Origin: Planococcus kocurii
GTDB lineage: Bacteria > Bacillota > Bacilli > Bacillales_A > Planococcaceae
Assembly: GCF_001465835.2 (NCBI RefSeq)
Contig: NZ_CP013661.2
Coordinates: 3,092,501 to 3,156,500, forward strand
Reading direction: 5' to 3'
DNA: 64,000 nt
The position numbers and the translations under genes are program-made. Below, piece after piece: positions 1 through 64,000 of this stretch. How positions within the stretch are numbered: the first letter of the stretch is position 1; each line of letters begins with the position of its first letter. Under the pieces are notes generated by a model. It made no database searches. It was not told where the DNA came from and saw only the letters and a list, made by a program, of their open reading frames with translations.

Positions 1-37
1 TAATAGAAAAGAGAAATTCAAGAGAATGGAGAATTAC

Positions 38-1270
38 ATGTTTACTACAATTACTAAAATAGAAAAAATTATCAAGAGACAGCTCGAATTGGCTGACGAA
101 ACAGCTTACATAAACCAAAAGAAAGTATTAACGGCTTTTCATAACCAGCGCGTTAGTGACCATCATTTTAATCCATCTACCGGTTACGGGTACGACGATG
201 AAGGACGAGATACGCTTGAGCGAGTCTATGCGGATGTTTTTAGAGCGGAAGCGGCTCTCGTTCGGCCGCAAATTATTTCTGGAACCCATGCCATTACCAT
301 TTCGTTATTCGGTATATTGCGACCAGGAGACGAACTGCTTTATCTAACAGGTAAGCCTTACGATACATTAGATTCTATTGTCTCAGGCGGTGACAAGGAT
401 ACGGGATCGCTAAAAGACTTCGGTATTAGTTACCAGCATACTGATCTGGACGCTAACAATAAAATTGATTGGCTAGCAGCTGAAAAAGCAATAAATGACA
501 AGACCAAAGTCATCGCCATTCAACGTTCGCGAGGCTATGACACACGACCTTCCTTTACGATAGAAGAAATCGAAGACATGATTGCGGGTATTCGTCGCAT
601 AAAGCCACAAGCCATTGTTTTTGTTGATAATTGCTATGGCGAGTTTGTGGAAACGCGTGAGCCGATTGAAGTAGGCGCGGATTTGATTGCGGGCTCTCTG
701 ATTAAAAATCCTGGAGGTGGACTCGCTAAAATTGGTGGCTACATCGCCGGTAGAGCCGATCTGGTTGAAAAATGTGGTTACCGCATGACGTCGCCGGGTA
801 TAGGAGGAGAGGCAGGCGCGTCACTCAATGCACTACCCGATATGTATCAAGGGTTTTTCATGGCGCCACATATTGTTTCTCAAGCATTAAAAGGGGCAAT
901 TTTCACTTCAGCACTTTTAGAAGACGCGGGAATGATTACCGCGCCTCATTGGAGTGACAAGCGGACAGACTTGATTCAATCGGTATCGTTTCAAACGGCT
1001 GAGCAGATGATTGCTTTTTGCCAAACGATTCAAGCGAGTTCGCCAGTCAATGCGCAATTCAAACCGGAACCGGCTTATATGCCAGGTTATGAAGACGATG
1101 TCATTATGGCAGCAGGAACGTTTGTGCAAGGTTCCAGCATTGAACTGACAGCTGATGGTCCCATTCGGCCACCGTACACGGCGTTTGTACAAGGTGGACT
1201 TACCTATGAACACGTTAAAATTGCCGTTTTAAACTCGGTTGACGTATTGAAAAAAGCTAACTTAATCTAA
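38..1270 (+). CDS. ynbB: Methionine gamma-lyase family protein YnbB (PLP-dependent, aluminium resistance family)
   Basis: A fold-type I pyridoxal-phosphate enzyme of 410 residues, close to the usual family length. The probable PLP lysine lies in the motif GSLIKNPGGG near residue 222, and DNCYGEF upstream is the expected cofactor-contacting aspartate region. The family is annotated as methionine gamma-lyase-like or aluminium resistance; its physiological substrate is not settled. An ATG at 26 is in frame, but GGAGA at 28-32 sits five bases before the ATG at 38, so the later start is preferred. Upstream sequence is cut by the window edge. It precedes glnR-glnA, as in B. subtilis, and ends in its own hairpin terminator. 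Confidence 0.88.
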   Translation: MFTTITKIEKIIKRQLELADETAYINQKKVLTAFHNQRVSDHHFNPSTGYGYDDEGRDTLERVYADVFRAEAALVRPQIISGTHAITISLFGILRPGDELLYLTGKPYDTLDSIVSGGDKDTGSLKDFGISYQHTDLDANNKIDWLAAEKAINDKTKVIAIQRSRGYDTRPSFTIEEIEDMIAGIRRIKPQAIVFVDNCYGEFVETREPIEVGADLIAGSLIKNPGGGLAKIGGYIAGRADLVEKCGYRMTSPGIGGEAGASLNALPDMYQGFFMAPHIVSQALKGAIFTSALLEDAGMITAPHWSDKRTDLIQSVSFQTAEQMIAFCQTIQASSPVNAQFKPEPAYMPGYEDDVIMAAGTFVQGSSIELTADGPIRPPYTAFVQGGLTYEHVKIAVLNSVDVLKKANLI

Positions 1271-1273
1271 TCG

Positions 1274-1304
1274 ATTCCTCGCATATTGCATGCGGGGAAT
1301 TTTA
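1274..1304 (+). terminator. Terminator of ynbB
   Basis: ATTCCTCGCAT (1274-1284) pairs with ATGCGGGGAAT (1290-1300) across a five-base loop and is followed by a short T run. It separates ynbB from the glnR promoter. Confidence 0.75.
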
Positions 1305-1305
1305 A

Positions 1306-1322
1306 TGTAAGGAAACTTAACG
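1306..1322 (+). promoter_or_regulatory. GlnR/TnrA-type box 1
   Basis: TGTAA-N7-TAACG matches the GlnR/TnrA consensus TGTNA-N7-TNACA except for the last base. It lies just upstream of the glnR -35 element. Confidence 0.55.
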
Positions 1323-1327
1323 TATGT

Positions 1328-1356
1328 TTGACAAATAATCTAACATGATATATGCT
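1328..1356 (+). promoter_or_regulatory. glnRA promoter with overlapping GlnR box 2
   Basis: TTGACA (1328-1333), a 17-base spacer and TATGCT (1351-1356) form a good vegetative promoter. A second GlnR-like box, TGACA-N7-TAACA at 1329-1345 with one mismatch, covers the -35 and spacer. This arrangement fits autorepression of glnR-glnA by GlnR when glutamine is plentiful. Confidence 0.65.
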
Positions 1357-1391
1357 GTAAAAGTAATAACTACTTGAAATGAGTGAAACTT

Positions 1392-1778
1392 ATGACGAAC
1401 CGGGTTCGACGGACGATGCCGCTTCTTCCAATCAGTATAGTTATGCAGCTGACGGAACTTACTGCTAGACAAATCCGTTATTACGAAGAGCACAAGTTAA
1501 TTAGCCCTGCCCGTACCGATGGGAATAAGCGTATGTTTTCGTTAAACGACGTCGATGCTTTACTTGAAATCAAGGACTACTTGGATCAAGGACTTAATAT
1601 CGCCGGCATTAAGAAATTATACGAGTTAAAAAACTCGCCTGAAAACAATCAGGTAGAGTCAAAAAATCTAAGTGACGCGGAGTTGCGAAATTTGCTGCGT
1701 GAACAATTGAAACATCAAGCTCGACCCTTCGAACTTGGTGGCTTTAGACAAGGTGATTTATCCCGTTTCTTCCATTAA
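1392..1778 (+). CDS. glnR: MerR-family nitrogen regulator GlnR
   Basis: A 128-residue repressor of the glutamine synthetase operon. Residues about 8-75 form the MerR-type winged helix with the motif [15 protein letters not shown]; the tail ends in [11 protein letters not shown], the characteristic GlnR C-terminus that responds to feedback-inhibited glutamine synthetase. A GTG at 1383 is also in frame, but GAGTG at 1381-1385 works as a ribosome site for ATG 1392. glnA follows 44 bases later with no terminator between, so the two are probably one transcript. Two GlnR-type operators lie in the promoter. Confidence 0.95.
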
Positions 1779-1822
1779 AGAAATGGGCTTACATAAAACA
1801 TTCATAGGAGAGTGAAGAGAAC

Positions 1823-3157
1823 ATGGGCAAGTATTCAAAAGAAGACATTCACCGATTAGTAAAAGAAGAGAACGTTAATTTTATTCGTCTGCAATTTACA
1901 GATATTCTTGGAGTCATCAAAAACGTTGAAATACCGACATCCCAATTGGACAAAGCACTCGATAACAAAATGATGTTTGATGGATCTTCTATCGATGGAT
2001 TTGTACGCATCGAAGAATCGGATATGTATTTATTCCCAGACCTTGATACTTGGGCAGTGTTCCCATGGATTACAGGCAAAGGGAAAGTAGCGCGCTTAAT
2101 CTGTGACATTTATAGCCCGGACGGCACGCCATTTGCTGGAGATCCGCGCACCAATTTAAAACGCGTATTAAAAGAAATGGAAGAGCTAGGATTTACGCAT
2201 TTTAACCTAGGACCAGAGCCAGAATTTTTCTTGTTCAAACTTGATGAACGAGGCGAACCGTCACTAGAACTAAATGACCACGGCGGCTATTTTGACTTAG
2301 CACCGATGGACCTTGGCGAAAACTGCCGACGCGATATCGTTCTAGAACTTGAAGAGATGGGCTTTGAAATTGAAGCTTCTCACCACGAAGTAGCACCAGG
2401 ACAACATGAAATTGACTTTAAATACGCAGATGCAATAAAAGCCTGTGACGACATTCAAACCTTTAAGTTAGTTGTTAAAACAATTGCGCGTAAACACGGA
2501 TTGCATGCAACCTTTATGCCGAAGCCATTGTACGGTGTAAGTGGTTCAGGAATGCACATGAACGTTTCATTATTTGACGGAGACCGCAACACATTCCTTG
2601 ATGAAGCGGGCGACTTGAAACTAAGTGAAACAGCTTACCAGTTTATCGCAGGTATTATTGAGCACGCTAAAGGCTATACAGCTATAACAAATCCACTTGT
2701 AAACTCGTACAAACGTCTAGTTCCAGGTTACGAAGCACCTTGTTATATCGCTTGGTCTGGCCAAAACCGTAGCCCGTTAGTACGTATCCCATCATCACGC
2801 GGTTTGTCTACACGTGTTGAAGTACGTTCAGTTGATCCAGCAGCAAACCCGTACCTAGCAATGGCGGTACTATTAGGTGCAGGTCTTGATGGCATCAGAA
2901 GAAAACTAACGCCACCAAAAGCAGTAGACCGCAACATTTACATGATGAACCAAAAAGAGCGTGAAGCAGTCGGTATTGAAGATCTGCCAAGCACTTTGTA
3001 TAACGCACTACAAGAGCTACAAAAAAATGAAATTATGACAAAAGCATTAGGCGAACACATTTTAAATAATTTCGTCGAAGCGAAAGAAATTGAATGGGAC
3101 ATGTTCCGCACAAGTGTACATCCTTGGGAACGTGAGCAATACTTGAAAATGTATTAA
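1823..3157 (+). CDS. glnA: Type I glutamine synthetase
   Basis: It makes glutamine from glutamate, ammonia and ATP in the cytosol, forming a dodecamer. The 444-residue length is that of the short GSI-alpha class of Firmicutes, which is feedback-inhibited rather than adenylylated. Visible motifs are the N-terminal beta-grasp with FDGSSIDGF, the metal ligands in GPEPEFFLF, the ATP loop [10 protein letters not shown] and [21 protein letters not shown] precedes the ATG. In related bacteria the feedback-inhibited enzyme also controls GlnR and TnrA, so this gene is part of its own regulation. A strong terminator follows. Confidence 0.97.
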
Positions 3158-3161
3158 GTTG

Positions 3162-3198
3162 AAAACCGTTGGGGCTCTATGACTCCAACGGTTTTTTT
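3162..3198 (+). terminator. Terminator of glnRA
   Basis: AAAACCGTTGG (3162-3172) pairs perfectly with CCAACGGTTTT (3185-3195), followed by a T run. Confidence 0.85.
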
Positions 3199-3381
3199 GC
3201 AGAAAACAACTTCTTCTCCAAATATGTTTGCCAGCGAATCAAAAAAATGCGAATTATAAAATCCTAAAGGTTTAAAGCACCTGCAAAAAGGTTATACTAA
3301 AATGCAGCCTAAATATTTAGTAACTCGTACTGAATTTTCCTTTGGGTAACCAAAAGGAGGATTTTGTGGGAGGGGATTAAA

Positions 3382-3570
3382 TTGAGGAAAGTACAAGGGC
3401 TTTCAAATTTGGTTAATTATTTGGAGTCGGTAAATTATCCATTGGCTGCAGAGCAGATTACAGACTTAATGTCGAAAAGAAAGATTCCGCATCGCAAAGC
3501 CTACAAAGATGTCATTATATTTAATTTAGAACATATTGATTGGTGGATTGCTGAGCAGCGGAAACGATGA
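3382..3570 (+). CDS. Small conserved-looking protein, possibly a winged-helix/excisionase-like fold
   Basis: I do not recognise this 62-residue protein. It begins with a predicted helical stretch and ends with IPHRKAYKDVIIFNLEHIDWWI. The pattern of a basic turn, a hydrophobic strand, then a tryptophan-containing helix resembles the excisionase or MerR-like DNA-binding fold; this is inference from appearance only. A TTG at 3364 is in frame, but AGGAGG at 3355-3360 is too close to it. GGGAGGGG before the TTG at 3382 has better spacing. It stands alone between two terminators, so it is probably transcribed singly. Confidence 0.6.
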   Translation: MRKVQGLSNLVNYLESVNYPLAAEQITDLMSKRKIPHRKAYKDVIIFNLEHIDWWIAEQRKR

Positions 3571-3602
3571 TTAATTAATGAATATGCGAATAAGAGAGGT
3601 AG

Positions 3603-3650
3603 CCTTAATTTTGGTTCTGTAGAGAATCACTATTAAGGTTTTTCTTTTTT
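3603..3650 (+). terminator. Terminator of the 62-residue gene
   Basis: CCTTAAT (3603-3609) pairs with ATTAAGG (3632-3638), with an inner stem GGTTCT/AGAATC, followed by a T-rich tract. Confidence 0.7.
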
Positions 3651-3658
3651 GGTAACTT

Positions 3659-3688
3659 TATACACTTCTATCCGTCTACTGTTATAAT
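3659..3688 (+). promoter_or_regulatory. Probable promoter of the 143-residue membrane-anchored protein gene
   Basis: TATACA (3659-3664) and a perfect TATAAT (3683-3688) are 18 bases apart. The -35 is weak. Confidence 0.4.
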
Positions 3689-3715
3689 AAACTAAAACGG
3701 AGGAGAGGGACGGCT

Positions 3716-4147
3716 ATGCGTTTTTTAATGACAATTATCATTTTTTTAATATTTTTTTCAGTTGCAGGCATCGGTGCTTATGTCATAGGACCAGACTTTT
3801 CGGCAGATCGTATGGTTGCAGAAGTAACCAAAGAAATGCGGAATAATGGTCAGATGGAAAAAGTAATCGAGTATGTAGAAAGTGATCCGAAAATGCTCGA
3901 ATACATAGAACAAGTGGAAGTTGCAGAACAACAGGACCAGCCGTTACCATTTCAAACAGCTGGAGATGCTGCGGGTACAGTCATTAAAAAAGTTGGGATA
4001 ACAGATTTGGCTAAGATGAAGTCTGGAATTGAAAACGGCACAATGTCTGTTGATGAAGTGATTCAAACCTTAGAACAAGATCTAAACGAAGAAGAACTAC
4101 TAGCTCTCAAAGTGATCGCTTATAAAGAATTATACAAGCAGCAATAA
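3716..4147 (+). CDS. Membrane-anchored hypothetical protein
   Basis: A 143-residue protein with one N-terminal hydrophobic segment (about residues 4-25) followed by a hydrophilic, acidic, helical region. The small residues after the membrane segment do not include a lipobox cysteine, so it is probably a signal anchor with the C-terminal part outside the cell. I do not recognise a family. GGAGAGGG lies just before the ATG, and a promoter with a perfect TATAAT lies about 30 bases upstream. No terminator separates it from the next small gene, though the 60-base gap allows a separate promoter. Confidence 0.7.
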   Translation: MRFLMTIIIFLIFFSVAGIGAYVIGPDFSADRMVAEVTKEMRNNGQMEKVIEYVESDPKMLEYIEQVEVAEQQDQPLPFQTAGDAAGTVIKKVGITDLAKMKSGIENGTMSVDEVIQTLEQDLNEEELLALKVIAYKELYKQQ

Positions 4148-4207
4148 CTTTAGATGTGGTAGACTGGTTCACGAAGACAAAGTAACTAGATTAGAGGAGG
4201 CCATTAT

Positions 4208-4402
4208 ATGAAGACGTTTCGTGTAGAGTTCAACTTTGACCAAGGAAACACCATCGTTCATAAGGTTCAGGCTGTGGATAAAGAGTCGGCATTAAGCAAA
4301 ATTCCATCCAATGGCACTTACGAAATTTCTAATATGGAAACAGGTAATATTCATCGCATTACAATTAATTTAGTTAAACATATAACAGTCAGCGAAGCTT
4401 AA
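4208..4402 (+). CDS. Small hypothetical protein (64 residues)
   Basis: It has a strong ribosome site, AGAGGAGG, nine bases before ATG, and a composition typical of a folded small protein (alternating strands FRVEFNF, VHKVQAV and HRITINLV). I do not recognise the family. The pattern of beta strands flanking one helix (DKESALSKI) suggests a small alpha/beta sandwich; this is inference. Coding context (ribosome site, ordinary codon use) supports a real gene. It is followed by a T-rich tract that may be a terminator. Confidence 0.65.
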   Translation: MKTFRVEFNFDQGNTIVHKVQAVDKESALSKIPSNGTYEISNMETGNIHRITINLVKHITVSEA

Positions 4403-4437
4403 AAGATGTCTTTTTAAACTAGCTGCAGAGAAGGTGC

Positions 4438-4461
4438 TGCTCCGGTAGCCTCTTTTTTTTG
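4438..4461 (+). terminator. Possible bulged terminator
   Basis: GAG, GG and CT can pair with AG, CC and CTC around small bulges, followed by eight T. The T run is convincing but the stem is irregular. Confidence 0.35.
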
Positions 4462-4490
4462 AACAAAACGTTAACTAGAGGAGGAGTAAG

Positions 4491-5225
4491 ATGAACTTTA
4501 AAGGACCAAGTGCTTACGAAGAAAAGGACTTTTTAGCAAATTTTCTACTAAGAAGAAATCGTGTAGGTAGTCCAAATAATAGCATTGAAAAGCCAGTCAT
4601 CTATGAGTTGCTTGGAACGGTGCAGAACAAACGGATATTGGATTTGGGATGTGGAGATGCTTTGTTTGGGCAAGAGCTGCTGCAAGCTGGTGCGCAATTT
4701 TATCACGGAGTAGAAGGTTCTGAAGAGATGTATAAACTCGCACAACAAAATATTGAGGGCTTACATGCTGAAATGACATTCGCAACGATGGAGTCGTTCG
4801 ATTTTCCAAAAGAACATTATGATCATGTGACCTCACGCTTGGCAATTCATTACTTGCCAGAGATAGATGAATTGTTTCGTAATGTTCATGCCTCTTTAAA
4901 AGAGGATGGAAAGTTTGTCTTTAGCGTACAACATCCGCTAACCACATCCTCGTTTGCGAGTAAAAAAATAGGAGAAAAAAGAGGGAACTGGATCGTTGAC
5001 GATTACTTCGTAGAAGGTGAGCGGCAAGAACCTTGGATTGATAAAATAGTAGTCAAGTATCACCGCACTACTGAAAGTTATTTTAAAGCGCTGAGAAAAG
5101 CGGGATTTAGCATCACGGATCTTCAAGAAGGAATGCCCAATCGACAATACTTTGAAGACCAAGAAGAGTACGAGAGAAGAAAGCGGATTCCGGTTATTTT
5201 AGCTTTCAGTTGCAGCAAACAATAA
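4491..5225 (+). CDS. Class I SAM-dependent methyltransferase
   Basis: A 244-residue methyltransferase of unknown substrate. Motif I, ILDLGCGDALFG near residues 45-56, is the SAM-binding glycine loop. Motif II, VEGSEEMYKLA, carries the acidic residue that binds the ribose. TSRLAIHYLPEI is the post-motif region seen in small-molecule methyltransferases of the UbiE/BioC type. The C-terminal third contains HPLTTSSF and a variable cap that should decide the substrate. GAGGAGTAAG precedes the ATG. The gene is monocistronic and converges on lexA, sharing a bidirectional terminator with it. Confidence 0.85.
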   Translation: MNFKGPSAYEEKDFLANFLLRRNRVGSPNNSIEKPVIYELLGTVQNKRILDLGCGDALFGQELLQAGAQFYHGVEGSEEMYKLAQQNIEGLHAEMTFATMESFDFPKEHYDHVTSRLAIHYLPEIDELFRNVHASLKEDGKFVFSVQHPLTTSSFASKKIGEKRGNWIVDDYFVEGERQEPWIDKIVVKYHRTTESYFKALRKAGFSITDLQEGMPNRQYFEDQEEYERRKRIPVILAFSCSKQ

Positions 5226-5250
5226 AGTTGTTTACATAATAATAATATAA

Positions 5251-5280
5251 AAAACACCGAGAACATATTCTCGGTGTTTT
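5251..5280. terminator. Bidirectional terminator between the methyltransferase gene and lexA
   Basis: AAAACACCGAGAA (5251-5263) pairs perfectly with TTCTCGGTGTTTT (5268-5280). Each side ends in A or T runs, so it can serve both convergent genes. Confidence 0.85.
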
Positions 5281-5285
5281 TTATA

Positions 5286-5906
5286 TTATTGAATTTGACG
5301 ATAAACGCCGACAACTTTGCCGAGAATAGAAACTTGATCAACGATAATTGGATCCATCGAAGAGTTTTCAGGTTGCAGTCGGAAAAAATTCTCTTCACGG
5401 AAAAAACGTTTAACGGTTGCTTCGTCTTCAGCTGTCATGGCAACAACAATGTCCCCATTGTTAGCTGTTTGTTGTTGTTTAACAATGACGTAATCCCCAT
5501 TTAAAATTCCTGCTTCAATCATACTTTCACCCATAATTTCGAGCATAAAGATATGATCATCTTCTGTGCCATAGCTTTGGGGAAGAGGGAAATACTCTTC
5601 AACATTTTCAATAGCCGTAATTGGAATACCGGCAGTTACTTTACCTATCAACGGTACGTGTAACACTGGACTTTTATCAATAAGTGCTTCATCGGTACTG
5701 ATTACTTCAATTGCTCTCGGTTTTGTTGGATCTCGTCTAATCAAACCTTTACTTTCAAGGCGTGCCAAATGGCCATGTACAGTCGAACTAGATGCCAGAC
5801 CAACTGCCTCACCAATTTCACGAACGGACGGTGGATAGCCTTTCAAGCGAACTTCATCTTTTATGAACGTCAGAATATCTTCTTGGCGTTTAGATACTTT
5901 TTTCAA
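5286..5906 (-). CDS. lexA: SOS repressor LexA
   Basis: LexA represses DNA-damage genes and cleaves itself when RecA filaments form. Residues 1-65 are the winged helix with [23 protein letters not shown]. The cleavage bond is Ala92-Gly93 in KVTAGIP, the catalytic serine is Ser128 in MGESMI and the lysine is Lys166 in TVKRFF. The length of 206 residues assumes the TTG at 5906, which has AGGTG at suitable spacing. An in-frame GTG at 5915 overlaps that ribosome site. The gene is divergent from yneA, with several LexA boxes between them, one on the lexA promoter itself. Confidence 0.96.
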
Positions 5907-5949
5907 CAGTTTCACCTCATTTGAGTAATTCTACTTGATTTCTACCAAT

Positions 5950-5978
5950 AGTATACCAACTCGGGCTATGAAATGCAA
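5950..5978 (-). promoter_or_regulatory. lexA promoter
   Basis: Read on the minus strand, TTGCAT (5973-5978) and TATACT (5950-5955) are separated by exactly 17 bases. The LexA box at 5976-5989 overlaps the -35. Confidence 0.7.
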
Positions 5979-5989
5979 ACATAGGTTCG
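5976..5989. promoter_or_regulatory. LexA (SOS) box at the lexA promoter
   Basis: CAAACATAGGTTCG matches the Bacillus SOS consensus CGAAC-N4-GTTCG with one half-site mismatch. Confidence 0.7.
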
Positions 5990-5999
5990 AATTTTATTG

Positions 6000-6028
6000 T
6001 TGACAAAAACACTTGTTCGCATTAATAT
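6000..6028 (+). promoter_or_regulatory. yneA operon promoter
   Basis: A perfect -35 TTGACA (6000-6005), a 17-base spacer and TAATAT (6023-6028). Confidence 0.75.
6006..6019. promoter_or_regulatory. LexA box in the yneA promoter spacer
   Basis: AAAACACTTGTTCG has an intact GTTCG half-site and a degenerate left half (AAAAC for CGAAC). It sits between the -35 and -10 elements. Confidence 0.5.
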
Positions 6029-6029
6029 G

Positions 6030-6056
6030 AGAACATATATTCCGAACACACATTCC
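6030..6056. promoter_or_regulatory. Two abutting LexA-like boxes downstream of the yneA -10
   Basis: AGAACATATATTCC (6030-6043) and CGAACACACATTCC (6043-6056) each keep one good GAAC half and a degenerate right half (ATTC for GTTC). They lie between the -10 element and the ribosome site. Confidence 0.55.
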
Positions 6057-6071
6057 TAGGAGGCGTTTCAA

Positions 6072-7039
<968 letters not shown>

Positions 7040-7097
7040 AACATTGCAGAAATCTTACTTTTTTTGTACGATATGAAAAGAAGAAAGGTGGATGTCT

Positions 7098-7331
7098 ATG
7101 TTATCACCAGAAAAATTAGCACGTATTAACCAATTGTCTCGCAAGTCTAAAACAGAAGGTTTGTCTAAAGAAGAAGCAAAAGAACAATCTTCTTTGCGCC
7201 AAGAGTATTTGCAAACATTTCGCAAAACCATGCGCGGTACAATTGAAAACGTAAAAGTAATTGATCCTGAAGGAAATGATGTAACTCCTGAAAAGGTCAA
7301 AAATATTCGAGAGAATAAGTATTTGAATTAA
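7098..7331 (+). CDS. ynzC: DUF896 protein YnzC
   Basis: A 77-residue helical protein of the DUF896 family. Signature segments are LARINQLSRKSKTEGLSKEE, LRQEYLQTFR and VIDPEGNDVTPEKV. Its function is unknown; in B. subtilis it belongs to the lexA-controlled yneA-yneB-ynzC operon. An ATG at 7092 is also in frame, but GAAAGGTGG abuts it, so ATG 7098 with about six bases of spacing is preferred. The 3' end of the gene forms the left arm of its own terminator. Confidence 0.9.
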   Translation: MLSPEKLARINQLSRKSKTEGLSKEEAKEQSSLRQEYLQTFRKTMRGTIENVKVIDPEGNDVTPEKVKNIRENKYLN

Positions 7332-7348
7332 ATACTTATTCTCTTTTT
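7311..7348 (+). terminator. Terminator of the yneA-yneB-ynzC operon, overlapping the ynzC stop
   Basis: GAGAATAAGTATTT (7311-7324) pairs perfectly with AAATACTTATTCTC (7330-7343), followed by TTTTT. The ynzC stop codon lies at the foot of the loop, so the left arm is coding sequence. Confidence 0.85.
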
Positions 7349-7418
7349 CATTGTATTCTTTCCTATTGTTGACTAAACTAGAATAGGATTAAATTTTTGT
7401 TTGAGAGAGGATGTTACT

Positions 7419-9422
7419 ATGTCAACCCACGCAGATCAACTTGCAGTAACAACAATTCGTACACTTTCTATTGATGCTATTGAAAAAGCTAATTCTGGTC
7501 ATCCAGGATTGCCAATGGGCGCAGCTCCAATGGCGTATACATTGTGGACTAAACACATGAACCATAACCCAAAAAATCCGGATTGGTTTAACCGTGACCG
7601 TTTTGTGTTATCGGCAGGACATGGTTCTATGCTTTTATATAGCTTGCTTCATCTAAGCGGCTATGGTTTAGAAATGGATGAAATCAAAAACTTCCGTCAG
7701 TGGGATTCGAAAACTCCTGGACACCCGGAATTTGGTCACACTGTAGGCGTTGAAGCGACAACCGGACCACTAGGCCAAGGAATTGGTATGGCAGTTGGTA
7801 TGGCAATGGCTGAGCGTCATTTGGCGGCTACATACAATAAAGAAAACTTAGAAATCATTGATCACAACACATTCGCTCTATGCGGAGACGGTGATTTAAT
7901 GGAAGGCGTTGCCGGAGAAGCAATTTCTCTTGCAGGTCACTTGAAACTGAATAAATTGGTCGTACTTTATGATAGTAATGATATTTCGTTAGACGGACCC
8001 CTTGGAAAAAGTTTCTCTGAAAACGTTCAAAAGCGCTTTGAATCTTACGGCTGGAATTATTTGCGCGTAGATGACGGCAACGAACTGGACGATCTATCTG
8101 AAAAAATTGCCCTAGCCAAAGGTTCTTCAGACAAACCAACTTTAATCGAAGTTAAAACGGTTATCGGTTACGGTTCTCCAAACAAATCGGGTAAAGCAGA
8201 TTCACACGGAGCGCCACTTGGTGAAGATGAAATGAAATTGACGAAAGAGCATTACGAGTGGACATTTGAAGAGGATTTCCATGTGCCAACAGAAGTATAC
8301 GAAACGTTTGAGCAAGCAACGAAAGAGTTGGGCGCTAAAGCTGAAGCTAACTGGAACGACATGTACAGCCAGTATGAATCAGCACATCCAGAACTAGCAG
8401 AACAATTACAAATGGCGATTCGCGGCGAACTTCCGGAGAACTTTGATGCGGAATTCCCGACATATGACTTCGGTAAGAAACAAGCAACTCGTGCTTCTTC
8501 TGGAGACATGATTAACGCAATCGCTAAAACAGTGCCTTCATTCTTTGGTGGGAGTGCTGACCTTGCTGGGTCTAACAAAACAAACATCAAAGGCGGCGGT
8601 GACTTTGACGCTGACCATCCTGAAGGTCGTAATATCTGGTTTGGTGTTCGCGAATTCGCAATGGGTGCTGCTTTAAACGGCATGGCTCTTCACGGCGGAC
8701 TTCATGTCTTTGGTGGAACGTTCTTCGTCTTTAGCGACTATGTTCGTCCAGCGATTCGCCTAGCTGCTTTAATGGGACTTCCTGTAACATACGTCTTCAC
8801 ACATGACAGTGTGGCAGTGGGAGAAGATGGCCCAACTCACGAACCCGTTGAACATTTAGCTTCTCTTCGTGCAATGCCGAACTTGAGCGTTGTTCGTCCA
8901 GCAGATGCGAATGAAACAAAAGCAGCGTGGCGTTTAGCATTAACGGCTAAAACGACACCGACTTTACTGGTGCTGTCTCGTCAAGACTTGCCGATTCTAG
9001 AAAACAGCGGCGAACTTGCTGAAGCTGGAGTTGAAAAAGGTGCTTATGTTGTGTCACCTGTTGAAAATCCGCAAGCATTGCTATTAGCAACTGGCTCTGA
9101 AGTTAGTTTAGCTGTAGCTGCACAAAAGCAATTGGCTGAAGAGGGTATCAACGTATCTGTTGTTTCAATGCCTTCTTGGGATCGTTTTGAAAAACAGGGC
9201 AAGGAATACAAGCAATCTGTTATTCCAAAAACGGTTAAAAAGCGTCTTGCAATAGAAGTGGGAACTTCATTTGGTTGGGACCGTTACACAGGCGATGAAG
9301 GCGAAATTCTAGCAATCGACCGTTTTGGTGCAAGTGCACCAGGCGAGCGCATTATGGAAGAGTTCGGATTCACTGTTGAAAACGTAGCAAGCAAAGTGAA
9401 AAACCTAATTAACGAACAGTAA
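7419..9422 (+). CDS. tkt: Transketolase
   Basis: A thiamine-diphosphate enzyme that moves two-carbon units between sugar phosphates in the pentose phosphate pathway. At 667 residues it is standard length. The first domain has [11 protein letters not shown] and [14 protein letters not shown]; the cofactor loop is [14 protein letters not shown] near residues 153-166. The pyrimidine domain contains [20 protein letters not shown], and the C-terminal domain follows from about residue 535. A TTG at 7401 is in frame, but GAGAGAGG positions the ribosome on ATG 7419. The gene is monocistronic with a strong terminator. Confidence 0.97.
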
Positions 9423-9426
9423 GATA

Positions 9427-9459
9427 AAAAATGGAAGCATTTGTTGCTTCCATTTTTTA
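9427..9459 (+). terminator. Terminator of tkt
   Basis: AAAAAATGGAAGCA (9427-9440) pairs with TGCTTCCATTTTTT (9446-9459). Confidence 0.85.
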
Positions 9460-9475
9460 ATTATTTAGCTACTTA

Positions 9476-9504
9476 TAGTCACGATTCTTTTTTTATAGTA
9501 TAAT
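9476..9504 (+). promoter_or_regulatory. yneF promoter
   Basis: TAGTCA (9476-9481), a 17-base spacer and a perfect TATAAT (9499-9504). Confidence 0.5.
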
Positions 9505-9552
9505 CCAATGTGGTGTACTACTTATTTACGCAACACGAAGGAGGTAACAAGA

Positions 9553-9795
9553 ATGGATACATGGATCTGGATCGTAATCGTTATCGTGGCTTTGCTCGCA
9601 GGTGTTGCACTTGGATTCTTTATCGCACGTCGCTATATGATGAAGTATTTGCAAGATAATCCACCAATCAACGAAGAAATGCTACGAATCATGATGATGC
9701 AAATGGGACAAAAACCGTCTCAGAAAAAAATCAATCAAATGATGTCTCAAATGAATAAAGCGTCAACGAAACCTGGCAAACCAGCTAAAAAATAA
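9553..9795 (+). CDS. yneF: UPF0154 membrane protein YneF
   Basis: An 80-residue single-pass membrane protein. The hydrophobic segment is at about residues 4-24, followed by the family signature [35 protein letters not shown] (9601-9719), and a lysine-rich tail. Its function is unknown. An in-frame ATG at 9508 lacks a ribosome site, whereas GAAGGAGG precedes the ATG at 9553. In B. subtilis sirA (yneE) lies between tkt and yneF; here it is missing. Confidence 0.9.
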
Positions 9796-9821
9796 AAAGT
9801 ACTCTCCGGAGTGCTTTTTTT
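9794..9821 (+). terminator. Terminator of yneF
   Basis: AAAAAGTACTC pairs with GAGTGCTTTTT around the loop TCCG, then more T. Confidence 0.8.
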
Positions 9822-9925
9822 ATTTGTCTTCATTTGTTCATTAACTTGAAGAGAAACGGGTATTGTAGTTAGAAGACACCATGTCTACTGCAGCCTAGAG
9901 ATTAAAAATAGAGGAGGCGTTGCAA

Positions 9926-10207
9926 GTGGATGAACGTGAAGAGTTGATGTTTTACTTGCCGGTTATTGAAGAAGATGATAAGGAGGCTGGGAAGTTTCAT
10001 CTGGAAAGCGCCAATATAAAAAAAGCGTTTCCGCTGTCATTGGATAAGATACAGGAGTTAGTGAAGGATATGACGGATTATGAACTGGCTACGATTGAGC
10101 TGCATGTTACCGGTATTGTGAAAAGTGGCCCCATTACCGAATTGTTCATCGGCGTAGAAGGAGAAGCTGGCATGAAGCTCATCCTGAACAAAAAGAAAGA
10201 AATCTAA
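9926..10207 (+). CDS. Hypothetical protein (93 residues)
   Basis: I do not recognise this protein. It is acidic, has no membrane segment and looks alpha/beta: a strand MFYLPVIEE, a helix LSLDKIQELVKDM, then strands ATIELHVTG and ITELFIGVEG. A TTG at 9920 is in frame but too close to GAGGAGGC at 9911-9918, so GTG 9926 is chosen. It is monocistronic, flanked by terminators. The stop codon is inside the palindrome that follows. Confidence 0.65.
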   Translation: MDEREELMFYLPVIEEDDKEAGKFHLESANIKKAFPLSLDKIQELVKDMTDYELATIELHVTGIVKSGPITELFIGVEGEAGMKLILNKKKEI

Positions 10208-10240
10208 TAAAAAGCACTCCGCGGAGTGCTTTTTATTAGA
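10203..10240. terminator. Perfect palindrome, bidirectional terminator
   Basis: Two perfect 18-base arms, TCTAATAAAAAGCACTCC and its complement, around GC. It contains the upstream gene's stop codon and can also end the minus-strand yqkD transcript. Confidence 0.8.
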
Positions 10241-10274
10241 TTTCGAAAGAAGGGGCAGTATCCTCTGGTATTGG

Positions 10275-11216
10275 CTACGCTTCATTATATGTGGGTGTTA
10301 GCAAGTCGTATTTCATTAGAAATTTGGTGACTGTTTCTTCGTATTCCTCAGGATTTTTATTGAAAGACTGTGCATGCGCCCCTTCTGAAAACAGTTTTAA
10401 TTGTTTTGGTCCCTGCTTTAATGCAAAAAGTTCTTCACTCATTTTCGGCAAAACAAAGTCATCGTGAATGCTATGGATAAAAAGAATAGGTTTTTTTATG
10501 TTCTTAATGGTTTCCCGCGGTGACACACTAGCGATGGAATAGCCATCACGTATTTTTAAAAAAAGACTTGCAAGCCGCAAAGCTAATGTCGTGCGAAGCG
10601 GTGTTGTCGTTCTCATAACATGGAGCACCTGTTCATAAATATCGGAATACGCACAATCTGAAATATAAAAATCTGCAGTATCTTCCAAACCTCCGTAAAG
10701 AAGTGTTGTTGCGGCTCCCATGGATTCACCGTGTATCCCGAAAAACAAATCTTCACCTACATGCAGCTTTAATGCATCTACGACAGCCTTTAAATCGATT
10801 TTTTCAAAATGCCCGAAACTAGTCGTTTTTCCTCCAGAGTCACCATGGCGCCGATGATCATAGACAACCGAGTTAAACCCTAATCGCTCGAACATCCGTG
10901 CAAATCTGAAAGAATTGACTTTTGATTCAGTGACACCATGACAGATGATAACAAAGCGGTTGGTATCATGTGGTTCCAAGAAAATAGCTTTGATGGGATA
11001 GCCATTTTTGGATTCGATCCATCGCTCACTTTTTGGTACATTAGCGTACCAAACATCGTCGTAACGTTTTGCGGTCGTTTCTCTTTCTAAAATTTGCTGA
11101 TCATCTTTTTTCTTTACATACATTAAGCGGTTGCTGGCAATTAATCCGGCAGTGGTAGCCGAAGCAGTCAAAATACTGGAAATGATAGCAGAAGTCCAAA
11201 GCAATCTTTTTTTCAT
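10275..11216 (-). CDS. yqkD: Alpha/beta hydrolase YqkD
   Basis: A 313-residue serine hydrolase with an N-terminal membrane segment (about residues 7-27), so the catalytic domain is probably outside the membrane. The oxyanion strand is FVIICHGVTESK, the nucleophile elbow GESMG, and the later acid and base appear in HSIHDDFVLP and EGAHAQSF. The Bem46-like family is widespread and its substrate is unknown. It starts 12 bases after the HMG-CoA lyase gene on the same strand, so it is probably cotranscribed with it. yqkD, yqkE and yqkF are contiguous in B. subtilis but scattered here. Confidence 0.88.
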   Translation of the reverse strand: MKKRLLWTSAIISSILTASATTAGLIASNRLMYVKKKDDQQILERETTAKRYDDVWYANVPKSERWIESKNGYPIKAIFLEPHDTNRFVIICHGVTESKVNSFRFARMFERLGFNSVVYDHRRHGDSGGKTTSFGHFEKIDLKAVVDALKLHVGEDLFFGIHGESMGAATTLLYGGLEDTADFYISDCAYSDIYEQVLHVMRTTTPLRTTLALRLASLFLKIRDGYSIASVSPRETIKNIKKPILFIHSIHDDFVLPKMSEELFALKQGPKQLKLFSEGAHAQSFNKNPEEYEETVTKFLMKYDLLTPTYNEA

Positions 11217-11228
11217 CGCAGAAACCCC

Positions 11229-12128
11229 TTATCCCTTATTTTTATACAATGTATACATACCAGTCGTTACGGGATTCGATACGTGTGGCTCAATTTTTTC
11301 AATAGCTTTGCACAGAAGATCCAAATCAATTCCAGTGTGAATAGCCATTTGATGAAGCATATTCACAACATCTTCTGTTGCGACATTGCCAGTAGCTCCT
11401 GGTGCGAAAGGGCAACCGCCTAAACCACCTGCAGAAGAGTCAAAGCGGGTTACCCCTGCTTGAAGAGCCGCTGTGATATTAGCTAATGCCATTCTACGAG
11501 TATCGTGAAAATGCGCAGTCATTAAAACATTCGGAAAAGCTTCCACTAATTGAGTGAACAAAGCATAGCTTTCCTTTGGCGTTGCCATGCCGATAGTATC
11601 GGCAACACTTAGTTCGTCGACTCCCCATTCCACGAACTGACGGCAAAGGGATAAAGTAGCTTCTGGAGCAACAGCCCCTTCAAATGGACAATAGAAGGCA
11701 GTTGAAATACAAGCGCGTACAAAAATCCCTTGTTTTTTTAAGTCGTAAATTAATGGCTGTAACGCTGCCATACTTTCTGCTGTTGTCTTATTAATATTTT
11801 TCTTATTAAATGTATTGGAAACACCTACAAAAACAGCAAGAGACGTTGCGCCTGATTCAAGTGCAGCAGTGACGCCTCGCTCATTGGGTGTTAGTACAAA
11901 CTGACGACCGACTTTTTTTGTCTGAGCGACTATTTCTTTGGCGTCTGCCATTTGAGGTACCCATTTTGGTGACACAAATGAAGTGAGCTCCATTTCTTGA
12001 ATTCCAGCATTTTGCAGAGCGGTTATAAACTCGAGCTTATTTTCAGTCGAAACAAGTTTCCCTTCGTTTTGGAGACCGTCTCGCGGCCCAACCTCGATAA
12101 TCGTTGCGTTATTTGGTAAACTGAACAT
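11229..12128 (-). CDS. yngG: Hydroxymethylglutaryl-CoA lyase
   Basis: It splits HMG-CoA into acetyl-CoA and acetoacetate, the last step of leucine degradation. The 299-residue TIM barrel shows VGPRDGLQNEG at the start, the metal ligands in HFHDTRRMALAN, and the catalytic cysteine loop GLGGCPFAPGATGN. Upstream in-frame ATG codons at 12188 and 12149 lack ribosome sites. AGGGGGG lies just before the ATG at 12128. It is divergent from an acetyl-CoA acetyltransferase, and the lyase products fit that enzyme's chemistry. No acyl-CoA dehydrogenase or carboxylase of the leucine pathway is in the window. Confidence 0.92.
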   Translation of the reverse strand: MFSLPNNATIIEVGPRDGLQNEGKLVSTENKLEFITALQNAGIQEMELTSFVSPKWVPQMADAKEIVAQTKKVGRQFVLTPNERGVTAALESGATSLAVFVGVSNTFNKKNINKTTAESMAALQPLIYDLKKQGIFVRACISTAFYCPFEGAVAPEATLSLCRQFVEWGVDELSVADTIGMATPKESYALFTQLVEAFPNVLMTAHFHDTRRMALANITAALQAGVTRFDSSAGGLGGCPFAPGATGNVATEDVVNMLHQMAIHTGIDLDLLCKAIEKIEPHVSNPVTTGMYTLYKNKG

Positions 12129-12209
12129 AGTATCCCCCCTACTTTCCATTGTATAGAGGAGAGGGATAAAAGAGCAACTAGCAAACAATCAAACAAGGGG
12201 GAAAAGTAA

Positions 12210-13394
12210 ATGTCACAGGAAATTGTTATTGTAAGCGCTGTCCGAACAGCGGTAGGTTCGTTTCAAGGGGCGCTCAAAGACATTCCAGCTACACAATTAG
12301 GGGCAATTGTGATTAAAGAAGCGATTGAACGCGCAGGAATTCAATCAGATCAGGTTTCTGAAGTCATTATGGGGAATGTACTACAGGCAGGACTAGGTCA
12401 AAATCCAGCAAGACAAGCATCCATTCATGCAGGGCTACCGGAAAATGTACCAGCTATGACCATTAATAAAGTGTGCGGATCTGGATTAAAGTCGATTCAA
12501 TTGGCTTTTCAAGCAATTTATGCTGGAGACGCAGAAATCGTTGTAGCAGGTGGCATGGAGAACATGAGTCGTGCATCCTATTTGATGGAAAACGCTCGCA
12601 GTGGTTACCGTATGGGCGATCAGAAGTTAGTTGATAGTATGCTCGTTGATGGGTTGACTTGTGCATTCAATAATTATCATATGGGTGTTACGGCAGAAAA
12701 TTTGTGCGATCGCTATGAAATTACACGTGAAGAACAGGATAAATTTGCAGCTCGTTCACAAGCGCGCGCTACTGCAGCGATCGAATCAGGACGATTCGAC
12801 GATGAAATCGTGCCAGTAGAAATTCCGCAACGTAAAGGAGAGCCAGTCATCTTTAAAACAGATGAATACGTCAAGAGCTCTTCTGATGAAGAAAAACTAG
12901 CGAAGTTACGTCCGGCATTTAAAAAAGAGGGCAGTGTAACAGCTGGTAACTCATCAGGTATCAATGACGGGGCAGCAGCAGTTGTAGTTATGTCGAAAGC
13001 AAAAGCAGAAGAATTAGGATTAACACCACTTGCAACAATCGTAGCAAGTGGCACTGCGGGAGTTGATCCATCTGTTATGGGGATTGGTCCTGTTCAAGCT
13101 GTGAAAAATGCTTTAAGTAAAGCGGACATGTCTCTAGGGGATATCGAGTTAATTGAAGCAAATGAAGCATTTGCGGCCCAGTCGATTTCAGTCGATCGCG
13201 AATTGGCATTTAACCATGATATTCTAAATGTTAACGGGGGAGCAATTGCGATTGGTCATCCGATTGGTGCAAGTGGTACACGTATTTTCGTCACACTGTT
13301 ACATGAAATGATCAAGCGCGATGCCAAGACGGGTCTTGCGACGCTTTGCATCGGTGGCGGTCAGGGAATCGCTACGATTATTAAACGCGCATAA
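12210..13394 (+). CDS. Acetyl-CoA C-acetyltransferase (thiolase)
   Basis: A 394-residue thiolase that condenses two acetyl-CoA or cleaves acetoacetyl-CoA. The acyl-carrying cysteine is Cys89 in [10 protein letters not shown]. The active-site asparagine lies in NEAFAAQ and the histidine in [14 protein letters not shown]; the second cysteine is in LCIGGGQG near the C-terminus. AAGGGGG precedes the ATG. Divergent pairing with HMG-CoA lyase suggests ketone-body or leucine catabolism rather than fatty-acid oxidation, but this is inferred from context. yqkE follows 13 bases later and is probably cotranscribed. Confidence 0.93.
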
Positions 13395-13407
13395 GGAGAG
13401 AAGATCG

Positions 13408-13617
13408 ATGGCGAAACGAAAAGAAGAATCTAACAGTATGTTTTCAGAAGACATGTTGTCAAGGCTAAAAGAAACAAAAAAAGAACTGCTTAAAGAAGAG
13501 CAGGCGCTAGAAGAAGAAAAAGAAGCACGGCGCTTATTTGAGCGGAAGGAACGCGAGAAAAACCTGTCGTTTGCCGAATTGTTAGAACGTCACGGAGACA
13601 AAGGAAACAAGTTTTAA
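13408..13617 (+). CDS. yqkE: DUF3886 protein YqkE
   Basis: A 69-residue, highly charged coiled-coil protein. The family signature is visible in MLSRLKETKKELLKEEQALEEE, followed by REKNLSFAELLERHG. Function is unknown. An open frame extends upstream inside the thiolase gene, but AAGGAGAGAAG sets the start at ATG 13408. It probably rides on the thiolase transcript here, unlike in B. subtilis, where its neighbours are yqkD and yqkF. Confidence 0.85.
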   Translation: MAKRKEESNSMFSEDMLSRLKETKKELLKEEQALEEEKEARRLFERKEREKNLSFAELLERHGDKGNKF

Positions 13618-13735
13618 TTTAACTAGCTAACCCACTTGTTATAGGATTGGCTAGTTAGATTTACAGGGTATTTTGTGAAGATACCAATAAGCGCTGCTTA
13701 AATAAAGTTACTAAAAATGCAAGTTTTTAAAAGAA

Positions 13736-13794
13736 AAATAGCACACTCGCATAGTTGCTCTTAATGACAAGAGCAACTAGCGGGTGTGCTATTT
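13736..13794. terminator. Very long bidirectional hairpin
   Basis: AAATAGCACACTCGC and TAGTTGCTCTT on the left (13736-13762) pair almost perfectly with AAGAGCAACTA and GCGGGTGTGCTATTT on the right (13769-13794). It separates convergent yqkE and the surface phosphoesterase gene. The stem of about 26 base pairs is unusually long for a terminator. Confidence 0.75.
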
Positions 13795-13832
13795 CAGTTT
13801 TGAGCAATAAACTAGCGCCTTATATACGCGAC

Positions 13833-16310
13833 CTAATCCTCTAGATGATTAACGTTGTAAAGGAAAATCGCAAATTCTCCACGCTTCAGCGAACTTTCTG
13901 TCCCAAACTTAGTTGCTGTTAGACCTTTAGTAATTTCATATTCTACTAGAGCAGCAACAGATTTCTCATACCTGTCAGATACGTCAGTAAAATGTGTCCC
14001 GTTTTTACTGGCTTCTAACTCATAGGCGTTTTTCAATATTATAGCTGTTTCGCCTCGCGTGATGTCTAAATCTGAACCGAACATAGTTTCCGATTTACCA
14101 TTAATAATCGAAGCTGCTTTCAAAGCATCTATATATTTTGCAGCTCGTTCAGGAACATCTGTAAATTTAGATTTTTTTATGTCCGTTGTCTTAAGATTTA
14201 ATGCTTTAGCTAACATGACGGCTGCATCAACGCGTTTAATCGTCATGTCTGTGCCGAATTTGGTCGGTGTTAATCCTTTTGTGATGCCTTTTGATAGAAG
14301 GTAGTTTACTGATAGTGAATATCGATCTGGTACATCTGTAAATCCAGTTGGATCTGGATTAGGTGTTGGGTCCGGATTAGGTGTTGGGTCCGGATTAGGT
14401 GTTGGGTCCGGATTAGGTGTTGGGTCCGGATTAGGTGTTGGGTCCGGATTAGGTGTTGGGTCCGGATTAGGTGTTGGATCTGGATTAGGTGTTGGATCTG
14501 GATTAGGTGTTGGATCTGGATTAGGCGTTGGATCCGGATTAGGACTAGGATCTTTAGTGCCTGTTGTAAATTGATAAATCGTTGAATTTTTGCTTTCTCC
14601 ATTGCTGTTAGTCATGTTCATATACCATTGATAGTTTGTGTTTTTGCTAAGGTTTTTCCATTCGACAGAAGCTTTCTCGCCTGATTTCAACTCTTTATCT
14701 TGCCCAATTGATTGATTGGTGAAGATATTAACAGCCAAGTAATCTGTTTCAATTTGTCTTGGATTTTCTTTAGCTTTTACATCGGCCAAATCAAAATTCG
14801 CCGTAAAGCTTTCTTTATCAGGATCAAATTGATCGAAATTAGTATCTTCAAGATAAGGAGAATACGAAACGAAATCAAGTGTTTCATCAGTCGGATCAAA
14901 TGTCAGTAAACGTAAATAACCATCTCCACGATCTGGAGCGAGATTCCCTTGGTAGTTACCTAATACTTCCAATAGTTCGCGACTCGTACCATCTTCATTT
15001 GGTACTTTTTTCACACGGTAATTTGACCCGTGGTGGTGGCCGCTAAGAACCATTTTAACGTTTTTGTTGGGATTAACTACTTCTCGGTTAATAATCCTTG
15101 CAGACTCGGTTGCATACTGTGCCACGGAGTTGATATTTTCGTGCATACCAAGAATGGCGTTTCGATTAGCGTATTGCTTAAGTACTTTGTTAGCCCAATT
15201 GACAGTTTCAGTTGTTCCATCTTTTCCGTACCCGAGATAGAGCATGATGAAGTCATGATCTCCGAATGAAAATAAATCATAATGATTTTGATTTTGTTCG
15301 TTCATTGCTTCACCAAACCAAGCATTGTCTTTAAAGCGATTTACACCAGCATATTCACCAAAGCGCGTATAATCATAAATTTTTTGTGTTCGATCAGGCA
15401 TAACATCTCGGTTTCCAGCGAGTACGCCATAGGGAATGTTGGCAGCATCCATTCGGTTTAAGTTGGTTTTCGCTACTTCCCATTGTTCGATTTTATCGTA
15501 TTGATTAACAAGATCTCCAGTATGCATTGCATATTCAAACGTTCCTTTATTAAATTCTTTAATCATCCAATCAGTCATGGAAGTCCAGACTTTAGGATAA
15601 TCTTCTGCATAGTACTGAGTATCTGTAAACCACAACATCGTAAAGTCTTCTTCTTTAGAATTTGTCACAGTCCCAGAGTCATGGACCATAGCTTGAACTT
15701 TGCCATCTTTTACGAATCGTTCTTTATCAATTTCAGCTGATAGGATAATTTCTTGTCCTTTGGAATTTCCTTGTGCTTGATTTAAAGCAATCCAAGTGCC
15801 GGCTTTATAGTCCCATGCAGATAAGTTGGCCAAGCCACTTGATAAAGTTTTACCTTCCCAGTAGAGCTCTATTGCATTGCCTGTTGCCAAATCTTTGGAT
15901 ACATCAACGACAAAGCGTTGTGAAGGAAAGCCTTTGCTACTTTTTGTAACGGTTGTTTTGCCATCATTAGCTGCGATGGCATCAATTTGTCCTTTCGTTA
16001 AAGGTGTTGCACCGGTTTGAATGCCAACAGAAATTGGATTGTCAGCGGTATCGTTTGTGAAGCCTGACATCGTCTTACTGTTGGCAAAGTCATATTTATA
16101 TCCTTTTTTAAAATCAACCGTTTTAATGCCAGCACCGGTAGAATCTTTAACGATTGCTTCCAAAGTGGGATTTAAGCTGACATCTGTTGCGTAGTCAGAC
16201 GGTTTAACATTCGATGGTTCTTCCAAGCTAGTTGCTGCTAATGTTGCTAATGGAGCATTTGTTAAAACTAAAGCTAAAACGGCTGTAGTAGTGAAAATCT
16301 TTTTTATCAT
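13833..16310 (-). CDS. S-layer-anchored metallophosphoesterase with (PNPDPT) repeat linker
   Basis: An 825-residue secreted surface protein. Residues 1-26 are a signal peptide ending ATLAA. An N-terminal beta-rich region runs to about 215. The calcineurin-like phosphoesterase core spans about 225-430 with TDTQ, HTGDLVNQYD, GNRD, MHEN and GHHHG. A fibronectin-like stretch follows near 525-580, then eleven tandem PNPDPT units (590-655). Three SLH domains fill the rest, each beginning FTDV, and should bind wall-linked pyruvylated polymer. The substrate is unknown; extracellular nucleotide or phosphodiester release is plausible. AAGGAGG lies before the ATG. The gene interrupts the yqkE-yqkF neighbourhood. 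Confidence 0.93.
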   Translation of the reverse strand: MIKKIFTTTAVLALVLTNAPLATLAATSLEEPSNVKPSDYATDVSLNPTLEAIVKDSTGAGIKTVDFKKGYKYDFANSKTMSGFTNDTADNPISVGIQTGATPLTKGQIDAIAANDGKTTVTKSSKGFPSQRFVVDVSKDLATGNAIELYWEGKTLSSGLANLSAWDYKAGTWIALNQAQGNSKGQEIILSAEIDKERFVKDGKVQAMVHDSGTVTNSKEEDFTMLWFTDTQYYAEDYPKVWTSMTDWMIKEFNKGTFEYAMHTGDLVNQYDKIEQWEVAKTNLNRMDAANIPYGVLAGNRDVMPDRTQKIYDYTRFGEYAGVNRFKDNAWFGEAMNEQNQNHYDLFSFGDHDFIMLYLGYGKDGTTETVNWANKVLKQYANRNAILGMHENINSVAQYATESARIINREVVNPNKNVKMVLSGHHHGSNYRVKKVPNEDGTSRELLEVLGNYQGNLAPDRGDGYLRLLTFDPTDETLDFVSYSPYLEDTNFDQFDPDKESFTANFDLADVKAKENPRQIETDYLAVNIFTNQSIGQDKELKSGEKASVEWKNLSKNTNYQWYMNMTNSNGESKNSTIYQFTTGTKDPSPNPDPTPNPDPTPNPDPTPNPDPTPNPDPTPNPDPTPNPDPTPNPDPTPNPDPTPNPDPTPNPDPTGFTDVPDRYSLSVNYLLSKGITKGLTPTKFGTDMTIKRVDAAVMLAKALNLKTTDIKKSKFTDVPERAAKYIDALKAASIINGKSETMFGSDLDITRGETAIILKNAYELEASKNGTHFTDVSDRYEKSVAALVEYEITKGLTATKFGTESSLKRGEFAIFLYNVNHLED
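14347..14544 (-). repeat. Tandem 18-base repeat, eleven units, coding for PNPDPT
   Basis: Eleven in-register copies of an 18-base unit. The six central units (14365-14472) are identical and carry GGGTCC, while the flanking units carry GGATCT or GGATCC at the same place. Identity in the middle suggests recent slippage or unequal exchange. Confidence 0.95.
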
Positions 16311-16686
16311 ATTCCATCCTCCTTAATAGGTGCTGTCCTTGCTATATAAACTTTTCAAGTTTCCTTGAAAAATGAGTATAAAGTGCTTTGGTTATAGGAA
16401 TAACTATTCTTTTTAACTATGATTAGTGAACCTATTTATTCATAATAACAAAAAATAAAATAAAAACAACTTAATTTTCCATATATTTAGAAAATTTAAT
16501 AAACAAGTCAAGGCTATTCATTAAAAAGAGGATTAGGATTTTTAAAAAATGTTTTTATAAAATTGGGGATCGCTATATAAAGTCGTATTAAAACCTAGTG
16601 TTTTTACAGGAGTATAGCTTTCCGCGATAAAGAACAATAAGTGTGATGGAGTTTTTTCCCGCTAAAAAAAATGAAATAACGCAAAA
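16311..16686. other. AT-rich intergenic region
   Basis: No gene recognised. It holds the ribosome site of the surface phosphoesterase gene, an inverted repeat TTTTCAAG/CTTGAAAA at 16350-16370 in its likely leader, and a TATACT (minus strand, 16376-16381) that may be its -10 with only a weak -35. The rest is AT-rich without coding signals. Confidence 0.5.
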
Positions 16687-16732
16687 AGGCATAGATTGCT
16701 CTTTTGCAAGGGCAATCTACGCCTAATTTTTT
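16687..16732. terminator. Terminator of yqkF (bidirectional hairpin)
   Basis: AGGCATAGATTGCTCTT (16687-16703) pairs with AAGGGCAATCTACGCCT (16708-16724), with A and T runs on the two sides. It shares the arm sequence TTGCTCTT with the hairpin at 13736. Confidence 0.75.
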
Positions 16733-16804
16733 TGGATTTTTTTCTAAGTATTTGTATAGTGGCAATATCATAAAATTTGGAAGTCTTCAATTGCAAAAAA
16801 CTAA

Positions 16805-17707
16805 CTATTTTCTATGTTCTTGGTAAATATCTTGCCGTGTCAACGTTTTTGCTTGTGAAATTTGCTCGGGGGAAACCGAAGTTTCGTATGCGTTGATGGT
16901 TGCTTTAATCTGGTCTGCTGAACTAGCGCCTACCACTACTGAACTGATCGTGTCGTGCTGCAATATACTATGCAGCGCTAAAGCGTGGAGATTGTCATGA
17001 ACTGCCAGCAGATTTTCTAAAGTGTCTTTCAATTCGGTTGCATTATAGCTCAAATAGCCGTCCATTTTACCAGCCCGTTGGAGTCCTTCGCCAGTCAACA
17101 AGCCTTTTGCTAAAGTGCCGCGAGTAACGACTGATGTTCCAACTTGACCAATGCTGTCCAGCAATTCTTCAGGGCGACGATCTAGTAAACTATATTGCAT
17201 CATGATGGAGGCAATGTCGCTTTTCTCAAGAAATTGGTTGATTACATTTGGACGTATCGAAGAAATACCATAAGCGCGAATCAACCCTTCTTTTTTTAAT
17301 TCTTCAAAAGCTTCAATGGTTTCTTCAACGTCATCGGTGATCATGCCACCGTGTAATTGATACACATCAATATAATCTGTCTGCAAGCGCTTCAGACTCG
17401 TGTGAATTTGTTTTTTAAGATAAGACTTGGTGGGGTTCCATTTAACCTCACCTGTATGGTTGTTCCACTCGTTCCCGACCTTAGTAGCTAAAACAATTTC
17501 TTTTCGGTGATGCGTTAATACGCTGCCCACAATTTCTTCGTTGACTCCTTTGTCATATAAATCCGCAGTATCAAAATAATTAATACCTTGAGCAATCGCT
17601 TCATCAACGATCAGGCTTGCTTTTTTCACGTCTGTTGGCAAGGACATACAGCCGAATCCAATTTCACTTGTTCTAATCCCGCTCGTACCTAATAAATTTT
17701 TCTTCAT
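16805..17707 (-). CDS. yqkF: Aldo/keto reductase YqkF
   Basis: A 300-residue NADPH-dependent aldo/keto reductase. The barrel shows IGFGCMSLP, the catalytic aspartate and tyrosine in NYFDTADLYDKG, the lysine in EIVLATKVG and the histidine in YQLHGG. The C-terminal cofactor site includes SVVVGASSADQIK. It is very similar to B. subtilis YqkF. The substrate is unknown. GGTGGAGAG precedes the ATG. It is divergent from nudF. Confidence 0.92.
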   Translation of the reverse strand: MKKNLLGTSGIRTSEIGFGCMSLPTDVKKASLIVDEAIAQGINYFDTADLYDKGVNEEIVGSVLTHHRKEIVLATKVGNEWNNHTGEVKWNPTKSYLKKQIHTSLKRLQTDYIDVYQLHGGMITDDVEETIEAFEELKKEGLIRAYGISSIRPNVINQFLEKSDIASIMMQYSLLDRRPEELLDSIGQVGTSVVTRGTLAKGLLTGEGLQRAGKMDGYLSYNATELKDTLENLLAVHDNLHALALHSILQHDTISSVVVGASSADQIKATINAYETSVSPEQISQAKTLTRQDIYQEHRK

Positions 17708-17786
17708 CTCTCCACCTCGTTTAGTCTGTCGTATCTAATATGGTATACTTTCTTTCAGAGAAACCACAAATGAAAAGAGGATTCCC

Positions 17787-18338
17787 ATGAAAAAATTTGA
17801 AGAAAAAACGATCCATTCTAATCGGTTATACGAAGGGAAAATTATTAATTTAAAAGTTGATGATGTGTCACTTCCGAATGGTCACACCTCAAAAAGAGAA
17901 CTGATTGAACATCCTGGTGCTGTCGCTATTATCGCAATTACAACGGACAAAAAAATCATTATGGTTGAACAATACCGAAAAGCGTTGGAACGGTCTCTTG
18001 TGGAAATTCCAGCAGGTAAGTTAGAACCAGGAGAAGCTCCTGAAACTACCGCAATGCGCGAATTGGAAGAAGAAACAGGCTACACGGCTGAAAAGTTGGT
18101 GAAAATACAAACTTTCGCCACTTCTCCAGGATTTGCCGACGAAGTTATTCATTTGTTTGCAGCCGAAGGATTGAGTAAAGCAACAAATGGAGCGGTTTTG
18201 GATGACGATGAATTTGTGGAACTAATGGCAATAACGATCGAAGAAGCAGAACAAATGGTTGCGGACGAACGAATTTATGATGCTAAAACAGCATTCGCGG
18301 TCTTATGGGCAAAGCAACATTTGTTAATTGAGAATTGA
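17787..18338 (+). CDS. nudF: ADP-ribose pyrophosphatase (Nudix hydrolase)
   Basis: A 183-residue Nudix enzyme that hydrolyses ADP-ribose to AMP and ribose 5-phosphate. The Nudix box GKLEPGEAPETTAMRELEEETGY (18015-18083) keeps every consensus residue, including the REXXEE metal ligands. The preceding segment VEQYRKALERSLVEIPAG is typical of the NudF subfamily. AAAAGAGG precedes the ATG. In B. subtilis the same enzyme (YqkG) neighbours yqkF. The downstream neighbour here is fur; the sporulation gene spoIIM, next to fur in B. subtilis, is absent. Confidence 0.93.
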   Translation: MKKFEEKTIHSNRLYEGKIINLKVDDVSLPNGHTSKRELIEHPGAVAIIAITTDKKIIMVEQYRKALERSLVEIPAGKLEPGEAPETTAMRELEEETGYTAEKLVKIQTFATSPGFADEVIHLFAAEGLSKATNGAVLDDDEFVELMAITIEEAEQMVADERIYDAKTAFAVLWAKQHLLIEN

Positions 18339-18351
18339 AACCATTATCTCT

Positions 18352-18366
18352 TTATAACGATTATAA
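18352..18366. promoter_or_regulatory. PerR-type box upstream of fur
   Basis: TTATAACGATTATAA matches the PerR consensus TTATAATNATTATAA at 13 of 14 defined positions. It lies about 20 bases upstream of the likely fur -35. fur is a known PerR target in B. subtilis. Confidence 0.65.
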
Positions 18367-18386
18367 TTAAAGGGTGAATAGTATTG

Positions 18387-18416
18387 TTGTAATTGAGAAC
18401 TCCCTTTTGATATAAT
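18387..18416 (+). promoter_or_regulatory. fur promoter
   Basis: TTGTAA (18387-18392), an 18-base spacer and a perfect TATAAT (18411-18416), 26 bases before the start codon. Confidence 0.6.
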
Positions 18417-18442
18417 AGAGGCAGTTTGAGGGAGGGCGTCGC

Positions 18443-18904
18443 ATGGAAACCAGAATTGATCGGATAAAAAAACAACTACACGCTGCGAGTTACAAATTGA
18501 CGCCACAGCGGGAAGCGACAGTTCGAGTTTTGTTGGATCATGAAGAAGACCACTTAAGTGCAGAAGACGTCTATCTTTTAGTGAAAGACATTGCACCGGA
18601 AATCGGATTGGCAACTGTATACCGGACATTAGAACTTTTAACAGAACTGAAAATTGTCGACAAAATAAACTTTGGCGATGGCGTGTCGCGTTATGACCTG
18701 CGTCAAGAAGGCGCAGCGCATTTCCATCATCACCTTGTCTGTCTAGAATGTGGAGCAGTAGATGAGATACAGGAAGATCTCCTAGAAGACGTGGAGAACA
18801 TAGTAGAGAAACGTTGGAATTTCCAAATTAAAGACCACCGTCTTACTTTCCATGGCATCTGCTGGCGCTGCAATGACAGCAACTCTCAAAATCCATCAGA
18901 ATAA
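18443..18904 (+). CDS. fur: Ferric uptake regulator Fur
   Basis: A 153-residue iron-responsive repressor nearly identical in sequence to B. subtilis Fur. The winged helix holds KLTPQREATVRVLL and GLATVYRTLELL; the metal-sensing region has AHFHHHLVCLECGAVDE and HGICWRC, giving two zinc CXXC pairs. GAGGGAGGG precedes the ATG. A PerR-type box upstream suggests derepression by peroxide stress. It has its own terminator before xerD. Confidence 0.96.
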   Translation: METRIDRIKKQLHAASYKLTPQREATVRVLLDHEEDHLSAEDVYLLVKDIAPEIGLATVYRTLELLTELKIVDKINFGDGVSRYDLRQEGAAHFHHHLVCLECGAVDEIQEDLLEDVENIVEKRWNFQIKDHRLTFHGICWRCNDSNSQNPSE

Positions 18905-18915
18905 CAGATGCCTAG

Positions 18916-18943
18916 AGGACGGCCCATGTAGGCCGTCCTTTTT
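18916..18943 (+). terminator. Terminator of fur
   Basis: AGGACGGCC (18916-18924) pairs perfectly with GGCCGTCCT (18931-18939), then TTTT. Confidence 0.85.
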
Positions 18944-18998
18944 GTATGGAAAAACGGGACTGATTGCCTTAAATACAAAACATAAAGGAGGCAGACGG

Positions 18999-19901
18999 AT
19001 GAATTTTGGTAAAGATGCACTCGACGATTACGTGCATTTTCTGCGAGTTGAAAGACAACTAGCAGATAATACATTAACATCTTATAGGAGAGATCTTAAC
19101 GTCTATCTTCAGTATTTGAAAGAAGTAGAGCAGTTACAATCCTTAAGCAACATTGAACGAGTACATATAGTGAATCATTTACGTCATTTGAAAGAAACAA
19201 CCAAAACGCCGCGAACAGTAGCGCGCCATATTTCGTCTATTCGTTCTTTCCACCAATTCTTAATTCGTGAACGAATTGTCGAAACCGATCCAACTGTTCA
19301 CCTAGAGATGCCCCAAATGGATAAGAAACTGCCGAATATCCTGTCTGTTGAAGAAGTGGATGCCCTCATACAGGCACCTGCAACAAATAAAGCAAATGGA
19401 TTACGGGACCAAGCGATGTTGGAATTATTATACGCCAGTGGAATGCGTATTAGTGAATGCATCAATTTAGATGTAGAAGATATTCACCTGACGATGGGAT
19501 TTGTTCGCTGTACTGGAAAAGGCGGGAAAGAACGGATTATTCCTTTAGGGAAATCTGCTTTAACATCTTGTCAGACGTATTTGGAAACAGGTCGCCTCGA
19601 CTTACTGAAGAGTGGAGAAAAGACCGATGCTATGTTTATTAACCAACGAGGTAAACGCTTAACTCGTCAAGGGTTTTGGAAACTATTAAAGCAGCATGCA
19701 CAAAAAGCAGGCATACAAAAAGAGTTAACGCCGCATACGTTGCGCCACTCTTTTGCTACGCATTTACTGGAAAATGGAGCAGATATTCGTGCAGTTCAAG
19801 AAATGCTTGGACATGCAGATATTTCTACCACTCAAATTTATACACACGTTAGTAAGACGCGATTGAAAGACGTTTATTCTCAATTCCATCCACGCGCATA
19901 A
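18999..19901 (+). CDS. xerD: Site-specific tyrosine recombinase XerD
   Basis: With XerC (CodV) it resolves chromosome dimers at the dif site. The 300-residue protein has an N-terminal SAM-like core-binding domain (about 1-90) and a catalytic domain with Arg in GMRISE, Lys in GKGGKER, HTLRHSFATHLL, GHADISTTQ and the tyrosine nucleophile in IYTH. AAAGGAGG sets the start at ATG 18999; the longer open frame upstream crosses the fur terminator and is not credible. The fur-xerD-deoB order matches B. subtilis. Confidence 0.95.
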   Translation: MNFGKDALDDYVHFLRVERQLADNTLTSYRRDLNVYLQYLKEVEQLQSLSNIERVHIVNHLRHLKETTKTPRTVARHISSIRSFHQFLIRERIVETDPTVHLEMPQMDKKLPNILSVEEVDALIQAPATNKANGLRDQAMLELLYASGMRISECINLDVEDIHLTMGFVRCTGKGGKERIIPLGKSALTSCQTYLETGRLDLLKSGEKTDAMFINQRGKRLTRQGFWKLLKQHAQKAGIQKELTPHTLRHSFATHLLENGADIRAVQEMLGHADISTTQIYTHVSKTRLKDVYSQFHPRA

Positions 19902-19968
19902 AATAGGTCTGACTTCCGACGAGGAGGTAGAGTGTGGTAAACTAAAAGCAAAATAAGGAGGAATACTT

Positions 19969-21156
19969 ATGACGACCCAACCATTTAAACGCGTTCACTT
20001 AGTAGTATTAGATTCGGTAGGCATTGGAGAAGCGCATGACGCTGAAGCATACGGTGATAAAGGATCAGACACACTCGGCCACATTGCGGAAACTGTAGGC
20101 GGATTAACGATGCCGAACATGGAAAAGTTAGGTCTCGGCAACATCGTGCCCGTGAAAGGGCTTGCACACGTAGATTCGCCAGCTGCTTATTATGGCAAAT
20201 TACAAGAAGCTTCTGTTGGAAAAGATACAATGACAGGACATTGGGAAATCATGGGATTGAACATTGATACCCCGTTTAAAGTATATCCGAACGGTTTCCC
20301 AGAAGAGTTAATTCAGCAACTTGAAGAAAAGACAGGTCGTAAAGTAATCGGCAACAAACCAGCGAGTGGCACTGAAATTTTAGACGAGCTGGGTCAACAA
20401 CATATGGAAACAGGCGCAATTATTGTCTACACATCTGCAGATCCTGTATTGCAAATCGCAGCTCATGAAGAAATTGTTCCTTTAGAAGAACTGTATCAGA
20501 TTTGTGAAATTGCACGTGAATTGACATTAGCACCCGAATATTTAGTAGGTCGTATTATTGCGCGTCCATTTCTTGGAGAGCCTGGAGCATTTAAACGAAC
20601 ATCAAATCGCCATGACTATGCTCTAGCACCATTTGACCGTACGGTGATGAACGAATTAAAAGATGGTGGCAAAGATGTTATTGCTATCGGCAAAATCGAT
20701 GATATTTACAACGGTGCAGGTGTCACAAAAGCAATTCGCACAAAAGACAATATGGACGGCATGGATAAACTAGTGAAAGTCGTTAAAGAAGATTTTCATG
20801 GATTAAGCTTTTTAAATCTTGTGGATTTTGACGCACTTTATGGACATAGAAGAAATCCTCAAGGTTACGGGGAGGCGTTAGAAGCTTTTGATGTGCGTCT
20901 TCCAGAAGTGTTGGAAAACATGCAGCAAGATGATTTGTTAATCCTTACGGCAGATCACGGCAACGACCCAACATTCCCTGGTACAGATCATACGCGTGAG
21001 TATGTGCCGCTTTTAGCTTATTCACCACGTTTTAGCGGTGGTCAAGAGCTTGAAACAGGAAAGACATTTGCAGACATTGGCGCAACCATTGCGGAGAACT
21101 TTTCGGTGGATATGCCTAAATTCGGAAAAAGTTTTTTGTCTCGTTTAAATGGTTAA
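19969..21156 (+). CDS. deoB: Phosphopentomutase
   Basis: It interconverts ribose or deoxyribose 1-phosphate and 5-phosphate in nucleoside salvage. The 395-residue alkaline-phosphatase-fold enzyme shows the metal and nucleophile motifs [29 protein letters not shown], and [27 protein letters not shown] precedes the ATG. Pyrimidine-nucleoside phosphorylase follows 48 bases later, so the two probably form a nucleoside-catabolism operon. In B. subtilis a purine nucleoside phosphorylase, dacF and the spoIIA operon follow deoB instead. Confidence 0.96.
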
Positions 21157-21204
21157 GTATGTTTTATTTGAAATGAAAACTAAATGGAGAAGGCGGTAAT
21201 ATTC

Positions 21205-22509
21205 ATGAGAATGGTAGACCTGATTGAAAAAAAACGAGACGGCAACGAATTATCGACTGAAGAAATTACGTTCATCATCACTGGCTATACAAATGGAGAC
21301 ATCGCTGATTACCAAATGAGCGCTTTTCTAATGGCAGTTTATTTTCAAAACATGACAGAGCGTGAACGCGCAGATTTAACAATGGCGATGGCAGAGTCAG
21401 GCGACCAAATCGATTTATCAGCAATCGAAGGCATTAAAGTGGATAAGCACTCTACCGGCGGAGTGGGAGACACGACAACATTGGTTCTTGGACCTTTAGT
21501 TGCGGCATGTGGCGTTCCAGTTGCAAAAATGAGTGGTCGTGGTCTAGGTCATACGGGTGGAACGATAGATAAGCTAGAAGCAATCGATGGTTTTCATGTT
21601 GAACTTTCAACAGAAGATTTTATCAAACAAGTAAATGACCATAAACTAGCGGTAATTGGACAAAGTGGTAACTTGACTCCAGCAGATAAAAAAATGTACG
21701 CACTGCGTGATGTAACGGGAACCGTTAACAGCATACCGCTAATAGCAAGCTCGATTATGAGTAAGAAAATTGCAGCAGGAGCAGATGCAATCGTTTTAGA
21801 CGTTAAAACGGGCGAAGGTGCGTTCATGAAAACGCCTGAAGACGCTAAAGAACTAGCGCATGCGATGGTTGGAATTGGCAATGCAACAGGCAGAAAAACA
21901 ATGGCGATTATTTCTGATATGAGCCAACCTCTTGGATTTGCGATTGGTAATGCTTTAGAAGTTAAAGAAGCAATCGAAACATTACAAGGTAAAGGTCCGG
22001 AAGATTTAACCGAACTGTGTATGGTACTAGGCAGTCAAATGGTTGTCGTTGGTGGTAAAGCCGCAACCTTAGAAGAAGCACGTGCGATGCTGGAAAAAGT
22101 AATTGAGAACGGACAAGCTTTGGAAGTTCTCAAGCAATTTATTGAGGATCAAGGCGGAAATCCAGCGGTGGTGGATGATGTCACATTATTGCCACAAGCT
22201 AAATTTATAACAGAAGTTCCCTCTAAAGAAGAAGGTTATATTTCATTTATGGAAGCGGACGAAATCGGCACAGCGGCTATGGTGTTAGGTGCAGGCAGAG
22301 CAACAAAAGAATCGGTTATCGATTTAGCTGTTGGCATTGTTCTTCATAAGAAAGTTGGAGACTTTGTAAAAACTGGCGAGGCCATTGCTACAATTTATTC
22401 AAATACAGAAGAGCTCGCAGAATGTTCTAAAATGATATATAATAGTATCGAATATACAAGTAGACCGGTTGAAAAAATCAAACTGATTTCAGCTTTGATA
22501 ACCGATTGA
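21205..22509 (+). CDS. pdp: Pyrimidine-nucleoside phosphorylase
   Basis: A 434-residue enzyme that phosphorolyses uridine, thymidine and deoxyuridine. Motifs include [34 protein letters not shown] (the family signature), [18 protein letters not shown] and [11 protein letters not shown]. The in-frame ATG at 21184 is ignored because GGAGAAGGCGG lies between it and ATG 21205. It feeds pentose 1-phosphates to DeoB, encoded just upstream. Confidence 0.95.
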
Positions 22510-22510
22510 C

Positions 22511-22546
22511 AAAATCTTGCTGGGTAATTGCTCAGCAAGATTTTTC
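22511..22546 (+). terminator. Terminator of deoB-pdp
   Basis: AAATCTTGCTG (22512-22522) pairs with CAGCAAGATTT (22533-22543), then T. Confidence 0.85.
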
Positions 22547-22655
22547 ATATACATAAGTGAAACTAGAAGAGAGGCTTTTTTAGTGAATAGTAGGGGATAA
22601 TTCTGCTCTTTCTTCTTAAACTCTTTGAATAACACATCATAAGGAGGCGCTTTTT

Positions 22656-23978
22656 TTGCATTTATATGGCACACAAACAATTAATGAGCAAGGTCATTTG
22701 ACGATCGGTGGGACCGATTCAGTGGCGTTAGCTGAGAATTACGGCACACCACTTTATGTTTACGACATTCAATTATTCCGTAAACGCGCTAGAGCGTTCC
22801 AACAAACCTTTATAGATGCCGGAATTGGCTATCAAGTCGCTTACGCCAGTAAAGCTTTTTCGACGGTTGCAATCTATCAAGTGGCAGCAGAAGAAAATCT
22901 GTCGCTAGACGTGGTTTCTGCCGGAGAATTATACACAGCGGTCAAGGCAGGATTTCCGGTTGAGAAAATTCATTTTCACGGCAACAACAAAAGCCTGGAA
23001 GAATTGCAGATGGCGTTTCAAGTAGGAATCGGTTGCATTGTAGTCGATAACTTTTACGAAATCGACTTACTAAAAAAACTTTCCGAGCAAACCAAGCAAT
23101 CAATGAATATTTTGTTGCGTGTCACCCCGGGCATTGAAGCTCACACACATGACTACATCACGACCGGACAAGAAGACTCGAAATTCGGTTTTGATTTGAA
23201 AAATGGTCAGGCTGACGAGGCATTCGAGCAAACCTATAATCACCAATATTTGAATCTAATGGGTCTACATTGTCATATTGGTTCACAAATTTTTGATACG
23301 AGTGCATTTCAGTTAGCTTCTGAAAAATTACTGCGAAAAATGGCTGGATGGCAACAGCAATTCGGTTATACATGTGCCGTATTAAATTTAGGTGGCGGCT
23401 TTGGTATTCGCTATACTGCAGAAGATCAACCCCTTGAACCAGCTGTCTATGTCAGTAAAATGATTGAAACCGTGAAACAAACTTCTGAAGCATTGGGTTA
23501 TCCGATTCCTGAAATTTGGATTGAACCAGGCCGTTCCTTGATTGGAGATGCCGGAACGACGCTTTATACGATTGGATCAACAAAAGAAGTTCCAGGAACG
23601 CGGAAGTATGCTGCGGTTGACGGAGGAATGTCCGATAATATTCGTCCTGCTTTGTACGGAGCGAAATACAGTTCGCTCCTTGCCAATAAAGCAAATGCAG
23701 CTATGACCGAGCAATACACAATTGCTGGAAAATGTTGTGAGTCAGGAGATAAACTTATCGAACAGGCTGAATTGCCACTAGTAGAAGCAGGAGACCTTTT
23801 AAGTGTTTTCTGCACAGGAGCTTATGGTTATTCAATGGCAAGCAATTACAATCGCATTGCACGACCAGCTGTTGTATTTGTTGAAAACGGCAATCATCAA
23901 CTCGTTGTAAAACGTGAAACGAATGATGATTTGATCAAACAAGACTTACCTTATTCTCAAAAGGCTGTCCAAAGATGA
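22656..23978 (+). CDS. lysA: Diaminopimelate decarboxylase
   Basis: It makes lysine from meso-diaminopimelate, the last step of the pathway. The 440-residue fold-III PLP enzyme has the PLP lysine in VAYASKAFST near residue 68, HCHIGSQI, NLGGGFGIRY, EPGRSLIGDAG and the active-site CCESGD. Translation starts at TTG 22656 after AAGGAGGCG. In B. subtilis lysA follows the spoVA operon, which is missing here. The stop codon overlaps the start of a 34-residue membrane ORF (ATGA). No lysine riboswitch is visible in the 110-base leader. Confidence 0.95.
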   Translation: MHLYGTQTINEQGHLTIGGTDSVALAENYGTPLYVYDIQLFRKRARAFQQTFIDAGIGYQVAYASKAFSTVAIYQVAAEENLSLDVVSAGELYTAVKAGFPVEKIHFHGNNKSLEELQMAFQVGIGCIVVDNFYEIDLLKKLSEQTKQSMNILLRVTPGIEAHTHDYITTGQEDSKFGFDLKNGQADEAFEQTYNHQYLNLMGLHCHIGSQIFDTSAFQLASEKLLRKMAGWQQQFGYTCAVLNLGGGFGIRYTAEDQPLEPAVYVSKMIETVKQTSEALGYPIPEIWIEPGRSLIGDAGTTLYTIGSTKEVPGTRKYAAVDGGMSDNIRPALYGAKYSSLLANKANAAMTEQYTIAGKCCESGDKLIEQAELPLVEAGDLLSVFCTGAYGYSMASNYNRIARPAVVFVENGNHQLVVKRETNDDLIKQDLPYSQKAVQR

Positions 23979-24079
23979 AAAAAGGGAACCTGATCTTACT
24001 GCTTTTTATTCTAGCGATGGCGATGGCGTGGGGGATTATTTACTGGATCTTTTTTGCAGAAAATGTCATTAGCGGATAA
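23975..24079 (+). CDS. Mini membrane protein coupled to lysA
   Basis: A 34-codon ORF, too short for routine gene callers, whose ATG overlaps the lysA stop as ATGA. It begins MKKGNLILLLFILAMAMAWG and continues as a single hydrophobic helix ending in IFFAENVISG. The positive N-terminus predicts an N-in orientation. Translation would rely on coupling to lysA, as there is only a weak AAAGGC upstream. I do not know a homologue. It may be a real small membrane protein or chance; the composition is unlike random intergenic DNA. Confidence 0.5.
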   Translation: MKKGNLILLLFILAMAMAWGIIYWIFFAENVISG

Positions 24080-24158
24080 AGAAGGCTCTCTTGAGTTATC
24101 AAGAGATCTATAGTAATATGGTAAAAGCCGCTTTTAGACGAAAATGAGGGATTTAATT

Positions 24159-24518
24159 ATGTTATTCAGATATAAGAAATCATTCGAAAAAATTGCTATG
24201 GGGCTTATGTCGTTCATGCCGAAAGAACGAGAGTTAAAAAAGCTTCAACAAACGATGCATATTTACGAGGAAAACCCCGATTGGCAATTATTCCTTTGGA
24301 AAAAAGAGGATGATTTTGTCGGGCTATTAGGTGTGGAAGTTAGCGAAGAAACTTTCACCATCCATCACATATCTGTGAACCCTTCTCATCGCGGAGAAGG
24401 AATCGGTCGTGAAATGATAGGCAAAATTCAGCGTATAATGCAAGATCGAGAAATGCTTTCAACGGAAGAAACAGATGCGTTTCTCAAAAAATGTCCAGAA
24501 AAAAAAGGCGACCTTTAA
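24159..24518 (+). CDS. ribT: GNAT-family protein RibT
   Basis: A 119-residue GNAT-fold protein strongly matching RibT, which sits at the end of the riboflavin operon in B. subtilis. Features are the opening MLFRYKKSFEKIAMGLMSFMP, the acetyl-CoA loop VNPSHRGEGIGREM and the short C-terminus. Its substrate is not known. ATG 24144 is in frame, but GAGGGAT places the ribosome on ATG 24159. No ribD-E-AB-H genes are next to it here, so ribT has become detached from the riboflavin operon or the operon lies elsewhere. Its 3' end overlaps ypuF on the other strand. Confidence 0.88.
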   Translation: MLFRYKKSFEKIAMGLMSFMPKERELKKLQQTMHIYEENPDWQLFLWKKEDDFVGLLGVEVSEETFTIHHISVNPSHRGEGIGREMIGKIQRIMQDREMLSTEETDAFLKKCPEKKGDL

Positions 24519-25019
24519 TTTAAAGGTTTCGCCTTTTTTTTGTTCGCGTAAACTAATGATTGAAGATCGGTCACGAAGTCTATGCTTATGCATGAGGAAA
24601 TAAGGATCTTGCAGCGTTAGCGGATTTTCTAAACGATAGGATTCTACTGCTTGTTTTAGATTTTCTGAAACAATAGGAATGTCTTGTGCGACAAAAGGCT
24701 TGCGTTCTGTGACAGCTTTAATCGAATCGGTTAAAATACCGATTAGCTTTTCATGATCAACTCCGTCAACCCAAACTCCTCCTGCTGAAAGCTTTACCTT
24801 GGCGCGGATAAACGACCGCAGTGCACCGGGATAATTGCTTCTTCGCCAATGGTACATGCCGACTGCTAATTGAATCCAGCCAGTCAAGGGATGTAATTTG
24901 TCTTTCGGGGCAACAGACTTCCAATAATCTTCTCCGACTTCATGGCATTCGAAAAAATCTTTTTCTTGATTAAAATTAATAATGTACTGAATAAACAGCG
25001 GATGGTGAAGTGGATGCAT
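24459..25019 (-). CDS. ypuF: DUF309 protein YpuF with a run-on C-terminus
   Basis: A helical DUF309 protein. The signature is FFECHEVGEDYWK with GWIQLAVGMYHWRRSN, followed by DPYFLMHKHRLRDRSSII. Function is unknown; it keeps its place before scpA. It is 186 residues long. The last 20 or so (from about KLKVAFFFW) are encoded by the antisense of the ribT terminator and the ribT 3' end, a low-complexity aromatic and basic tail. The overlap with ribT is 60 bases. The ATG at 25019 is preceded by a weak AAAGGGG on its strand. Confidence 0.82.
   Translation of the reverse strand: MHPLHHPLFIQYIINFNQEKDFFECHEVGEDYWKSVAPKDKLHPLTGWIQLAVGMYHWRRSNYPGALRSFIRAKVKLSAGGVWVDGVDHEKLIGILTDSIKAVTERKPFVAQDIPIVSENLKQAVESYRLENPLTLQDPYFLMHKHRLRDRSSIISLREQKKGETFKLKVAFFFWTFFEKRICFFR
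24503..24540. terminator. Terminator of ribT, read through by ypuF coding sequence
   Basis: AAAAGGCGACCTTT pairs with AAAGGTTTCGCCTTTT (24522-24537) with a small bulge, followed by T. The ribT stop codon is at the base of the loop. Confidence 0.8.
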
Positions 25020-25102
25020 TTTGATCCCCTTTCTACTATAATAAAGAATAATTGCCCATTAACTGGGATAGATGAGTATTTAAACAGTCAGGTGGTATAG
25101 TA

Positions 25103-25876
25103 ATGTCTTACGAAGTGAAAGTGGAGGCCTTTGAAGGTCCTCTTGATTTATTATTGCATTTAATCCACCGTTTGGAAATTGATATTTACGATATTCCTGT
25201 TTCACAGATTACTTCACAGTATATGGAACACATACGTGCGATGCAAGTTCTAGAATTGAATGAAGCGAGTGAGTATCTTGTTATGGCGGCAACTTTGATT
25301 GCGATTAAGAGTAAAACCTTACTGCCAGTGCATGAAGGAGAGCTCGATGAAGTAGAGTATGACTTTGATGAGCAGGACCCACGAGAAGAATTGGTATCGC
25401 GACTTGTAGAATACCGTAAATTCAAAGATGCTTCCTCGAATTTAAGAGAGTTAGAAAGTAATCGTTCCGCCATCTATACGAAAGCACCAATGGATTTATC
25501 GGAAATCCAAGCAACTATTCCCGGTGAGCAAGTTGATCTTGATGTGAATGCATATGATATGCTTGGGGCTTTTCAGAAGATGCTGCGTCGGAAACAGTTA
25601 AAATCGCCTTTGTCTGCGCGCATCACTCGTCAGGAAATTTCCATCAAACAACAAATGACAGCTATTGTCGACCAATTAAAATTGTCAAAAGGTCGTACGT
25701 CTTTTAGTGATTTATTTCCATCAAATGATAAGACTGTATTGGTGGTATCGTTCTTATCAATTTTAGAGTTGATGAAACGTCAAGTCATTGCAGTAGAGCA
25801 ACAAATGAATTTCACGGATTTGATGGTGGAGCTCAGAAAGGACAAGTGGGAATATGAAGACGAATCTTTCGAGTAA
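25103..25876 (+). CDS. scpA: Segregation and condensation protein A (kleisin)
   Basis: The kleisin subunit of the SMC-ScpA-ScpB condensin. The 257-residue protein opens with the SMC-neck binding helix region (FEGPLDLLLHLIHRLEIDIYDIPVSQITSQY, 25133-25225) and ends with a winged helix containing FSDLF and VVSFLSILELMKRQ. The middle linker binds ScpB. Sequence of the ATG region is preceded by AGGTGG. scpB overlaps its end by 23 bases, indicating translational coupling of the two partners. Confidence 0.95.
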   Translation: MSYEVKVEAFEGPLDLLLHLIHRLEIDIYDIPVSQITSQYMEHIRAMQVLELNEASEYLVMAATLIAIKSKTLLPVHEGELDEVEYDFDEQDPREELVSRLVEYRKFKDASSNLRELESNRSAIYTKAPMDLSEIQATIPGEQVDLDVNAYDMLGAFQKMLRRKQLKSPLSARITRQEISIKQQMTAIVDQLKLSKGRTSFSDLFPSNDKTVLVVSFLSILELMKRQVIAVEQQMNFTDLMVELRKDKWEYEDESFE

Positions 25877-26444
25877 AATAGAGGCGCTGCTTTTTGTGGC
25901 AGGAGATGATGGCCTAACATTAAAACAGCTTCAATTTTTAACAGAAGTGAGCAATGAAGAGTTGCAAGCGGGTATTAGTGAATTGCATTCACGCTATGAC
26001 GCTTCTGTCAGTGGCATTGCCCTTAAGGAATTAGCAGGTGTCTTTCAACTTGTCACTAAACCAGAAGTAGCTGAGACAATTCAAAAGTTAGTGGAAAATC
26101 CGACCGTCCAAGCATTGTCTCAAGCTTCGTTAGAAGTATTAGCGATAATTGCTTATAAGCAACCCATTACACGAGTTGAAGTAGAAGACTTACGCGGAGT
26201 GAAAAGCGAAAAAGCTCTTCAAACGTTAACTGCTAAAGGACTTGTTCAAGAAGCAGGACGTGTAGAAGGAACCGGTCGTGCCATTTTATACGGGACGACA
26301 AGCGAGTTTTTAAATTATTTTGGATTAAAAAGTTTAGACGAACTTCCACCATTACCTGAAGAAGCAGCAAATGATTTGGATGAAGATACGGATCTTTTTA
26401 TGACGAATTTTCAAGAAGCCTTTAAAGAAGAAGTAAAAGTGTAA
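25854..26444 (+). CDS. scpB: Segregation and condensation protein B
   Basis: The dimeric kite subunit that binds the ScpA linker within condensin. The 196-residue protein contains two winged helices: KIEALLFVAGDDGLTLKQL and the second around LEVLAIIAYKQPITRVEVEDLRGV, with the conserved AILYGTTSEFLNYFGL segment. The acidic tail is typical. The next gene is rluB; in B. subtilis ypuI, dacB, spmA and spmB lie between. A hairpin terminator follows. Confidence 0.95.
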   Translation: MKTNLSSKIEALLFVAGDDGLTLKQLQFLTEVSNEELQAGISELHSRYDASVSGIALKELAGVFQLVTKPEVAETIQKLVENPTVQALSQASLEVLAIIAYKQPITRVEVEDLRGVKSEKALQTLTAKGLVQEAGRVEGTGRAILYGTTSEFLNYFGLKSLDELPPLPEEAANDLDEDTDLFMTNFQEAFKEEVKV

Positions 26445-26453
26445 GGTTGTTCT

Positions 26454-26488
26454 AGAAGGCTGTGTTATTGACAGTCTTCTTTTCTTTT
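26454..26488 (+). terminator. Terminator of scpAB
   Basis: AGAAGGCTGT (26454-26463) pairs with ACAGTCTTCT (26471-26480) with one G-T pair, then a T-rich tract. Confidence 0.75.
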
Positions 26489-26510
26489 GAGCTTAGCGCT
26501 TCCGCTTTTA
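26489..26510. repeat. Possible end of a dispersed palindromic repeat
   Basis: AGCGCTTCCGCTTTT resembles the right end of dispersed palindromic repeats common in Bacillaceae and, reversed, the AAAAGCG left end of the two elements at 36.3 and 52.2 kb. Only the end is present. Confidence 0.35.
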
Positions 26511-26696
26511 CAGAAAATGTGACATAATTCCGAGAGGAACGAACGGCATATCGAGTTATTGTAATACATTTGCAGTGCTTGGCTCGGTTAAACAAGAAAC
26601 GAGACACATTTCCGTTTTCGCTTGTTTGGCTGCAGCACCTGTGTTCATCAGGCGCGTACGCTTTTCGAAAAAAATACTAATGAGGTGAACTTATTT

Positions 26697-27428
26697 ATGG
26701 AAAGATTACAGAAAGTACTTGCACACGCAGGCGTAGCATCAAGACGTAAATCAGAACAATTGATTTTGGACGGCAAAGTAAGAGTCAATGGAAAAACAAT
26801 TAAAGAACTTGGCGTAAAAGTTTCAAGTTCAGATAAGATCGAAGTAGAAGGCGTTCAGCTTGAAAAAGAGCAGAAGGTCTATTATTTGCTGTATAAGCCA
26901 CGTGGTGTCATTTCCGCTGTTTCTGATGATAAAAATCGGAAAGTTGTCACGGATTTTTTCACAGATATTGAAAAACGGATATACCCAGTCGGGCGTTTAG
27001 ATTATGATACATCTGGTTTACTGATCATGACGAACGATGGCGAATTTGCCAACATGCTGACACATCCAAAGTTCGAAATTGATAAAACGTATGTAGCTCG
27101 CTTAAAAGGGATTCCAGAAAGAGACGATTTGAAAAAACTAGAACGTGGCATCAAACTAGAAGATGGCATGACAGCACCTGCTAGAGTAAAGCTACTGTCT
27201 GGTGATAAAAAGACAGGTAAGGCAATCGTGCAAATTACCATCCATGAAGGAAGAAACCGCCAAGTCCGTAGAATGTTTGAAGCAATTGGCTTCCCAGTTC
27301 AGAAATTGAGTCGTGAGCAGTTTGCTTTTCTAACTCTACACGGCTTGAATGCTGGTGAATCACGTGAACTTTCTTCGCATGAAGTCAAATTATTGCGTGT
27401 ATTAGCGGATACAGGCAAACGCGTCTAA
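26697..27428 (+). CDS. rluB: 23S rRNA pseudouridine synthase RluB family
   Basis: A 243-residue pseudouridine synthase. Residues 1-60 form an S4 RNA-binding domain (LQKVLAHAGVASRRKSEQLI). The catalytic domain has the active aspartate in GRLDYDTSGLLIMTNDG and the GRNRQVRRMFEAIG signature. It modifies helix 89 or 90 of 23S rRNA in related bacteria. A longer open frame begins upstream but ATGAGGTG gives a good ribosome site for ATG 26697. It sits before the res operon, as in B. subtilis. Confidence 0.93.
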   Translation: MERLQKVLAHAGVASRRKSEQLILDGKVRVNGKTIKELGVKVSSSDKIEVEGVQLEKEQKVYYLLYKPRGVISAVSDDKNRKVVTDFFTDIEKRIYPVGRLDYDTSGLLIMTNDGEFANMLTHPKFEIDKTYVARLKGIPERDDLKKLERGIKLEDGMTAPARVKLLSGDKKTGKAIVQITIHEGRNRQVRRMFEAIGFPVQKLSREQFAFLTLHGLNAGESRELSSHEVKLLRVLADTGKRV

Positions 27429-27429
27429 C

Positions 27430-27438
27430 GTTCACAAA
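27430..27438 (-). promoter_or_regulatory. ResD-like motif upstream of resA
   Basis: On the minus strand this reads TTTGTGAAC, one base from the ResD consensus TTTGTGAAT. It is about 40 bases upstream of the TATAAT at 27478-27483 that probably serves resA. Confidence 0.35.
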
Positions 27439-27519
27439 CCCTTCAAAACTCCAGACTTGTGACTGTTTAAACTTTGTTATAATTAGGTTTGTCTAATATA
27501 CCTCGAAGGAGGAACAAGC

Positions 27520-28080
27520 ATGGATGAGCAAGGAAAGAAGAAAAACAACAACAAGAAGCAAAGACGAGCTGTGATGAGAACGGCAATTTTGGCGATTTTA
27601 ATAGCTGCTATAGGTTATACCATCTACAACAGTGCAACAGCTGAAGATGTCAGTGTACTTAAAGTCGGTGATAAAGCTCCTGATTTTGCTTTAGTAGATC
27701 TTGAAGGCAATAATCACAAATTATCAGATTATGAAGGTCAAGGTGTCTTTTTGAATTTCTGGGGTACGTGGTGCAAACCGTGTGCGAAAGAAATGCCAGC
27801 TATGGATCGGCAATTTGATGTCTTTTCAGACCAAGGCGTTCAAGTGCTTGCAGTAAACATTGCTCAATCGGATTTTGAAGTCCAATCTTTTGCGGATCAA
27901 TACGGCTTGTCTTTTCCAGTAGTGATTGATAAAACAAAAAGTGTGATGACGGCCTATAACATCAGGCCATTGCCAACTACAGTGCTTGTTAATCCGGAAG
28001 GAAATATTCAGCGCATCATTACAGGTGAAATGACCGAACAGGATATTGAAGGGTTTATGGAAGAAATTAAACCTGACTAA
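27520..28080 (+). CDS. resA: Thiol-disulfide oxidoreductase ResA
   Basis: A membrane-tethered thioredoxin that reduces apocytochrome c cysteines on the outer side of the membrane before heme attachment. The 186-residue protein has one membrane segment (about residues 20-36) and the redox site Cys85-Cys88 in FWGTWCKPCAKEMP. The cis-proline motif RPLPTTVLV is present. CGAAGGAGG precedes the ATG. It is first gene of resABC, with resB starting 13 bases after it. Confidence 0.95.
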   Translation: MDEQGKKKNNNKKQRRAVMRTAILAILIAAIGYTIYNSATAEDVSVLKVGDKAPDFALVDLEGNNHKLSDYEGQGVFLNFWGTWCKPCAKEMPAMDRQFDVFSDQGVQVLAVNIAQSDFEVQSFADQYGLSFPVVIDKTKSVMTAYNIRPLPTTVLVNPEGNIQRIITGEMTEQDIEGFMEEIKPD

Positions 28081-28093
28081 GGAGATTTTTGGG

Positions 28094-29752
28094 ATGGAGA
28101 ATTTGCAATGTCAATGCGGTCATGTAAATCCGCCGGGTACGAAACTTTGTGAATCGTGCGGGCGGTCTTTGACTGAAAAAGATCAAAAGAGCAAACTGGT
28201 GGACATGCGTTATGAAGGAACGGCAAGACGTTCACAAACGTATAACAAATCTATTATTGATAAAATTTGGAACTTCTTTTCAAGTGTTAAAGTGGGCGTC
28301 AGTATTATTGTTATCTTGCTGGTAGCAGCAGCAATTGGTACGATTCTTCCGCAGCAAGCGTTTGTTCCGGCAAATACGGAAGCAACAATAAAGGATTATT
28401 ACGCAGATACTTATGGCAGTATAGGGCGGGTTTATCATGCTCTTGGATTTCATGACTTATACAGTTCTTATTGGTTTATCGCCTTAGTGGGCATGCTTGC
28501 TATTTCTTTAGTAATTGCTAGCTTAGATCGTTTTGTCCCGCTTTACAAATCACTAAAAAAACAGCGTGTTCTGCGTCATCCAAGTTTTATGGAAAAACAG
28601 CGTATTTACGCTGAGGGACCTGGTTCAGAAGACACGCTACAAAAAGCTGAAACAAAGTTAAAAGAGTTAAAGTACAATGTTCGTACGGATAAAAATGGAT
28701 TGCTGGCTGAAAAAGGCCGTTATTCCAGATGGGGTCCGTACGTCAATCACATTGGACTAATTATCTTTTTGTTTGGTGTTATGTTGCGCATGATTCCTGG
28801 TTTTTATATCGATGAGAGTTTATGGCTGCGTGAAGGTGAAACTAGAGCCATTCCTGAAGTGCCAGGCTATTACCTAGAAAGCGAAAACTTCGAACTTGAA
28901 ACTTATTCAGGTGAAGGCGAAGAAGAAATTTTCGGTGAAGCCTTAGATCGTGTAGGTACGGTAGCGAAAAACTATCAAACGGATGTTATTTTGTATCAGA
29001 AGAAAGAAGATGCATTGCCTGGAGCAGCTGATAGCCAGGAGGTTGTTAAAGAATTTCCGATTCGTGTCAACCAGCCTTTAAAATTCGATGGCTATGCGAT
29101 TTACCAAATGGATTACCGTTTGGATGAATTGAAAACAATGACATTTGCTTTGACTAACAAAAAAACAGAAGAATCGCTTGGTGAACTGACCATTGATTTG
29201 ATTGATCCGGAAAAAAATTACGAACTTGAAGGTGGTTCGACTGTTGAACTACTTGGTTACTACCCAGATTTTTCAGGCTTTGAAAACGGTGAACCACAAA
29301 CGGCAACACCATTGCCGAACAATCCTGGCTTCTTGGTGAAATTGACTACTCCTGAAACACCAGAAGGAGAAACAAGTTTCATTACGATTCAAAATACAGT
29401 AGAACCATTAGGTGAAAATGACTTTAAACTGACTTTCCAAAGTGTTGAAACGCGTGATGTATCGGGTCTTACAGTTCGGAAAGATAGCACTTTGCCGATT
29501 CTTGGTCTTGGCGGTTTGATCTTCATGATTGGTGTGGCACAGGGGATGTACTTTAACCATCGACGTTTCTGGATTCAACAGAAAGCGGATGGCACGATCT
29601 TGCTTGCGGGTCATACCAATAAAAACTGGTTCGGCTTAAAGAAAGATCTTGATCAAGTTGCTGAGTATGCATCATTGCCTGCTTACACAGATCAGCAAGA
29701 TGAAATCGACAAAACAGAGAAAGCGGAAAAGGAAGGTGAAATATTGTCATGA
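28094..29752 (+). CDS. resB: Cytochrome c biogenesis protein ResB
   Basis: With ResC it forms the system II heme delivery and attachment machinery for c-type cytochromes. The 552-residue protein opens with a zinc-ribbon-like CXCX(n)CXXC segment ([18 protein letters not shown]). It then has membrane helices near 58-82, 120-140, 215-235 and close to the C-terminus, around a large extracytoplasmic domain. AAGGAG sets ATG 28094; the longer frame from 28046 overlaps resA. Its end overlaps resC by four bases. Confidence 0.94.
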
Positions 29753-30933
29753 CATTAGCTGATATAAGTTCAAACCTATTATATGTAGCATTTATTGCTT
29801 ATCTAATTGCAACATTCGTTTTTGGTGGAGCAGTTAAAGGCAATAAAGAGGGAACATTTAAATCGGAAAAACGATGGGGCAATGTTGCAATTATTATTAC
29901 CCTTATCGGTTTTGCTGCCAATCTAGGCTATTTCTTTACTAGATGGGGCGCAACTGGCCATGCACCGCTAAGCAATATGTTTGAATTTACAACAGCTTTC
30001 GGTATGACGTTAGTTGGTGGATTTGTCATTTTGTACTTCCTCTACAGAACGCCGGTTCTTGGTATGATCGTACTGCCTGTTGCTTTACTGATCATCGCAT
30101 TTGCTAGTATGTTCCCGAGTGAAGTTAGTCCACTTATTCCAGCCCTGCAAACAAACTGGTTGGCAATTCATGTCAGCACGGTTGTTATTGCAGAAGGAAT
30201 TTTAGCTATTAGTGCCGCGGCAGGTCTAATTTACCTATTAAAGGTAGTAGACCTTACGAAGAAATCTAAGCAACGCTTTTGGCTTGAAGCGATTATGTAC
30301 TCACTAGTATTAGTACTTGGTTTTGTATTAGCTAGTTCGTTCTTTTCTGTTACAGGCTATGAAGCAGAATTTAATTATGTCGATAAAGAAGCTAAAGAAG
30401 CCGCGATCACATATACAATGCCACCCATTTTTGGTATGAATGAATACGAAGCGTTAACAGACGCTGCGATGACACCACTAGTCGAAACGCCCGCCATTGT
30501 TGATGCTGCAAAACTGACGACTGTTCTTTGGTCAGTGATGGTCGGGACAGTTCTTTATTGGTTGATTCGTCTGGTTTTCAGAAAGCGTATTGCTGCAATT
30601 CTGAAACCATTCGTTAAAAATGTTAATCTGCAGCTGATGGATGAAATTGGTTACCGCGCCGTAATTATCGGATTTCCAGTCTTCACCCTAGGTGCCTTAA
30701 TATTCGCCATGATTTGGGCACAAATTGCTTGGTCGCGTTTCTGGGGCTGGGACCCGAAAGAAGTATGGGCATTGATCACCTGGTTATTCTATGCAGCATA
30801 CTTGCACTTGCGTTTAGGTAAAGGATGGCAAGGTGAGAAGTCTGCATGGCTGGCTGTTATTGGCTTTGTGATCATCATGTTCAACTTGGTAGCAGTCAAC
30901 TTAATAATTGCCGGGTTACATTCTTACGCATAA
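29749..30933 (+). CDS. resC: Cytochrome c biogenesis protein ResC (CcsA family)
   Basis: A 394-residue polytopic membrane protein with about eight helices. The tryptophan-rich heme-handling motif is [18 protein letters not shown], followed by a histidine in YLHLRLGKG; another membrane histidine is in NWLAIHVS. It partners ResB. The start overlaps the resB stop (ATGA). A terminator separates it from resD, although in B. subtilis both a long resABCDE and a shorter resDE transcript exist. Confidence 0.94.
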
Positions 30934-30940
30934 ACAGATA

Positions 30941-30972
30941 AGCCTTTTCCGGAAACGGAAAAGGCTTTTTAT
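30941..30972 (+). terminator. Terminator between resC and resD
   Basis: AGCCTTTTCCG (30941-30951) pairs perfectly with CGGAAAAGGCT (30956-30966) around a GAAA loop, then T. Confidence 0.85.
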
Positions 30973-31084
30973 TTATTAGGTAAATTAGAGCGTTCTGAGT
31001 TGATACATGCTGGTGCTTTTCTTTATTTTTTACAGAGTTATCGTTACAATGATACATATATAGAAGAAAGTTGGAGGGGTTAGC

Positions 31085-31801
31085 ATGTCTGAAGAGATTA
31101 CGATTTTAGTGGTAGATGATGAAGAGCGGATTCGACGATTGCTGAAAATGTATTTAGAACGTGAAGGGTACTTAGTAGAAGAAGCTGAAGATGGTGTTCA
31201 AGCATTAGAAATGGCTTTGGAAAAAGATTATCATTGCATCTTGCTCGATCTAATGATGCCTGAAAAAAACGGTGTAGAAGTTGCTACAGAATTGCGTGAA
31301 ACAAAAATGACACCGATTATCATGCTTACCGCTAAAGGAGAAGAAGCTAACCGAGTAGAAGGCTTTGAAGCTGGAGCGGATGATTACATTGTTAAACCGT
31401 TTAGTCCTAGAGAAGTGGTATTGCGTGTTAAGGCAATTTTACGCCGTTCATCTGCCTATTCACCGATATCCAATTCAACTGCTTCAAAAGACTTGGTAGT
31501 TTTCCCTCATCTTACGATCGACCACGATGCGCATCGTGTCACGGCTGATGGTGTGGAAGTAAATTTAACGCCAAAGGAATATGAATTATTGTACTTTTTA
31601 GCAAAAGCACCAGACAAAGTTTTTGACCGTGAGCATTTGCTGAAAGAAGTTTGGCATTACGACTTTTTTGGTGATTTGAGAACAGTCGATACACACGTTA
31701 AACGGTTACGCGAAAAATTGAATCGCGTGTCTGAATCGGCTGCGAAGATGATTGTTACTGTGTGGGGCGTCGGCTATAAATTTGAGGTCGGCAATGAATA
31801 G
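31085..31801 (+). CDS. resD: Response regulator ResD
   Basis: An OmpR-family regulator of aerobic and anaerobic respiration genes. The receiver domain has VVDDEERIRRLL, the phosphorylated Asp55 in LLDLMMPEKNG, and the lysine in YIVKPFSPREV. The winged-helix domain ends RTVDTHVKRLREKLN and VWGVGYKFE. GGAGGGG precedes the ATG. resE overlaps its end by eight bases, so the pair is coupled. Targets in B. subtilis include resA, ctaA and the bc complex. Confidence 0.95.
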   Translation: MSEEITILVVDDEERIRRLLKMYLEREGYLVEEAEDGVQALEMALEKDYHCILLDLMMPEKNGVEVATELRETKMTPIIMLTAKGEEANRVEGFEAGADDYIVKPFSPREVVLRVKAILRRSSAYSPISNSTASKDLVVFPHLTIDHDAHRVTADGVEVNLTPKEYELLYFLAKAPDKVFDREHLLKEVWHYDFFGDLRTVDTHVKRLREKLNRVSESAAKMIVTVWGVGYKFEVGNE

Positions 31802-33575
31802 AATATGGAATAGTGTTGTCGGGAAGCTGTGGATTACGATCCTGCTTCTCGTTTCCTTTGTCCTTTTTATTGTGACAGTTCTACTTTTAGAGTTTTTGGG
31901 GAACTATCACAGTGAAACAGTGGAAGAAGCGTTGAACAGTGAAGCCAATATGATTGCGAATATTTTTAATGATCATGAAGAAGTGACCAGTTCGTTAGAA
32001 ATTATAGAGGATATTATTGGGCAAGAAACCAATGCTGTAATTGCTGAAGAGCCTTTTGATAGTAGCTATTACATTCATGACGGATTGAATGGCGCTGAAA
32101 CCCGAGAAAAAATATTAAATGAACCCTCTTTTCAAAAAGTGTTTGAGACAAGTGAAACAGTGATGAAAGAAATGCTCCTGCCTTCACTAACAGAACAAAA
32201 TCGTCTGGAATCGTATATTGTCTTGGCTAGTCCGTTAAAGACTGGTGAAGACCGCCATGGTGTCGTATTTATCTATCAATCGTTGGAAGTGATGGACCGC
32301 ACTGCAGAACGAACTACTAATATTGTATTTCTATCAGCGTTTATCGCACTTTTATTGACAACATTTTTTGCTTTCTTTTTATCCTCACGGATTACCTCTC
32401 CTCTCCGCAAAATGCGAGAAGGTGCTTTTGAGTTAGCGAAAGGAAATTTTGATACAAAAGTCAAGGCAACTTCTAGTGATGAAATTGGTCAATTGGCTAC
32501 AGCGTTCAATCAAATGGGCCGTCAATTAAAGCATCATGTGGAAGTGATCAATCAGGAAAAAGAACAATTATCAAGTATTCTGACATCAATGGCCGATGCG
32601 GTCATTACTTTTAATCAAGATAAAACCATCTTGTTGAGCAATCCACCGGCTGAAAAATTACTGCAGCAATGGATTTTCAAAAATGGTTCGACTAAAGCGC
32701 AGCCATTGCCGCCTGAAATGCTTCATATGCTTGACCATGTACTAGGTCTAGAAGAAGAAATTGAAGAAGAACTCGAAATTGAAGGTGCTTATTACGCCAT
32801 TAGTTTCAGTCCTTTATATAGTGGCGAATCGATACGGGGAGCTGTCGCTGTTTTGCACAATATGACAGAGCAACATCGCCTAGAGAAGCTGAGAGAAGAC
32901 TTTATTGCTAATGTATCACATGAGTTGCGAACACCAATTGCGATGCTTCAAGGCTATAGTGAAGCGATTTTAGATGATGTTGGGGCATCGGAAGAAGAAC
33001 GACGTGAAATGACCAGAATTATTTACGAAGAATCGCAGCGGATGGGTCGATTGATTACTGACTTGCTGAATTTGGCGCGTTTGGAATCAGGCCACATGCG
33101 ACTTTATAAAGAAATTGTTCAGTTGAACAGTGCAATCGAGCGGATGACATTAAAGTTTTCTCAAATTGCCAAAGAAAACGACGTTCAATTAAGGTTTGAA
33201 ACGACAATCGATGATTGGGCAGCTAGTGAGATGGATCAAGACCGAATTGAACAAGTCATGACAAATTTGATAGATAACGCTATACGACATACACCTGCAA
33301 ACGGACAAGTCGTAGTTCGTGTCGAACAACAGCAGGAGTACGCAAAAATTTCAATTAATGATAACGGGATAGGTATTTCAAAAAAAGATTTAGAATTTGT
33401 CTTTGAGCGTTTTTACAAAGCAGACAAAGCGAGAACACTTGGAAAAGGTGGCACAGGACTAGGTTTAGCCATCGCTAGTAACATTATCCAAGCCCATGAA
33501 GGTAAAATATACGCAGAAAGCTTAGAAGGGCATGGAACTTCTTTTGCCTTCCTACTGCCTTTGAAAAATATGTAA
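31794..33575 (+). CDS. resE: Sensor histidine kinase ResE
   Basis: A 593-residue membrane kinase that phosphorylates ResD under oxygen or redox limitation. It has a membrane helix at about 11-31, an extracytoplasmic loop, a second helix near 178-200, a HAMP domain (SSRITSPLRKMREGA), a PAS domain, the phosphoaccepting histidine in NVSHELRTPIAML near residue 377, and an ATPase domain with DNAIRHTP, DNGIGIS and GKGGTGLGLAIA. GAGG upstream positions ATG 31794; the longer frame overlaps resD. Its stop codon lies within the SigX-type promoter of the next gene. Confidence 0.95.
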   Translation: MNRIWNSVVGKLWITILLLVSFVLFIVTVLLLEFLGNYHSETVEEALNSEANMIANIFNDHEEVTSSLEIIEDIIGQETNAVIAEEPFDSSYYIHDGLNGAETREKILNEPSFQKVFETSETVMKEMLLPSLTEQNRLESYIVLASPLKTGEDRHGVVFIYQSLEVMDRTAERTTNIVFLSAFIALLLTTFFAFFLSSRITSPLRKMREGAFELAKGNFDTKVKATSSDEIGQLATAFNQMGRQLKHHVEVINQEKEQLSSILTSMADAVITFNQDKTILLSNPPAEKLLQQWIFKNGSTKAQPLPPEMLHMLDHVLGLEEEIEEELEIEGAYYAISFSPLYSGESIRGAVAVLHNMTEQHRLEKLREDFIANVSHELRTPIAMLQGYSEAILDDVGASEEERREMTRIIYEESQRMGRLITDLLNLARLESGHMRLYKEIVQLNSAIERMTLKFSQIAKENDVQLRFETTIDDWAASEMDQDRIEQVMTNLIDNAIRHTPANGQVVVRVEQQQEYAKISINDNGIGISKKDLEFVFERFYKADKARTLGKGGTGLGLAIASNIIQAHEGKIYAESLEGHGTSFAFLLPLKNM

Positions 33576-33596
33576 CTTTCTAAAGACGAAGACGAC
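33571..33596 (+). promoter_or_regulatory. SigX-type (ECF) autoregulatory promoter
   Basis: TGTAAC (33571-33576), a 16-base spacer and CGAC (33593-33596) fit the SigX promoter pattern known from B. subtilis. It overlaps the resE stop codon and lies 26 bases before the sigX start. Confidence 0.6.
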
Positions 33597-33621
33597 TAAT
33601 CTTAAGAACGGAGGGAGTATA

Positions 33622-34155
33622 TTGAATGACTCCGTTTTCCATCGACTGTACGATGAATTTCATCAGGATGTCTTTCAGTTTTTGATTTATCTGGTGAAAA
33701 ATAGGCATGTGTCAGAAGACTTGATGCAAGAAGTGTATATTCGTGCCTTTCGAGCATACGATCGCTTTGAAGGAAGAAGTTCAGAAAAGACATGGCTTTT
33801 TTCGATTGCAAAAAACGTGGCAATCGATCATTTTCGGAAAACAGCAGTACGCACAAAACATTCGATGGCGTATTTTGATTGGGAAACACAACAATTGGTG
33901 TCGTCTGAAAAACTCCCAGAAGAAGTTTCCTTATTGAATGAAGATAAAATATTTCTTTATAAAGCATTGGATACGTGTACAGGAGATCAGAAAATGGTCG
34001 TCATAATGCGGTTTTTTCAAGACTTGTCGATCGCAGAAACTGCAGAAGTTTTAGGCTGGACTGAAGGAAAAGTGAAGACAACACAACATCGTGCAATAAA
34101 AGCATTACGTGAAAAATTAATAGCTAGGGAAGGGGGAGACGACAATGTCAAATGA
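33622..34155 (+). CDS. sigX: ECF sigma factor SigX
   Basis: An extracytoplasmic-function sigma factor of 177 residues. Region 2 includes VSEDLMQEVYIRAFRAYDRFEGRSSEKTWLFSIAKNVAIDHFRK (33709-33840) and region 4 is LSIAETAEVLGWTEGKVKTTQHRAIKALR. In B. subtilis SigX controls cell-envelope modification and surface charge. Translation begins at TTG 33622 after GGAGGGAG. The anti-sigma gene overlaps its end by 11 bases. The position after resE matches B. subtilis, which supports the SigX rather than another ECF identity. Confidence 0.9.
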   Translation: MNDSVFHRLYDEFHQDVFQFLIYLVKNRHVSEDLMQEVYIRAFRAYDRFEGRSSEKTWLFSIAKNVAIDHFRKTAVRTKHSMAYFDWETQQLVSSEKLPEEVSLLNEDKIFLYKALDTCTGDQKMVVIMRFFQDLSIAETAEVLGWTEGKVKTTQHRAIKALREKLIAREGGDDNVK

Positions 34156-35335
34156 CAAATGGACCGATAAATCCATCGAAGATTTGTTGAATGATTTCCC
34201 TTCAATAAAAGACAATCGATCAAAAGAAAAAATTTACAGTCAGCTGGTTGATCAAAAGAAAGGTCAAAAGCGTCCGAAAAAATGGTTGCCCTTGCTTGTA
34301 GCGGCATTGGCATTTATTGCCTTTGGTATGCTGGTCTCCTCCATTATCGGTCAAAATGGCTTGGATGCTGCTCAAAATAAGGACAGTTCAAATGAAGAAT
34401 CAGTAGCAACATCAACTGACAATTCAGAGCAAGCTGATAGTTCGTCTGAAGCTGAAAGATCCGGCACTGAAGAATCAAATCAATTTTCTGTAGCGCAAGC
34501 AGATGAAGTGTTGCGAACTTCAGTTTACGAAGAAACGATTGGAAACCAGACATTAATGACGATCGGCTTAACTGAAAATGCTAACGTGGTGCCCGTTTCT
34601 TTTCTTGTTCCAGAAAATCAGATAACAGCAGCATTTGGAGATTTAATACCATCATCGCTTGAATTGTATCAGCAATATGCAGACGATATTGACGAAACGC
34701 AATTAGGCTTTGATGAGTACCACCCCTATCTAGGTAATTTAGAAAAAACGGTGAAAGGAATACGCCACATCTTGCCGCAGGATCACCAATACGATTTGGC
34801 TTCTGCAAGTATAGGCGTGTATTTCAATACACTTTCGGCGACTTTTCCAGACGTCGCTGAAATTACAGTAGTCAATGAAGATGGTTCTGCAGCAGAATTT
34901 TCCCAGGTAGGATCTGTAGAAGCAATCAGTCCAAAACAGAGAGAAGTCGCTTATTATTCATTTACAACGACAAATGGCGAAATTTATCTCGCTCCAGGGT
35001 ACGATAGACTTTTCGCTTCAGCGACTGAAGCAATCGAAGCGCTTGCGCAAAGCCCAAACGACTTTTATCGTGCTACAATTCCACGGAATGTGGATTTCCA
35101 ACTATCAGAAACTGGAGATTTGGTGCAAATTGATTTTGAGGGCTCAGTCGATTTAGAAACAATGGATCGTTTAGAAGCAGTTCGAATGATTGAAAGTTTG
35201 GCGTTGACTGCAGCTTCTTTTGATAAAAAAATAGCAGTAAAAGGGTTGCAGTCTGATAGTTGGAACGGGTTTGATTTTACTCAGCCATTACCCGTTCCAC
35301 TAGCGCCTAATTTATTAGAATGGCCAATACAATAA
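34145..35335 (+). CDS. rsiX: Anti-sigma-X factor RsiX
   Basis: A membrane-bound inhibitor of SigX. The 396-residue protein has a short cytoplasmic part that should bind the sigma factor (about residues 1-45), a membrane helix at about 47-68, a Ser/Glu/Asp-rich linker, then a large extracytoplasmic domain without recognised enzymatic motifs. Similarity to RsiX is judged from position, architecture and length. It overlaps sigX by 11 bases. A long palindromic terminator follows, separating it from the riboflavin transporter leader. Confidence 0.85.
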   Translation: MSNDKWTDKSIEDLLNDFPSIKDNRSKEKIYSQLVDQKKGQKRPKKWLPLLVAALAFIAFGMLVSSIIGQNGLDAAQNKDSSNEESVATSTDNSEQADSSSEAERSGTEESNQFSVAQADEVLRTSVYEETIGNQTLMTIGLTENANVVPVSFLVPENQITAAFGDLIPSSLELYQQYADDIDETQLGFDEYHPYLGNLEKTVKGIRHILPQDHQYDLASASIGVYFNTLSATFPDVAEITVVNEDGSAAEFSQVGSVEAISPKQREVAYYSFTTTNGEIYLAPGYDRLFASATEAIEALAQSPNDFYRATIPRNVDFQLSETGDLVQIDFEGSVDLETMDRLEAVRMIESLALTAASFDKKIAVKGLQSDSWNGFDFTQPLPVPLAPNLLEWPIQ

Positions 35336-35337
35336 GG

Positions 35338-35382
35338 AAAAGAAGCGTTGTAAACAAATTTGTTTACAACGCTTCTTTTTTA
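35338..35382 (+). terminator. Terminator of sigX-rsiX, long perfect palindrome
   Basis: AAGAAGCGTTGTAAACAAA and its exact complement meet with no loop bases, flanked by A and T runs, so the hairpin must open at its centre. Confidence 0.85.
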
Positions 35383-35416
35383 TACTACGATTAGGCTATA
35401 ACAAAATATCGATTCA

Positions 35417-35540
35417 TCTTCGGGGCAGGGTGAAAGTCCCTACCGGCGGTAATTGAACTCTGTTCATAAGCCCGCGAGCCGTAAAACGCAGGATTTGGTG
35501 AAATTCCAAAGCCGACAGTATAGTCTGGATGGGAGAAGGT
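35417..35540 (+). ncRNA. FMN riboswitch (RFN element)
   Basis: The conserved boxes of the FMN aptamer are all present: GGGGCAGGGTGAAAGTCCC, TACCGGCGGTAA, AGCCCGCGAGCC, GGATTTGGTGAAATTCC, AAGCCGACAGTATAGTC and GGATGGGAGAAG. The final GGGAGAAGG (35531-35539) can pair with CCTTTTCTCCC (35593-35603), the left arm region of the terminator. FMN binding should therefore permit termination and shut off ribU. Confidence 0.95.
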
Positions 35541-35599
35541 GAAGGTGCGGACGTTTGTCGTTTACATGTAGACGGAACGCTTATTAAGTGTGCCTTTTC

Positions 35600-35630
35600 T
35601 CCCTTAAGTACTAGTGCTTAAGGGATTTTA
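35600..35630 (+). terminator. FMN-riboswitch-controlled terminator
   Basis: TCCCTTAAG (35600-35608) pairs with CTTAAGGGA (35617-35625), then TTTT. Its left arm overlaps the segment that pairs with the aptamer 3' end, as expected for a transcriptional switch. Confidence 0.85.
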
Positions 35631-35688
35631 TATGTAAATGTTGGGTCCAAGCTTTTCTTCTGGTGAATCACGACAAGGAGAGAGGAAT

Positions 35689-36270
35689 ATGAAGAACAAA
35701 AAGTTACAAACGATGATTGTGATTGGGATGTTAAGCAGTATTTCATTTATATTGATGCTTTTTAACTTTCCACTACCTGCATTACCGGCTTTTTTGAAAG
35801 TGGATTTTAGTGACGTACCGGCATTAATTGCAGCCATCACGATGGGGCCAGTTGCAGGGATTTTAGTAGCATTCTTCAAAAACGTGTTGGATTGGCTTTT
35901 TGCAGGAAGTCCGACAGGTGTACCTGTTGGTCATATGGCTAACTTTATAACAAGTTTGCTGTTTATCCTTCCGGTTTATGCCATCTACCACAAAGTAGCG
36001 AATAAAAAAGGCATGATTTTTGGCTTAGCTGTGGGAACATTAACTATGGCAATTGGTATGAGTGTTTTAAACTATTTTGTGTTCTTGCCAATGTATACGT
36101 ACTTTTTAAATGTGCCTGCTGAAACGGGCAATGCGTTATTTGGCACAATTGTCTTAGGGATATTACCATTTAACTTAATCAAAGGTCTATTGTTAACTTC
36201 GGTCGTCCTGCTAGTATTCAGCAGCATGCACACATGGATCGAAAAGCAAAGATCCTATTATTTATCATAG
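35689..36270 (+). CDS. ribU: Riboflavin ECF transporter substrate-binding subunit RibU
   Basis: The S component that captures riboflavin and works with the shared EcfA-EcfA'-EcfT module. The 193-residue integral membrane protein has about six helices, with the family motifs FLKVDFSDVPALIAAITMGP and GVPVGHMANFI. AAGGAGAGAGG marks ATG 35689; the longer frame upstream lies in the leader. Control by the FMN riboswitch confirms the riboflavin link independently of sequence similarity. A structured repeat begins immediately after the stop codon. Confidence 0.95.
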   Translation: MKNKKLQTMIVIGMLSSISFILMLFNFPLPALPAFLKVDFSDVPALIAAITMGPVAGILVAFFKNVLDWLFAGSPTGVPVGHMANFITSLLFILPVYAIYHKVANKKGMIFGLAVGTLTMAIGMSVLNYFVFLPMYTYFLNVPAETGNALFGTIVLGILPFNLIKGLLLTSVVLLVFSSMHTWIEKQRSYYLS

Positions 36271-36307
36271 ATAAAGAAAAGCGAAAACAGCTGTGTAGAT
36301 TTGACGG
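36270..36307. repeat. 38-base direct repeat, copy 1 (left end of palindromic element)
   Basis: GATAAAGAAAAGCGAAAACA plus the next 18 bases recur at 36393-36430 with one mismatch (AGCTGTG against AGCCGTG). Confidence 0.9.
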
Positions 36308-36390
36308 GCACAAGATGCACTGGCGAAGCGGCATTTTTTCAGCCGCATAGCTAGTGTGGCTTGTGACCCTAAAATCTGGCTGGTTGAGTC
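36275..36390. repeat. Long imperfect palindromic element A
   Basis: AGATTTGACGGGCACAAG on the left pairs at 15 of 18 positions with CTTGTGACCCTAAAATCT on the right. The inner stem is GCGGC (36328-36332) with GCCGC (36342-36346), joined to the outer stem by the segment TGGCGAA. A related element, with compensating base changes, lies at 52161-52250. I recognise no known RNA family. Confidence 0.7.
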
Positions 36391-36392
36391 TG

Positions 36393-36430
36393 GATAAAGA
36401 AAAGCGAAAACAGCCGTGTAGATTTGACGG
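36393..36430. repeat. 38-base direct repeat, copy 2 (truncated element)
   Basis: It repeats the left end of element A with one mismatch and then breaks off into unrelated sequence (AATTCGAATT), so this looks like a second, truncated copy. Confidence 0.85.
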
Positions 36431-36450
36431 AATTCGAATTAGCACAAATT

Positions 36451-36495
36451 AAAAGAAGGCGTACTGGAGAATCCCTCCAGTACGCCTTCTTTTTT
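36451..36495. terminator. Terminator of fer (bidirectional)
   Basis: AAAAGAAGGCGTACTGGAG (36451-36469) pairs perfectly with CTCCAGTACGCCTTCTTTT (36475-36493), with runs of A and T on the two sides. Confidence 0.85.
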
Positions 36496-36498
36496 GAT

Positions 36499-36786
<288 letters not shown>

Positions 36787-36856
36787 TTATACTATCGTAT
36801 TTATTCTAAAGGTGTTTGAACAGTTTTTCAACCTAAAACCGTTAGGGGGAGCAAGC

Positions 36857-37882
36857 TTGTTAGTTACTGAACTCATTTTAGCCATTATGAAGACTGTCGA
36901 TCGGCAGCGAACCGTCTCTTCTCCCTATCATTTGATAAAAGGAAAGAAGTCTGGGCAGACGATACAGGATATTGGTTATTTCGGCCTTTATCCTTATTTT
37001 GGCGTGTTGCCAAAACTGGATAAGAAAGCTTACGATCAAGTAGTTCAAGGCTTGTTTTCGCAAGGTTATTTACTAGCAAATGAACAAGTTATTGAACTAT
37101 CCGAAAAAGCGTTAAAGTTAAGTGTTGCCCCGTCGTCGTTGAATGGTTGGAAATACCGAGGGAACGAAAATTTGTTTTTTAGTCGCTTGTCACTAATTGT
37201 TCAAACTTTGTCCCACGTCAGTCAACGCGTAAAAAGCTTTGACCCCGTTGTCAGTAATGAAGAAGTGCAAAATTGGGTGAAAAGATACCTGCAACGGATT
37301 CAGTTTCGTGATTTAGCTGTAGTTCAAGCGTTTAAAAAAGAACTCTTTACTACATTAGCCGAAACGGACATTTCTGAAACACATAAAATGATTTTGATCG
37401 AGCGTTTAACGGGTTTTGCGATAAGTGGCTTAACGTGGCAGCAAATTGCCGATTCTAAAAAACTATCCTTACTGGATGTTCAATTGATGACTGTAGAAGC
37501 TTTGCATGGTTGGATGGCAGTGATCGAACAGTCCAAGCCTCAATTGATAGTAGGTCTCATGGAAGGCATTATTCAGCAGTCTTCCTTGACCGAAACAGCG
37601 CAGCGCACAGAAAAGTTGTTCGAAAGAGGATTTAGCTTGGAACAAATTGCGTCACTACGCCAATTAAAAACCAGTACGATCGAAGATCATGTGGTCGAAT
37701 TGGCAATGAACGATCCTTATTTTAACTATATCCCATTTGTGGGTCATGAACAGTACGAGGCAATTATTGCCGAAAGCCGACGTCAAAAAACGAAAAGATT
37801 ACGTGAAATCAAAGAATTTTTACCTGAAGTCAGTTATTTTCAAATACGTCTTGCGCTAGCGATTAGGAGGGAACGAAGATGA
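36857..37882 (+). CDS. ypbB: Helix-turn-helix protein YpbB
   Basis: A 341-residue protein encoded directly before the RecQ-like helicase, as in B. subtilis. It has two C-terminal helix-turn-helix-like segments, LTWQQIADSKKLSLLDVQLMTVEALHG and FSLEQIASLRQLKTSTIEDHVVE, the second resembling the domain found in RecQ-associated proteins. Function is unknown, but the four-base overlap with recS suggests a joint role in DNA repair. The start is TTG 36857 after GGGGGA; an upstream frame to 36677 overlaps the ferredoxin gene. Confidence 0.85.
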   Translation: MLVTELILAIMKTVDRQRTVSSPYHLIKGKKSGQTIQDIGYFGLYPYFGVLPKLDKKAYDQVVQGLFSQGYLLANEQVIELSEKALKLSVAPSSLNGWKYRGNENLFFSRLSLIVQTLSHVSQRVKSFDPVVSNEEVQNWVKRYLQRIQFRDLAVVQAFKKELFTTLAETDISETHKMILIERLTGFAISGLTWQQIADSKKLSLLDVQLMTVEALHGWMAVIEQSKPQLIVGLMEGIIQQSSLTETAQRTEKLFERGFSLEQIASLRQLKTSTIEDHVVELAMNDPYFNYIPFVGHEQYEAIIAESRRQKTKRLREIKEFLPEVSYFQIRLALAIRRERR

Positions 37883-39306
37883 ATCTCGACGAATTATTGT
37901 ATTCAAGCTATGGTTTTTCTTCATTTCGTCCTGGTCAGCGCGAAATTATCGAGCGAGTAGTCGCAGGTGAGGATGTTATTGCGCTACTGCCAACTGGAAT
38001 GGGCAAATCTATTTGTTATCAATTGCCTGCTAAAGTTTTACCAGGAAGTATCTTAATCGTTTCACCTTTATTGTCTCTCATGCAAGATCAAGTGGTTCAA
38101 TTAAAAAAAATGGGAGAGAAATCCGTAGTAGCCATCAACTCATTTTTAAAGCCAGAAGACAAAGAAAAAATTATGTCTAAGCTCGGCTCTTATAAATTCA
38201 TTTTTATATCCCCAGAAATGCTTGTACAACCGTTTATTAAACAAAAATTAAAGCAGATACAAATTTCGCTGCTAGTTGCTGATGAAGCACATTGTATTTC
38301 GCAGTGGGGGTTTGATTTTAGACCAGATTACTTGCGGATTTCAGAAATTTTGCCTTTTTTGAATTCCCCTCAAGTATTGGCACTGACGGCAACTGCTACG
38401 GACAAAGTCACCAAAGAAATAAAAGAGTATTTAGCTTTGAAAAAGCCGTTTGTGTATTGTCATCCGATGGATCGAAAAAACATTGTGTATGATTTGAAAA
38501 AATTTGATGACAGTCGTGAAAAAGTAGATTTTTTGAAAAAATTTGTTCAGAAGTTTAATGGTCCCGGTATTATCTATGCAGGAACTAGAAAAAAGTCCCA
38601 GCAACTGTCTATGCTTTTAACAGAGCAAGGAATTTCTTCAGCTTTTTACCATGGGGGTATGGAGCACCAAGATCGCATTTTTGTCCAGCAACAATTTCAA
38701 AACGGAGAAGTGCAATGGATTTGCTCCACAAATGCATTTGGCATGGGTGTTCATATTCCGAACATTCGTCACGTCATCCACTTTCAACTGCCGACTTCTA
38801 TCGAAGGATATGTGCAAGAGGTTGGAAGAGCTGGTAGAGATGATAAACCGGCTTTAGCTACTTTACTGTATGCACAAGGGGACGAGGTATTGCTCGAAAG
38901 TTTAGTGATGGATGATTTGCCAACACAGCACGAGATAGAAGCAGTTTATAGCAAAGGAGCTACTGCGACTTATTTAATCGATCAAGGAATCGTTCGGGAG
39001 ACAGCTTTTCGAGTAATCGCTTATTGGATAACAAAGTTGCCTTTAGATGGTGTTATCAAGCAAATGGAATTGCTGAGAAAAGGAAAAAGGCAACAAGCGG
39101 TAAAAATTCGTGAATTGATTTCGCGCGAAACTTGTCTGCGGAGTTATATCATCGAATGCTTTGATCAACAGCTAATAGATAAACCGACCAACTGCTGCGT
39201 TAACGACGGAATTGATTATCAGATTTTTGAAGCCTTTTCTTCACCGAAAGAAAAGCGATTGCCACTTGAATGGCAAGACCGTTTAAGTGTAATATTACCT
39301 ATGTAA
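37879..39306 (+). CDS. recS: RecQ-family DNA helicase RecS
   Basis: A 3'-5' DNA helicase of 475 residues. Motif I is LPTGMGKSICYQLP with Lys43; motif II is VADEAHCISQWGFDFRPDY; later motifs include TATATDKV, GIIYAGTRKKSQQL, AFYHGGM, NAFGMGVHIP and QEVGRAGRD. After the helicase core comes a short region with cysteines in ETCLRSYIIECF and NCCVND that may be the zinc site. There is no HRDC domain, so it is the short RecS type. It overlaps ypbB by four bases. Confidence 0.93.
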   Translation: MNLDELLYSSYGFSSFRPGQREIIERVVAGEDVIALLPTGMGKSICYQLPAKVLPGSILIVSPLLSLMQDQVVQLKKMGEKSVVAINSFLKPEDKEKIMSKLGSYKFIFISPEMLVQPFIKQKLKQIQISLLVADEAHCISQWGFDFRPDYLRISEILPFLNSPQVLALTATATDKVTKEIKEYLALKKPFVYCHPMDRKNIVYDLKKFDDSREKVDFLKKFVQKFNGPGIIYAGTRKKSQQLSMLLTEQGISSAFYHGGMEHQDRIFVQQQFQNGEVQWICSTNAFGMGVHIPNIRHVIHFQLPTSIEGYVQEVGRAGRDDKPALATLLYAQGDEVLLESLVMDDLPTQHEIEAVYSKGATATYLIDQGIVRETAFRVIAYWITKLPLDGVIKQMELLRKGKRQQAVKIRELISRETCLRSYIIECFDQQLIDKPTNCCVNDGIDYQIFEAFSSPKEKRLPLEWQDRLSVILPM

Positions 39307-39324
39307 GAATCTTATTAACTGTCA

Positions 39325-39353
39325 TTTACAAATGAGCCTTTTTTCGTCATAAT
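39325..39353 (+). promoter_or_regulatory. ypbE promoter
   Basis: TTTACA (39325-39330), a 17-base spacer and CATAAT (39348-39353). Confidence 0.5.
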
Positions 39354-39385
39354 AGATATATTAGTACAGATAGGGGTAGTCATGT

Positions 39386-40156
39386 ATGGGGAATCAAAGT
39401 TATCATGAGTCGATTGAAAAGAATCGACAGGAAATATCGGTGGACAAAAATTCGGCATTGTCGAGAGCGGGTCAGAGACAGGCACAAAAACCCAAAACTA
39501 AAAAAACTAAAAATCTTTTGATGCCTGCATTATTTTTTATATTTATCTTAATTCCGGTTTCTTTGCTGATTTATGTAGCTTTCGTATTTGAACCCGACGA
39601 TTCATTGACAGCCAAACCTGCAGAAAATGAAGTGAGTTTTGAGATGAATGCCCAACCATCCCAATCTTCTGTTGCTGCAGCTGATGAAGAAAAAGAAAAA
39701 GCTGAGAAAGCCAAAGTAGAAGAAGCCAAAGCTGAGAAAGCCAAGGCGGAAAAAGCACAGGCCGACGCTGAAAAAGAAAAAGTAGAAAAAGCGGAAGCGG
39801 AAGCTAAAGCACAAGCTGAAGTAAAGGCTAAAGCTGCTGCAGAAGTAGCCGCCAAAGAAAAAGCTGATGTAGAAGCCAAAGCTGTAGCTGAAGCACAGGC
39901 GAAAAAAGAAGCGGAAGCTAATGCACAAGCTGAAGCACAGGCGAAAAAAGAAACACAAGCTGAAGCAGATAAAAAAGAGGAAATACCAAGTGCTAATGGT
40001 AAGACTTACGTAGTACAATCTAGCGAAACGCTTTACCGTATTGCAGTAAATAATTACGGAGCGGCAGGAGCAGCAGCAGCGGTAGAAAAAATCAAACAAG
40101 CTAATGGCTTGAGTTCGAATAGCATTAGTCCGGGTCAAACTTTGGTTTTACCTTAA
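39386..40156 (+). CDS. ypbE: LysM-domain membrane protein YpbE with Ala/Lys/Glu-rich linker
   Basis: A 256-residue protein with a cytoplasmic basic N-terminus, one membrane helix (about residues 45-68), a long alanine, lysine and glutamate-rich helical spacer (about 98-200) and a C-terminal LysM domain starting TYVVQSSETLYRIAVNNYG. LysM should bind peptidoglycan, so the protein spans from membrane to wall. Family position after recS matches B. subtilis ypbE. The spacer is low complexity and contains an exact 24-base DNA duplication. The start ATG has only a weak ribosome site (GGGGTAG). Confidence 0.85.
   Translation: MGNQSYHESIEKNRQEISVDKNSALSRAGQRQAQKPKTKKTKNLLMPALFFIFILIPVSLLIYVAFVFEPDDSLTAKPAENEVSFEMNAQPSQSSVAAADEEKEKAEKAKVEEAKAEKAKAEKAQADAEKEKVEKAEAEAKAQAEVKAKAAAEVAAKEKADVEAKAVAEAQAKKEAEANAQAEAQAKKETQAEADKKEEIPSANGKTYVVQSSETLYRIAVNNYGAAGAAAAVEKIKQANGLSSNSISPGQTLVLP
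39887..39952 (+). repeat. Internal direct repeat in the ypbE linker
   Basis: The 24-base unit GCTGAAGCACAGGCGAAAAA plus AGAA occurs at 39887-39910 and again exactly at 39929-39952, in frame and 42 bases apart. Confidence 0.85.
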
Positions 40157-40225
40157 GCCATTCGACGGATTAACAAGTAGGTAATTAGGGAATAACAGTA
40201 ACATCATAGAAAGTGGGGCGAGCAA

Positions 40226-40858
40226 ATGTTTGTTAAAAGTGTAATGGTTGAAAGAGAAAAATGTTATGCAGTTAAAATGGACGATTCGGTACAAGTAGGC
40301 TTTGATTTACTAGAAAAACACACAATTGATGCTTTGCCTGTAGTTGAAGGCACTGAGTACAAAGGAATCTTCACTTGGTATCATGCTTATCGTGCGTTTT
40401 TCTATTCAGGAAAAACAAAAGAAGATTTTATTAGCTCAACTAAGGTCAGCGATGTAATCGTGAATGAAGACACTTATTTGAGCATCAATGATGTCTATGA
40501 AAAAGCATTAATGGAATTAAATGACTTTCCAATTATTGCAGTAGTTGAAAAACATCAATTTTTAGGAATTGTTACTCGCTTTGATATTGTCAATCAATTA
40601 CAAAGTGCCTTTGGGATGAACCAGTCAGGCTATCGTATTACGTTCACTTCAGTAGAATCAGAAGGGCGTATTGGACGATTGGGAGAGATTATCGAGAAAT
40701 ACAAAGAGTCGGTTATTTCACTTGTTACTTTTGATGAAACCAATAAAATGGTTCGTCGCATCGTTCTAAAGATTAAAAAGAAAGACAATATCGATCGTTT
40801 TGTCAAAGAGCTTGAGAAATCTGGTTTCCGAGTATTGGACATCGCAGAAGACAAATAG
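40226..40858 (+). CDS. CBS-pair protein with C-terminal ACT-like domain
   Basis: A 210-residue soluble protein. Two CBS modules occupy about residues 4-130: the first around SVMVEREKCYAV and HTIDALPVVEGTEYKGIFTW, the second around VSDVIVNEDTYLSI and FPIIAVVEKHQFLGIVTRFDIVNQ. The last 70 residues, beginning RITFTSVESEGRIGRLGEII, have the ACT fold pattern, giving an AcuB-like arrangement. CBS pairs usually bind adenine nucleotides; the target here is unknown. GTGGGGCGAG precedes the ATG, and a terminator follows. Confidence 0.82.
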   Translation: MFVKSVMVEREKCYAVKMDDSVQVGFDLLEKHTIDALPVVEGTEYKGIFTWYHAYRAFFYSGKTKEDFISSTKVSDVIVNEDTYLSINDVYEKALMELNDFPIIAVVEKHQFLGIVTRFDIVNQLQSAFGMNQSGYRITFTSVESEGRIGRLGEIIEKYKESVISLVTFDETNKMVRRIVLKIKKKDNIDRFVKELEKSGFRVLDIAEDK

Positions 40859-40870
40859 CAAAATAAGATA

Positions 40871-40902
40871 AAAAAACATAAGCCTTGCTTATGTTTTTTT
40901 GT
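40871..40902 (+). terminator. Terminator of the CBS-domain gene
   Basis: AAAAAACATAAG pairs with CTTATGTTTTTT around CCTTG, then T. Confidence 0.85.
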
Positions 40903-40924
40903 TCTTTGTGAAAGGAATCATTAC

Positions 40925-41695
40925 ATGAAATATTTAATGAAAATCGCTTTGGCAGCGCTCGCTTTTCTGCTAGTGATGGTGCGCAATGCCTTTGCAGAAA
41001 AGCTCATCCAGCAAACGGTTAAATTACCCACAGACAAAGCATTCGAACCGTTCAAGCTTCTTTTTATTGCTGATATCCATAGGAGAGTCATTAAAGCAGA
41101 CTTGATCAAGTTTCCTGTCGATGTGATTGTAATCGGCGGCGATTTAGTAGAAAAAGGCGTACCGCTTGAACGGGTTCAAGAAAACATAAAAAACTTACGT
41201 GCTTGTGCACCTGTGTATTTTGTGTGGGGCAATAACGACCGGGAAGTAGATGAAAATAAACTCAGAGAAATTTTCAATCAATTTGATGTAATTGTGCTAG
41301 AGGATGAGTCGGTAGCTTTGTTTGGCAATGAACAGTTGAGGTTGGTCGGACTTGATCATTTTGCCTATAAACCGAACGGATTCAAAAATGCTTTCGAAAA
41401 TGTTAAAGAAAACGATACTGTGTTGTTTGTCTCACATACACCTTTTGACTTTTGGAAAGTAAAAGGACCATATTCAGCCAATTTGTTGCTGGCTGGTCAT
41501 ACGCACGGCGGTCAAATTCGGATTGGTCCATTCGGTTTATTCGATAAGGGCTCAATGAAAATAAAGAAGGACCGAATTGAATTAATCAGTAATGGTTTTG
41601 GTACGACGACTCTGCATTTGAGACTGGGTGCACAGGCAGAATATCATGTGCTAACAATCACGCCTGCAGTTAGAAAAGATAAAAAATTGTCATAA
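40925..41695 (+). CDS. ypbG: Metallophosphoesterase YpbG-like
   Basis: A 256-residue calcineurin-like phosphoesterase. An N-terminal hydrophobic segment (residues 5-25) anchors or exports it. The metal ligands follow in order: FIADIH, GGDLVEKG, WGNNDRE, VSHTPFD and LAGHTHGGQIR. The substrate is unknown. Gene position after ypbE supports the YpbG assignment. AAAGGAATC precedes the ATG. It starts shortly after the CBS gene's terminator. Confidence 0.88.
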   Translation: MKYLMKIALAALAFLLVMVRNAFAEKLIQQTVKLPTDKAFEPFKLLFIADIHRRVIKADLIKFPVDVIVIGGDLVEKGVPLERVQENIKNLRACAPVYFVWGNNDREVDENKLREIFNQFDVIVLEDESVALFGNEQLRLVGLDHFAYKPNGFKNAFENVKENDTVLFVSHTPFDFWKVKGPYSANLLLAGHTHGGQIRIGPFGLFDKGSMKIKKDRIELISNGFGTTTLHLRLGAQAEYHVLTITPAVRKDKKLS

Positions 41696-41749
41696 AGTAG
41701 CAGAGTCCTTTATTCTTAATTAAGAATAAAGTACAGGAGATGGTTTGAA

Positions 41750-42718
41750 ATGGAATATGTAGATGCGCTTATTATTGGCGGTGGACCTTGTGGGTTATCG
41801 ACCGCAATCGAATTGAAGAAACGTGGATTGGAAACAGTAGTTATTGAAAAAGGCAATATCGTCAACGCGATTTTCAATTACCCAACACACCAAACTTTTT
41901 TCAGTACGAGTGAAAAACTAGCGATTGGCGATGTGCCCTTTATTATAGAAGGACGGAAACCAAAACGAAATCAAGCTTTGGTTTATTACCGGGAAGTGGT
42001 TAAAAGAAGTGGTATTAAAGTGCGGCCGTTCGAAATCGTGGAACGTGTTGAAAAAGATGAACTATTTACTGTGGTCACTTCAAAAGCTCAATACGAGGCG
42101 AAATATGTAATAGCAGCAACAGGCTATTACGATCAGCCAAATAAGCTTGAAGTTGAAGGGGCAGAACTGCCAAAAGTGATGCATTATTTCAAAGAGGGGC
42201 ATCCCTATTTTGATCAAGATGTGTTAGTAATCGGCGGTAAAAATTCGGCTGTAGACGCGGCTCTAGCTTTACATAAAGCTGGTAGTAGAGTGACAGTATC
42301 TTATCACGGCACGAGTTACTCCAAAAGTATCAAGCCGTGGATTTTGCCGGAATTTGATGGTTTAGTGAGAAAAGGTGAAATTACGATGCTGTTCGATTCA
42401 ATGGTGGATCGCATTACAAACAGCACGGTAGAACTGACAGTCAATGACCAAAAAGAAACACTTTCTAACCAATTTGTTTTTGCTATGATTGGCTATCATC
42501 CAGATCATCAGTTTTTAAAATCAATGGGCATTTCCATCGATTCGATTTCAGGTCGACCGACTTTTGATGAACAAACAATGGAAACAGATATAGACAATCT
42601 ATATATTGCCGGTGTAATAGCTGCAGGCAACAATGCCAACGAAATTTTTATAGAAAATGGACGTTTTCATGGGCAACAAATTGCAGAAGCGATTGCTGAA
42701 AAAGAACATAGACCTTAA
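41750..42718 (+). CDS. ypdA: Bacillithiol disulfide reductase-type flavoprotein YpdA
   Basis: A 322-residue FAD/NADPH-dependent oxidoreductase of the YpdA (Bdr) family, which reduces bacillithiol disulfide. The FAD site is IIGGGPCGLSTAIEL at the N-terminus, the second dinucleotide site is VLVIGGKNSAVDAAL near residues 160-175, and NLYIAGVIAAGNN is the C-terminal FAD contact. The cysteine in GGGPCGLS, Cys14, is the one implicated in catalysis in this family. CAGGAGATGG precedes the ATG. Confidence 0.92.
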   Translation: MEYVDALIIGGGPCGLSTAIELKKRGLETVVIEKGNIVNAIFNYPTHQTFFSTSEKLAIGDVPFIIEGRKPKRNQALVYYREVVKRSGIKVRPFEIVERVEKDELFTVVTSKAQYEAKYVIAATGYYDQPNKLEVEGAELPKVMHYFKEGHPYFDQDVLVIGGKNSAVDAALALHKAGSRVTVSYHGTSYSKSIKPWILPEFDGLVRKGEITMLFDSMVDRITNSTVELTVNDQKETLSNQFVFAMIGYHPDHQFLKSMGISIDSISGRPTFDEQTMETDIDNLYIAGVIAAGNNANEIFIENGRFHGQQIAEAIAEKEHRP

Positions 42719-42785
42719 ATAGACCTTTTTTAAAAATAGATTTTAAAGAACAGTAAACACTGCAAACGTGAAAGGGAGTTTCAAG

Positions 42786-43754
42786 ATGAAGAAAAAAGTA
42801 TCATTAATTACAACGGGTGGTACCATTGCAAGTCGGGAAATTTCTGATGGGCTTTTGGAGTCTGGTGCAATTTCAGGGAAAGAATTGGCGGAACTTTGCC
42901 AACTCCCAGAAGAAATTGAAGTAAAAGTAGTCGATGTATTCCAATTGCCAAGCATGCATATTGGTTTTGAACAGATGTTGACAGTTAGAGAAGCGATTCT
43001 ACAAGAATTTCAAGATCCTGAAGTTGAAGGAATCGTTGTCACACACGGAACAGATACTTTGGAAGAGACTTCTTACTTTCTGGATCTGACAATCGATGAT
43101 GATCGGACTGTGGTCATTACAGGGTCACAGAGATCTCCTGAAGAAGTTGGCACCGATGTCTATTCAAACTTACGCAATTCAATTTATGTAGCAGTAAATC
43201 CTAATCTGAGAGGAATTGGAGCTGTTGTGGTCTTTAACGAACGAATTTACAGTGCGAAATATGTGAAGAAAGTGCACTCCAGTAATTTACAAGGCTTTGA
43301 TTCGTTTGGGCATGGCTATCTCGGCATTATTGATAACGATATGGTACGTGTTTACCAAAAACCAATTATCCATGAGGTGCATGCTGTAACAAAGTCGTTG
43401 CCTCGGGTCGATATTATTAAATGTTATTCAGGTCAAGATGGTTTTGTTATTGATCAGCTAGTGGCAGGGCCGTCAAAAGGGATTGTTTTGGAAGCAGCAG
43501 GTAGAGGGCAGGTATCTCCGCACATGGTAGATGCAATTGATCGAGCTGTAAGACAAGGAATACCGGTCGTTTTGACAACGAGTGCTGAAGAAGGCAATAC
43601 TTATCCGGTTTATAGTTATCCAGGTAGTGCTCATGATTTGTTAAATCGTGGCGTTATTTTAGGGAGTGATTACGATAGTAAAAAAGCGCGCATCAAGCTC
43701 GCTGTTTTATTGTCAGTCGAAGAACATGTGAAAGCAGATGCTTTTAATCGGTAG
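42786..43754 (+). CDS. ansA: L-asparaginase
   Basis: It hydrolyses asparagine to aspartate and ammonia. The 322-residue enzyme shows the two threonine signatures: ITTGGTIAS, with the nucleophile near Thr13, and VVTHGTDTLEETS with the second catalytic threonine, aspartate and the lysine-containing region downstream. It has no signal peptide, so it is cytosolic. AAAGGGAG places the start at ATG 42786. It lies between ypdA and prsW, a pairing common in this group. No ansR-like regulator is adjacent. Confidence 0.93.
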   Translation: MKKKVSLITTGGTIASREISDGLLESGAISGKELAELCQLPEEIEVKVVDVFQLPSMHIGFEQMLTVREAILQEFQDPEVEGIVVTHGTDTLEETSYFLDLTIDDDRTVVITGSQRSPEEVGTDVYSNLRNSIYVAVNPNLRGIGAVVVFNERIYSAKYVKKVHSSNLQGFDSFGHGYLGIIDNDMVRVYQKPIIHEVHAVTKSLPRVDIIKCYSGQDGFVIDQLVAGPSKGIVLEAAGRGQVSPHMVDAIDRAVRQGIPVVLTTSAEEGNTYPVYSYPGSAHDLLNRGVILGSDYDSKKARIKLAVLLSVEEHVKADAFNR

Positions 43755-43835
43755 CGGTAATTCGTTAAAAGAGAGCTGAAAATGATGTAGGTAAACATGT
43801 TACAATGAGGGGAATCTGAATAAAGGGGTACGCGT

Positions 43836-44525
43836 ATGATCATTTTATTAACTGTAGCAATAGCCCCGGGTCTGGCGCTTTTCAGTTATTTGTATTTGCG
43901 CGATCAATTTGCGGGTGAACCGTCAAAACTGATATTTCAAAGTTTTGTGTACGGAGCCGTATTGACGTTCCCGATTCTTTTTGTTCAATATGTATTCAAT
44001 GCTGAAGGTGTCTTTACGAATAGCTTTATGCAAAATGTTTTGTTTTCGAGTGTAATTGAAGAGTTTTTTAAATGGTTGGTCCTGTTAATTGCAGTCTATC
44101 GTCACGTCGATTTCGAGGATCCTTACGATGGAATTTTGTATGGGGCGAGTGTTTCTCTTGGATTCGCTACAATTGAGAATATTTTGTACTTACTTGAGTT
44201 CGGATTAGAGACTGCTTTTATACGAGCATTCTTGCCGGTATCGAGCCACGCGTTATTTGGTGTTGTCATGGGCTATTATTTTGGGAAAGCCAAATTTAGT
44301 AAAAGCCATAAGCGCAGACGGTGGATTGGTTGGGCACTTGTCAGTTCGGTAATTCTTCACTTGGCATATAATAGTAGCCTGTATGTTTATGATAATATTA
44401 TATACGGAGCTATTCCATTTATGTTGTTCTTATGGTGGTTTGGTCTTCGGAAAGTTAAACAAGCTCACCAACTGTCCATGTCGCATTATGGTGAAGATCC
44501 TTCTTCTATACCGTCAGAAGAGTAA
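43836..44525 (+). CDS. prsW: Intramembrane protease PrsW
   Basis: A 229-residue polytopic protease that cleaves anti-sigma factors at site 1. The catalytic motif EEFFKW lies at residues 75-80; a second acidic/histidine set is in EDPYDGILYGASVSLGFATIEN and SSHALFGVVMGYYFG, then SVILHLAYNSS. About seven hydrophobic segments are visible. In B. subtilis its substrate is RsiW. RsiX, encoded in this window, is a possible alternative, but that is only conjecture. AAAGGGG precedes the ATG. In B. subtilis sleB and ypeB follow; here cmk does. Confidence 0.92.
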   Translation: MIILLTVAIAPGLALFSYLYLRDQFAGEPSKLIFQSFVYGAVLTFPILFVQYVFNAEGVFTNSFMQNVLFSSVIEEFFKWLVLLIAVYRHVDFEDPYDGILYGASVSLGFATIENILYLLEFGLETAFIRAFLPVSSHALFGVVMGYYFGKAKFSKSHKRRRWIGWALVSSVILHLAYNSSLYVYDNIIYGAIPFMLFLWWFGLRKVKQAHQLSMSHYGEDPSSIPSEE

Positions 44526-44539
44526 AGTAAATACCGAGG

Positions 44540-44570
44540 AAAAGTCTTATACATAAAGACTTTTTTTTTA
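44540..44570 (+). terminator. Terminator of prsW
   Basis: AAAAGTCTT pairs with AAGACTTTT around ATACATA, then T. Confidence 0.8.
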
Positions 44571-44612
44571 TGTTAAAATATGATGAATACATAGGATGAG
44601 GTGACTATTTTG

Positions 44613-45284
44613 GTGAAACCGATACAAATAGCAATCGATGGACCAGCAGCTGCGGGAAAAAGCACAATTGCAAAAATCGTAGCAGAAAAACTGGGCTATG
44701 TTTACATCGATACCGGTGCCATGTACCGAGCTATTACATTAAAAGCATTAACAGAGAAGATTAATTTGGCTAGTAATGAAGAAGCCGGTAAATTACTACA
44801 GAAAACTGAAATTGATTTGCAACCGTCAGAAGACGGACAGCTCGTATTTCTTGATAAAAAAGATGTGACTGAGGCAATTCGTTCTCAACATGTCACAAAA
44901 GCTGTGTCTCAAATGGCCGCTCATGAACTGGTTCGTCTTCGGATGGTTGAATTGCAGCAGCAATTAGCAGAAGGGCGCGGAGTCGTCATGGATGGTCGAG
45001 ATATCGGCACGCATGTCCTTCCAAGTGCTGCTTTAAAAGTATTTATGTCGGCATCGGTTGAAGAACGTGCAAGAAGAAGATTCGAAGAAAACAAAAATAG
45101 AGATATTTTGACTCCGCTTGAGGAGCTTCAGGCGGAAATAGCTATGCGGGATAAAATGGACAGTGAACGCAAAGTAGCGCCTTTGCGAAAAGCGGAAGAT
45201 GCTATTTTTCTTGATACAACTAACCTGACAATTGATCAGGCAGCCGGAGAAATATTGAAATTGGCTGAAGAAAGGTTGATGTAA
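44613..45284 (+). CDS. cmk: Cytidylate kinase
   Basis: It phosphorylates CMP and dCMP. The 223-residue protein has the P-loop IDGPAAAGKSTIAK, the CMP-binding YIDTGAMYRAI, GRDIGTHVLP and the lid region with RARRRFEENK. Possible starts are GTG 44601, TTG 44610 and GTG 44613; the last is chosen because AGGTG lies eight bases upstream and it matches homologue length. plsC follows after one base, so they are cotranscribed. Confidence 0.94.
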   Translation: MKPIQIAIDGPAAAGKSTIAKIVAEKLGYVYIDTGAMYRAITLKALTEKINLASNEEAGKLLQKTEIDLQPSEDGQLVFLDKKDVTEAIRSQHVTKAVSQMAAHELVRLRMVELQQQLAEGRGVVMDGRDIGTHVLPSAALKVFMSASVEERARRRFEENKNRDILTPLEELQAEIAMRDKMDSERKVAPLRKAEDAIFLDTTNLTIDQAAGEILKLAEERLM

Positions 45285-45285
45285 A

Positions 45286-45876
45286 GTGAACTTATATGCA
45301 GTTGGAAAAGGACTTGTAAAAACAGTATTAAGCCCATTGTATCGTTTCGAAGTAATCGGAATTGAGAATTTCCCGAAAGAAGGCGGCATTCTTCTTTGTT
45401 CGAATCATATCAATGCACTCGATCCGCCTGTTGTTGGAATGACCGCTCCTAGAACGGTTCATTTCATGGCAAAAGAAGAATTATTCAATGCGCCGATACT
45501 CAAATCAATTTTGCCGAAAGTAAATGCTTTTCCCGTAAAACGTGGAATGAGCGACCGAGAAGCTCTTCGGACGGCATTAAAAATATTGAAAAGTGGAGAA
45601 GTTGTCGGTTTGTTTCCAGAAGGAACACGCTCGACAGATGGAGTATTACAAAAAGGCCTTAGCGGAGCAGGTTTTTTTGCACTTCGTGGCAATGCAGACG
45701 TTATGCCTTGTGCAATTATCGGACCGTATAAAGCGTTTCGAAAAGTGCGCGTAGTTTATGGCGAGCCAATCCGCATGGCACCTTTTCGTGAACGAAAAGC
45801 TTCAGTCGACGAGGTAACTGAAGCCATTATGTCGAGTATCCAGAATATTCTTAATGACTATGCGAGTAATAAGTGA
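45286..45876 (+). CDS. plsC: 1-acyl-sn-glycerol-3-phosphate acyltransferase
   Basis: It makes phosphatidic acid in phospholipid synthesis. The 196-residue protein has the catalytic HX4D motif His41-Asp46 in CSNHINALDP and the substrate motif LFPEGTRS near residue 115, with AFPVKRG between. Membrane association is through N-terminal hydrophobic helices. It starts at GTG 45286, one base after the cmk stop, with GAAAGG upstream. plsC between cmk and ypfD is a frequent arrangement outside B. subtilis. Confidence 0.9.
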   Translation: MNLYAVGKGLVKTVLSPLYRFEVIGIENFPKEGGILLCSNHINALDPPVVGMTAPRTVHFMAKEELFNAPILKSILPKVNAFPVKRGMSDREALRTALKILKSGEVVGLFPEGTRSTDGVLQKGLSGAGFFALRGNADVMPCAIIGPYKAFRKVRVVYGEPIRMAPFRERKASVDEVTEAIMSSIQNILNDYASNK

Positions 45877-45944
45877 TAATTTTTGTTTTTATTAGAGAAT
45901 TCGCATAAAATAGAAGGTGGATAGTTTGTGAAGGAGGGCTACTT

Positions 45945-47090
45945 ATGTCAGAGGAAACGAATATGATGGAAAACCGTGACTTCCAAACAGGAGATCGCGT
46001 CAAAGGGGTAGTAGCAAAAATAGAAGAAAAAGCAGTCACGGTAACAATTGAAGGTGCACCATTTGATGGTATTATTCCAATCAGTGAGTTATCAAGTCTG
46101 CATATTGAAAAAGCATCAGATTCGGTAGAAGTTGGAGATGAACTGGATTTGATCATTACAAAAATTGAAGATGAGAATTTCGTTTTATCCAAGCGTAAAG
46201 TGGATGCCGAACTGGCATGGGGCGAATTGGAGAAGAAATTTGAGTCTGGTGAAATTATTGAAGCTGAAGTTAAAGACGTTGTAAAAGGCGGTTTAGTGGT
46301 CGACTTAGGTGTCCGTGGATTTGTCCCGGCTTCTTTAGTGGAAGATTACTTTGTTGAGTCTTTTGAAGACTATAAAGGAAAAGAATTGACGTTTAAAATT
46401 GTAGAAATGGAAAAAGAAAATAATCGGTTGATTCTTTCGCATCGTGCCGTTATCGAAAAAGAAAAAGAGTCGCAAAAAGAAAAAGTGATGGAAAAAATCC
46501 ATGCTGGAGATGAGCTGAAAGGCAAAGTGCAACGTATTGCTTCTTTCGGTGCTTTTGTTGACATCGGTGGTGTAGATGGTTTGGTCCATATTTCACAGTT
46601 GTCTCATGAACATGTGGAAAAAGTTTCTGATGTCGTAACCGAAGGTCAAGAAGTTACGGTCAAAGTACTATCTGTCGATCGGGATTCAGAACGTATTTCG
46701 TTGTCTATTAAAGACACGCTTCCTGGACCATGGGACACGATTGATGAAAAAGCACCAAAAGGTTCTGTTCATACTGGAACGGTTAAGCGTCTTGTTAGTT
46801 ATGGGGCGTTTGTAGAAGTTCTACCGGGTGTAGAAGGTCTTGTTCATATTTCACAAATTGCACACAAACACATCGCAACGCCGAATGAAGAATTGTCAGA
46901 AGGTCAAGAAGTGCAAGTTAAAGTACTTGAAGTCAATAAAGCGGACAAGCGGTTGTCTCTTAGTATTAAAGAATTACAAGAAAAACAGGGTGACCAAGAT
47001 TTCTCGAATTACGAAATGCCTGAAGAGTCCTCTGGTTTTTCAATTAGTGATGTGATCGGCGATAAACTAAAAGGTTTTAAACCTGAATAA
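45945..47090 (+). CDS. ypfD: S1-domain RNA-binding protein (YpfD, RpsA-like)
   Basis: A 381-residue protein with four S1 domains, beginning near residues 14, 102, 187 and 272; the third and fourth show the classic [23 protein letters not shown] and [23 protein letters not shown]. It is shorter than the six-domain S1 of Gram-negative bacteria, so calling it ribosomal protein S1 is only by similarity. It may assist translation or RNA binding. AAGGAGGGC precedes the ATG. fni starts right after its stop. Confidence 0.9.
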
Positions 47091-47091
47091 T

Positions 47092-48147
47092 ATGTCAAGA
47101 GCTGAGCGTAAAATGGATCATATACAATTTGCTTTATCGACAGGGCAAAGTAAAAAAAATATGTTTAACGATATTCGATTTGTTCACCAAGCTTTACCGA
47201 ACTCAGCGGTTTCTAATAGGTGCATAAAGCCAAAAACAGGTGATTTGAATTTAGAATCACCTGTTTTTATTAATGCGATGACAGGCGGTGGCGGACGGGC
47301 TACTCAACAATTGAATAGTCTGTTGGCAAGAGTTGCTCGGGAAACCGGGATGGCTATGGCTGTGGGATCTCAAATGGCTGCGCTTAAAGATTCGAATGAG
47401 CGGCAGTCTTATACGGTTGTTAGAAGAGAAAATCCGAATGGTATCTTATTTGGTAACCTTGGTAGCGAAGCGACCGTGCAACAAGCGCAAGATGCAGTCG
47501 AGATGATAGAAGCGAATGCACTACAGATTCATTTAAATGTTGTGCAAGAGCTGACGATGCCAGAAGGAGATCGTGACTTCCGCGGAGCTCTTGAACGCAT
47601 ACAAGCGATTGCTGAGAAGCTTGATGTTCCGGTAATTGTTAAAGAAACAGGATTTGGTATATCTCGTGAAACTGCGGAGAAACTGAAGGGAAGTGCAGTT
47701 TCAGTAATTGATGTCAGTGGCTTTGGCGGCACAAACTTTTCATTGATCGAAAATGAACGTCGCAGGATAAAAATGGCTTATTTTGACGACTGGGGTATTC
47801 CGACAGCAGCAGCAATTGTAGAAGTAAAGAGTGTTTTTGATAAAACAGTTTTTGCTTCAGGCGGCATTCAAAATGCACAGGATATGATTAAAGCATTTAT
47901 GCTGGGAGCTGATGCGGTAGGTCTTGCAGGTGCTTTTTTAAAAACGGCGATGCAAGAAGGCGAAAAACAGCTAATCGATGATATACATGCGCTCTATGAA
48001 GACTTGGCAATGATGATGACAGCTCTTGGAGCAAATAACTTGGTAGATTTGCAAAAATGTCCAGCAGTTATCACGGGAGAATTAGCGCAATATCTCATCG
48101 CTAGAGGCTTTAATCCGGCATCCTATGCAAATGTGAAGAAAAACTGA
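47092..48147 (+). CDS. fni: Type 2 isopentenyl-diphosphate delta-isomerase
   Basis: An FMN and NADPH-dependent isomerase that interconverts IPP and DMAPP. The 351-residue barrel shows RKMDHI near the N-terminus, FINAMTGGGG, VGSQMAAL, the metal-binding LNVVQELTMPEGD, VKETGFGIS and FASGGIQNAQD. It starts one base after the ypfD stop with no clear ribosome site, so translation is probably coupled. It should support the prenyl supply for the hepS-hepT enzymes encoded further on. Confidence 0.93.
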   Translation: MSRAERKMDHIQFALSTGQSKKNMFNDIRFVHQALPNSAVSNRCIKPKTGDLNLESPVFINAMTGGGGRATQQLNSLLARVARETGMAMAVGSQMAALKDSNERQSYTVVRRENPNGILFGNLGSEATVQQAQDAVEMIEANALQIHLNVVQELTMPEGDRDFRGALERIQAIAEKLDVPVIVKETGFGISRETAEKLKGSAVSVIDVSGFGGTNFSLIENERRRIKMAYFDDWGIPTAAAIVEVKSVFDKTVFASGGIQNAQDMIKAFMLGADAVGLAGAFLKTAMQEGEKQLIDDIHALYEDLAMMMTALGANNLVDLQKCPAVITGELAQYLIARGFNPASYANVKKN

Positions 48148-48160
48148 ATATTGCACATAT

Positions 48161-48198
48161 AAGGGGGATGGACATTTAACAGATGCCATCGCCTTTTT
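48161..48198 (+). terminator. Terminator of the cmk-plsC-ypfD-fni block
   Basis: AAGG and GATGG (48161-48171) pair with CCATC and CCTT (48186-48195) with a small bulge, followed by T. Confidence 0.6.
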
Positions 48199-48240
48199 CG
48201 TGTATAATAGGCATATCAGAAGTGGAAGGATGAAGTGATT

Positions 48241-49551
48241 ATGTCAAAACCGGTAGTAGCAATAGTTGGCCGGCCGAACGTTGGTAAGTCCACGATATTC
48301 AATCGCGTGGTAGGAGAACGGGTTTCAATTGTGGAAGATATTCCAGGAGTAACGCGTGACCGTATTTACAGCTCGGCAGATTGGTTAACACATGAATTCA
48401 ATATTATAGACACAGGCGGTATCGATCTTCGAGACGAGCCGTTTCTTGAACAAATCCGTCAGCAGGCAGAAATTGCTATGGATGAAGCAGACGTTATTAT
48501 TTTTCTTGTAAATGGACGCGATGGCGTGACTAATCAAGACGAACAAGTAGCAAAAATTTTATATAAGACGAAAAAACCAGTTATTTTAGCAGTTAACAAG
48601 ATTGACAATCCTGACATGCGCCATATGATTTATGACTTTTATACGTTGGGAATGGGCGAACCTTTCCCTCTTTCAGGATCCCATGGTTTAGGCCTAGGAG
48701 ATTTACTGGACGAAGTAGCTAAAAACTTCCCTCAAGACGATGATGAGGAATATCCAGATGATGTTATTAAATTCTCATTAATTGGTCGTCCTAACGTCGG
48801 CAAATCTTCTCTCGTAAATTCATTTCTTGGAGAAGAACGTGTCATCGTCAGCGAAGTGGCGGGTACGACGCGCGACGCTATTGATACACAGTACGTCTAC
48901 AATGAGCAGCCTTATGTCATCATTGACACAGCTGGAATGCGTAAAAAAGGGAAAGTTTACGAAACAACAGAAAAATACAGTGTTCTACGTGCATTGCGTG
49001 CGATTGAACGCTCAGATGTTGTTTTAGTGGTTTTGAACGCCGAAGAAGGTATTCAGGAACAAGATAAGAAAATTGCTGGATATGCTCACGAGGCAGGTAA
49101 AGCAGTAATTATTATTGTTAATAAATGGGATGCTATCGAAAAAGATGAAAAAACAATGAATGTTTTTTCTCGTAAAATCCGTGAGCATTTCTTATTCCTT
49201 GACTATGCTCCTATTATGTTTGTATCCGCAATTAGTGGCAAACGAGTGCATAGTATTTTAGAAATCGTTAACAAAGTAAATGATAATCATTCAAGAAGAA
49301 TTCAATCGAGCATTCTAAATGAAGTTATAGAAGATGCAGTTGCTATGAATCCAGCACCATCGGACAATGGCCGTCGTTTGCGTGTTTATTACGCAACACA
49401 AGTCGCCATTAAGCCACCGACATTTGTAGTGTTTGTAAATGAGCCTGAAATAATGCATTTTAGTTATGAACGCTTCTTGCAAAACCGGATTCGCGAAAGT
49501 TTCGACTTTGAAGGAACTCCTCTTCGTCTTATAACGAGAGCTCGTACTTAA
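48241..49551 (+). CDS. der: Ribosome biogenesis GTPase Der (EngA)
   Basis: An essential double GTPase that matures the 50S subunit. The 436-residue protein has two GTPase domains, with P-loops in [12 protein letters not shown] near residue 9 and [12 protein letters not shown] near 182, switch motifs DTGGI and DTAGM, and NKID/NKWD. The C-terminal KH-like domain ends [16 protein letters not shown] 48235 is in frame but GGAAGGATGAAG favours ATG 48241. A TATAAT at 48203-48208 probably belongs to its own promoter. Confidence 0.96.
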
Positions 49552-49573
49552 GATAAAAAGGTGGGTTTAACTT

Positions 49574-50593
49574 ATGGAAAAAGTTTCTGTTTTTGGGGCA
49601 GGGAGCTGGGGAACTGCATTGAGCTATGTACTTGCTCAAAACGGCCATGATTTACTGCTTTGGACACATCGTCAGGAACAAGCTGATGAAATTAATCAGC
49701 ATACAAATAAACGCTATTTAAAAGAGATACAACTACCAGACAGTTTAAAGGCGACAAGCAATTTGCCACAGGCTGTAGCACATGGGAATGTCTTCGTTTT
49801 GGCTGTACCCACAAAAGCAATCCGAGAAGTTTGCCAGGATATCAAAGAAAATCTTGATCGCAAAGTCTTATTCGTTCACGTTTCTAAAGGCATTGAACCG
49901 GATTCTTTAAAGCGAATCAGCGAAATGATCCGTGAAGAAATTCCGGAGCAATGGATTGAAGATGTTGTTGTACTGTCCGGACCAAGTCATGCTGAAGAAG
50001 TGGTTCAAGAGCATCCAACGACTGTTACGGCAGCTTGTGAGAATACGGAAGCGGCCATTCGAATTCAAGACTTGTTCATGAATGGGTATTTCCGCGTTTA
50101 TACGAATACGGATGTAATTGGTGTAGAAATTGGTGGTGCTTTAAAAAATATTATCGCATTAGCAGTTGGAATCACTGATGGATTAGGGTTTGGGGATAAC
50201 GCAAAAGCGGCTATTATGACACGCGGGTTAGCGGAAATTGCACGGCTCGGTGTGAAAATGGGAGCAACACCTTTAACTTTCTCTGGTTTGACCGGGGTGG
50301 GAGATTTGATTGTTACTTGCACGAGTGTCCATTCGCGTAATTGGCGAGCAGGCAATATGCTAGGTAAAGGAAAGTCTTTAGATGAAGTGCTAGAAGAAAT
50401 GGGCATGGTTGTTGAAGGGATCCGGACTACTAAAGCGGCTTATCAATTGTCGAAAGCATATGATGTACCAATGCCAATTACTGCTGCACTTTACGCGGTT
50501 CTTTTTGACAATGTGTCAACAGATGACGCAGTTGGAAAGTTGATGGGGCGCATGAAAAAGAACGAAATGGAAGATTTGATAGACTTGCTTTAA
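49574..50593 (+). CDS. gpsA: Glycerol-3-phosphate dehydrogenase [NAD(P)+]
   Basis: It makes sn-glycerol 3-phosphate for phospholipids from dihydroxyacetone phosphate. The 339-residue enzyme opens with VFGAGSWGTALSYVL, the dinucleotide-binding loop, and contains the catalytic lysine in GGALKNIIALAVGI and the signature GLAEIARLGVKMGA. AAAAGGTGGG precedes the ATG. der-gpsA-yphE-yphF order is as in B. subtilis. A terminator follows. Confidence 0.96.
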   Translation: MEKVSVFGAGSWGTALSYVLAQNGHDLLLWTHRQEQADEINQHTNKRYLKEIQLPDSLKATSNLPQAVAHGNVFVLAVPTKAIREVCQDIKENLDRKVLFVHVSKGIEPDSLKRISEMIREEIPEQWIEDVVVLSGPSHAEEVVQEHPTTVTAACENTEAAIRIQDLFMNGYFRVYTNTDVIGVEIGGALKNIIALAVGITDGLGFGDNAKAAIMTRGLAEIARLGVKMGATPLTFSGLTGVGDLIVTCTSVHSRNWRAGNMLGKGKSLDEVLEEMGMVVEGIRTTKAAYQLSKAYDVPMPITAALYAVLFDNVSTDDAVGKLMGRMKKNEMEDLIDLL

Positions 50594-50600
50594 TTGTCAC

Positions 50601-50638
50601 AAAAGAAGAGGATGCTTAAGGCTGACTCTTCTTTTTTT
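50601..50638 (+). terminator. Terminator of der-gpsA
   Basis: AAGAAGAG (50603-50610) pairs with CTCTTCTT (50626-50633), then T. Confidence 0.75.
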
Positions 50639-50680
50639 GTGCTATACTATTGACTGAAACACTACGAAAGGCGGGCAATT

Positions 50681-50884
50681 ATGAGTGCTTTAGATAAAAT
50701 GTGGGTGTCATTTGCTGGAATTGCTTTTTTGATGATTTCTATGGGTATGATTTACTTGAGCAGATATAAACTGAAGAACGGAATTCTTAAATTTACTTTT
50801 GCGTTAATTGCTTATATCTTGCTAATACTAGGATTTTTCATCATGGTATTCACAGTATTTAGTGGCCCAACAGGCGGCGCGTGA
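50681..50884 (+). CDS. yphE: DUF2768 membrane protein YphE
   Basis: A 67-residue protein with two membrane helices (about residues 8-28 and 38-60) separated by a short basic turn RYKLKNG. The family is DUF2768 and its function is unknown. AAAGGCGGG precedes the ATG. The next gene starts 10 bases after, so yphE-yphF form a small operon. Confidence 0.82.
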   Translation: MSALDKMWVSFAGIAFLMISMGMIYLSRYKLKNGILKFTFALIAYILLILGFFIMVFTVFSGPTGGA

Positions 50885-50894
50885 GGTGAGAAAA

Positions 50895-51605
50895 ATGAAA
50901 AAAACGGCAATGATTATGATGCTCTTGCTAGTGGGTGGATTTTTAACAGCTTGCGGATATCCGCAAAATGAGCGAGCTGAAAACCAAATTCCTTATGAAG
51001 ATCAATTAATCACTGTGCAAAATGCAGTAAATCAGTATAGAGACGCTACGGGTGGCTTATTACCAATAAAAACGCGTGATATGGATATAGATCAATACAT
51101 CAAATACCCGGTGGATTTCTCGAAACTTGTTCCTACGTATACTGCAGAAATACCAACAAATGCATTTGAAACGGGTGGTGTTTTTCAGTATGTTCTAATG
51201 GACGTTGAAGAAAATCCAACGGTAAAATTGGTTGATTTACAGGCTGCGGAAGCGATAAGATCTGTGAACGTGCGAAAAAGTGCTAACGGTGGACAAGCTC
51301 CGATTGCTGAAATTCTTTCAGACAATGTCTATAAATTTAATCATGAAGCCATGGGTTTTTCTGAGGAACCGACTGTCGTCAGCCCTTATAGTGGAAGAAA
51401 TTTGCCAATGGTAATTACTGGTAATGGAGATGTCTATATCGATTATGCCATGGATCTTTTTACAGCACTCCAAGAATACAAGGGTGAGTTAAAACCAGGT
51501 CAGGATATTCGTTTTATTCTTTATGAAGACAATCCTGTCGTCCCTGCCTATTCACTTCCTTACACCGTAGATGAAAATAATGAACCGATATTCTTAACAG
51601 AATAA
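50895..51605 (+). CDS. yphF: Lipoprotein YphF
   Basis: A 236-residue lipoprotein. The signal peptide ends with the lipobox LTAC and the mature lipid-bearing cysteine is Cys20. The exported domain has no recognised motif. GAGGTGAG places the start at ATG 50895; the longer frame from 50862 overlaps yphE. Gene order places it where spoIVA should follow in spore-formers, but hup follows directly. Confidence 0.85.
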   Translation: MKKTAMIMMLLLVGGFLTACGYPQNERAENQIPYEDQLITVQNAVNQYRDATGGLLPIKTRDMDIDQYIKYPVDFSKLVPTYTAEIPTNAFETGGVFQYVLMDVEENPTVKLVDLQAAEAIRSVNVRKSANGGQAPIAEILSDNVYKFNHEAMGFSEEPTVVSPYSGRNLPMVITGNGDVYIDYAMDLFTALQEYKGELKPGQDIRFILYEDNPVVPAYSLPYTVDENNEPIFLTE

Positions 51606-51696
51606 AACATTGATTTGCCGCGTTTTAATAGAAATAGCCGCTTTTTAGAAAATTTTGTTAGTATTTGGTGGTTTTATTCGATAAGTGGGCTGTTTG

Positions 51697-51726
51697 TTGT
51701 TGCTATGCGATTTTCGATGTGATACT
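51697..51726 (+). promoter_or_regulatory. hup promoter
   Basis: TTGTTG (51697-51702), an 18-base spacer and GATACT (51721-51726) preceded by TG, an extended -10. Confidence 0.5.
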
Positions 51727-51775
51727 CTTTTTACAGGATTGATGGTTGCATCCCCTTTGAGAGGAGGTGAATAGC

Positions 51776-52048
51776 ATGAACAAAACAGAATTAGTGAACT
51801 CTGTTGCTGAAGCAGCTGAGCTTTCTCGTAAAGACGCTGCCAAAGCAGTTGACGCTGCATTTGAGACGATTCAAGACGCTTTAACTAAAGGTGAAAAAGT
51901 ACAGTTGATCGGATTCGGTAACTTTGAAGTACGCGAACGCGCGGCCCGCAAAGGACGTAACCCGCAAACTGGTGCTGAAATCGAGATCGCTGCAAGCAAA
52001 GTTCCTGCATTTAAGCCAGGTAAAGCGCTTAAAGACGCAGTGAAGTAA
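51776..52048 (+). CDS. hup: DNA-binding protein HU
   Basis: A 90-residue nucleoid protein that bends DNA and is normally essential. Sequence landmarks are [33 protein letters not shown] (the DNA-contacting arm) and the tail [14 protein letters not shown] strong GAGAGGAGGTG lies upstream of ATG 51776, consistent with heavy expression. A long hairpin terminator follows. Confidence 0.97.
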
Positions 52049-52066
52049 GCTTTAGCCTCTGTACAT

Positions 52067-52113
52067 AGGATGACTTTTGCGAGACACAATCTTGCAAAAG
52101 TCATCCTTTTTTT
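52067..52113 (+). terminator. Terminator of hup
   Basis: AGGATGACTTTTGC (52067-52080) pairs perfectly with GCAAAAGTCATCCT (52094-52107), then T. Confidence 0.85.
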
Positions 52114-52393
52114 GAGCCAAGATTTTGCGAAACACCTGTGCGTGTGCTACGATTCATGTGAGAAAAGCGCAGGAAGCCGTCAAGACCCGACAAGCATAAG
52201 ACGCCTTGGCGAAGCGGCGGTGTTCAGCCGCACATTAAGGCATCTTAACAAACCGATAAAGCGCATTGCTTAATCTTAATGGGTAAAGCCCTTAAGGCTG
52301 AATAGTGAACTGCTAACGCATATAAAAATAATAGCAGCAGCCATCCTGCTGCCAAAACAAATAACCGATTCGTTTTCAACAGGGGGAAGTAAA
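52114..52393 (+). other. hup-folE intergenic region
   Basis: No gene recognised in this 280-base stretch. It holds palindromic element C (52161-52250), a small hairpin AGCC/GGCT near 52287, and another GCAGCAG/CTGCTGC at 52334-52352. A short open frame across the element is an artefact. Confidence 0.6.
52161..52250. repeat. Palindromic element C, relative of element A
   Basis: It shares AGAAAAGCG at the left, TGGCGAAGCGGC and TTCAGCCGCA at the centre with element A at 36275. The outer stem AAGACGCCTT (52198-52207) pairs with AAGGCATCTT (52237-52246) with one mismatch. Confidence 0.7.
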
Positions 52394-52978
52394 ATGATAG
52401 ATGTCAAAGCCCAAAAAGTAGACCTTGCTAAAATAGAAAAAGCGGTCTCGATGATTTTAGAGGCAGTTGGGGAAGACGTAGACCGAGAAGGATTAGCGGA
52501 TACGCCTAAAAGGGTAGCTAAGATGTATGCAGAAGTATTTTCTGGATTGAAAGAAGATCCAAAAGAATATTTTAAAACGGTGTTTCATGAAGGTCATGAA
52601 GAATTGGTGCTGGTCAAAGATATTCCTTTTTACTCAATGTGCGAACATCACCTTGTTCCTTTTTTTGGTAAAGCACATATTGCCTATATTCCTCGTGACG
52701 GAATTGTGACAGGCTTAAGTAAATTAGCTCGTGCTGTAGAAACGGTGTCAAAACGACCTCAGCTTCAAGAACGAATTACTTCGACAATTGCAGATTCACT
52801 AATGGAAACATTAAATCCACATGGTGTATATGTAATGGTCGAAGCGGAACATATGTGCATGACCATGAGAGGCATCAAGAAGCCAGGCGCAAAAACGGTA
52901 ACAGCTGTTTCGCGTGGAGTTCTCGAAACCGATACGATCAAGCGTTCTGAAGTAATCACATATATCAATATGAACTAA
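52394..52978 (+). CDS. folE: GTP cyclohydrolase I
   Basis: It converts GTP to dihydroneopterin triphosphate, the first step of folate synthesis. The 194-residue protein has the zinc and active-site motif [31 protein letters not shown] and the C-terminal [26 protein letters not shown] precedes the ATG. It is followed by mtrB, as in B. subtilis where they are called mtrA and mtrB. Confidence 0.96.
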
Positions 52979-53000
52979 TACTAAAAAAGTGGGTGTTAAA

Positions 53001-53222
53001 ATGGCTCAGACAGAATACATTGTTATTCGCGCTCAAGAAGACGGCGTGAATGTAATAGGATTAACTCGAGGTAACGACACAAAATTTCACCATACTGAAA
53101 AATTAGATAAAGGCGAAGTAATGATTGCACAATTTACCGAGCATACTTCAGCTATGAAAATTCGTGGCAAAGCGGAGATTCATTCTGCTCACGGTATCGT
53201 TGAAAGTGAAGCTAAAAAATAA
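53001..53222 (+). CDS. mtrB: Tryptophan RNA-binding attenuation protein (TRAP)
   Basis: TRAP is an 11-subunit ring that binds tryptophan and then (G/U)AG repeats in leader RNA to stop trp operon expression. The 73-residue protein shows the diagnostic [41 protein letters not shown] (53046-53168). GTGG positions ATG 53001. It follows folE by 22 bases. Here no trp structural genes occur in the window, unlike B. subtilis where they follow aroH. Confidence 0.95.
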
Positions 53223-53298
53223 ACGATATTGCTGAAGGCAAGGCTTTGCCTGTGATATACTAGTATAGTATGGCTAAATCATGAATGGAGCAAGCAGT

Positions 53299-54075
53299 AT
53301 GAAGGGACACCAAATACAATCGAAAATTATTTCTATGGAAATCGAGGTCTTAGATGCTGTTCGGCAACGGACACTCGATCAGTTTACAGAAGGTCCCTCT
53401 GTCAAAGAGTCCCGTTTGTTTTTTTTACTGTTGCCTTTTTTCAGTGGAAAAACATGGTCGGCAGAAATTGAATCCTCTGCAAAAACGGTTTCCATCGTCT
53501 ATGCGGCTTTGCATGCACACGATCAAGTAAGAGAAGATAACCCAATTAGCAAAGAGCAACAATTGACCGTGTTGGCTGGTGATTTATATAGCGGAATTTA
53601 TTACCAAATGTTGGTCAATAGCAAGAATATTGCTATGGTCCAGAAATTGGCAACGGCTATCATTCAAGTGAGCGAACGGAAAACCTCTTTTTTTGAAGGG
53701 ATGGACCGGTCTATTGCAGAGGTAGAAGAAGCCATCACCATTATTGAAACCGAACTTCTAATTTCTTTTTATAAATTCTACGGCTACACTGAATATGAAT
53801 CACTTGCAAAACAGGCGTTGCTTTATATACGTTACGCCGATGAATTGGAGCGATTGCAGTCTAAAAACTACTCCAACTTTCTACGTGAATTAACTAGTAA
53901 CTTGAATCATAAAAATTATGTAGAACACTGGCTAGTGGAAAAACTTGATAACTTACACGAGAAGATAGTGAAATCTATTGATGAGTGTTCATTGGATTAC
54001 GAACTTGCACAATTCTTGCTCCATCAAATAACCCCGCACCAGCATAGAGCTGAGCAGCTGACCCGAGAAGGATGA
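53299..54075 (+). CDS. hepS: Heptaprenyl diphosphate synthase component 1
   Basis: The small, non-catalytic subunit of the two-component heptaprenyl diphosphate synthase that makes the menaquinone-7 side chain. The 258-residue protein is poorly conserved apart from [14 protein letters not shown]. Location before menG and hepT fixes the assignment. ATG 53281 is in frame, but GGAGCA makes ATG 53299 better. An extended -10 (TGATATACT) lies just upstream. It overlaps menG by four bases. Confidence 0.9.
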
Positions 54076-54785
54076 CTGATATGCCTAAAACGAAAGAACA
54101 AAGAGTCCACGAAGTATTTGAGAAAATATCCGAGAATTACGATCAAATGAATTCAGTTATTAGTTTTCAACAGCATAACAAGTGGCGTGAAGATACGATG
54201 TACAAAATGCAAGTTCCAAAAGGAGCTGCAGCTATTGATGTTTGCTGTGGCACCGCTGATTGGACCATTGCGCTTGGCGAAGCAGTAGGTGAAACAGGAC
54301 GTGTAGTTGGACTAGACTTTAGTCAAAACATGCTAAATGTTGGCCACGACAAGACGAAAGATATGCCTCAAATCAAACTGATCCAAGGCAATGCAATGTC
54401 ACTGCCGTACCCGGATAATTCTTTTGATTTTGCGACCATCGGATTTGGGTTGCGCAATGTGCCGGATTACCGTCAAGCCCTTTCTGAAATGCATCGTGTT
54501 TTAAAGCCAGGTGGAATGATTGCTTGTCTAGAAACGTCACAACCCGAAAATATCGTATTCAAGCCATTTTTTAGAATGTATTTCCGTTTCATAATGCCGG
54601 TATTTGGTAAGCTTTTTGCTAAAAGTTACAAAGAATACTCATGGCTACAGGAATCGGCAAAATCGTTCCCTGGCATGAAACAATTAGCCAAACTGTTTGC
54701 GGAAGTCGGATTTGAAAAAGTAAAATACAAGCCTTATACAGGAGGCGCCGCCGCCCTCCATTTAGGAATAAAAAAAGTAAACTAG
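54072..54785 (+). CDS. menG: Demethylmenaquinone methyltransferase
   Basis: It methylates demethylmenaquinone in the last step of menaquinone synthesis. The 237-residue UbiE/MenG enzyme shows [19 protein letters not shown] at the N-terminus, the SAM loop [15 protein letters not shown], and [16 protein letters not shown] and [13 protein letters not shown] second ATG at 54081 is possible. It overlaps hepS by four bases and is followed by hepT. Confidence 0.95.
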
Positions 54786-54802
54786 CGGGAGAAGGATTTT
54801 AA

Positions 54803-55777
54803 GTGGAAAAGATGAAGTTGAAATTGCTCTATTCCGACCTTAGACCGGAACTAGAAATGATCGAGAAGGAATTGGAACAGGCAGTGGATTCCGAGTCTCT
54901 CCTTTTAAATGATGCGTCTCTTCATTTATTACAGGCCGGAGGGAAAAGAATCCGACCTGTTTTTGTTTTGCTTGCTGGAAAATTTGGTGATTACAATATT
55001 GATGTGATGAAGCAAGTGGCAGTGCCGCTTGAATTGATTCACATGGCTTCACTGGTGCACGACGATGTCATTGACGATTCAGAAATTCGTAGAGGCCGAC
55101 CGACAGTCAAAGCACAATGGAATAACAGCGTAGCGATGTATACAGGTGATTTTATTTTGGCGCGAGCGTTAGAACGCATTACTGAAATTACAGCTCCGCG
55201 AGTTCATGAAATATTATCTAAAACGTTGATAGAAGTGTGCAGAGGCGAAATTATTCAAATTCAAGACAAGTATAAATTAGATCAAAATTTGCGAGATTAT
55301 TTCCGTCGCATCAAGCGCAAGACTGCGTTGTTGATTTCATCAAGCTGTGAATTGGGTGCGCTTGTTTCAGGTACCGATGAGAAAACTGCGGCGCATTTAC
55401 GTCGTTTTGGGTATTTTATCGGCATGTCATTTCAAATTATTGACGATATTCTTGATTTTACCTCTACCGATGAAGAACTTGGAAAACCAGCGGGCAGCGA
55501 TTTCATTCAAGGGAATATCACCTTGCCTATTTTATGTGCGCGGAAAGATCCCGAAATCTATCAACTGTTAAAAGCCAATTTGAATAAGGAACTATCCGAC
55601 CATGAACGATTGGAAATTGTCGGAATCATTCGCAATAGTTCCGGAATCGAAGAAGCGAAAGCAATGAGTGAACGATACTTACAGAAGGCGTTACGCGAAC
55701 TTTCTTTCTTGCCAAAAGGACCAGGAGTAAAAACGATGCGAAAAATTGCATTCTTTATCGGTAAACGAAATTTTTAA
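54803..55777 (+). CDS. hepT: Heptaprenyl diphosphate synthase component 2
   Basis: The catalytic subunit of the polyprenyl synthase that extends farnesyl diphosphate with isopentenyl diphosphate. The 324-residue protein has the first aspartate-rich motif in HDDVIDDSEIRRG and the second in IIDDILDFT, with GGKRIRPVFVLL and the lysines for substrate binding. It starts at GTG 54803 after GGAGAAGG. The hepS-menG-hepT order is conserved in this group. Confidence 0.95.
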   Translation: MEKMKLKLLYSDLRPELEMIEKELEQAVDSESLLLNDASLHLLQAGGKRIRPVFVLLAGKFGDYNIDVMKQVAVPLELIHMASLVHDDVIDDSEIRRGRPTVKAQWNNSVAMYTGDFILARALERITEITAPRVHEILSKTLIEVCRGEIIQIQDKYKLDQNLRDYFRRIKRKTALLISSSCELGALVSGTDEKTAAHLRRFGYFIGMSFQIIDDILDFTSTDEELGKPAGSDFIQGNITLPILCARKDPEIYQLLKANLNKELSDHERLEIVGIIRNSSGIEEAKAMSERYLQKALRELSFLPKGPGVKTMRKIAFFIGKRNF

Positions 55778-55862
55778 GTTGTTGGTTGACAAATGACTCG
55801 ACAATGATAGTATTTTTTAAGGTGGGCAAAATGCCCGAGCTTTTAATAGAGGAGTGTTTACA

Positions 55863-56309
55863 TTGGAAAAAACATTTTTAATGGTTAAACCAGATGGCGT
55901 TCAACGCAACGTAATCGGAGAAATCGTCGCACGTTTCGAGAAAAAAGGATATCATTTAGTAGGTGCTAAATTGATGCAAATTCCTACTGAGTTGGCTGAA
56001 GAGCATTACGGCGAGCACAAAGAGCGTCCTTTCTTCGGTGAATTGGTTGAATTTATCACTTCAGGTCCTGTATTCGCAATGGTTTGGGAAGGCGAAAACG
56101 TTATTTTGACTGCACGTCAAATGATGGGCGCGACAAACCCGAAAGATGCAGCTTCAGGAACTATCCGCGGCGACTTCGCAGTTACTGTCGGCAAAAACAT
56201 GATTCACGGTTCGGATTCTGCTGAAAGTGCAGAACGCGAGATCGGCTTGTTCTTCAAAGAAGAAGAATTGGTTTCATATGAAAAAACAATGAACAACTGG
56301 GTTAACTAA
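55863..56309 (+). CDS. ndk: Nucleoside diphosphate kinase
   Basis: A 148-residue enzyme that exchanges phosphates among nucleoside triphosphates. The phosphorylated histidine is His115 in [16 protein letters not shown]. The start is TTG 55863 after GAGGAG; a GTG at 55854 overlaps that site. It lies downstream of hepT; in B. subtilis cheR follows ndk but aroC follows here. A terminator closes the gene. Confidence 0.96.
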
Positions 56310-56318
56310 TCCAATTTT

Positions 56319-56347
56319 TAAAAAAGCAGCCTAGCTGCTTTTTTTTA
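56319..56347 (+). terminator. Terminator of ndk
   Basis: AAAAAAGCAGC pairs with GCTGCTTTTTT around CTA, then more T. Confidence 0.85.
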
Positions 56348-56484
56348 TTTATCTTGAGAGTCTGCCAAGAAATGTGGCTGCTCTTTTTTTAGGTTGGAAG
56401 TGCTTAAGTGATGAAGGAAAAAAATCTCAATTGATTGAAGTTTCACTTTATCTAATTTTCATATAGAATTGAAGAAATACCTTG

Positions 56485-56493
56485 TGGTATAGT
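56485..56493 (+). promoter_or_regulatory. Extended -10 upstream of aroC
   Basis: TGGTATAGT is an extended -10 (TGN plus TATAGT), about 42 bases before the aroC ATG. The -35 is unclear. Confidence 0.4.
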
Positions 56494-56534
56494 GGTACAT
56501 AAATACTTTAGCACGTTGAAGGGAGAAAGTGTAA

Positions 56535-57707
56535 ATGCGTTATTTAACAGCAGGAGAATCACATGGTCCGCAATTGACTGCCATCATCGAGGGATTGCCG
56601 GCGCAGTTGCCTTTAACGGCAGAAATGGTTAATAAAGAATTAAAAAGAAGACAAGGCGGCCATGGTCGTGGTAGAAGAATGCAAATCGAAAAAGATACAG
56701 TTGAAATTGTGTCAGGTGTTCGACATGGTAAAACTTTAGGTTCACCTGTCGCTTTAGTTGTGAAAAATGACGATTGGAAACATTGGACATCGATTATGGG
56801 GATTGAGCCGATAGAGGATACAGAAGAAGTAAAGCGTCAGTTATCGCGTCCACGTCCTGGTCATGCTGATTTAAATGGCGGTATGAAATATGGTCACCGT
56901 GATCTTCGAAACGTCTTAGAACGTTCTTCAGCACGTGAAACAACGGTACGCGTAGCAGTTGGTGCAGTAGCAAAGCAGTTACTTGCTGAACTCGGCATCA
57001 AAATTGTTTCACATGTGACTGAAATAGGTGGAATTAAAGTAAATCCAGAAAGTTACCTTGGAAAGTCTGTAGATGAAATTCGAGAAATTGTTGAAAATGA
57101 TGCTGTTTATTGCGCTGATCCAACGGTGACTCAGGAAATGATGGATTTAATAGATAAAACCAAGAAAAACGGTGATTCTATCGGTGGAACAGTAGAAGTG
57201 ATCGTGGAAGGCATGCCTGCTGGAATTGGTAGCTATGTCCATTACGACCGGAAACTGGACGCTAAATTAGCAGCTGCCATTATGAGCATAAACGCCTTCA
57301 AAGGGGTTGAATTTGGTCTAGGGTTTGAAATGGCTAGAAAACCAGGCAGTGAAGTTCATGATGAAATTCTTTGGGATCAAGAAAATGGCTACACACGCAA
57401 AACGAATAATCTCGGAGGTTTCGAGGGCGGAATGACGACTGGAATGCCTATTATCGTTAGAGGTGTAATGAAGCCGATTCCGACTTTGTATAAGCCGCTT
57501 AATAGTGTGGATATTGAAACGAAAGAACCTTTTCAAGCAAGTATTGAGCGTTCTGACAGCTGTGCCGTTCCGGCAGCTTCGATTGTTGCTGAGCACGTAG
57601 TCGCATGGGAAGTCGCAAACGCATTGTTGGATCAGTTCGACGCAGATCAAATGCCTCGCTTAGTAGATAATCTAAAAAATTACCTGGAATACACGAAGGA
57701 GTTTTAA
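56535..57707 (+). CDS. aroC: Chorismate synthase
   Basis: It makes chorismate from 5-enolpyruvylshikimate 3-phosphate using reduced FMN. The 390-residue protein has [61 protein letters not shown] (56857-56943), SFL-type loops and [19 protein letters not shown] precedes the ATG. It heads a compact aromatic amino-acid operon through aroA. In B. subtilis the homologue is called aroF. Confidence 0.96.
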
Positions 57708-57709
57708 GA

Positions 57710-58786
57710 ATGAAGCAATTGCGAGTCGAGGCAAATCATCCTTATATGGTTCATATCGGTGCGGGAGCTTTCGATTTGTTCGCAAATGCTTATCGCCCTT
57801 TGCTAGATAATGCCGATCGAATTGTGGTTATCGTCGACAAACAAGTGGCAGAGCTTCATTTACCGTATTTATTAGCTCATTTAACAGATTGGGACGTTCG
57901 TGTGTTAACAATTCCGGCTGGAGAAAGTGCAAAGTCCGTGGAAACCTTTATGGCGTGTCACAGCTTTCTGCTTTCCGAAAATTGCTCAAGAGCTTCTTTG
58001 CTACTCGCTTTTGGTGGAGGCGCGACAGGAGATGTAGCCGGATTTGTTGCTTCGACTTTCATGCGGGGCATCTCGTTTATCCAGCTTCCAACGACGATTT
58101 TGGCTCATGATAGTGCAGTCGGCGGTAAAACAGCCATCAATCATAAGTTAGGAAAAAATATGATCGGTACATTTTATCAACCAAAAGCCGTTTTGTATGA
58201 TAGTAAATTGCTGGCAACTTTACCTGTTCAAGAAGTACGTTCAGGTATGGCTGAAGTGATCAAGCACGCCTTTATATCTAATGAAGAGTGGTTGAATGAA
58301 TTATTGGCTATTGAGAACTTTAAAGACATGACAGAAGACGATTTGAATCGCCATTTGGAAAAAGGCATTGCTGTAAAAGCGGCGATTGTTGAAGAAGACG
58401 AATTTGAAGGCGGCATTCGTAAATACTTGAATTTTGGTCATACGTTGGCACACGCATTAGAAGGACATCTGGGTTATGGCAAACTTACACACGGAGAAGC
58501 CGTCGTGCTTGGAATGTCTTATGCTCTTCTCTTGTCAGAGCATAGTAAATTAGCTGGATTTATCAGGTGGTCTAGTACAAATGGCTATCCCCTTCATTTA
58601 CTACAGGAAATTCATTTTGAGGCATTGTTGCCTTATATGAAAAAAGATAAAAAATCTTCAAGAGGAACACTGAATTTTGTTTTACTTGAACGCACAGGCA
58701 AACCGTTTGTAGAACAAATTGAAGAGCAGCACGCACGTGCAACCTATGAAAAGTTAGTCTTACAGATAGGAGAAGTGATTAGATGA
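57710..58786 (+). CDS. aroB: 3-dehydroquinate synthase
   Basis: The second shikimate-pathway enzyme. The 358-residue NAD and zinc-dependent protein shows FGGGATGDVAGFVASTFMRGISFIQLPTTILAHDSAVGGKTAINH (58012-58142), with ligands in later YLNFGHTLAHALE and HGEAVVLGM. The start is two bases after the aroC stop, with GAAGGAG upstream. aroH overlaps its end by four bases. Confidence 0.95.
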   Translation: MKQLRVEANHPYMVHIGAGAFDLFANAYRPLLDNADRIVVIVDKQVAELHLPYLLAHLTDWDVRVLTIPAGESAKSVETFMACHSFLLSENCSRASLLLAFGGGATGDVAGFVASTFMRGISFIQLPTTILAHDSAVGGKTAINHKLGKNMIGTFYQPKAVLYDSKLLATLPVQEVRSGMAEVIKHAFISNEEWLNELLAIENFKDMTEDDLNRHLEKGIAVKAAIVEEDEFEGGIRKYLNFGHTLAHALEGHLGYGKLTHGEAVVLGMSYALLLSEHSKLAGFIRWSSTNGYPLHLLQEIHFEALLPYMKKDKKSSRGTLNFVLLERTGKPFVEQIEEQHARATYEKLVLQIGEVIR

Positions 58787-59166
58787 TACGTGGAGTACGA
58801 GGTGCAATTACAGTTTCTGTAGACCAGCCAGAAGAAGTATTAAAAGAAACACAACGGCTAGTGTTAGAAATGGCTAAAGAAAACAATATTGAACCAGATG
58901 ATGTTGCGTCAGTCATCATTTCGACGACGACTGATATTTCATCTGCTTTTCCGGCGAAAGCTGTTCGGACAATTGCGGAATGGACATATGTACCCGTCAT
59001 GTGCACACATGAAATGGACGTTCCTGGGAGTATGCCTCTATGTATCCGTGTCATGATGCACGTTAATACCGTGCTGGGTCAGCAAGACATTCACCATATT
59101 TATTTGAACGAAGCGATAAAGCTGCGTCCGGATTTATCTGCTAAAAGCCAGGTGAGTTCGACGTGA
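58783..59166 (+). CDS. aroH: Chorismate mutase (AroH type)
   Basis: It rearranges chorismate to prephenate. The 127-residue trimeric enzyme opens IRGVRGAITVSVDQ and contains the active-site arginines in these and in RVMMHVNT, with FPAKAVRTIAEW between. It overlaps aroB and tyrA by four bases each. In B. subtilis trpEDCFBA and hisC lie between aroH and tyrA; here nothing does. Confidence 0.95.
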   Translation: MIRGVRGAITVSVDQPEEVLKETQRLVLEMAKENNIEPDDVASVIISTTTDISSAFPAKAVRTIAEWTYVPVMCTHEMDVPGSMPLCIRVMMHVNTVLGQQDIHHIYLNEAIKLRPDLSAKSQVSST

Positions 59167-60251
59167 CAACTCATATTTTAATTATTGGATTAGGCCTGAT
59201 TGGCGGGTCGCTCGCAAAAGCGCTTCAGCGTAATCAGGATGTCCATGTGGCAGGGTACGATGCCGATCCATTGACCGCTAGAAAAGCTTTTAAAATGGGG
59301 ATCATACATAGTTCGCCGCCATCACTTGAACAAGCAGCATCAGAAGCTGATGTTATCGTCTTTGCTACACCCGTAGGGGCTACAATCAAGTTAATGGAAC
59401 AAAGTAAATATTGGCAGTTGAAAGATGATGTCATCTTGACAGATACGGGTAGTACTAAAATACAAATAATGGAATCTTCGAAAAGCTTGAACCATCTTTT
59501 TATAGGCGGTCATCCAATGGCGGGATCGCATAAGAGTGGGGTAGAAGCAGCAAAAGAAGTGTTATTTGAAAATGCCTATTATATTTTAACACCTGGTAAC
59601 GCGACGGACGATGAACGTTTACAATTTTTAAAGGAATTATTGTCAGTTACCAAAGCGAAAATTAAGATATTGCCAGCAGAAGAGCATGATCATATGACAG
59701 CGATAGTGAGTCATTTCCCACATTTGATTGCAGCATCACTGGTTCATCAATTAGATCAAGAGGATAAATTTCCTTTTGCTCGACAACTAGCGGCTGGTGG
59801 TTTCCGGGATACGACGCGTATCGCTTCGGCAAATCCCGAAATGTGGAGAGATATCACCACTCAAAATAATACAATGATTGTTCAGCAGTTGGATAATTGG
59901 ATGGAGCAAATGGAACAATTAAAACAGATGCTTAAAAAAAATGATCCAGAACCGATTCAACAATTTTTCTCGCATGCTAAGACAGTACGGGACGAGTTGC
60001 CGATTTCTGGGCATGGTGCGATGTTCTCGGTATTCGATTTGTATATCGATGTACCCGATATACCGGGTATTATCTCGGAGTTAACTGGCTATCTAGCAGA
60101 AGAAGAAATCAGTATTGTCAATCTTCGAATTTTGGAAACGCGTGAAGACGTATTTGGTATTCTTGTTATCAGTTTCCAAACAACGGAAGATCGTGCGCGC
60201 GCACAAAAATGCATGATGACTCGAACTGTATACGATACATATATTTCCTGA
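59163..60251 (+). CDS. tyrA: Prephenate dehydrogenase with ACT domain
   Basis: It converts prephenate to 4-hydroxyphenylpyruvate for tyrosine. The 362-residue protein has the NAD loop [40 protein letters not shown] and the catalytic [15 protein letters not shown]-terminal ACT domain (from about residue 290, [18 protein letters not shown]) suggests allosteric control by an aromatic amino acid. It starts at GTG 59163, overlapping aroH. Confidence 0.95.
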
Positions 60252-60267
60252 AAGGACGGATAAGCCC

Positions 60268-61560
60268 GTGGTATTATCTTTAGCGTTTAAAAAACCAGCC
60301 TTAAAAGGCACCATTCAAGTTCCAGGGGACAAATCAATTTCTCACAGAGCTATTATGTTTGGATCTATGGCAACAGGGACAACGACAGTAGAAGGTTTTC
60401 TTATGGGAGACGATTGCCTAAGTACTATCTCCTGTTTTAAAAAGCTGGGTGTAAAAATTAATATTACAGAAGACTTAGTGACCATTCAAAGTAGAGGAGA
60501 AGATGCTTGGAAAGAGCCTTCTGAAGTTTTGGATACCGGGAACTCGGGAACGACAACAAGATTAATGCTTGGATTATTGGCGGGAACTTCTTTTCATTCA
60601 ATTTTAGTGGGAGATGAGTCTATTGCAAAGCGTCCTATGAGACGCATCATCGATCCGCTTCGCGAAATGGGTGCAGATATTCGAGGGCGAGAAGACGGAC
60701 AATACACACCTTTAGCAGTTCAAGGAACACAGTTAAAGGCGATTGACTATACATTGCCAGTTGCCAGTGCTCAAGTAAAATCCGCCATTTTATTGGCTGC
60801 ATTAAAAGCAAATGGCAAAACGATTATTCATGAGCCAATCGCTTCGCGCGACCATACAGAAATCATGCTAGAACATTTTGGCGCTACGATTACACGTGAA
60901 GACCACCAGATTAAGTTAGAAGGTGGTCAAAAGCTAACGGCTGCACATGTGAAGGTGCCGGGTGACATTTCGTCTGCGGCCTTTATGATAGGTGCTGCGT
61001 TAATTACTGAAGGGAGCACAGTGACGCTAGAAAATGTAGGGATTAATCCGACGCGGACAGGTATTTTAGATGTGATTGAACAAATGGGCGCTAATTTTGA
61101 ATTGGAAGAACATGATACGCTAGGAGAACGTTCCGCAGATGTAACAATTCATTCGAGTAAATTGAAAGGAATTGAAATTGGCGGAGAGTTGATTCCACGA
61201 TTGATTGACGAAATTCCTTTGATCGCCCTTATTGCTACACAGGCTGAAGGAACGACAGTGATCAGAGATGCTGAAGAGCTTCGCGTGAAAGAAACAGATC
61301 GTATTTCTGCTGTTGTCAAAGAATTGACGAAAATGGGCGCAGACATTGAAGCGACTGAAGACGGCATGATCATTCATGGACCAACGGCTTTAACCGGTGC
61401 TGAAATGACTTCTTACGGCGATCACCGCCTTGGGATGATGGCGGCAATTGCTGCGTTAATAGCATCTAGCGAAGTTGTCATTGATGATGCTGAATGCATT
61501 TCAGTTTCCTACCCCAACTTTTTTGAACAACTTAATTTACTGACAACTAGACTCTCCTGA
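60268..61560 (+). CDS. aroA: 3-phosphoshikimate 1-carboxyvinyltransferase (EPSP synthase)
   Basis: It joins phosphoenolpyruvate to shikimate 3-phosphate. The 430-residue enzyme has [59 protein letters not shown] and [14 protein letters not shown], with RVKETDRI and [10 protein letters not shown]. The variant GNSGTTTR and the Ala in the active-site loop LLAG resemble class II enzymes; this is a reading of sequence only. GTG 60268 is the start. It is last in the aro operon. Confidence 0.95.
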
Positions 61561-61575
61561 TGGGGAGTTTTTTTA
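61550..61575 (+). terminator. Terminator of the aro operon, overlapping the aroA stop
   Basis: ACTCTCC (61551-61557) pairs with GGGGAGT (61562-61568) across a loop that contains the aroA stop codon, then T. Confidence 0.75.
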
Positions 61576-61637
61576 GTATGATAATAACAAGATTTCGTGT
61601 AGGATGAGAGTGAGAATGTGAAGGAATAGGTGATAGT

Positions 61638-62891
61638 ATGGCTAACATAGAACAGATACAAAAAGCAGTCGAACAAGGAGATCCCAAACTTCTAAATACA
61701 TTACTGGATGACTACTTGCTACAGGGAAATCCTGATGAGCAATACGGGTTGTCGGAATGGCTGGCAGAAATCGGTTTTGTAGAAGAAGCGATTAAAGTAC
61801 TTGAGCATTTGCAATATATTTTTCCGGAAGAAGCGCAATTGGTTATCGATCGAGCAAACTTGCTGATTGATGCTGATCGCGAAGATGATGCGTTAAATGC
61901 GTTAATGGAAGTGTCTAAAGACGACGAATTATATGCCCAAGCGCTCGTAACTTTAGCGGACTTGTTCCAACTTCAAGGCTTGCTAGAAGCTGCTGAAAGT
62001 CGCTTAAATGAAGCGATTGAATTGATGCCTGATGAACCGCTTCTGCAACAAGCGAGAGCAGAACTACTTCTCGACTCGGGCCGTTATCTGGAATCGGCAA
62101 AAATTTATCAAGAACTGGAGTCAAAACAAATTGTCATTGAAGGAGTCAATCTTTCAGAGAGACTTGCTGAAGTTTACAGTGCAGGAGCTGCTTATGAAGA
62201 GGCATTACCGTACTACGAAAAGGCGTTGGAAGATCAAGCTACGCCAGACGTTTTATTTGGAGTAGCATTTGCAGCTTTTCAAACACGCCAGTATGACATG
62301 GCTGTACGTCGGCTTGACGAATTGATTGGCATTGATCCGGATTATTTTTCTGCTTACTTATTAAAAGCACAAAGCTTGAATATGGCAGAAGATTATCAGG
62401 CAGCCTATCAGGCGATAAACGAAGGAATTACTAGAGATGAATTTGACAAGGAATTGTATTTGTTTGCAGGTAAACTTGCCATGAAACTTGGTAAATCAGC
62501 AGAAGGTGTTGGCCATTTACGCCAGGCAATCGCATTAGATCCAGAATATATGGAAGCGATCTATACGCTGGTGTCTTACTTCCATGCCGAAGAGATGGAT
62601 GAAGAAGTTCTTGAACTTGCGCAGATGGTAATTGAAAGTGGAGATGATTGGGCTGGTCTTTATCCGATGATTGCTGAAACTTACGAACGCAGTGAAGACT
62701 ATGAGCAGGCGACCGTGTATTATGAAAAAGCTTATCCAGCTTTTAAAGATGATGTTATTTTCCTTAAGAAATACGCATTATTTTTAATAGAAGAAGGAAA
62801 AAGAGCTGCTGCTCTCGAAATGATTAAAGAGCTACAGGCATTAGAACCAGAAAATCCAGAATGGTTTGATTGGCAACAGTCGTTTGACTGA
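61638..62891 (+). CDS. ypiA: TPR-repeat protein YpiA
   Basis: A 417-residue protein made almost entirely of tetratricopeptide repeats, about ten, with typical helix pairs such as YEEALPYYEKALEDQA and EGVGHLRQAIALDPEYMEAIYTL. No catalytic motif or membrane segment is visible, so it should be a scaffold. Function is unknown. AATAGGTGATAG precedes the ATG. It is first of the ypiA-ypiB-ypiF group. Confidence 0.92.
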   Translation: MANIEQIQKAVEQGDPKLLNTLLDDYLLQGNPDEQYGLSEWLAEIGFVEEAIKVLEHLQYIFPEEAQLVIDRANLLIDADREDDALNALMEVSKDDELYAQALVTLADLFQLQGLLEAAESRLNEAIELMPDEPLLQQARAELLLDSGRYLESAKIYQELESKQIVIEGVNLSERLAEVYSAGAAYEEALPYYEKALEDQATPDVLFGVAFAAFQTRQYDMAVRRLDELIGIDPDYFSAYLLKAQSLNMAEDYQAAYQAINEGITRDEFDKELYLFAGKLAMKLGKSAEGVGHLRQAIALDPEYMEAIYTLVSYFHAEEMDEEVLELAQMVIESGDDWAGLYPMIAETYERSEDYEQATVYYEKAYPAFKDDVIFLKKYALFLIEEGKRAAALEMIKELQALEPENPEWFDWQQSFD

Positions 62892-62905
62892 AAGGAGGAA
62901 GTTTC

Positions 62906-63466
62906 ATGACCGCTTCAGTGTCGATAGGTGAAAAAAAGCAATTTGTCCGTTGGTTTCTGCAATCATACAAAATGAAAAGACGTGAATGTATTTGGATTCT
63001 CAATTATATGTTGAGCAACGAAGATTTGCTTGAGAAAACCCATTTTGTTGAAGAAGCGCATTACTGTCCGCGCGCAATGGTCATGTCTTCAACCGATTCC
63101 AAAGAAATTCCGTTTCGTTTCTACAAAGGCAACTTGATGACGGCGGATGCTGAGAAATCGTTTCACGATTTACGTCTCAATCCGGACGAACATTTATATA
63201 TTCAATTGAATTTCCCGAACATTCCTCCACCTAGCATGTATTTATCGGTGTTGGAAGAAAATCCATATATCCCTAAGGATGCTTCTGTTAACGAGCAAGA
63301 TCGTCAAATTGCTGAAAAAATTCTTGAGGAAAGCATGTCCGTGTTCCATGAAGAAACGATTTACAAACAAATTGATGAAGCCTTGGACGCTGATGATCGT
63401 GACCGCTTTTTTGAATTGTCCGCGATGTTGAAAGCGTTCAAAGCGATAAAAAAAGATGGAGAGTGA
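62906..63466 (+). CDS. ypiB: UPF0302/IDEAL-domain protein YpiB
   Basis: A 186-residue protein with the UPF0302 domain (FVRWFLQSYKMKRRECIWILNYMLSN) and a C-terminal IDEAL-type helix (YKQIDEALDADDRDRFFELSAML). IDEAL segments often mediate regulated proteolysis or partner binding. In B. subtilis YpiB helps destabilise LpxC-like targets only in Gram-negatives with similar factors, so that role should not be assumed here. AAAGGAGG precedes the ATG. Confidence 0.9.
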   Translation: MTASVSIGEKKQFVRWFLQSYKMKRRECIWILNYMLSNEDLLEKTHFVEEAHYCPRAMVMSSTDSKEIPFRFYKGNLMTADAEKSFHDLRLNPDEHLYIQLNFPNIPPPSMYLSVLEENPYIPKDASVNEQDRQIAEKILEESMSVFHEETIYKQIDEALDADDRDRFFELSAMLKAFKAIKKDGE

Positions 63467-63475
63467 AAAAGCGCT

Positions 63476-63928
63476 ATGCATTTTATCGGAAAAGAGATAG
63501 ATCAATACTTGAGCCAACAAGATTATATAGATACAGCAGTCGTGCCACTTCTTCAGTTAGATTTAAGTGAAGCAGGCATGAAATCGAGTGCAGGAGCTTC
63601 TGAGTACTTACAAAACTTGACTGCTTTATTAGAGAAACAATTTAAAGGGCGGATCCTTTTGTTCCCGCCCATTTCTTATGGCAAAGGAGCAAATCGTCAA
63701 CGAATTGCTGAAGAACTGTCGCAAGAATTGGGACATACGAAATTCAAACACGTTTTTTATTTGACGACAGATTCAGAGTGGCGAACCATTGACAGTCTAA
63801 AAAATGTGTTATGGCTACCTGCGATTCCAATTGAAGATATGGATCAATCTTTTAAAAATTCGGTGATGGAAGACCAGTTAAGGCAGGTATTGCCGCTATT
63901 TACAAAAGAATGGTCACATCATTCATGA
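63476..63928 (+). CDS. ypiF: DUF2487 protein YpiF
   Basis: A 150-residue protein of the DUF2487 family, beginning MHFIGKEIDQYLSQQDYIDTAVVPL and with RILLFPPISYG and HVFYLTTDSEW. Function is unknown. It directly follows ypiB, and in B. subtilis is just upstream of the qcrABC (menaquinol:cytochrome c reductase) operon, which would lie beyond the window end. Ribosome site GGAGAGTG is present about 15 bases before the start. Confidence 0.88.
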   Translation: MHFIGKEIDQYLSQQDYIDTAVVPLLQLDLSEAGMKSSAGASEYLQNLTALLEKQFKGRILLFPPISYGKGANRQRIAEELSQELGHTKFKHVFYLTTDSEWRTIDSLKNVLWLPAIPIEDMDQSFKNSVMEDQLRQVLPLFTKEWSHHS

Positions 63929-63931
63929 AAT

Positions 63932-63940
63932 GTTCACAAA
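63932..63940 (-). promoter_or_regulatory. ResD-like motif before the next operon
   Basis: On the minus strand this again reads TTTGTGAAC. It is about 30 bases upstream of the -35 at 63966. If the next operon is qcr, this is where ResD would be expected to act. Confidence 0.35.
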
Positions 63941-63965
63941 CTGCATGATTAGGCTGAATGCGATA

Positions 63966-63994
63966 TTGACCTAAAGATTTGATTGATATATCAT
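63966..63994 (+). promoter_or_regulatory. Likely promoter of the operon beyond the window
   Basis: TTGACC (63966-63971), a 17-base spacer and TATCAT (63989-63994). Confidence 0.4.
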
Positions 63995-64000
63995 TAGGTT

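Follow-up and report, generated by a model that had tools for sequence, protein, structure and literature searches.

Two related elements in the window

The window (the whole stretch of 64,000 nucleotides that was analysed) contains two palindromic elements between genes, here termed A and C (Table 1). Direct reading of the window sequence confirms the existence of both elements and their common blocks. A nested hairpin with the inner stem GCGGC/GCCGC is present in both, as had been described, and the outer stem, which reads CACT/AGTG in A and CCTT/AAGG in C, is paired in either case. Element A opens an array in which positions 36270–36307 and 36393–36430 form a 38-nt direct repeat with 97% identity. 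An FMN riboswitch is located upstream of ribU (window 35412–35544, 123.6 bits), hence array A is situated at the 3′ end of a riboswitch-controlled message. RNA folding against shuffled sequences gives −50 kcal/mol for element A (z −4.7, 0 of 200 shuffles) and −37.2 kcal/mol for element C (z −2.1), the latter being moderate.

The original prediction placed element A right behind ribU and element C after the hup terminator. Both positions are correct; element C does not, however, lie downstream of hup in the hup message, but in the folE leader region, where it is a decayed unit. In window 52125–52175 and in the orthologous loci L433–L462, the first bases of the unit (GAAAAGCG or close to it) follow a promoter-like stretch (TGCTACGAT...ATGTGA) upstream of folE, which the consensus promoter scan did not report. 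This unit start is kept by almost every congener, including those with no complete hairpin left, and looks like an old insertion, apparently at the start of the folE leader.

Table 1. Features at the two loci (window coordinates).
Feature	Position	Strand	Evidence
Element A, full unit of about 122 nt, GAAAAGCG...TCTGGATAAA	36276..36398	+	Covariance-model match G000:C2:3128776-3128898, 126.7 bits, E 2.4e-33; RNA fold z -4.7
Truncated second unit, closes array A	36399..36430	+	38-nt direct repeat; profile match to model positions 1-32
ribU stop codon TAG, 5 nt upstream of element A	36268..36270	+	Stop-distance scan; sequence
Terminator-like hairpin 3′ of array A, between the convergent ribU and ferredoxin genes	36451..36493	.	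19-bp inverted repeat; terminator scan
Element C, degenerate unit, folE leader region	52162..52277, recognisable to about 52247	+	Covariance-model match G000:C2:3144662-3144777, 23.5 bits, E 0.0125; profile match 3144662-3144747
hup terminator, upstream of element C	52067..52107	+	18-pair stem, then T run

Unit architecture and folding

The covariance model was built from a seeded alignment of 26 full units, which gives the one-unit consensus GAAAAGCGnAAGCGGCCGTGTAGATTCGACGGGCATAAGACGCnCTGGCGAAGCGGCGTnTTTTCAGCCGCACAGCCAGAGTGGCTTATGACCCnAGAATCTGGnCGCTGGAGCTAGACAAA. The consensus hairpin comprises 34 pairs and covers nearly the whole unit; it consists of five helices separated by conserved unpaired bases, and its internal loops are fixed. 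Units are joined head to tail by the linker GGACA-nnn-GAAAAGCG. An alternative fold, in which the 3′ tail would pair with the unit that follows, looks imperfect by eye. The GTGTAG stretch is variable in the alignment (GTTTAG, GTTCAG, GTTAAG, GTTATG).

In the 26-unit alignment 97.1% of the cells are paired, and two-sided compensatory changes occur at 21 of the 34 pairs. None of 500 shuffles reaches any of five measures, and control structures slid by 1–3 columns reduce the paired cells to 27–41%. Selection on folding, originally proposed from the paired differences between A and C, is thus strongly supported: covariation from these two copies alone is weak evidence, whereas covariation from 26 units is decisive.

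A G·U pair on one strand corresponds to A·C on the other, so that an equal need for folding on both strands would give a ratio of about 1:1. The counts of G·U versus A·C are 283 versus 54 in a MAFFT sequence-only alignment of 133 distinct units and 58 versus 8 in the first 26 units, an excess to which strand-biased C-to-T mutation could contribute a part. Because G·U outnumbers A·C, it appears to be the sense strand that is kept foldable; we consider this evidence as strong but not final.

Family size and distribution

DNA searches of the same genome with each of the two copies return 51 and 65 matches, many of them in tandem with a period near 122. With the covariance model, at least 89 units are found on the chromosome, which group into 42 arrays of 1–8 units at E-values up to 0.0125. 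The number of copies, with E-values to 1e-38, refutes a chance similarity between two intergenic hairpins, which has practically no probability left even if element C by itself is a weak match (23.5 bits). The proposed check by covariance model and covariation turned up both further copies and compensatory changes beyond chance.

The model detects the repeat family in all 46 genomes of the genus that were searched, each of which carries between 8 and at least 78 units; these copy counts are lower bounds. It was also detected in 187 of the 261 genomes searched from the taxonomic family, representing 15 of 19 genera, and, in a sample drawn across the class, in 59 of 398 genomes from 32 of 145 genera. 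Named loci with an exact core belong mostly to Bacillaceae and relatives such as Rossellomorea, Neobacillus, Metabacillus, Cytobacillus, Siminovitchia and Jeotgalibacillus, and the model confirms a tandem unit of 120–125 nt in those genera. The suspected link to palindromic repeats of Bacillaceae is thus confirmed by the presence of the family in these genera. Carriage by plasmids or phages was rejected, since a consensus-like unit had no match in either the plasmid or the phage collection.

No named family had been recognised at the outset, and this agrees with Rfam 15, which has no matching family: nothing matches at the gathering score, and a relaxed E-value returns only weak chance matches of microRNA type. 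A literature search by sequence fragment and keyword, with most subscription journals outside its coverage, found no paper on the repeat family, so that a prior description is possible. A hairpin repeat tied to stop codons, with tens of copies per genome in many families of Bacilli, accordingly stands without an Rfam entry or a retrieved paper. A curated model would account for many unannotated intergenic stretches and for some assembly breaks in these genomes. At the rplT locus of genome G034 (L380), a run of N begins within one family unit and ends within another, as would be expected if the array had given rise to an assembly gap.

Placement and transcription

On the chromosome under study, 27 of 42 arrays start within about 8 nt (−4 to +5) of a stop codon that ends a gene of the same sense, whereas random intergenic positions would fall that close to a same-sense stop in 4.7% of cases. 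Such starts account for 13 of 22 arrays in genome G045 and for 26 of 81 loci in other genera; about a third of the arrays in the present genome, and most of those in other genera, are not located at a stop codon. In several arrays the first G of the element doubles as the third base of a TAG stop. None of the 42 arrays starts at 6–78 nt behind a same-sense stop codon. This gap is not easily explained by selection alone, and implies either insertion aimed at stop codons or a hairpin that works only next to one. The host genes are unrelated: glyS, leuS, rplT (L20), ychF, a phytoene-synthase-like gene, agmatinase, atpC (ATP synthase epsilon), acpP and metH.

A terminator-like hairpin follows downstream in the sense direction for 18 of 42 arrays, as compared to 4 of 42 in a reversed upstream control, and arrays behind stop codons should hence lie within the message. 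From this position, we infer that the arrays are transcribed in vivo. Of the three natures first considered, that of a mobile palindromic repeat stands as far as a dispersed repeat of high copy number is meant; a simple palindrome it is not, given the tandem unit of about 122 nt with fixed internal loops and polarity. The term structured 3′ element is adequate for most copies, which occupy the start of a 3′ UTR, but does not give a full account, and leader RNA describes only a minority such as element C.

Array structure and history

Arrays are arranged head to tail and are usually closed by a truncated extra unit of variable length. Similarity between units has a mean of 0.84 within arrays, with 42% of pairs above 0.95, and a mean of 0.73 between arrays. 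Comparison of the array flanks with about half of the G045 genome places most arrays at the same site, with a different copy number and often a different unit sequence. Many arrays share their site in the two species at a flank identity of 75–97%, which argues for slow movement. Empty or decayed orthologous sites are found in this comparison at 279191, 448492, 1288892, 1421677, 1442290 and 2399997.

Among 30 congeners, full units are present behind ribU in 8 and in the hup–folE gap in 11; in that gap, the first bases of the unit or more are retained by nearly all of the congeners. Behind rplT, one or two units occur in some species and a short spacer directly before the terminator in others. 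Truncated and decayed copies are common.

These observations bear on the idea of a cis-acting functional RNA, for instance a protein-binding or RNase-blocking 3′ UTR element, which is kept gene by gene and does not disperse. Strong covariation with conserved internal-loop bases, the placement at stop codons, and the persistence of sites between related species despite altered unit sequences would all suit such an element. It would not be expected, however, to sit behind genes that have nothing in common, to be as patchy at orthologous loci as the full units at ribU and hup, to range from 8 to at least 78 copies per genome, or to leave truncated and decayed copies so frequently. We consider this explanation rather unlikely.

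The bases just before an array resemble its own linkers more closely than linkers from other arrays (0 of 2000 shuffles), which fits a short duplication of the target as well as intra-array conversion. Hints of target-site duplication or of a fixed breakpoint are seen at single loci, i.e. rplT (L393, L394, L400), ribU and the GTGA linkers at hup; for this reading, the empty sites available for comparison are too diverged. Since the breakpoints around the stop codon are scattered from −3 to +8, we claim neither that a target-site duplication is precise nor that the break falls at a fixed point within the stop codon.

A classical MITE derived from a DD(E/D) transposon, with its placement due solely to purifying selection acting on coding and promoter sequences, would be short, non-coding, of high copy number and patchy, all of which applies here, and bcr1-type MITEs are known in Bacillus cereus (PMC3446304, PMC3733652). 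Yet no terminal inverted repeats are recognised outside the RNA-like hairpin, there is no proven target-site duplication, and both the sense polarity and the zone 6–78 nt past the stop codon that is empty in this genome would go unexplained, so that we assign a low probability to a MITE of this kind.

Another candidate is a relic of a single-strand DNA transposon of the REP/RAYT or IS200/IS605 type, with a Y1 (HUH) transposase to move it: a hairpin with strand polarity would also suit single-strand transposition, and the genome has two Y1_Tnp genes. But 17 of 46 congeners lack Y1_Tnp, including G004, G006, G012, G027, G034 and G039, which have between 54 and at least 78 units. Furthermore, no copies of the repeat are located near either of the two Y1_Tnp genes, one of which carries a different palindrome; the alignment lacks a conserved GTAG tag, and the unit is far longer than REPs. 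Mobilisation by RAYT or IS200 was rejected on two grounds, the lack of Y1_Tnp in copy-rich genomes and the absence of the repeat from the Y1_Tnp loci of this genome; we regard such an origin as very improbable.

Comparison with known repeats

In its behaviour the repeat may be closest to the MIRU, BOX and bcr repeats. Mycobacterial MIRUs form tandem arrays with a polarity that follows transcription, and their target is overlapping stop and start codons. The likeness concerns short, apparently mobile repeats at gene boundaries, and extends to the position at stop codons (27 of 42 arrays start no further than about 8 nt from one in the same sense), to the fixed polarity and to the head-to-tail order. 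MIRUs differ in having a small ORF for translational coupling, whereas the unit of about 122 nt conserves an RNA structure with covariation; moreover, there is no sequence link between the two, and MIRUs reside in a different host phylum. BOX of Streptococcus pneumoniae is a repeat that is likewise intergenic and structured, and its modules vary in number. Compared by description, its boxA-boxB-boxC architecture contrasts with a whole hairpin unit that is repeated head to tail.

The bcr1–bcr18 repeats of the Bacillus cereus group are, in the available text of their description, intergenic repeats of which about half are transcribed in 5′ or 3′ UTRs or operon spacers; carriers of bcr3 have a longer mRNA half-life, bcr1 is reported as restricted to the B. 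cereus group, and bcr1–3 are regarded as MITE-like (PMC3446304). The arrays described here share the intergenic position and the occurrence in Bacilli and would likewise be transcribed. Placement at stop codons and a unit of about 122 nt do not feature in that part of the bcr description. REP/BIME sequences resemble the present repeat as hairpin repeats dispersed at gene ends; REPs are palindromes of 20–40 bp with GTAG or CGTC tags (PMC3733652), whereas the present unit measures 122 nt and has neither a conserved tag nor a link to RAYT genes. We regard the repeat as a probably new member of the structured interspersed repeats, the comparison with bcr4–bcr18 being one by description.

Possible mechanism of spread and retention

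Elements A and C probably belong to a Bacillales-wide family of non-autonomous, dispersed and structured repeats which reside in the 3′ UTRs of mRNAs and whose folding as RNA is under selection. The unit of about 122 nt (GAAAAGCG...GGACA) would fold as single-stranded RNA of the sense strand into a single long hairpin whose internal loops are fixed. Most new copies would arise at stop codons, oriented like the gene concerned, and be transcribed as the beginning of its 3′ UTR or as an operon spacer. Slippage or recombination between the repeated 5′ ends could expand, shrink and homogenise the arrays.

The repeat, presumably moved by a trans-acting machinery, would spread slowly and be best tolerated at stop codons in gene sense. 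Foldability may be kept because an unfolded or reversed copy in a message is harmful, or because the fold is needed for spreading. The fold may have its effect within the mRNA. In the simplest case it would be a stable hairpin that bounds the coding region on its 3′ side, where it could shield the mRNA or insulate neighbouring genes and thereby render insertions harmless or mildly useful.

There is a small chance that the family is a mobile element spread via RNA and aimed at stop codons, in which a structured RNA unit is released from an mRNA and then written into DNA again where another translated gene ends. A single insertion step coupled to translation or to the transcript would then account for the position at stop codons, the polarity in gene sense, the selection on the sense strand, the fixed 5′ edge and the variable 3′ truncation.

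The family raises the question of how a repeat reaches stop codons with no recognisable transposase. It also provides dozens of natural experiments per genome on the effect which a strong hairpin directly behind a stop codon has on an mRNA.

Variant units and other palindromes

In the arrays at G000:C2:1421798, 1984038, 1776168 and 2417296, some units combine a similar outer stem with a quite different inner hairpin, which looks like a subfamily made by a swap of the inner module. The array at G000:C2:2724635-2725614 has eight units of two types in strict alternation, with a double period of 245 nt. RAYT-like genes at two Y1_Tnp loci (L061 and L150) adjoin a palindrome of their own, GCCATCTTC...GAAGATGGC; at L150 (genome G045) the 3′ end of the RAYT-like gene is tandemly duplicated together with that palindrome. 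A second palindromic repeat (GCGCGAC...GTCGCAACG...CCGCATCCTGCGG) is inserted within family units at the ribU locus of genome G044 (L406) and at the G045 site orthologous to G000:C2:417418, i.e. repeats are nested in repeats.
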